25,540 bases of DNA, from IMG/VR virus record IMGVR_UViG_3300046506_000486, positions 1 to 25,540 of that record; one strand, written 5' to 3'. The notes below the pieces were generated by a model. The model had not been told where the DNA came from. It did not search any database and worked only from the letters and a program-made list of their open reading frames with translations. Each line of letters starts with the position of its first letter. Position 1 is the stretch's first letter. The stretch is from a virus. Below are positions 1 through 25,540 of this stretch, piece by piece. A program made the translations under genes and the position numbers.

Positions 1-1113
1 AAGCTGATCTATTTCAAGGACGAGAGCGCGCATTACGAGCGGCCCGAGAAGATCGAGGCAGCGTTGGCCGACACGACCAATGTCCAGATCGATATGAGCT
101 CGGTCAACGGACCGGGCAACGTGTTCCATCGCCGGCGCGAAAACGGGGCCGAATGGGCGCCGGGCGCCACGCTCGCCACCAATCGGGTCAATGTGTTCGT
201 GATGGACTGGCGCGACCATCCGGCCAAGGATGCCGCCTGGTATGCCGGGCGGCGCGCCAAGGCGGCGGCGGACGGGCTGCTCCACGTCTTCGCGCAGGAA
301 GTCGACCGCAATTACACCGCCGCGGTCGAGGGGATCATCATTCCCGGCGAGTGGGTGGCGAGCGCGATCGAAGCGCATGTCGCGCTCGGATTCGACGACG
401 AAGGCGTGTGGCGTGCCGCGCTGGACCCGGCCGATGAGGGTGGCGACCGGCACGCGCTGGCCATCGCCAAGGGATCGATCGTCCATTCGGTTGACGATTG
501 GGGCGAAGGCGATGTCGGCAAGGCGACGCGGCTGGCGGTCGACCGGCTGCGCGGACGAACGGTCGCGCTGCAATATGACAGTATCGGCGTCGGCGCGGGG
601 GTAAAGGCGGAAGCCAACCGGCTGCGCGACGAGGTGGACGCGGAGGGGCGCGCGCTGCTGCCTGCCGGGATCACGTTTCGGCCGTGGAATGCTGGGGCCG
701 CGCCGCTCCGGCCGCGCGAGCATGTCGTGCCGGGGGATTGCGAGACGCCGGTCAATGGCGATTTCTATGCGAACCTCAAGGCGCAGGCCTGGTGGCAATT
801 GCGGCTGCGCTTCGAGCGCACGCACAAAGCGGTGACGGCGGGCGAGGTCTACGACCCCGCCGACCTGATCAGCTTGCCGAGCGATATGCCGGGGCTGGCG
901 TCGCTGCGGAAGGAATTGAGTCAAGCGACGCGCGCGGTGAATGGCGCGTTGAAGCTGGTGGTGGACAAGAAACCCGAGGGCACGCGGTCGCCCAACAAGG
1001 CCGACGCGCTGGTGATGGCGTTCTGGCCGGCGGAGGAGACGGTGGCGTCCGCGGGATTCCTAGATTTAGTACGGACGGCAAACGCTACGGTGAATACCGG
1101 CATCGGCACGTAA
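1..1113 (+). CDS. Phage terminase large subunit, C-terminal part (5' end outside window)
   Basis: This is the ATPase/nuclease motor subunit that cuts concatemeric phage DNA and drives it into the prohead through the portal. The frame is open from base 1 (it begins KLIYFKDESAHYERPEKIEA), so the gene starts upstream; the TTG at 64 is internal. About 370 residues are present. The visible part covers the end of the ATPase domain and the RNase H-like nuclease: an acidic residue in DPADEGGDRHALAIAKG (about 420-480), a second conserved stretch at YDSIGVGAGV, and the C-terminal acidic position in NKADALVMAFW (Asp codon at 1003). These match the usual terminase nuclease layout. The portal gene follows after one interposed accessory gene, which supports the call. 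The family is secure; the exact subfamily is not resolved. Confidence 0.93.
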   Translation, partial: KLIYFKDESAHYERPEKIEAALADTTNVQIDMSSVNGPGNVFHRRRENGAEWAPGATLATNRVNVFVMDWRDHPAKDAAWYAGRRAKAAADGLLHVFAQEVDRNYTAAVEGIIIPGEWVASAIEAHVALGFDDEGVWRAALDPADEGGDRHALAIAKGSIVHSVDDWGEGDVGKATRLAVDRLRGRTVALQYDSIGVGAGVKAEANRLRDEVDAEGRALLPAGITFRPWNAGAAPLRPREHVVPGDCETPVNGDFYANLKAQAWWQLRLRFERTHKAVTAGEVYDPADLISLPSDMPGLASLRKELSQATRAVNGALKLVVDKKPEGTRSPNKADALVMAFWPAEETVASAGFLDLVRTANATVNTGIGT

Positions 1114-1156
1114 CCCGTTGTCGCCAATCGACCCGGCCTTTAAGCTGGAATTCCGC

Positions 1157-1915
1157 ATGCCATCAGACACCCTTCCACTTCACGTAGCCTTCAGCCCCTC
1201 TTTTGCGGGGTCGTTGCGGGTGGCGCTCAAGGCAGCGGGTCGCGAGGACCGCGTTGTCTGTACGTTTGACGATCTGGCATTGGGTCCGATTGCCTCCGAC
1301 AATGCCAACGAACGCGCGGCGTGGGTCGATACAGAACTGGGTCTCGAAGATTGGCAGGAGGTGATCGACCGCGGTGATGACGTGCTGACCGCGTCACGAT
1401 CCGCAGTCGGTGAAGTCATCGCCTGGTATTCGCCGAACGTCGCGCAGATCGTCGCGGGTTTCCTGTGGTGGCTGTCGCAGATCGGTGACCGGCCTTGCTC
1501 GATCGTCCGGGCGAACAGTCTACCGCTGCTTCAAGACCCCAAGGTTGCGGCGCTATTTGGACGGGAGCTTCCGTTATCGGACGGGGATCGCGCTGCTTAT
1601 CGCGCTCGCTGGGAACAATTGCGGAATGAGAATGCGCCGCTGAGGATCGTCGAAGGCGACGACCTGGTGTCCGCGCCGATCGATCATTTCGACGCCGCGT
1701 TGATGGCGAACGTCAGTGGCGAATGGCAGAAGATGGCGAGGATCGTCGGCACGACATTGATGGATCAGTCCGAGACGAGTGTCTATCAGACCAGCGACCT
1801 GTTGCTGCGGGCCCGTTTGGTCGCGCTGGCCGAGCGCGGCGACCTCGATTGGCGCGGCGAATTGTGGTGGATGCAGAAATGCGAGCTGCGACTGCCTAAT
1901 TCGAGAGCTCTCTGA
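1157..1915 (+). CDS. DUF1835/DUF3658-type protein, accessory gene between terminase and portal
   Basis: The predicted protein has 252 aa. The ATG at 1157 is preferred because the family motif starts directly after it: HVAFSPSFAGSLRVALKAAG, then VVCTFDDLALGPIAS, as in the N-terminus of DUF1835 proteins. The C-terminal part (DLLLRARLVALAERGDLDWRG, then the end of the protein) resembles DUF3658, which is usually fused to DUF1835. The biochemical role of the family is unknown. The start has only a weak Shine-Dalgarno (ggaa about 9 bases upstream), unlike the structural genes. It sits alone between terminase and portal, a place where siphophages normally carry nothing or a small head gene, so it looks like a moron transferred from a bacterial chromosome. 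An alternative TTG start at 1118 would add 13 residues. No catalytic residues can be named. Confidence 0.72.
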   Translation: MPSDTLPLHVAFSPSFAGSLRVALKAAGREDRVVCTFDDLALGPIASDNANERAAWVDTELGLEDWQEVIDRGDDVLTASRSAVGEVIAWYSPNVAQIVAGFLWWLSQIGDRPCSIVRANSLPLLQDPKVAALFGRELPLSDGDRAAYRARWEQLRNENAPLRIVEGDDLVSAPIDHFDAALMANVSGEWQKMARIVGTTLMDQSETSVYQTSDLLLRARLVALAERGDLDWRGELWWMQKCELRLPNSRAL

Positions 1916-2053
1916 GCTTATCTCCGGCGCGTTCGGAACGCAGCCTTTTTGATGCGGAAGATCGGACCGTCGCGGCGGCCATGCCGCGACGCTCTGCCTT
2001 TCCATTCCTTACCAGCTGAAAACCGGCGCCGTACGCGCCCAGAGGAGAATCAG

Positions 2054-3379
2054 ATGCCCAAGGGCGGCACGCAGGCGAACATTACCTATAGCTGGGGCAA
2101 CAGCAGCAACGAGAATGCCTGGGGGCCGTTTTCTCCCGGCTTCCCGCTCACGCCTGTTGTCCAGCAGCCAGTGCGCGGGTTTGATTTCAAGCCCAATATC
2201 AACGCGACGTTACAGCCGCGCGCCTATGAACAGACCGGATTCCCGGCGCTGCGGGCGTTCGCCAATGTCGAGCTGGTGCGGCTGGCGATCGAGACGCGCA
2301 AGGATCAGGTCGAGCGGCTCGAGTGGCAGATCAAACCGGTCGATGGCGCCGCCAAGCTTGCCGACGATCCGCGCATCGTCGAGCTGACGCGGTTCTGGCG
2401 CAAGCCTGATGGCGTCACGCCGTTCGCGACCTTCATGCGATCGAGCCTGGAAGATCTGCTGACACTCGACGCGCCCGCGTTCGAGAAACGGCGCAATCGC
2501 GGCGGCAAGCTGATCGCGCTGGAGATCGTGCCCGGCGATACGATCCACCCGATGGTCGACGATACCGGGCGGCGGCCGCGCGGACCGACCGACATCGCCT
2601 ATCAGCAAGTGATCAAGGGCGTGGTGTGGGCGAACCTAACCAATGCCGACCTGCTCTACGCGCCGCGAAACGTGCGGCCGCATCACCTCTATGGCTTTGG
2701 GCCGGTCGAGCAGATCATCGTCACGATCAACACCATCCTGCGGCGCCAGGCGGCGCAATTGAGCTACTTCACCGAGGGCAATGTGCCGGCGGGATTGCTC
2801 AATGCGCCCGAGGGATGGGACGCGGCGAAGATCCAGGAATTGCAGCAATGGTTCGATGACCGGATCGCCGGCAATGCCGCCGAGCAGAACAAGCTGATCT
2901 GGGGGCCGCACGGATCGCAATTCACAGCGTTCAAGGCTGCGCCGATCAAAGACGAGTTCGACGAATGGCTGGCGCGGATCGTTGCTTTCGCCTTTTCGCT
3001 GCCCCCAACCCCGTTCGTGCGCCAGATGAACCGCTCGACCGCGATGGAGGACCAGGAGCGCTCGCTCGAGGAAGGCCTCGAGCCGTTGCAGCTATGGATG
3101 AAGCGCTGGATCGACGACGTGATCCAGATCGAGTTCGGCTATGCCGACCTGGAATTCGCCTTCGTCAAGGCGACCAGCATCGACCCGCAGGTGCAATCGG
3201 AGATCGACGACCGCGACTTGCGCAATGGGTCGAAGGCGATCGACGAGGTGCGGCATGCGCGGGGGGATGACCCGTTGCCGGACGGGCTGGGCGCGAAGCC
3301 GATGCTGTATACAAGCGCAGGGGCGGTGTTGCTGGAGGATGTGGCGGCGGGGGTGATGGCGGAACCAACGGAAGGCTGA
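2054..3379 (+). CDS. Phage portal protein
   Basis: The protein forms the dodecameric ring at the capsid vertex through which DNA enters and to which the connector binds. The ATG at 2054 follows a clear Shine-Dalgarno (agaggag at 2041-2047); an in-frame upstream extension to 1949 lacks such a site. The protein is 441 aa, normal for the family. Portal-like segments are visible in order: LVRLAIETRKDQVERLEW (about residues 77-94), LEIVPGDTIHPMVDDTG, the clip-like stretch LLYAPRNVRPHHLYGFGPVE, the long helix ILRRQAAQLSYFTEGNVPAG, and FSLPPTPFVRQMNRSTAMED with a following helical crown region. The acidic C-terminal tail is typical. Gene order (terminase upstream, protease and capsid downstream) fits. 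Confidence 0.93.
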   Translation: MPKGGTQANITYSWGNSSNENAWGPFSPGFPLTPVVQQPVRGFDFKPNINATLQPRAYEQTGFPALRAFANVELVRLAIETRKDQVERLEWQIKPVDGAAKLADDPRIVELTRFWRKPDGVTPFATFMRSSLEDLLTLDAPAFEKRRNRGGKLIALEIVPGDTIHPMVDDTGRRPRGPTDIAYQQVIKGVVWANLTNADLLYAPRNVRPHHLYGFGPVEQIIVTINTILRRQAAQLSYFTEGNVPAGLLNAPEGWDAAKIQELQQWFDDRIAGNAAEQNKLIWGPHGSQFTAFKAAPIKDEFDEWLARIVAFAFSLPPTPFVRQMNRSTAMEDQERSLEEGLEPLQLWMKRWIDDVIQIEFGYADLEFAFVKATSIDPQVQSEIDDRDLRNGSKAIDEVRHARGDDPLPDGLGAKPMLYTSAGAVLLEDVAAGVMAEPTEG

Positions 3380-3406
3380 ACCGCACGCGTGGTGACGCGG
3401 ACTCCG

Positions 3407-3622
3407 TTAGCCGCTCCTGCCGCGGAAGATCGTCCAGCCGGCGAAGACGAACGACGCCAGCGCACCGAGCATCAGGACAAGCGCGGCAATATGATATTTC
3501 GCACGTTCGGGTGAGATCCCATTCGCCCCGAACGGCGCGGCATCGCCCTGCGCCTCCAGCGAGCGACCGACGAAATAGAGACCCGTGGCAACCGCCAGGA
3601 AGATGAGCGGCTTGAATTTCAT
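3407..3622 (-). CDS. Small two-helix membrane protein of unknown function (antisense accessory gene)
   Basis: This is a 71-aa minus-strand product with two hydrophobic segments: residues about 4-20 (PLIFLAVATGLYFVGRSL) and about 45-67 (ALVLMLGALASFVFAGWTIF), followed by a basic C-terminus (RGRSG). This predicts an inner-membrane hairpin. The ATG at 3622 has a G-rich stretch upstream that could act as a ribosome binding site. It lies back to back with the protease gene (start 3752) and convergent with the portal (end 3379), so it is isolated from the late operon and may be transcribed in the lysogen. I do not recognise a family. It might be a superinfection-exclusion type peptide, but this rests only on position and topology. 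A chance ORF is possible, though two clean membrane segments argue against it. Confidence 0.55.
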   Translation of the reverse strand: MKFKPLIFLAVATGLYFVGRSLEAQGDAAPFGANGISPERAKYHIAALVLMLGALASFVFAGWTIFRGRSG

Positions 3623-3751
3623 GTCTTGCCCCCGTGCCGACGTTCCGACCGCCCCCGCGATCCGGCCAAAGCGAGACTAACGCGACTGTGCGCGGAAGCC
3701 AAACAAGAGCCGTATCAAGACTCCCTCACATCCCGAAAGGACAGCCATCGC

Positions 3752-5308
3752 ATGACGCGGTTTCGCCAGTTCGGCGCGATCACCAAGGTCGAGGATCAGG
3801 AAGACGGCACGATCAAGGTCTGGGGCGTCGCCTCATCCGAGACGCGCGACCAGCAGGGCGAGACGATCACCGCCGCGGCGATGAAGGCGGCCTTGCCCGA
3901 TTACGGTCGCTTTCCGGCGCTGCGCGAGATGCACGAACCGAGTGCTGCCGGGCGCGTGGTCGAGGCCGATGTCGACGATCACGGCATCACCCAGATCTGC
4001 GCGCATGTCGTCGATCCGCTGGCGATCACCAAGGTGCGCGCCGGCGTCTATGCCGGCTTTTCGATCGGCGGGAAGGTGCTGAAACGCGATACCGCCGATC
4101 GCAGCGTGATCACCGCGCTGAAGCTGGTCGAGATCAGCCTGGTCGACAGCCCCTGCAACCCCGATGCCGTCATCAACATGTGGAAGGCCGATATGGATTA
4201 TGTTCCGAGTGGCGACGAGGTGGTCGCGAAAGCCCGCGAACTGGCCGAGGACGCGGGATCGCGGCGGTACAAGGACTTCCTGTTCAAGGCGCGCGAACGG
4301 CTGATCGCCGCGGCGCTGGCGAGCGACCTGGGCGACGATGATGACGAAGACCAGGACGAAGATCGCGACCCGGATGCGGGGGCAGCCCAAGCCGATGGCG
4401 ACGACGACGCTCCAGCGGCGGATCCAGACGGCGGCAAGCCGGACGACCAGGACACGCAGCCGCCCGCCAAGCCCGGAGACAGACCGGCGGCAAGCGAGCA
4501 GCCCTCTGCCCGACCCAAGCCCGGCGAGCAGCCAGCCGCCAAGCCGCAACCGAAACCCAAGCCGAAGTCAGCCGACCCGCAAGCCGACCTCGATGCCGAC
4601 ACCGACACCGACACCGACAATTCCGACGCGCCGCGCGATGGCGATGCACCCGCCGATGCCGACGACGACGCACCGCCGCCTAAGCGCAAGGCCAAGCCGG
4701 CGCCGGATAGCAAGGATCGGGTAAAGCGTGTCGCAACCGGCGGCGATGCCGGCAACGACACCGATGACGCCCAAGCGGATGATGCCGGTGCAGCCCAAGC
4801 CGATGCCGATCGCGTCCAGGCGGCGCATGATCACCTCGTCGCGCTGGGCGCGCAATGCTGCGCGGAGAATTGCGGCGACGCGGACCAGCCGCCGGCGGAT
4901 GCTGCCGCACGCCCTCGCCCGCAGGCTGCGCTGCCCGCTCCCGATCCCGACGAGGACACCGAGAAGCTGCGGCGCGGCGACGCGCTGGGCGACGCCATGA
5001 TGGCCGACCTCGCCAAACGCTTCGGCGACACGATCACGATGCTGAACGCAACGATCGGCGATTTGACCAAGCGGCTGGAGCAGGTCGAGGCCGAGCCCGC
5101 CGCGCCCAGGACCGCAGTCGGGCCGTTGCGCGCGGTAAGCAAGGCCGAGGACGCCTCGCCCAATTCCGCCAATGGCGCGTCGGCGATCAGTGCCGATGAG
5201 CTGACGAAAGTGATCGACACCCTGCCTGAGCAGGAGCGCGGCCAGTTCCTGCTGCGCATCGCCTTGTCCAACCCGACCCTGGTCCACGCGGCCCGCGCAG
5301 CCGCCTGA
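3752..5308 (+). CDS. XkdF-like prohead serine protease with acidic linker and scaffold-like C-terminus
   Basis: The protein has 518 aa; the ATG at 3752 has an AAAGGAC Shine-Dalgarno at 3736-3742. The N-terminal 150 residues resemble the HK97/XkdF-type prohead protease fold: VWGVASSETRDQQGETI, a His in ALREMHEPSAAG (His61), a Ser in VYAGFSIGGKVL (Ser104), and the terminal strand VEISLVDSPCNPDA (127-139). These are the expected catalytic His and Ser positions. Residues about 195-405 are low-complexity Asp/Pro/Ala/Lys with DTDTDTD and PKPKPK tracts. A helical segment follows (about 410-455, DAMMADLAKRFGDTITMLNA, DLTKRLEQVEAE), then a conserved-looking end (DELTKVIDTLPEQERGQFLL). No separate scaffold gene is seen before the capsid gene, so the C-terminus may serve as scaffold and be removed on maturation (inference). 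Confidence 0.8.
   Translation: MTRFRQFGAITKVEDQEDGTIKVWGVASSETRDQQGETITAAAMKAALPDYGRFPALREMHEPSAAGRVVEADVDDHGITQICAHVVDPLAITKVRAGVYAGFSIGGKVLKRDTADRSVITALKLVEISLVDSPCNPDAVINMWKADMDYVPSGDEVVAKARELAEDAGSRRYKDFLFKARERLIAAALASDLGDDDDEDQDEDRDPDAGAAQADGDDDAPAADPDGGKPDDQDTQPPAKPGDRPAASEQPSARPKPGEQPAAKPQPKPKPKSADPQADLDADTDTDTDNSDAPRDGDAPADADDDAPPPKRKAKPAPDSKDRVKRVATGGDAGNDTDDAQADDAGAAQADADRVQAAHDHLVALGAQCCAENCGDADQPPADAAARPRPQAALPAPDPDEDTEKLRRGDALGDAMMADLAKRFGDTITMLNATIGDLTKRLEQVEAEPAAPRTAVGPLRAVSKAEDASPNSANGASAISADELTKVIDTLPEQERGQFLLRIALSNPTLVHAARAAA
4597..4619 (+). repeat. Short accGAC tandem repeat coding Asp-Thr-Asp-Thr
   Basis: The hexamer accgac is repeated about four times and encodes a (DT)n tract in the acidic linker of the protease/scaffold protein. 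Such tracts can change length by replication slippage without breaking the frame. Confidence 0.6.
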
Positions 5309-5351
5309 ATCTGTCGCCCGCGCCATCGCGCCCGGGCCTTACTCCTGCGCC

Positions 5352-5368
5352 TATCCAAAGGACGGATA
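5352..5368 (+). promoter_or_regulatory. Capsid gene ribosome binding site in a small hairpin loop
   Basis: TATCC (5352-5356) and GGATA (5364-5368) are inverted and enclose AAAGGAC (5357-5363), the Shine-Dalgarno of the capsid gene at 5372. A 5-bp stem would expose the ribosome binding site in its loop. The stem is short and AT-containing, so its biological effect is uncertain. Confidence 0.35.
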
Positions 5369-5371
5369 GCA

Positions 5372-6901
5372 ATGACCAATTTGACTCCCGACGAGATCAA
5401 GAAGTCGCTCGTCTCCAGCCTGTCGAACCCCGACGAGAATATTTCGCGCGCCATCATGCTGATGGCGGGCGGACGCCCCGACATGGTCGAAAAGGCCATT
5501 TCCACCGGCACCGGCCTGGTCGCCTATGACCTGCAAGCGCCGGCCAAGAACCTGTATCCGGTCAACACGCCGATCATCAAATCGCTGCCGCGCGTCGGCG
5601 GTGGCGGCGGCACCGCGACCAATTGGAAGTCGGTCACCGCACTGACCGGCTCGGGCTTCGACAACACGCCCTGGGTGCCCGAGGGCCAGCGCGCCGGGCA
5701 GATGGCTTACACCACCGCTGACCGCGCGGCGCCGTATCGTACGCTGGGCGAGGAAGATCAGGCGACGTTCGAAGCGATCTCCGCCGGTCGCACGTTCGAG
5801 GACATCAAGGCGTCGATGACGCAGCGCCTGCTGCAGAAGACAATGCTGAAGGAAGAAGCCGGGGTGATCTTCGGCAACGCCTCGCTGGCGCTGGGCACGC
5901 CGACGGCGCCGACATTGAGCGCGGGCGGCACTGGATCGACCTTGCCGGGATCGGTGACCTATTCGGTAATCGTCGTCGCGCTGACGATGGAAGGCATGCG
6001 CAACAGCACGTTGTCGAACGGTGTCGCGACGTCGAAATCGGTGACCGGCGCCGACGGCAAGAGCTTCTCGATCAACGGCGGCTCGTCGATGAAGTCATCG
6101 GCGGCGAGCCAAGCGACGACCGCTGGCCAGGCGCTGTCGTGCAGCGTCCCGGCGATCCAGGGCGCGGCGGGCTATGCCTGGTTCGTCGGCACCGCGGGGA
6201 GCGAGAAGCTCGAGGCGATCAGCTCGTCCAACAGCGTCGTGTTCTCGAAGCCGCTGGCCGGCACCGGGCAAGCGGCGAGTGCGGTCAGCGCGGATTGCTC
6301 GACCAATTCGACCGCGTTCGACGGTTTGCTGACCACCGCGCTGAAGCCGGCGTCGGGCGCGTACGTCAATTATCTCGCAACCGGTACGCCGGGCGCGGGC
6401 ACCACCCTCACCTCTTCGGGCCAGGGATCGGTGGCCGAGATCGACGTGATGATGCAGTCGATGTGGGACAATTACCAATGCTCGGTCGACGTGCTCTATG
6501 TGAACAGTCAGGAGCAGCGGAATATCACCAAGAAGGTGCTCGCATCGGGTACCGCGTCGCTGCTCAATTACTTCCAGGATCCGAAGGCTGGCGAAGTCGC
6601 ACTGACCGCCGGCGGCGTGGTCGAATATTATTACAACCCGTACCTCAACAAGAAGATTCCGGTCCGCCTGCATCCCAATGTGTCGGCGGGGACGATCCTG
6701 GGCTGGGCGGGCGACCTGCCGGTCCAATACCAGTCGAGCGAGGTGCCCAATGTCGCGGAAATGAAGGTGCGCCGCGATTACTACCAGATCGATTGGCCGA
6801 TCACGACGCGCGCCGAGATGTCGGGTGTGTACGTCGAGGAGACGCTGGCGGTCTATGCGCCGTTCGCGATGGGCGTGATCGCCAACATCGCCAACGGCTG
6901 A
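5372..6901 (+). CDS. Major capsid protein (HK97-fold) with inserted Ig-like domain
   Basis: The protein is 509 aa, starting at an ATG with AAAGGAC 8 bases upstream. It is the main shell protein. Residues 1-175 look like the N-arm and P-domain side of an HK97-fold capsid (helical MLMAGGRPDMVEKAI, TNWKSVTALTGSG, ATFEAISAGRTFEDIKASMT). Residues about 177-310 are a Ser/Thr/Gly-rich beta insertion (PTAPTLSAGGTGSTLPGSVT, VVALTMEGMRNS, QGAAGYAWFVGTAGSEKLEA) of the Ig/Fn3-like kind that decorates some capsids. The fold then resumes (FDGLLTTAL, MMQSMWDNYQCSVDVLYVNS) and ends with RRDYYQIDWPITTRAEMSGV and VYAPFAMGVIANIANG, typical capsid C-termini. No large helical delta domain is visible, in line with scaffolding supplied by the upstream protein. 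A terminator follows. Confidence 0.88.
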   Translation: MTNLTPDEIKKSLVSSLSNPDENISRAIMLMAGGRPDMVEKAISTGTGLVAYDLQAPAKNLYPVNTPIIKSLPRVGGGGGTATNWKSVTALTGSGFDNTPWVPEGQRAGQMAYTTADRAAPYRTLGEEDQATFEAISAGRTFEDIKASMTQRLLQKTMLKEEAGVIFGNASLALGTPTAPTLSAGGTGSTLPGSVTYSVIVVALTMEGMRNSTLSNGVATSKSVTGADGKSFSINGGSSMKSSAASQATTAGQALSCSVPAIQGAAGYAWFVGTAGSEKLEAISSSNSVVFSKPLAGTGQAASAVSADCSTNSTAFDGLLTTALKPASGAYVNYLATGTPGAGTTLTSSGQGSVAEIDVMMQSMWDNYQCSVDVLYVNSQEQRNITKKVLASGTASLLNYFQDPKAGEVALTAGGVVEYYYNPYLNKKIPVRLHPNVSAGTILGWAGDLPVQYQSSEVPNVAEMKVRRDYYQIDWPITTRAEMSGVYVEETLAVYAPFAMGVIANIANG

Positions 6902-6946
6902 TCCTTCTCCCTCCCGGGCGCCCACCCCTTGTTCCCGGGCTTTCCT

Positions 6947-6982
6947 GGCCCCGCCGCGATGACCGGCGGGGCCTTTTCATTT
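6947..6982 (+). terminator. Intrinsic terminator after the capsid gene
   Basis: A perfect 10-bp GC-rich stem pairs 6947-6956 (ggccccgccg) with 6964-6973 (cggcggggcc) across a 7-base loop, and is followed by ttttcatttt. It lies 45 bases after the capsid stop and just before the Shine-Dalgarno of the next gene. It probably lowers transcription of the joining genes relative to the capsid gene. Confidence 0.88.
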
Positions 6983-6999
6983 TCCGAGAGGAGACGCCG

Positions 7000-7194
7000 A
7001 TGGCCGACAATCCTTCCCCGGGCCGCACGCCCAAAGCGGCGGTCGCTGACACCGTCACGATGCTCCATGAGGACGGCGCCGGGTGCAGCTGGCGCGGGCA
7101 ATCGTTCGCGGCCGATGCCAAGGGCGTCGTGACCGTGCCGGTCGCGGCGGCGGCCGAATTGCTTGCGCACGGCTTCAGCTTCATGGGTCGATGA
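7000..7194 (+). CDS. Small phage protein (64 aa) of the head-tail joining region
   Basis: The ATG at 7000 follows a strong Shine-Dalgarno (gagaggaga). The product has 64 aa: a Pro/Ala-rich N-terminus, then HEDGAGCSWRGQSFAADAKG and a conserved-looking end, VVTVPVAAAAELLAHGFSF. That ending resembles short phage proteins in which a beta hairpin is followed by a helix and a terminal G-F motif. The 77-aa product at 8690 ends in a similar way. Its position between capsid and connector suggests a head-joining or decoration role, but no function can be assigned from sequence. It lies five bases before the connector start and is therefore probably translationally coupled. Confidence 0.68.
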   Translation: MADNPSPGRTPKAAVADTVTMLHEDGAGCSWRGQSFAADAKGVVTVPVAAAAELLAHGFSFMGR

Positions 7195-7198
7195 CGTC

Positions 7199-7759
7199 AT
7201 GGCGGCGGGCGACCTCACCAATCTGTCAGCGGTCAAACGTTGGCTCAATATCTCAAGCGACAATGACGACGCGCTGCTGACCGATCTGGTCACCCAGGTG
7301 TCCGCGTTCGTCGAGAATACGATCCAGCGTACCGTCCTGACGGCGACGCATGTCGAGACCTATCGCGGTACCGGTGGATCGCGATTCCTGTTGCGGAATT
7401 GGCCGATCCAGTCGGTGATGTCGGTCGAATGGGGCGAGACGCGGATCGACACTGTGGTCGACGCGATCGGTAACGCGTCGGGCGTTGCGACCGATGGGCG
7501 CAGCCTGATTCTGGTCGGATCGCGCACGCCATATGATCGGCCGGTACGGGTGACCTATGTCGCGGGATATGACGCGGTGCCTGCCGATCTGATGCTCGCG
7601 GTCACCGAATTGGTCGGCGAGGCCTATTCGGCGCGCACGCATATCGGTGAGACCAGCCATGCGAGTTCGGGCGCGACCACCGTCGCGTTCAGCCGCGAGG
7701 CGATGCACCTGGCGGTGCTGGCACGGCTCAACAATTACATGTTGGCGGCGCCGTTATGA
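7199..7759 (+). CDS. Head-tail connector protein, gp6-like
   Basis: This is a 186-aa protein of the HK97 gp6 / phiE125 gp8-like connector family, which forms a ring under the portal. The N-terminal helix pair is characteristic: LSAVKRWLNISSDNDDALLT, DLVTQVSAFVENTIQR (about residues 7-43). The beta section LLRNWPIQSVMSVEWGETRI and the later VRVTYVAGYDAVPADLMLAV followed by a C-terminal helical pair are also family-like. The ATG at 7199 is the first in-frame start placed correctly before the conserved helix; it follows the stop of the 64-aa gene by 4 bases. Its stop overlaps the next start (ATGA at 7756), a sign of translational coupling. Confidence 0.86.
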   Translation: MAAGDLTNLSAVKRWLNISSDNDDALLTDLVTQVSAFVENTIQRTVLTATHVETYRGTGGSRFLLRNWPIQSVMSVEWGETRIDTVVDAIGNASGVATDGRSLILVGSRTPYDRPVRVTYVAGYDAVPADLMLAVTELVGEAYSARTHIGETSHASSGATTVAFSREAMHLAVLARLNNYMLAAPL

Positions 7760-8244
7760 GCGTGACGCTGGATGCCGAGGCGCTGAGCGCTGGGCTCGAC
7801 CGGCTGTCGTCGCAAGTGTCGGCTGCGGTCGAAGCCAAGGTGACGGCGGCGACCGCCGAGCTGCAACGGCATGTGATCGACGACAAGCTTCACGGTCAGA
7901 TGTTGAACGCGCGCACGGGTCGGCTGGCAAGCGCGGTCGAGCGCACGATCGAGGTCGAGGGCGACAGCATCGTCGGCGAGATATTCGTCAACGATAGCGT
8001 ACGTTACGCAGCAATTCTGGAACATGGTGGCAGCACGGCGCCGCACGACATCATGCCCGACAAGACCAAGGCGCTCGCCTTCGCGGCGGGTGGTAAGCAT
8101 GTTTTCGCGCGGGTGGTTCACCATCCCGGATCGCGTTTTCCGGCGCGTCCCTATCTGGCTAGCGCGCTGAATGACGAGGCTGAAGAGATCGCCGCGGCGC
8201 TGAAATCGGCAGCAATCACGGCGGCGCAGGAGGCGATCGGATGA
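7756..8244 (+). CDS. HK97 gp10-like head-tail joining protein
   Basis: The product has 162 aa and starts in an ATGA overlap with the connector gene. It resembles the HK97 gp10 family of small head-tail joining or tail-completion proteins: an N-terminal helical region (LSAGLDRLSSQVSAAVEAKV), the signature NARTGRLASAVERTIEVEG (about residues 54-72), a strand with VRYAAILEHGGSTAPHDIMP (the conserved Y-A-x-x-x-E-x-G), and the ending HHPGSRFPARPYLASALND. The G-x-x-x-x-P-A-R-P-Y-L motif is diagnostic for the family. The stop overlaps the next start at 8241. Confidence 0.86.
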   Translation: MSVTLDAEALSAGLDRLSSQVSAAVEAKVTAATAELQRHVIDDKLHGQMLNARTGRLASAVERTIEVEGDSIVGEIFVNDSVRYAAILEHGGSTAPHDIMPDKTKALAFAAGGKHVFARVVHHPGSRFPARPYLASALNDEAEEIAAALKSAAITAAQEAIG

Positions 8245-8672
8245 CCAGTCGCAACCAGCTGTTCGATGCGTTGCTGGCGCTCGGCGACGTGCGTTGGGGC
8301 AATGACGAAGGCTTCGTCGAACGCTCGCGCCGGCTCAAGATGTGGGACAAGGCACCGGTGCCCGGATTGTACCAGATCGAGGGTACCGAGACGGTTGCCT
8401 CGCTCGATGGGCAGCTCGACAAGCACAGCCTGCGCGCCAGCTGGATCATCTATCATCGCGGCGGCAAGGACCAAGCGGCGACCCCCGCAGAAACCAGCAA
8501 CGCGATCCTCGACGCGATCGAGGCGGCGTTTCGCCCCGCGCTTCCCGGTGCGCGGCAGACGCTCGGCGGGCTCGCTTATCGGGCATTTATCGACGGCACG
8601 ATCCACAAGGACAATGGCGACCTGGACGGTCAGGCCATGCTGATCGTCCCCATCACCATCATCCTTCCCTGA
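8241..8672 (+). CDS. Putative tail terminator / tail completion protein
   Basis: This 143-aa protein starts in an ATGA overlap with the gp10-like gene. Residues 1-15 form a helix (RNQLFDALLALGDVRW), then come beta strands PGLYQIEGTETV and RASWIIYHRGGKD, a central helix (ETSNAILDAIEAAF) and a final strand with hydrophobic end (GQAMLIVPITIILP). Alpha/beta order, size and place (between the gp10-like gene and the tail tube) match tail terminator proteins such as lambda gpU or the minor tail proteins found here in other siphophages. The identity is based mainly on synteny and secondary-structure pattern; sequence similarity to a named family is not obvious to me. Confidence 0.6.
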   Translation: MTSRNQLFDALLALGDVRWGNDEGFVERSRRLKMWDKAPVPGLYQIEGTETVASLDGQLDKHSLRASWIIYHRGGKDQAATPAETSNAILDAIEAAFRPALPGARQTLGGLAYRAFIDGTIHKDNGDLDGQAMLIVPITIILP

Positions 8673-8689
8673 CGATAACGGAGACACCA

Positions 8690-8923
8690 ATGGCACGATC
8701 GCAATCCGCCGCGGCCGATACCGATCCCCCAACGCCGACGGCGGACGGCGATCCGACGACCTCCCCCAGGCCGCTGCGCTTCGCGGCGCCGGCCCATGTC
8801 AGTGCGATCACGCTGTCGACCGAGCGCGAGATCCATGTCGAGGACGGCGTGCTCACCGTACCCGACGACCTGAGCGACGACGAGCGGCGCCAAATCGTGC
8901 GCGCGGGTTTCACCGCCACCTAG
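8690..8923 (+). CDS. Small phage protein (77 aa) before the tail tube gene
   Basis: The ATG at 8690 has a ggaga Shine-Dalgarno 8 bases upstream. The first 30 residues are low-complexity (Ala, Asp, Pro, Thr). The rest contains RFAAPAHVSAITLSTEREIH and then EDGVLTVPDDLSDDERRQIV and RAGFTAT at the end. This strand-strand-helix-GF pattern is like the 64-aa product at 7000 and like short uncharacterised proteins near tail genes of other phages. No function is known to me. It sits directly upstream of an intrinsic terminator. Confidence 0.62.
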   Translation: MARSQSAAADTDPPTPTADGDPTTSPRPLRFAAPAHVSAITLSTEREIHVEDGVLTVPDDLSDDERRQIVRAGFTAT

Positions 8924-8954
8924 TTACCAATCACTTTCAACCACGAACGCCAAT

Positions 8955-8976
8955 GCCCGCTTCTTGCGGGCTTTTT
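8955..8976 (+). terminator. Intrinsic terminator upstream of the tail tube gene
   Basis: GCCCGC (8955-8960), a TTCTT loop and GCGGGC (8966-8971) form a perfect 6-bp stem followed by TTTTT. Flanking CAAT/ATTG can extend the stem across the U-run. It separates the joining module from the tail module, and the tube gene starts only 15 bases downstream. Confidence 0.85.
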
Positions 8977-8990
8977 ATTGGAGAATTGGC

Positions 8991-9752
8991 ATGGCCATGT
9001 ACAATTTCGGTGCCGGGGTGCTGTGGGGCACGCCGACCTTTGACGCGACGGGCGCGGCGATCGCCAACCCCACGCCGCTGATGCTGGCGGTGACGCAGGA
9101 AGTCTCGATCGACATCAGCGGTGACATCAAGGAGCTGTACGGCTCCAACCAGTTCCCGGTCGCGGTCGGGCGGGGCAAGATGAAGATCACCGGCAAGGCC
9201 AAATACGGCCAGTTCAACGGCGCGGTGATGAACAGCCTGTTCTTCGGCCAGACAGTGACGTCGAGCCTGTACAGCATCGTCAACGACGTCACCGGCGCCA
9301 CGATTCCGGCGACGCCCTTCACGATCACGCCGACCGTGCCGGCCAGCGGCACCTGGGCGGGCGACCTGGGCGTGCGCGACTCCGCTGGTAATCCGATGAC
9401 GCGCGTCGCCTCCGCCCCCACCGCCGGCCAATATAGCGTTACCGCCGGCGCCTATCTGTTCTCGACCGCGGACACCGGCAAAGTGGTTTTCATCAACTAC
9501 AGCTATACCGCGACCTCCACTGTCGCGAAAACCTCGGTCGTGCAGAACATCCAGATGGGTCAGGCGCCAACCTTTCGCGCCGACTTCTTCAATCAGCTGG
9601 GTGGCAACGGCCTGGCGCTGACCCTGTTCGCTTGCGTCTCGAACAAGCTGGCGCTGCAGACCAAGGTCGATGACTTCATGATCCCGGAACTCGATTTCTC
9701 GGCATTCGCCGATCCGTCGGGCAACGTGCTGAAATGGGGGTCGGCGCAGTAA
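8991..9752 (+). CDS. Major tail tube protein
   Basis: The protein of 253 aa starts at ATG 8991, 7 bases after GGAG; the ATG at 8997 is too far from it. The beta-rich sequence with alternating polar and hydrophobic residues fits a tail tube subunit that stacks as hexamers around the tape measure. Visible stretches are YNFGAGVLWGTPTFDATG, TQEVSIDISGDIKELYGSNQ, RGKMKITGKAKYGQFNG and KVVFINYSYTATSTVAKTSV, and the C-terminal half has LALTLFACVSNKLALQTKVD. The pattern VDISGD-x-KELYGSNQFP with KMKITGKA is common in siphophage tube proteins. It lies immediately before the tail assembly chaperone, as expected. It is preceded by its own terminator, so a separate promoter may lie within the upstream region. 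Confidence 0.82.
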   Translation: MAMYNFGAGVLWGTPTFDATGAAIANPTPLMLAVTQEVSIDISGDIKELYGSNQFPVAVGRGKMKITGKAKYGQFNGAVMNSLFFGQTVTSSLYSIVNDVTGATIPATPFTITPTVPASGTWAGDLGVRDSAGNPMTRVASAPTAGQYSVTAGAYLFSTADTGKVVFINYSYTATSTVAKTSVVQNIQMGQAPTFRADFFNQLGGNGLALTLFACVSNKLALQTKVDDFMIPELDFSAFADPSGNVLKWGSAQ

Positions 9753-9753
9753 C

Positions 9754-10128
9754 ATGGCGACCATCCACATTCTGGGGCGCGATTTCGCGATCGCGCCCTA
9801 CAAGCTCGGCGAGCTACGCCGGGCCGCGCCCTTCATCGACAACATCCAGCGCAAGACCGATGGCAGCGGATCGCTGTCCGACCTGATGGATTCGGCGGTT
9901 GATCTGCTTAACGTGCTGTCGATCGGGCTGGTCAAGATCGACCCCGTGCTGACCGCCGATTATCTGGAGGCGAACGTGTCGATGGACGAGTTCGTCGGGC
10001 TGCAGACCGCCTTTCTGGATCTGAGTGAGGAATCGGGACTAAAGCGCAAGGGGGAAGCGACGGCTCCCTCGGTGCCGGCGCCGGAGGGAGCCTCGAGCAC
10101 GGACTTGCCGAGCTTGTCCACGACCTGA
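9754..10128 (+). CDS. Tail assembly chaperone, short (G-type) form
   Basis: This is the unshifted product, 124 aa. It is expected to bind the tape measure and keep it soluble during tail assembly, as lambda gpG does; it is not normally part of the virion. The N-terminus (MATIHILGRDFAIAPYKLGE) and helices LSDLMDSAVDLLNVLSIGLV and FVGLQTAFLDLSEESGLKRK fit the small helical G-type proteins. After residue 100 the sequence becomes low-complexity (EATAPSVPAPEGASSTDLPS), which is the part read only when no frameshift occurs. The gene begins two bases after the tube gene stop. The slippery site and stem-loop for the long form lie inside its 3' end. Function is inferred from position and the frameshift arrangement. 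Confidence 0.85.
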   Translation: MATIHILGRDFAIAPYKLGELRRAAPFIDNIQRKTDGSGSLSDLMDSAVDLLNVLSIGLVKIDPVLTADYLEANVSMDEFVGLQTAFLDLSEESGLKRKGEATAPSVPAPEGASSTDLPSLSTT

Positions 10129-10439
10129 TCGCTGCCGGAATCGAAGGCGGATCGAAGACCGCGATCGAACGCGATTGGGGGCTGGCCGATGTCGATGCCC
10201 AGCATCAGACTTGGCGGCGGACCGGCCCGCCGCTCAATATCGCCGCGGTCGCGATTGCGCGAGCGCTGGGAGTCGACCTGATCCCCAGTGCCGACCGCAA
10301 TTCGGCCGAGACGCGTACACTCTCGCCGAACCAACCCACGCTCGCACGCCTTTCCGCTGAGATCGCGATGCCCGTCGCCGGCGGCGATACGGCCGCAACA
10401 TCGCGCGCGATACTCCAAAGACTGAAGGACATGTCATGA
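9754..10439 (+). CDS. Tail assembly chaperone, -1 frameshifted (GT-type) form
   Basis: The -1 frame is open from 10029 (after TGA at 10026) to TGA at 10437-10439 and has no ATG, GTG or TTG before ATG 10353, near its end. It nevertheless encodes a protein-like sequence: EHGLAELVHDLIAAGIEGGS, IERDWGLADVDAQHQTWRRT, LNIAAVAIARALGVDLIPS, ARLSAEIAM. If ribosomes slip back one base at the G-run 10050-10054, the fusion is about 228 residues: the first 100 of the short form, a Gly/Ser linker (GSDGSLGAGAGGS), then the T-type domain. In lambda the T domain recruits the tail tube subunit. Its stop overlaps the tape measure start (ATGA at 10436), as usual. The evidence is strong for translation by -1 shift; the exact slip codon is inferred. 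Confidence 0.83.
10050..10092 (+). promoter_or_regulatory. Programmed -1 ribosomal frameshift signal
   Basis: Five G residues (10050-10054) precede AA, in zero frame aaG GGG GAA. After a 5-base spacer (10057-10061) there is a perfect 9-bp stem, 10062-10070 (ggctccctc) with 10084-10092 (gagggagcc). Its inner part can form four more pairs around a CCGG loop. Slip of the P-site GGG gives GGG again; the A-site glutamate tRNA could re-pair with GGA using one G-U pair. The heptamer is therefore not the canonical X XXY YYZ, but spacer and stem are in the usual range. Confidence 0.75.
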
Positions 10440-13400
10440 GCGATACCGTCTCCATCCGGATCACGGCCGACACATCCGGAGTCGAGGCGGGCATACAAGA
10501 GGTCCGCGGCGATCTGGGCGAGCTGAAGAGCACGGTCCAGGGCGCCGCGGCCAGCATGAGCGAAGGTTTTGCCGGGATGCGCGGCGCGGTCGAGCGCAGC
10601 GCTCAGTCGATGGATGCGCTGACCGCTAGCATGCGCGGGTTGAGGCCGCAGGAGATCGTGGCCGGCCTGAACGAAATGGCCAGCACGCTGAAGCAAAACA
10701 GCGCGGCACTGCAGGAAATGACCACCAAGTCCGGCGAGGGCAAAAGCGGATTCGGCAAGCTGGTCGAAGGGATCAAGGGCGCTGCCGGCGTCGCCGGCGA
10801 ATTGTACGAAGCGGGCAAGCAGGCTGCCCAGGCGATCGTGGCAATGGGGGAATCGTCCGAGAAGGTCAGCGTGCTGTCGAAGCAACTCGGTATGTCGACG
10901 CACGAGGTGCAGCAATTGCAGGCGATGGCGCAGGCGACCGGCACCGACTTCACCAAGCTGTCGCAAAGCACGGCCACGCTGGACAAGAATTTCAAGCAGA
11001 CCCCCAACACTTTCAAGACTCTTGGGATCGACATCAAGGCCGGCGCGGATCAGATGACGATCCTGACCACGGTCGCCGACAAATTCGCCAAGACCGCCGA
11101 TGGCCCGCAGAAAACCGCGATGGCGATCAAGCTGATGGGCCAGGCCGGCGCCGAGACGATCCCCTTCCTGAACCAGGGTGGCGCGGCGATCAGCGCGCTT
11201 GCGCAGAAGACCGATGCTTATGGCGCCGCCAATGACGGCGCGGTCGCCAGCGGGACGAAATTGGGCGAGTCGGTCAACGAAGCGCAGATCGCCTGGACCG
11301 GCGTCACCCAGACGTTGACCTCGGCGCTCGCGCCGGTGGCGACCGTGATCGTCGACCGCTTCAACGAGCTCGCCAAGGCTTTCACGCAGAGCTATGCCAG
11401 CGGCGGTCTGGTCAAAACGATTTTCGACCTGTTGACCGGTGCTATCGAGGGCGTCGGTGAGATCATCAACACGCTCGGCACGGCCTTCGCAGACCTTTGG
11501 CAGATCAGCGGCGCGGGCGGGCTGAACTGGTCTGAAATCCAGCATACCGTCATGAACGTCGTGATCACCGCGATCAAGACAGTGGTCGCCGCAATCGTCG
11601 CGCTCGCGATCAGCTTCAAGATAGAGTTCGACCTGATCGTCGGCTATGCGCTCGACTGGTGGGGCAAGTTGAAGGAGGCGTTCGATTTCGCCGGGTTGGG
11701 CATCGAGGCCATCAAGAAGACGTTCCAGCTCTTCGGCCAGGTGGCCTATGATGCGCTGACGCTCCACTGGGGCTCGATCGCCTCCGACTGGGACAAGGGG
11801 CTTGCCGACATCGATGCCACCGTCCGCCGCCGCGGCGCTCAGATCGTCGGCGACGCCAAGAAGGCAAGCGAGCAGGCCCAAGGCTATTTCCGCGCGGCGG
11901 TCGATCTGCAAAAGAACGCGCCCGGAATGCTCGCCGGCGTTCTGAACAAGACGCCGCCGCCGCCGCCGAGCGGCGTCGCCACGCCGACGCCAACTCCAAC
12001 ACCGACGCCGACGCCGACGCCGAGCCCGGGTCGCGGTAATGCCGGCGGCGGTGGCGCAGCGAAGCCGCAAAGCCGGATGAACGAGTGGCAAACGGCACTC
12101 GACGAAAAGAAGCTGGCCATCCAGGACGAAGCCGACACGGAAGGAAAGGTCCGTCAGATGTCGCTCCAGGAGGAGCACGCCTACTGGCAGAACATCCTCG
12201 ACACGGTGAAAATGTCAAAGAGCGAGGAAACGGCCGTCAAACGCAAGGCAACTGAAACCAGCATCGCCATGCATGAGGAGGAATTCCAAGCTAAGGTGGA
12301 GAAGCTCCGCAAGGAGCTTGATCTCGCGCACGGCAACGTCGAAGAAGAAAAGAAAATAGGTAAGGAGATCGTCGACGCGACCAAGGCGCGTTACGGCGAA
12401 GAATCGAAACAGGCGCGGGATACCGAAAAGCAGATCACGGACTATCTGCAGCACGAGGCGGACGAGCGCCGGCGGATTCAGGACGACTATTTCAAGCATG
12501 TCGCCGAAATGCGGCATGGCGAGATTGATGACGCCCAGGCTCAGGCCGAATTTCTCAACCAGATGGGCTTAATGAGCGATGCTCAGCTGCTCCAGCAGCA
12601 GAAGAAATTCGAAGATGATCGATACAATATCGATCGCGGCGAATTGGTCCGCAAGCTCAGCCTTCTCAAGGCCGACCCGACCACCAATCCTGATGCGATC
12701 ACAGCTCAGAATGCCAAGATCGAGCAACTCAACCAACAGCATCAGCTCCGGATCAACGAAACCAACCGGAAGGCCGTTCTGCAGCGGACTCAGATCGAAC
12801 GCCAGGCGATCAACCAGATCGCCGCGGGCTGGGCGCAGGGCATCGCAAAGATGGTCACCCTGCAGCAGGGTTTCACCGCGACGATCAAGGGTCTGTGGCA
12901 GACCGTTCAGCAGGCGATCGGCGACATGATCGCCAAGATACTGGAAAAATGGCTGTCGCAGGAAATGATCGCCCTCGCGACCAAGATTGGATTGCTCAAG
13001 ACCGAAACGGCAACGACGGTGGAGGCGGAGTCCGCAAAGGCCGGTGCCGGCGGGACTGCATCAATGGCTGCCGCGCCATTCCCGATGAACCTTGCCGCTG
13101 CCGGGTTCGGCGCATCCATGTCGGCGTTGGCAGGCAGCTATGCGTCGATGGTTGCATTTGACGTTGGCGCCTACGACCTCAGCAGCGACGGCATCGGCAT
13201 GCTCCACAAGGGCGAGACGATCATCCCGGCGGACCAGGCAGGCGGTTGGCGCAATGTGATGGGCCTGTTCGCTTCAATGCCGACCTTCGGCGTGCCGTCG
13301 CTGGGGTTCGGTGCTGGCGCAAACAATAACGCGCCGGCAGCGGCCAACGACGGCGGCGTGTCGGGTGGTGGGTACCATTACCACGATCATAGCGCGCGCG

Positions 13401-13501
13401 GCCTGTCCGAAGCGCAGATCATCGCCAACCGGAACGCCTTCGCCAAGGCCATGAAGATGGCACACCGCGAGGGCAAGCTGGGCTTCTCTCTGCCGGGTTA
13501 G
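10436..13501 (+). CDS. Tail tape measure protein
   Basis: At 1021 aa this is the largest head/tail assembly protein before the tip module. It sets tail length and is extended inside the tube. The N-terminus (SDTVSIRITADTSGVEAGIQ, EVRGDLGELKST) is typical of tape measures. Long helical regions rich in Ala, Lys, Glu and Gln follow. A hydrophobic stretch lies at about residues 376-410 (VVITAIKTVVAAIVALAISF, then LIVGYALDWW), as in tape measures that insert into the membrane. A Pro-Thr repeat hinge is at about 509-532. A charged coiled-coil section (LQEEHAYWQNILDTVKMSKS onward) leads to the C-terminus with YHYHDHSARGLSEAQIIANR. By the usual relation of about 1.5 angstrom per residue, the tail would be roughly 150 nm (inference). 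It starts in ATGA overlap with the chaperone and its TAG overlaps the stop of the convergent gene. Confidence 0.93.
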   Translation: MSDTVSIRITADTSGVEAGIQEVRGDLGELKSTVQGAAASMSEGFAGMRGAVERSAQSMDALTASMRGLRPQEIVAGLNEMASTLKQNSAALQEMTTKSGEGKSGFGKLVEGIKGAAGVAGELYEAGKQAAQAIVAMGESSEKVSVLSKQLGMSTHEVQQLQAMAQATGTDFTKLSQSTATLDKNFKQTPNTFKTLGIDIKAGADQMTILTTVADKFAKTADGPQKTAMAIKLMGQAGAETIPFLNQGGAAISALAQKTDAYGAANDGAVASGTKLGESVNEAQIAWTGVTQTLTSALAPVATVIVDRFNELAKAFTQSYASGGLVKTIFDLLTGAIEGVGEIINTLGTAFADLWQISGAGGLNWSEIQHTVMNVVITAIKTVVAAIVALAISFKIEFDLIVGYALDWWGKLKEAFDFAGLGIEAIKKTFQLFGQVAYDALTLHWGSIASDWDKGLADIDATVRRRGAQIVGDAKKASEQAQGYFRAAVDLQKNAPGMLAGVLNKTPPPPPSGVATPTPTPTPTPTPTPSPGRGNAGGGGAAKPQSRMNEWQTALDEKKLAIQDEADTEGKVRQMSLQEEHAYWQNILDTVKMSKSEETAVKRKATETSIAMHEEEFQAKVEKLRKELDLAHGNVEEEKKIGKEIVDATKARYGEESKQARDTEKQITDYLQHEADERRRIQDDYFKHVAEMRHGEIDDAQAQAEFLNQMGLMSDAQLLQQQKKFEDDRYNIDRGELVRKLSLLKADPTTNPDAITAQNAKIEQLNQQHQLRINETNRKAVLQRTQIERQAINQIAAGWAQGIAKMVTLQQGFTATIKGLWQTVQQAIGDMIAKILEKWLSQEMIALATKIGLLKTETATTVEAESAKAGAGGTASMAAAPFPMNLAAAGFGASMSALAGSYASMVAFDVGAYDLSSDGIGMLHKGETIIPADQAGGWRNVMGLFASMPTFGVPSLGFGAGANNNAPAAANDGGVSGGGYHYHDHSARGLSEAQIIANRNAFAKAMKMAHREGKLGFSLPG
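11981..12025 (+). repeat. acGCCG-type tandem repeat coding a Pro-Thr hinge in the tape measure
   Basis: A (Pro-Thr)n tract of about seven units, preceded at 11951-11967 by a CCG run coding PPPPP. It divides the N-terminal and C-terminal coiled-coil halves of the tape measure and can vary in length by slippage. Confidence 0.7.
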
Positions 13502-14238
13502 CGCTTGGCTCGGAAGGGTATTTCGAACGAAATTGATGAGCCTCCGTAAGAGCCCGTGCTTGGGGATACGCCGGCGATCGACCCTGCCATCACGCTGACG
13601 CCGCACATTTCAGTATCGCCGAACATGCCGGATGAGCCACGCGGGCCCGAAGGCGTTTCCCTATACTCTTCCCGGCTTGCCCGCTGTTTCTGCATCGCGT
13701 CATATCGGCGGTAGAAGGCTAGACGGTCAGTCCCAACACATGCCGGCCCAAGGACCGCGGTGGCGAGTTCGAATATGTGTGTGTTGTCCCAATCCGATTG
13801 GGTTTGAGCCAGCAACGGGGCGTGCTTCAGGAAAAACTTCACGCTGCTAACGTGTTCCCCATCGTTCAAATCCATCTCCGCGCGCAATACGTTCGGTCCG
13901 AAGATGTCCTTGTCGCGCGATCCAAACTGGACGAGGAATTCCATAAATTGCGAGATCGGGCGTCCATCGATGTCGTGCTCGACCGGCTTCGGAAGCTTAA
14001 AACCGCCACTCATCCAAACCGGCTCGGTCGTGACCACCACGCCGAAGCTCAAGGTCGCGAGACAGGTCACGGCGTCCGCGCCGAGGCACTTTCTTGCTGC
14101 GGGGTCTTGGCGGAGCTGGTCGGATCGAGCCTTGATTGCCGCAACGGCCGCCGCGTTTTCTTTTTTGTCCTTATTGTCAGCTGCAGCCGGCGTCGCGACC
14201 ATGGCAAGCGCGATCGGCGCGATCATCCATCTTAACAT
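13498..14238 (-). CDS. Secreted protein of unknown function (antisense accessory gene)
   Basis: The 246-aa minus-strand product starts at ATG 14238, preceded by a strong Shine-Dalgarno (ggaggaga, 5-6 bases upstream on that strand). It begins with a classical signal peptide: MLRWMIAPIALAMVATPAAA, then DNKDKKE, with likely cleavage after Ala20. The mature protein has a charged helix (AIKARSDQLRQDPAARK), several Cys residues (LGADAVTCLATLSFG, GPACVGTDRL, FGDTEMCGVSV) that may form disulfides in the periplasm, and a Gly/Ser-rich C-terminus. I recognise no family. It is transcribed against the late genes, and its TAA overlaps the tape measure stop. Signal peptide plus orientation suggest expression in the lysogen, and export to the periplasm or beyond. 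Confidence 0.72.
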   Translation of the reverse strand: MLRWMIAPIALAMVATPAAADNKDKKENAAAVAAIKARSDQLRQDPAARKCLGADAVTCLATLSFGVVVTTEPVWMSGGFKLPKPVEHDIDGRPISQFMEFLVQFGSRDKDIFGPNVLRAEMDLNDGEHVSSVKFFLKHAPLLAQTQSDWDNTHIFELATAVLGPACVGTDRLAFYRRYDAMQKQRASREEYRETPSGPRGSSGMFGDTEMCGVSVMAGSIAGVSPSTGSYGGSSISFEIPFRAKR

Positions 14239-14334
14239 TTGTCTCTCCTCCGGTTGACCTAACCGTGGACGCAGGCTTGGCATCACGGTCGATGCGATGG
14301 GCGGTTGTCCAAGACGCCCGACAGACGAGCCGGA

Positions 14335-14502
14335 TCAGGTCGTGAAAAGGAAATTGCAATGGCGGCAAGCGGTCGGCTTGCGACCCGTCAACAGGATCAG
14401 CAAGCCGATGGGAAAGAACACGATAGCTATCGCGATTTTAAGGCACCCGAATCCTGCGCGCGGCGTCACGCTCCGGCATTGCGGACATGAAATCTGACCC
14501 AT
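14335..14502 (-). CDS. 55-aa membrane zinc-ribbon peptide, LITAF/BRI3-like arrangement
   Basis: The ATG at 14502 is chosen because the conserved part starts right after it. The peptide has a CPQC pair (Cys6, Cys9), a short linker, a hydrophobic segment of about 20 residues (residues 20-39, LKIAIAIVFFPIGLLILLTG), then CRHC (Cys46, Cys49) and NFLFTT. Two CxxC knuckles flanking a membrane-inserted segment is the layout of LITAF and BRI3-type domains, in which the knuckles join into one zinc site on the cytosolic face. Longer in-frame starts (to 14616) add an unrelated N-terminus. The gene follows the same strand as the secreted-protein gene, 96 bases upstream of it. Function is unknown; the zinc site is inferred from the Cys spacing. 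Confidence 0.62.
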   Translation of the reverse strand: MGQISCPQCRSVTPRAGFGCLKIAIAIVFFPIGLLILLTGRKPTACRHCNFLFTT

Positions 14503-14848
14503 TGACCTGTTTCCCCCTGTTGCCGTCGCAATGCGAATTCCGGCTGCCGCGGTCAACATCCAAAATGACGAACGCGTCGCGCATACCCTTGAGACCATGT
14601 CCAAATTGCTGACCACGAAACTAGCGCCATGCGATGGCCGCGCAAGCGGGCCTAGCGACCGATAGCTCCAATATGGATGCGATCCTCAGGCCGGAGTTGC
14701 TTATTAAGCTGTGCGACGAAGCGCGCCGCCGGCTCCGTAAGTGGAGCCAGCGTGCACCAGTGATCACGTCCGCGCCTCAGCAACGGCGACAACATTGTGC
14801 TCGATCGCTCCTGCGGTCAGCGCCGCCACGTATTGATTGGAGACGAGA
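14503..14848. other. 346-base gap without a convincing gene
   Basis: No supported gene. A 98-codon + strand frame (14634-14930) overlaps the next gene by about 80 bases and becomes Arg-rich like a shadow frame, so it is not called. A 6-bp inverted repeat (GGCTCC 14731-14736, GGAGCC 14743-14748) lacks a T-run. The gap probably holds the promoter of the minus-strand pair and possibly one for the tail-tip genes, but no clear -35/-10 pair could be pointed out. It may also carry decayed remnants of an insertion. Confidence 0.5.
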
Positions 14849-15505
14849 TTGCCGACGCTCTATCTGCCGACCCGCTGGCTCGTCACCGCCGATCCGTCGA
14901 TCGACGACGCGGACGTATTCCCGACGCTGATCGGACAGTCGTTCCTGATGGTGAAGAAGCCGATATGGGCGACGAAGATTGCAACGGCCGCTTCCGGACG
15001 CGAGCGGCGGCGCAAGACCTGGTCGTATCCGCGCTGGCAGTTCAAAGTCGCTTATGAGGTATTACGCGACCTACCGTTGACGCCCGACCTCGAGCGACTG
15101 GCCGCGTTCTTCCTGCTGCACGGTGGGCAATATCAGGAATTCTTCTTCTTCGACCCGGGCGACAACTCCGCCACCGGACAGAGATTCGGGACCGGTGACG
15201 GGGTAACGACCAAGTTCCAGCTTACTCGCAGCATGGCGTTTGGCAGCGCGATCTTTTCCGAGCCGGTCGGCAGCGTACTCGGAACGCCGACCGTGTTTGC
15301 CGACACCACGCCGATCGCGAGCTTCACGGTCGGACCGCGGGGATCGATCACCTTCGCCAGCGCGCCCGCGGCCGGAAAGGTGCTGACCTGGACCGGGCGC
15401 TTCATGTTCGTCTGCCGGTTCGACGACGACGCGCTCGAGCTCAACCAGATGATGCAGAGCCTGTGGTCGCAGGACGGCCTCTCCTTCACCACGACCAAGG
15501 GCTGA
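14849..15505 (+). CDS. DUF2460 family distal tail protein (GTA orfg12-like)
   Basis: This is a 218-aa protein. The TTG at 14849 is preferred because GGAG lies 6 bases upstream (14839-14842); the earlier TTG at 14837 overlaps that site. The family pattern is visible: an N-terminal PTLYLPTRWLVTADPSID, the G-R-E-R-R region (ATAASGRERRRKTWSYPRWQ), then AYEVLRDLPLTPDLERLAAF and the conserved FFLLHGGQYQEFFFFDPGDN. In DUF2460 (TIGR02217) proteins this G-x-E-x-R and F-x-x-x-D-P segment forms the core of a ring under the tail tube, equivalent to a distal tail protein. The next three genes are DUF2163, a peptidase and a large tip protein, the same order as in the Rhodobacter gene transfer agent. It starts the module after the antisense cassette. 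Confidence 0.85.
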   Translation: MPTLYLPTRWLVTADPSIDDADVFPTLIGQSFLMVKKPIWATKIATAASGRERRRKTWSYPRWQFKVAYEVLRDLPLTPDLERLAAFFLLHGGQYQEFFFFDPGDNSATGQRFGTGDGVTTKFQLTRSMAFGSAIFSEPVGSVLGTPTVFADTTPIASFTVGPRGSITFASAPAAGKVLTWTGRFMFVCRFDDDALELNQMMQSLWSQDGLSFTTTKG

Positions 15506-15507
15506 CC

Positions 15508-16374
15508 ATGAAAGCTGCTTCGCCGTCGCTGATCGCCTTGCTCAACAGCGGCGCGGACTTCCAGATGGTCGACCTCTGGACGATCACGCTGGTCGGTGGC
15601 GCGGTCATCAGGTGGTCGGGCGGCGACGTGCCGATCGTGTCGGGCGGGCACACCTATGCGCTTGGTCCAGTGATCGAGCGGCAGGATATCAGCGAGAAGA
15701 TCGGGCTCGACGTCACGACGGTCGACATGGCGATTACCGCGAACTCGGACGATCTGATCAACGGGGTGCCGATCATTCCGTTTATCAGGGGGCACGGATT
15801 CGATGGCGCGAATGTCCGGCTGGACCGCGCCTTCCTGACCGATTGGAGCCTGCCGGTAGTCGGCACCGTGCTCAGGTTCTCGGGACGCGTCACCGCGATC
15901 AGCGCGATCACCGGCGATGGCGCCACGATCACGGTGTCGTCCTGGACCGTACTGCTCAACGCCAACATGCCGGCCAATCTCTATCAGGCGGCCTGCCTCC
16001 ACGCGGTCTACGACACCGGCTGCGCGCTCGACCCGGCGGCCTTTGCGGTGACGGGCACGATCGCCGCGTCGCCGGCCCCGACGCTCACAATGTTCGACAC
16101 CAGCCTGACACCAGCCATCAACGATTTCGCGCAAGGTCGGATCGTGTTCACCTCGGGGCCGAACACCGGCGTCTCGGCGACAATCATGTCGAACGATGCG
16201 GCGGGCCTGTTCCAGCTCGTCTCGCCCCTCCCCGCGCTGCCGGTCGCAGGCAATAGCTTCACGGCCTATCCGGGGTGCGATCTGACACAGAGCCGGTGTT
16301 CGGTTCGGTTCAACAATCTCGGGCGCTTCAAGGCGACGCCGTACGTTCCGGTGCCGGAGACCGCGTTCGGATGA
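15508..16374 (+). CDS. DUF2163 family tail hub protein (GTA orfg13-like)
   Basis: This protein of 288 aa starts at the ATG at 15508, two bases after the DUF2460 stop. Beta-rich N-terminal half: FQMVDLWTITLVGGAVIRWS, then GPVIERQDISEKIGLDVTTV and DMAITANS. The C-terminal part has the DUF2163 signature: a Cys in AACLHAVYDTGCALDP, and PGCDLTQSRCSVRFNNLGRF, KATPYVP. The cysteines in this signature bind an iron-sulfur cluster in the gene-transfer-agent homologue (established for orfg13-type proteins, inferred here): Cys residues in AACLHAV, DTGCALD, PGCDLTQ and SRCSVRF give four candidates. The protein would form the hub between the distal tail ring and the tip. The stop overlaps the next start (ATGA at 16371). 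Confidence 0.86.
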   Translation: MKAASPSLIALLNSGADFQMVDLWTITLVGGAVIRWSGGDVPIVSGGHTYALGPVIERQDISEKIGLDVTTVDMAITANSDDLINGVPIIPFIRGHGFDGANVRLDRAFLTDWSLPVVGTVLRFSGRVTAISAITGDGATITVSSWTVLLNANMPANLYQAACLHAVYDTGCALDPAAFAVTGTIAASPAPTLTMFDTSLTPAINDFAQGRIVFTSGPNTGVSATIMSNDAAGLFQLVSPLPALPVAGNSFTAYPGCDLTQSRCSVRFNNLGRFKATPYVPVPETAFG

Positions 16375-16799
16375 CCCGCGCAGACGTCGTCCGCGAGGCG
16401 CTGCGCTGGGAAGGGACACCGTATCACCACAGCGCGCGGCTTCGCGGCGTCGGGGTCGATTGCGCGATGTTGCCGGCGGCGGTCTATGAGGCAGTCGGCC
16501 TGATCCCGCGCGTCGAACCCGATTACTCGCCGCAATGGATGCTGCATCGTGACGAGGAGCAGTTCCTCGGCTGGATCACGCGGTTCGCACGCGAGATTCC
16601 ACGCGGCGCTGTCGGAGCCGGCGACCTTGCGATCTGGAAATACGGCCGCTGCTATTCGCATTCGGCGATCGTCATCGACATGCCCGAAGTGCTCCACGCC
16701 GTGATCCGCGGCGGTGGCGTCCTGCGCGGCAACGCCGATCGTGACGAGGAGCTGCGCTCCCGGCCGGTCAAGTTCTTCACCCTGTTCGAGGACCAATGA
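16371..16799 (+). CDS. NlpC/P60 family tail peptidase (GTA orfg14-like)
   Basis: A 142-aa cysteine peptidase predicted to cut peptidoglycan stem peptides during DNA injection. The ATG at 16371 overlaps the DUF2163 stop. Catalytic Cys31 lies in RGVGVDCAMLPAAVYEAVGL, the family's D-C motif, and catalytic His97 in CYSHSAIVIDMPEVLHAVIR. The upstream REALRWEGTPYHHSARLRG matches the usual W-x-G-T-P-Y start. The third catalytic position (often His or Asn) is presumably His109-equivalent in the LHAVIRGGGV strand. The protein is a bare catalytic domain of typical size, with no signal peptide, as expected for a virion tip component. The stop overlaps the tip protein start. Confidence 0.91.
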   Translation: MTRADVVREALRWEGTPYHHSARLRGVGVDCAMLPAAVYEAVGLIPRVEPDYSPQWMLHRDEEQFLGWITRFAREIPRGAVGAGDLAIWKYGRCYSHSAIVIDMPEVLHAVIRGGGVLRGNADRDEELRSRPVKFFTLFEDQ

Positions 16800-19795
16800 T
16801 GGGCGGCAAGTCTACCTCGACCACATCGCCGAAGCTCAATGGGCTGCAGGTGCAGTCCTCTACCCTCGGCCTGCCCCTATCCTTGGGCTGGGGTCGCGGC
16901 CGGATGAAGTGCAATTTGATGTGGTATGGCGCCTTCACCGCGATCGCGCACACCACCAAGACCGGCGGCGGCAAGGGTCTGGGCGGCGGGTCGAAGAACA
17001 CGACCTATACCTACACCGCATCGATCATGATGGGCATCTGCGAAGGCGGTGCCAGCGGCATCCAGGGCATCCGCACGATCTACAAAGACACTGCCGTCCT
17101 GACCTCGCTCTCGGCCGCCGGCCTCAGCCTGGCGATCGGGACGCCGACGCAACCCGTGTGGAGCTACCTGACCTCGAAAATTCCGGCGCAGGCGATCCCC
17201 TATAGCGGAATCGCCTATGTCTATGCTCAGGATTACGACCTTGCCGACAGCGCGACGCTGTCCAACCACAGCTTCGAGATCGACTTCGGTTTGCAACTGA
17301 GCGGCGCGCCGAATGGCGACGCCGACCCCAAGGACATCATCACCGATTTCCTGACCAACCCAGCATATGGCGTACCGATGTGGGGGTCGGGCCTGATCGG
17401 CGATTTGAGCGACTATTCGCTCTATTGCCGCGCCAACAACCTGCTCCTCTCGCCGGTGCTCGAATCGCAGTCGAGCGCGGCGTCGGTCATCGAGGAATGG
17501 CTGACCGCGACCAACTCGGCGGCGTTCTGGTCCGAGGGCATGATCAAGATCCGGCCCTATGGCGACGCCGCGGCAACCGGTAACTCGGTGACCTGGACGC
17601 CCGACCTGACACCGGCGTACGACCTGACCGAGGACGATTTGGTGGTCGATGACAGCGGCAATGCCGTCTCGATCGAGATCGTCGACCAGTCCGACGCTTA
17701 TAACATCGTCCAGTTCGAATTCCTGGACCGCACCCAGCAATACAATGTCGGGATCGCGACCGCCCAGGACCTCGACAACATCGTCACCTTCGGGCGGCGC
17801 AAGCAGGACCCGACGACGGTCCATGGCATCTGCGACCCCGACATCGCGCGCAAGGCGGTGCAGCTTTATGGCCAGCGGGTCCTCTACACGCGCGAGAAAT
17901 ACACCTTCAAACTGCCGTGGAACTTCGCGCTGCTCGAGCCCACCGATCTCGTCACGCTGACGACGACGACCGATTCACTGCTGCTCGATCGCGTGCTGGT
18001 TCGGATCACGGAGATCGCGGAGGACGCCGACGATCTGCTGACGGTGACGGCGGAAGGTGTCCCGATCGGGATGGCATCGGCCGCGCTCTATGCCTCTCAT
18101 TCCGGGTCCAACGGTTACAAGCCGAATACCGAGGTCGCGCCGGGCAGCGTGTCGGCGCCCTGGCTGTTCATCGCGCCGGCCAATCTCGCCGGGCTCGATG
18201 CCGAGATCTGGCTGGCGGCAGCCTCTACATCGGCCACTTGGGGTGGTTGTCAGGTCTGGGTCAGCACCGACAACTCGACCTATTCGATGGTCGGTACGAT
18301 CGACGGGCCGGCGCGCTACGGCACGCTTTCGGCGTCGCTGGCGGCAGGATCGGATCCCGATACCGCGAACATGCTCGCTGTCGACCTGTCGGTCAGCCTG
18401 GGGCAGCTCGACAGCGTCAGCGCCACGGACCGCGATGCCGGCGCCACCCTATGCATGGTCGGGGATGAAGTCGTTGCGTTCCAGACGGCGACCCTGACAT
18501 CGGCCAACCATTATAACCTGACCCAGCTCCGGCGCGGCCAGCGCGGCACCACATCGGGCGCGCATGCCAGCGGGACGAGCTTCGCGAGGATCGACGATGC
18601 GATCTTTAGGTTCGGCTACGATGTCAGCAACGTTGGCGACACGATCTATGTGAAGCTGCCGTCGTTCAATATCTATGGCCGCGGGCTGGAGGATCTCGCC
18701 AGCGCTACCGCCTATTCGATCGCGATCAGCTCGGCGCCGGGCCGCGCCGCTTATCGCGACATCAAGTTCGTGCGCGCCTATGCCCAGCCGTCGACCCCCA
18801 CGGGCGACAATCCCGCCGGCTGGTACGACGGTATCCCGGCCGGCACGGCGACGATTTGGTCCTCGACCGCACTCAAGACCGCGAGCGGCACGTTGCTCGG
18901 CGTCTGGACCGCACCGCAATCGCTCTCAGGCCTCACGCCGCGCGGCGATTACGACAACAGCGCGACTTACTATCTCAACAACAGCGTGGGTTATGGCGGT
19001 GGCTCCTACGTGGCGACACAGAACGGCTTCAGCGGCCATCCGCCGAGCGGCACGGCTCAAGCCAACGCCTATTGGGACATTCTCGCCGCCCCCGGCGATG
19101 CCGGCACGCCGGCCACGCCGCCAGGCGCGTTCACGGCGACGATCAGCGTGCCATCGGGGTCGGCGGTCAACCTCCGCACGCTCGCCGATGCGGCGGGCTA
19201 TACGGGCAATTCCAACGCCACAATAACCTTCAACGTCCCGAGCGGCGTCACCGTCACTGGCCTCGCGAGCGGCGGTATCGGCATCGATACGGGCAGCTGG
19301 CCGACGACATCGTACACGATCGCGCTGACGCTGGTCGTCCAGAACGGCGGCTCGGTCAGCGGCGGCGGCGGGAACGGCGGCACCGGCGGCGGCAGCGGCT
19401 GGTCCGGCGGCGATGCCATCTACGTCCGCGTGCCGATGACGGGCGGGATCACGATCAACGTCGGCGGCGCGGTGCGCGGCGGTGGCGGCGGCGGCGGCTC
19501 GAACGCCATGGCGTCGCCGTACAAGATCGGTACGGGCGGCGGCGGTGGCGGCGCGCCCAACGGCCAAGGCGGCGCGGGTAGCGAAGGCTATATTACGACC
19601 GGCAGCGATGGGCAGGATTATTCGGCTGGCGGAGGCGGCGGTTCCCCCGGTGGCGGTGCGGGCGGCGGCTATGCCACCGCCGGCTCGGCCTCGGGCGGAG
19701 GCACCCCGGGCGGCGCTGCCGGCTACGCCGTCCGCAAGAACGGCAACGCCGTCACCGTCACCAACAGCGGCACGATGACCGGGACCGCCGCCTGA
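16796..19795 (+). CDS. Large tail tip / host-specificity protein with CBM-like and glycine-rich C-terminus (GTA orfg15-like)
   Basis: 999 aa, in an ATGATG context; 16796 overlaps the peptidase stop and ATG 16799 is an equally possible start two codons of context later. N-terminal 600 residues are the tip core (KSTSTTSPKLNGLQVQSSTL, LGWGRGRMKCNLMWYGAFTA, then PAQAIPYSGIAYVYAQDYDL and DPKDIITDFLTNPAYGVP), which matches the phage tail_3 / gp15-type fold that closes the tail. Beta domains follow (APWLFIAPANLAGLDAEIWL). Residues about 716-765 (DYDNSATYYLNNSVGYGGGS, YWDILAAPGDAG) look like a CBM5/12-type carbohydrate-binding repeat. The C-terminal about 850-974 is a glycine-rich domain with many GGGG, GG-N-GG blocks, like polyglycine-helix receptor adhesins (T-even gp38-type). 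It probably binds the surface receptor. Confidence 0.86.
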   Translation: MMGGKSTSTTSPKLNGLQVQSSTLGLPLSLGWGRGRMKCNLMWYGAFTAIAHTTKTGGGKGLGGGSKNTTYTYTASIMMGICEGGASGIQGIRTIYKDTAVLTSLSAAGLSLAIGTPTQPVWSYLTSKIPAQAIPYSGIAYVYAQDYDLADSATLSNHSFEIDFGLQLSGAPNGDADPKDIITDFLTNPAYGVPMWGSGLIGDLSDYSLYCRANNLLLSPVLESQSSAASVIEEWLTATNSAAFWSEGMIKIRPYGDAAATGNSVTWTPDLTPAYDLTEDDLVVDDSGNAVSIEIVDQSDAYNIVQFEFLDRTQQYNVGIATAQDLDNIVTFGRRKQDPTTVHGICDPDIARKAVQLYGQRVLYTREKYTFKLPWNFALLEPTDLVTLTTTTDSLLLDRVLVRITEIAEDADDLLTVTAEGVPIGMASAALYASHSGSNGYKPNTEVAPGSVSAPWLFIAPANLAGLDAEIWLAAASTSATWGGCQVWVSTDNSTYSMVGTIDGPARYGTLSASLAAGSDPDTANMLAVDLSVSLGQLDSVSATDRDAGATLCMVGDEVVAFQTATLTSANHYNLTQLRRGQRGTTSGAHASGTSFARIDDAIFRFGYDVSNVGDTIYVKLPSFNIYGRGLEDLASATAYSIAISSAPGRAAYRDIKFVRAYAQPSTPTGDNPAGWYDGIPAGTATIWSSTALKTASGTLLGVWTAPQSLSGLTPRGDYDNSATYYLNNSVGYGGGSYVATQNGFSGHPPSGTAQANAYWDILAAPGDAGTPATPPGAFTATISVPSGSAVNLRTLADAAGYTGNSNATITFNVPSGVTVTGLASGGIGIDTGSWPTTSYTIALTLVVQNGGSVSGGGGNGGTGGGSGWSGGDAIYVRVPMTGGITINVGGAVRGGGGGGGSNAMASPYKIGTGGGGGGAPNGQGGAGSEGYITTGSDGQDYSAGGGGGSPGGGAGGGYATAGSASGGGTPGGAAGYAVRKNGNAVTVTNSGTMTGTAA
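19345..19715 (+). repeat. ggcggc-rich region coding the polyglycine adhesin domain
   Basis: Dense ggcggcggc and related triplets encode runs of Gly alternating with Ser, Asn and Thr at the C-terminus of the tip protein. Length variation by slippage here would change the receptor-binding surface without frameshifting if in multiples of three. Confidence 0.65.
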
Positions 19796-19830
19796 CATCG
19801 ACCCCGTCTTCTCAAAGGACTGGCTAACCC

Positions 19831-22800
19831 ATGCAATATTATGAGTTCATCGCCGCCCGTGGCGACACGGGGGCTGTGTTGCCGCTGGCCAAGGTTACGG
19901 TTTGGTTAGCGGGGACGACGACGCTGGCGGCGCTGTACGACAGCACCGGCGCGCCGCTCGGGGCCAACCCGATCACAGCGGCGACGTCCGGACTTGCAGG
20001 GTTCGCGGCGGCGAATGGCGCGTATGATGTGCAGATCGCGTCGGCGGATGGTTCGTATCTGGCGCCGAAGGTCCATGATCTGCAGCTGTATGATCTCACC
20101 GGATTGGATGCCCAGGTTGCTGCAGTGCAAGCGATCGCGGGCAACTCCGGCTTCATGGCAGTTGCGACTGATATGGCTCTCGGGGCATCCAGCAAGATCA
20201 CGACGACCGCGTCCGACTTATTGCTCGGTGCGACGAGCAAAATCGCGGCAGTGGCGGCCGATCTTGCGCTCGGCGCCGGATCGCTCATCAAGAGTGCGCC
20301 GGGGGCCGCGATCGATGCTGCTACGTCAGCCGCAGCGGCGGCCGCGAGTGCCGCGAGCATCCCCACTGGTGTCGGCCAGGAGATTGACGGCAACGGCCCT
20401 CCGACTTCGAATATTGGAGGGGTCGGCGCCTTCTATTACGATCTGACCAACTCAGTCAGCTACGGTCCCAAGACCGCAGCCGGGTGGCCCGCTGGCACCC
20501 CCGCAGCGCGCGGATCCGTGCCTTCGACTACCCGCGTTCGCATCGATCTGCGCGCGGCTGGTGCAACGCTGCCCGTCAGCCAGGCAACGGTCACCCGCAA
20601 CAGCGTCTCCACCGACATGCTACCTTCCGATCCTTACACTTACGTGCCGACGACCTTTCCGGTGAATACCCCAGTCATCCGCGTGGGTAAGGGTCTGTTC
20701 GCGTTCACCCGTGCCCAACAGCTGCTTGCCGCACCCGGCGCGCCAGTCGCAGAGACAGTTGCCGTTCCCGTTGGAGTGGTTGCCGTGACGGCTTGGGGGC
20801 CTGCCGGTAGCGCTTATGTGAGCGCTGCGGGCACGGCAGTTGGAACCGGGTTCGGATCGCTTTCGGGCACGGCAGGCACTCCGCAGTATATCATGATCAG
20901 TACGGCGGGCACGATCACGCTGACGCCGTCGGGCGGTCTGACAAAGGCGAACGTGGTCTACAATCCTTCGCTGCCATCGGGCACCGAGGCTGTGTCCTAC
21001 ATCGCTTCGCAGTCCATTCGCGAAGCAGATCAAATCCCGGCAGGCTCGGCATTACTCGCAGCGATGCAGTCGCCGCAGGGTTATCTGCTGATGGGGGTGT
21101 CTGACGTCAACGTCCGTAATTATGGCGCACCGCCTTGTATGCTTGGCATGAACACAGCCCCAGCGTGGTTTTCCGCGTCCAATACTGCGGTCACGCTTTA
21201 TGACCCCGCAAACCACGCTACCAGCGTCAGCTTGGGGAACGACAACTTTTCCAAGGGTGCTACTATTGGCAGAACTTGGGATAACTCACCTACTGTTACC
21301 TTCGGCGGTGGCAGCCGCTTCGAGACATCCCATGCCTTTGCCCACAACAACGGCGTTGCCGTCACCTCAGTATCGATCGGCGGCTCCAAGGGCTCGGGCA
21401 ACGCGACGGGACAACAGGTGCTCAATGGGTGCATCGGGTGGTGGGAGTACGACACCGCTTCACGTCTGACCGATGAGCAGCTGTGGAATATCTATACGTC
21501 CCAACCGGCGCCTAAGCTAGACTCCCTGCTCAAGAACTATATCGGCGCGACGCAGTTCACCAAGTTCATTGCGTCGATCCATCAGCTTAAGGCCGGGGTG
21601 ATCGACCATGTGAAAGTGGGGATCATCGGCCCCTCTCACGAAGGTGGCGTCGGCCTGGCGGGCGATACCAACGTTCGATCCAATAGCTGGTCGGCTCAAA
21701 TGGTGGCCGACCTCGAGACCGACGGGTACAGCGTCGCGGAAGCCTTCTGCAGCACAGGGTCGGCCGTCTTCTCCGGCGGCGCGATCAACCATGACAACCG
21801 GCTGAGTTATACCGGCACCGCGCCGACCACGACCGGAGTCGATTTCGGCAGGTTTGCCATCGTCATCCCTGCCGGCACGGTGTTGACGTTCAATTCCGGG
21901 CGGCAGAACAGCCGCTTTGAGCTGTACGCCTATACCGACGCCACCAGCCGTGGAGCCGTCGAGGTATCAAATGATGGTGGCATTACGCCGATCGTCGCGA
22001 ACGAAACTGGCATAGCCGGCAACAGCACGACATCGGCGACTTTCACGGGGTCGATCACGAACGGCGTACTGACGACGACCGGCACGTCTGGGACTATCCG
22101 CGTCGGCGACCGGCTGGCTACGACCACCGGCGTTGCCGGGGGCTCTGCCCTTCTTGCTCAGTTGAGCGGGACGGCGGGCGGAAATGGGACCTATAGCGTC
22201 TCGAATACGCTCAACAGTCCAAGCGCGTCTATGTGGACCAAGGCACTGATCGTCCGCACCTATGATACAACGCTAAGCAATAACGCCTGGAGCATTAAGG
22301 CGGTCGGCAACCCTGTGCACATCTGCCTGGGCTATGCTTACGACCCGGCCGCCAAGTCCTTCGTGTTCTTCAATGGTGGAGCCGACGGCTTCAATGTCAC
22401 GAACCTGGGGCGGGATGACGACGTAGAAACGAGCTACGCCTATCCGGTTCGAACGCTTGGATGTTCGCTGTGGTTCGGCTGTGGCGACGACACCAATGAC
22501 ATGGCGTCTGGTGGAACGCCATGGGCGACTTACAATCCTCTAGCGACCTCGATCATCACCAACGCACAGCTTAGCGGCAGCGTGGTGCTTTTTACCGATC
22601 CCGAGTCCAGCACTACAAGCTTCAGTCGCGCGGTGTCTGACAAGGTCACTGCCCAGGGACGCGCTGTTGGTTTTGCCGCGAATGTCCCGATCTACGACTT
22701 CTATGCGTATCTGAACTCCGACCCGGTCAAATGCCAGTGGGATATGCTGAACCCCAACGGCGGATATAACGACACCACGCATCTATCGCGCCGGGCCAAT

Positions 22801-22860
22801 AAGCGGTTCAAATCCAACCAGATGCGCGAGCTGTTCAAGCGGGTCGTGGGGCTCGCGTAA
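19831..22860 (+). CDS. Tail spike / tail fibre with SGNH-esterase-like domain
   Basis: 1009 aa, ATG at 19831 with AAAGGAC 10 bases upstream. N-terminus (MQYYEFIAARGDTGAVLPLA, KVTVWLAGTTTLAALYDSTG, APLGANPITAATSGLAGFAA) is a typical tail-attachment domain. Residues about 107-160 hold three near repeats (ATDMALGASSKI, ASDLLLGATSKI, AADLALGAGSLI), a trimeric-shaft type pattern, followed by GAFYYDLTNSVSYGPKTAAG. The C-terminal half shows SGNH-hydrolase marks: IIGPSHEGGVG with Ser602, GCGDDTND with N889/D890 as a block III candidate, and NDTTHLSRR with Asp981-x-x-His984. A fibre-type beta module (NGVLTTTGTSGTIRVGDRLA, about residues 737-790) is inserted between them. Likely role: deacetylating or otherwise cutting surface polysaccharide. 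Block I carries GPS rather than GDS, so activity is not certain. Confidence 0.78.
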   Translation: MQYYEFIAARGDTGAVLPLAKVTVWLAGTTTLAALYDSTGAPLGANPITAATSGLAGFAAANGAYDVQIASADGSYLAPKVHDLQLYDLTGLDAQVAAVQAIAGNSGFMAVATDMALGASSKITTTASDLLLGATSKIAAVAADLALGAGSLIKSAPGAAIDAATSAAAAAASAASIPTGVGQEIDGNGPPTSNIGGVGAFYYDLTNSVSYGPKTAAGWPAGTPAARGSVPSTTRVRIDLRAAGATLPVSQATVTRNSVSTDMLPSDPYTYVPTTFPVNTPVIRVGKGLFAFTRAQQLLAAPGAPVAETVAVPVGVVAVTAWGPAGSAYVSAAGTAVGTGFGSLSGTAGTPQYIMISTAGTITLTPSGGLTKANVVYNPSLPSGTEAVSYIASQSIREADQIPAGSALLAAMQSPQGYLLMGVSDVNVRNYGAPPCMLGMNTAPAWFSASNTAVTLYDPANHATSVSLGNDNFSKGATIGRTWDNSPTVTFGGGSRFETSHAFAHNNGVAVTSVSIGGSKGSGNATGQQVLNGCIGWWEYDTASRLTDEQLWNIYTSQPAPKLDSLLKNYIGATQFTKFIASIHQLKAGVIDHVKVGIIGPSHEGGVGLAGDTNVRSNSWSAQMVADLETDGYSVAEAFCSTGSAVFSGGAINHDNRLSYTGTAPTTTGVDFGRFAIVIPAGTVLTFNSGRQNSRFELYAYTDATSRGAVEVSNDGGITPIVANETGIAGNSTTSATFTGSITNGVLTTTGTSGTIRVGDRLATTTGVAGGSALLAQLSGTAGGNGTYSVSNTLNSPSASMWTKALIVRTYDTTLSNNAWSIKAVGNPVHICLGYAYDPAAKSFVFFNGGADGFNVTNLGRDDDVETSYAYPVRTLGCSLWFGCGDDTNDMASGGTPWATYNPLATSIITNAQLSGSVVLFTDPESSTTSFSRAVSDKVTAQGRAVGFAANVPIYDFYAYLNSDPVKCQWDMLNPNGGYNDTTHLSRRANKRFKSNQMRELFKRVVGLA
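20140..20310 (+). repeat. Three degenerate shaft repeats in the tail spike
   Basis: Protein-level repeats of about 15 residues, with ATDMALGASSKI, ASDLLLGATSKI and AADLALGAGSLI, suggest a repetitive coiled or helical shaft segment after the attachment domain. Repetition is stronger in protein than in DNA. Confidence 0.6.
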
Positions 22861-22912
22861 GAGAAAGCACCGAGGCCCACATGGCCGATGCCGGCCGCAA
22901 GCGCGCCGACAG

Positions 22913-23935
22913 CTATAGTCGCTGGCCAACCCTTTTGCTGAACTGATGCGACGGCTTCTCCACCACTCGATAGAAGGCGTAAGCGCATAGGCCAACAGCA
23001 ATGGCTTGTACTGGATATAGAGCCAGCGGAAGGTGCGCATGATAAATGTCACCGAACAGTGTCAGCGGAAATCGGTGGACGAGGTAAATAGAGTAAGCTG
23101 CACCGCCGAGCGCTTCCAATCGATCATTCGTCCGATGGCTGGTGAGACGCTGGAGCTCCCTCGCCAACCACAAATACCCGACGGGCACGAACGCGGCGAC
23201 GGCCCAAGTGAGCGGAATCTTTGGTCCGTGATAGAACAGGAATGTCGCGAGAACAGCGCAGACCGGCAGCGCCCCGCGTAATAGCCATACTGACGGGAGG
23301 CGATCATTGAACAGCGCTCCCGAGCGATAGCGTTCCGCGAGAATGGCGCCGAGCAGCCACATTGGAGCGCAGAAAACAAACGTCAGGACGCCGAAATTGA
23401 AAGGACGGAGCGCACCAGGGAAACTCGCAAGTAACCCGACACTTGCGATGGTGCTTATCGCGGTCGCCCGCCCCCAGCGACCGCGTAGGATGGGGAAAAG
23501 TACCGGGTACAGAGCGTAATAGGCCAACTCGCAATAGACGCTCCACAGCACGCTATCGAGCGCGCCGACGTACTGCTTCCCCGCGGCGTGCGCGGCACCA
23601 ATGATAACGATCAACGGAATGCCGATACGAAGGCCCCGCTTTATCCAGAACGGCAGGATCGCGACCCGCTCCTTGGCGACGTTCGGAAAATGGATGCAGA
23701 ACCCCGAGATAAAGAAGAACACGCACACCGCGAGGGTGCCGTTGGGGAGACTATCCCATACGCCGGCAATCAGCTTGATCTGCCCGCTGGTTTCGCCGGC
23801 GAACCGGTCGGACGGGATCCACGCGCCATGGCCAGCTGCCACGACTGATGCAGCCAGGAACCGGAAGGTATCGAGCCCGCGCACGAAATGCGGGCTGATT
23901 TTGGCATCTTCGTCGGTCGCAGCGGAATCGTGCAT
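22913..23935 (-). CDS. Acyltransferase family 3 membrane O-acyltransferase (likely surface polysaccharide O-acetylase)
   Basis: 340 aa on the minus strand, read from ATG 23935, which is placed 15 residues before the family start FVRGLDTFRFLAASVVAAGH. Family marks: the R-x-L-A segment with a His (AAGHGAWI), FFFISGFCIHF, the CELAYYALYPVLF segment (usual W-x-x-x-x-E-x-x-F-Y), AYSIYLVHRFPLT, and the closing EKPSHQF. About ten hydrophobic helices are visible, as in acyltransferase-3 enzymes that transfer acetyl groups to O-antigen, capsule or other glycans across the inner membrane. It lies convergent with the tail spike (52 bases) and divergent to the lysis genes. Orientation suggests expression in the lysogen. 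The upstream ribosome binding site is weak. Alternative upstream starts add a basic, unfamily-like extension. Confidence 0.84.
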   Translation of the reverse strand: MHDSAATDEDAKISPHFVRGLDTFRFLAASVVAAGHGAWIPSDRFAGETSGQIKLIAGVWDSLPNGTLAVCVFFFISGFCIHFPNVAKERVAILPFWIKRGLRIGIPLIVIIGAAHAAGKQYVGALDSVLWSVYCELAYYALYPVLFPILRGRWGRATAISTIASVGLLASFPGALRPFNFGVLTFVFCAPMWLLGAILAERYRSGALFNDRLPSVWLLRGALPVCAVLATFLFYHGPKIPLTWAVAAFVPVGYLWLARELQRLTSHRTNDRLEALGGAAYSIYLVHRFPLTLFGDIYHAHLPLALYPVQAIAVGLCAYAFYRVVEKPSHQFSKRVGQRL

Positions 23936-24004
23936 TCGGGCGGCGTAGCGGCGTCGGCTTCGAGCGCAAAGTGAATTGAAGGCCCGCCCTCGGGGAGACT
24001 CTGC

Positions 24005-24334
24005 GTGGCTAAAACTCCTTCGCCAGAACAAACAAAGTCATCCACGCCTTTGAGAGCACCCGCCCCAATGACCACGCCCGCCAAAGCCCCGCCGACATGG
24101 CTGGCCTGGCTTCCCGTCATCACGACGATCTTCCTGATCGCGGGCTTCCTATGGGCGGGCGGTGGCAAGATGACCGAGCTTGCGGAACACGAACGTCGCC
24201 TCACCGCGCTGGAGACGCGGCGCGAGTCCGATGCCGACAAGCTCGACAAGATCAACGAGCGCACCGCGCGGATCGAGGCCAAGCTGGAAATATTGGTGCC
24301 GAGTGGTGGCGTCCCGCGGGTGGCGGCCAAATGA
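24005..24334 (+). CDS. Small membrane protein with coiled coil, lysis cassette (spanin- or holin-accessory-like)
   Basis: 109 aa. GTG 24005 is preferred since GGGGAGA lies 5-6 bases upstream; ATG 24068 has a poorer site. After a Pro/Thr-rich N-terminus there is one membrane helix (about residues 32-52, WLAWLPVITTIFLIAGFLWA) and then a charged heptad region (ELAEHERRLTALETRRESDA, LDKINERTARIEAKLEILVP), a coiled coil. This is the topology of an inner-membrane spanin (Rz-like) or of XhlA-type holin accessory proteins with reversed order. Gene order beside holin and endolysin supports a lysis role; no lipobox-bearing partner (Rz1-like) is seen nested within it. Stop overlaps the next start (ATGA at 24331). 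Confidence 0.66.
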   Translation: MAKTPSPEQTKSSTPLRAPAPMTTPAKAPPTWLAWLPVITTIFLIAGFLWAGGGKMTELAEHERRLTALETRRESDADKLDKINERTARIEAKLEILVPSGGVPRVAAK

Positions 24335-24459
24335 CGGATCTGGGCAGCCTGGGTCCGTTGCTGGTGACGCTGGCGTTGGCGTTGATGACGGTATCGCCGC
24401 TGCATCTCACCATTGCGCGCTCCAAGCATGACATCGGGCGCGATCACCGCCCGCAGTGA
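24331..24459 (+). CDS. 42-aa single-helix membrane peptide of the lysis cassette
   Basis: The ATG at 24331 overlaps the preceding stop. The peptide has one hydrophobic stretch (residues 5-20, GSLGPLLVTLALALMTVSPL) and a basic, His-rich end (TIARSKHDIGRDHRPQ). It is of the size of a small holin-like or regulatory membrane peptide. ATGA coupling to the coiled-coil gene supports expression. Function unknown. Confidence 0.5.
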   Translation: MTDLGSLGPLLVTLALALMTVSPLHLTIARSKHDIGRDHRPQ

Positions 24460-24597
24460 CGGTCGGCGTGAACAATCGGTGATCGACCCGGAACCCGTCG
24501 ACGCCCTGGCGCCGACCCGCTGATCGCCGCCACCGAGCAGATCACCCGCATCTTCGACCCAAGCCTGACCGCGACATCCGCGGCAATTGGAGGAACC
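24460..24597 (+). pseudogene. Coding-like, startless segment before the holin (possible remnant)
   Basis: A short frame from GTG 24479 reads IDPEPVDALAPTR and stops at 24523. In the holin frame the following bases read ADPLIAATEQITRIFDPSLT, ATSAAIGG without any start codon. Together they look like one small hydrophilic protein broken by a frameshift, or an old upstream gene. Its end contains GGAGG (24589-24593), the holin ribosome binding site. Confidence 0.3.
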
Positions 24598-24882
24598 ATG
24601 ACCCCGCTACGCACCTGGTGGGCGCCTATCCGCGCCCGCCTGATCGATGACGCGCGCCTGTGGTGGCGTTTCTGGAGCATGCGCCTGGCGGCGGTCGGGG
24701 CGATCGTCACCGCCTTCGCTCAGTGGTTTCCCGACGCTCTTTCGACGTTCTGGAACGCCATGCCGCCCGACATGCGGACGTATCTTCCCGCGCCGTTGCT
24801 CCACTCGATCCCCGTGATCCTGTTCGTCGCAATCATGGTCGCGCGGATCGTGGCGCAGAATAAGGCGACGCTTGATGGCTGA
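24598..24882 (+). CDS. DUF7940-like putative holin
   Basis: 94 aa, ATG 24598 with GGAGG 4 bases upstream. Sequence: basic amphipathic N-terminus (RARLIDDARLWWRFWSMRLA) with W-x-x-FWS-x-RL, first hydrophobic helix (LAAVGAIVTAFAQWFPDAL), a P-P-D turn, and second hydrophobic helix (SIPVILFVAIMVARIVAQNK) ending in A-R-x-V-x-Q. This is the pattern of DUF7940-type small phage membrane proteins that sit before endolysins and are regarded as holins. With two membrane helices it would be a class II-type holin. It overlaps the endolysin gene by 8 bases, showing translational coupling. Confidence 0.72.
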   Translation: MTPLRTWWAPIRARLIDDARLWWRFWSMRLAAVGAIVTAFAQWFPDALSTFWNAMPPDMRTYLPAPLLHSIPVILFVAIMVARIVAQNKATLDG

Positions 24883-25540
24883 AGGCCTCGACACCGTCGC
24901 CCAACGCGACACGACGCCGCCTGCCGGCATCGCACTCAAGGGTGCCATCGCCGCGGCCGTCGCGATGATCCTCGCCGGCGTCTATGCTGTCGAGGGCGGC
25001 TATGTGAACGACGTCCGCGACCCGGGCGGCGCAACGAGCTACGGCGTCACCGAGCAAGTCGCCCGCCAATACGGCTATCGCGGCGACATGCGCGGGTTCC
25101 CGAAACATTGCGACGGGCCCGCGACCGCTTGTGCCGACACCGTCTATGTCCGCAGTTACATCGCCGCCCCCGGCTATATGCCGCTCGTTCAGATCGAACC
25201 CGCGGTTGCCGGCGAGCTGATCGACACGGCAGTCAATATGGGGCCGTCACGCCCTAACCGTTGGTACCGACTGACGATGAATGTGCTGGGCGGCGCGCGC
25301 CTGCCCGACAGCATGTCATCGCTCGGCCCTGCCGACGTCGCGGCCTATCGGATGCTCCAGGCGAGGCTCGGCGTCATCCCGGCCTGCGTCGCGACGCTCG
25401 ACGCGCTCGATGCCCGGCAAGCGGCGGAATACCGTCGCCTGGCCGCCGCCAACGCCAAGCTACGCGCCTTCCTCAAGGGATGGCTACGCAACCGGATCGG
25501 CAACGTGGATCGCCGATCGTGTGGAAAGGGATTCGGCTGA
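24875..25540 (+). CDS. GH108 family endolysin (lysozyme-like), possible SAR type
   Basis: 221 aa from ATG 24875 (a TTG lies one codon earlier). Glu40 sits in VEGGYVNDVRDPGGATSYGV (residues 39-58), the catalytic motif of glycoside hydrolase family 108 (N-acetylmuramidase). The helix before it (residues 23-39, GAIAAAVAMILAGVYAV) is Ala/Gly-rich and weakly hydrophobic, like a signal-arrest-release segment directly followed by the catalytic Glu. Middle: RGDMRGFPKHCDGPATACAD, then AGELIDTAVNMGPSRPNRWY. The C-terminus (DARQAAEYRRLAAANAKLRA, FLKGWLRNR) matches the PG_binding_3 domain usually fused to GH108. The whole gene is in the window. It degrades host peptidoglycan at lysis, with the upstream holin controlling release or activation. 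Confidence 0.9.
   Translation: MAEGLDTVAQRDTTPPAGIALKGAIAAAVAMILAGVYAVEGGYVNDVRDPGGATSYGVTEQVARQYGYRGDMRGFPKHCDGPATACADTVYVRSYIAAPGYMPLVQIEPAVAGELIDTAVNMGPSRPNRWYRLTMNVLGGARLPDSMSSLGPADVAAYRMLQARLGVIPACVATLDALDARQAAEYRRLAAANAKLRAFLKGWLRNRIGNVDRRSCGKGFG

Follow-up and report, generated by a model that had tools for sequence, protein, structure and literature searches.

The window, i.e. the whole stretch of DNA that was analyzed (25,540 nt, IMG/VR record IMGVR_UViG_3300046506_000486), is a virus record of 25.5 kb from a Sphingomonas-type phage, and Pfam and PHROG matches identify a siphophage structural module in it. The module includes genes for a portal, a prohead protease, a head-tail joining protein, a tail protein, a tape measure protein, DUF2460, a phiJL001 Gp84-like hub, NlpC/P60 and Rcc01698-like tail proteins. 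Two antisense genes were also noted: (i) a 262-aa ORF at 13498-14286 (-), located between the tape measure and DUF2460 genes, with a signal-peptide-like start and no Pfam match, which is a possible moron; and (ii) an acyltransferase gene at 22913-24031 (-) (PF01757, E 2e-24), which adjoins a tail-fibre-like gene and is possibly a lysogenic conversion gene that alters the host surface. Upstream of and overlapping the tape measure gene lie two overlapping reading frames, referred to here as G and T, and the locus comprises the following features:

8997-9752 (+), putative major tail (tube) protein gene, assigned by its position upstream of G
9754-10128 (+), G, zero-frame gene for a putative tail assembly chaperone of 124 aa, assigned by gene order, dN/dS and start and stop codons kept in all close relatives
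10029-10439 (+), T, startless -1 frame, recognized by its identity in relatives, its -1-frame dN/dS and the lack of a common upstream start
10050-10056 (+), putative slippery heptamer G GGG GAA, which is invariant and at which the frame of selection switches
10057-10061 (+), 5-nt spacer between heptamer and hairpin, as read in the sequence
10062-10070 (+), 5' arm of the hairpin, GGCTCCCTC, with the invariant core GGCTCCC at 10062-10068 (pairing, folding and conservation)
10084-10092 (+), 3' arm of the hairpin, GAGGGAGCC, with the invariant core GGGAGCC at 10086-10092 (pairing, folding and conservation)
10436-13501 (+), tail tape measure gene (PHROG tape measure matches, best E 8e-21), sharing an ATGA with the T stop

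The order tail protein - G - T - tape measure, with two overlapping frames between the major tail protein and tape measure genes, matches the G/GT arrangement. The product of 8997-9752 matches phrog_8234 (E 9e-84, function unknown) and, weakly, a virion structural protein, and shares 34-45% identity with its positional counterparts in Acinetobacter, Pseudomonas and Brevundimonas phages (40-45% for Acinetobacter phage 5W, MD-2021a and Pseudomonas phage KT1). G and T in the window have no Pfam match and no confident PHROG family, and their relatives give only weak PHROG "tail" matches. The AlphaFold models are of low confidence (pLDDT 55 for G and 49 for T), too poor for fold comparison.

Relatives were collected by searches with G and with T, which returned 27 viral contigs each, and with G also two Sphingomonas genomes; the comparison among close relatives comprises 28 aligned sequences. 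One relative (L056) resides in Sphingomonas asaccharolytica NBRC 15499. The -1 frame is open from 10029 to 10439, where the sequence-only reading had counted about 137 codons and we count 136 plus the stop. That reading had also placed no ATG, GTG or TTG before codon 109, which is correct, the first being codon 114 (ATG at 10368). The T stop (TGA, 10437-10439) overlaps the tape measure start (ATG, 10436-10438), giving the ATGA described earlier. T could in principle be translated by itself, through internal initiation or coupled re-initiation, and the overlap of G and T, the Shine-Dalgarno-like AAGGGGGA run and the distinct short T gene annotated in Brevundimonas records are in keeping with this idea. 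Against it, the -1 frame of the window has no start codon at Shine-Dalgarno distance from the G run, and no upstream start is conserved in any relative, the common starts being the codon-114 ATG and one at the very end. Since T has no shared start before codon 114, internal initiation was rejected, and we consider separate translation of T extremely unlikely. The part of T that is used is probably 10056-10436 (127 codons), which together with G residues 1-101 would give a GT fusion of 228 aa.

The two frames leave distinct substitution patterns. Across the 28 sequences, variability in G concentrates at position 3 of frame 0 (mean minor-base frequency 0.170 vs 0.019-0.036 elsewhere), and in T at position 3 of frame -1 (0.252 vs 0.065-0.093 elsewhere). 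The frame whose third position is free to vary changes from 0 to -1 within 10048-10060. In agreement with this, G has a dN/dS of 0.079 in frame 0 and T one of 0.205 in frame -1. The values for the overlap are 0.6 (frame -1) and 2.7 (frame 0), so that the overlap mainly serves T. Both G in frame 0 and T in frame -1 are thus shown to be under purifying selection, with the frame of selection changing at the heptamer. Open frames come cheaply in this G+C-rich genome, and several relatives have, by chance, no -1-frame stop anywhere in G, which could suggest that T is an unexpressed chance ORF. However, T has -1-frame codon periodicity, is 58-90% identical across 27 relatives, and is conserved as a protein down to 34% identity in more distant ones; this substitution pattern already refutes a chance open frame, to which we assign a negligible probability. 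Missing conservation of the -1 frame in relatives had been named beforehand as an outcome that would speak against a frameshift, and it is not seen. In one relative (L023 / L055, IMGVR_UViG_3300025937_000351), T has a 2-base gap absent from all the others and so loses its frame, reflecting either a damaged copy or an assembly error.

The zero-frame codons at 10048-10059 read AAG GGG GAA GCG, which confirms the coordinates and register given earlier for G GGG GAA at 10050-10056. The heptamer is invariant in all 28 aligned sequences; AAG, GGG and GAA show no third-position variation, and AAG is replaced by CAG in two relatives. Only 12 of the 67 amino-acid-invariant codons of G keep a single codon. 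The mere occurrence of the heptamer is not beyond chance (four copies of GGGGGAA in the window vs 3.0 expected); what is beyond chance is its frame, position and conservation. A second in-frame copy, in the context ATG GGG GAA at 10846-10852 (+) in the tape measure gene, is followed by 129 open -1 codons and is replaced in the same relatives by GGC GAG, GGA GAG, GGT AAG and others. Being freely substituted, it provides an internal control against which the conservation at 10050 can be judged. The sequence-only reading had proposed a comparison of related phages as a check, and this comparison finds the G run invariant and the core of the downstream stem kept in 28 of 28 sequences. The slip position, which had been inferred, is now supported by heptamer conservation and by the switch in codon periodicity within 10048-10060.

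G and T profiles reached relatives with 34-57% T identity. The heptamer keeps its register ahead of the T frame in all divergent relatives examined, including those at 34% identity, so that close and divergent lineages alike retain a putative slippery site towards the 3' end of G that would lead into T. The preceding codon is GCG, TCG, GAG, CCG or AAG, followed by GGG GAA; the in-frame heptamer was located in contigs L089-L091, L118, L120-L124, L128 and L131-L136. In the Brevundimonas phages Strzyga and Polewnik the site reads TCG GGG GAG, i.e. GGGGGAG. In Acinetobacter phage 5W, MD-2021a and Pseudomonas phage KT1, an in-frame G GGG GAA either immediately precedes the G stop or lies close to it and is followed by 89-101 codons of -1 frame, and at the two Acinetobacter loci it is the sole GGGGGAA in 8.7 kb. 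A tblastn search of a phage genome collection gave no sequence relative of G, and a profile search of 385 genomes from the class to which the Sphingomonas host belongs added nothing beyond one chance match (L137).

Database records of these relatives differ from what the frames imply. For Strzyga and Polewnik (L060 4789-5483 and L061 4792-5486), G and T are annotated as two hypothetical proteins, and a GT fusion with the GGGGGAG site is absent from the records. In the Acinetobacter phages (L058 4766-5340 and L062 4766-5349), GGGGGAA abuts the G stop in frame, and a -1 fusion of about 90 codons is unannotated.

A homopolymer run at a frame junction also raises the possibility of transcriptional slippage, whereby mRNAs that gain or lose one base would express T without ribosomal frameshifting. 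Known runs that support such slippage are usually longer than five G. Here the run is just five G (with A or C in front of it in the sequences used for the hairpin analysis) and is no longer in the relatives examined, its codon register ahead of a Glu codon never changes, and a hairpin usually follows at the spacing typical of ribosomal frameshifting. For these reasons transcriptional slippage was rejected and is regarded as very unlikely.

We analyzed the region downstream of the heptamer for a stimulatory structure. The 5-base spacer and perfect 9-bp stem (10062-10070 with 10084-10092) that had been described are both present, and the segment 10057-10128 folds with a minimum free energy of -35.8 kcal/mol (z -2.4 vs dinucleotide shuffles). 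Position and stability fit those expected of a stimulatory hairpin, namely a stable stem-loop placed some 5-9 nt past the slippery heptamer. The stem core GGCTCCC/GGGAGCC is invariant in the 28 aligned sequences, i.e. the central 7 of the 9 bp, and some of this invariance could arise from coding in two frames. The pair 10069-10085 shows a compensating change in some close relatives and a mismatch in others. Covariation in the homologous stem is not above that of shuffles, and is uninformative because the core is nearly invariant. In most divergent lineages a hairpin begins roughly 4-7 nt past the heptamer; L120, L123 and L131 have a different stem sequence with a hairpin at the same place. Over 25 folded sequences the mean z is -2.3, with several lineages near zero: the signal is weak in L118, L120, L135, L136 and L060, and the hairpin is small in corynephage phi16 and the Acinetobacter phages, which indicates that a strong stem is not universal. 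Taken together, folding and conservation support the assignment of 10062-10092 as a putative stimulatory stem. An upstream Shine-Dalgarno stimulator was not found: 10034-10045 reads CGGGACTAAAGC, and the nearest GAGG is about 20 nt away.

Based on these comparisons, we propose that the locus is very probably a conserved lambda-type G/GT programmed -1 frameshift; gene order, the startless T, the slip position and the stem, which together made up the lambda-like arrangement recognized earlier, are all backed by comparative evidence. The majority of ribosomes would read G through to its stop at 10128, while a minority would stall at the hairpin (10062-10092) when GGG occupies the P site and GAA the A site, slip one base back on G GGG GAA, and read the -1 frame to 10439 to produce the GT fusion of 228 aa. 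If the lambda model applies, the G part would bind the tape measure protein and the T part would recruit tail tube subunits, which implies that a low GT:G ratio may matter for tail assembly. We infer the slippage itself, its translational nature and its efficiency, and the chaperone role of the products.

How the tRNAs move can be framed as two variants. In the first, which we consider fairly probable, tRNA-Gly and tRNA-Glu both slip: tRNA-Gly would re-pair perfectly, GGG to GGG, whereas tRNA-Glu would meet GGA with G:C, G:U and A:U pairs, i.e. with a G:U pair in the middle of the A-site codon. In the second, the P-site tRNA-Gly alone slips on G_GGG before the A site is filled, with GGA subsequently read as Gly, so that no G:U re-pairing is needed. 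Perfect re-pairing of tRNA-Gly is compatible with this variant, and the GAG in the A site of the Brevundimonas phages indicates that the heptamer need not end in A. However, slippage in the P site alone would not require the Glu codon (GAR) that always follows GGG across very divergent G proteins, unless the protein needs Glu at this point, which may be another reason for its constancy. The constant GAR therefore leans towards tandem slippage, and we regard slippage of tRNA-Gly alone as possible but rather unlikely. The variants predict different junction peptides: K-G-E-S-D-G, with Glu kept, for tandem slippage, and K-G-G-S-D-G for slippage in the P site only.

The programmed -1 frameshift of lambda gpG/gpGT was reportedly described by Xu, Hendrix and Duda in 2004, and the lambda slippery site is GGGAAAG. 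The present locus shares with lambda the overlapping frames between the tail tube and tape measure genes, a startless -1 T and a putative slip near the end of G, but differs in its GGGGGAA heptamer and clear downstream hairpin, and in that G and T have no detectable similarity to a Pfam chaperone family. The lambda frameshift and its role in chaperoning the tape measure protein are covered in PMC5009743. The sequence-only reading had called the heptamer unusual and pointed to the G:U pair in the middle of the A-site codon (GAA to GGA). The pairing agrees with the sequence, and the heptamer indeed lies outside the textbook X_XXY_YYZ set; it is not new, as it already occurs in about a thousand SEA-PHAGES (actinophage) tail assembly chaperone frameshift genes, where it is the "fivetwo" motif of PRFect (PMC10885494), and in the gp14A frameshift of corynephage phi16 (PMC5506516). 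A systematic study in E. coli (PMC4066793) dealt with X_XXZ_ZZN motifs; GGGGGAA falls outside this pattern and is thus not among the motifs covered.

The likeness to the "fivetwo" sites extends to the identical seven bases, in zero frame within the G/T overlap, to the gene context and to the G:U re-pairing of tRNA-Glu on GGA, which PMC10885494 also proposes. Those sites are predicted in actinobacteriophages, whereas the present ones are in proteobacterial phages and come with comparative evidence that localizes the slip. In phi16 (KY250482) we confirmed GGGGGAA in frame at 9966, at the G/T junction, with a -1 frame open for 124 codons beyond it. Unlike the present locus, phi16 has a reported pseudoknot and an upstream Shine-Dalgarno-like GAGG, and its heptamer is a few codons from the G stop. 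The 5W, MD-2021a and KT1 loci have a related tail protein and an in-frame GGGGGAA before a -1 frame, but their frames are annotated as separate hypothetical proteins or not at all, and the Acinetobacter phages have only a weak hairpin and a heptamer directly adjacent to the G stop.

The G/GT frameshift and GGGGGAA are hence already known, and on sequence comparison the addition is the broad proteobacterial conservation. Whether G_GGG_GAR represents a distinct bacterial -1 slippery class, in which tRNA-Glu re-pairs on GGA through a mid-codon G:U, is in our estimate evenly balanced; such a class would have been kept for a very long time in the tail-chaperone genes of alpha- and gammaproteobacterial and actinobacterial phages, and would be absent from standard heptamer tables because screens covered only X_XXZ_ZZN. 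The locus provides a clean comparative case for a slippery site so far inferred mainly from annotated actinophages, and because divergent proteobacterial phages retain G_GGG_GAA (GAG in one lineage), re-pairing through G:U in the A site can be tested directly. Related phages have T listed as a separate gene in their public records; in this phage, the GT fusion should be annotated.
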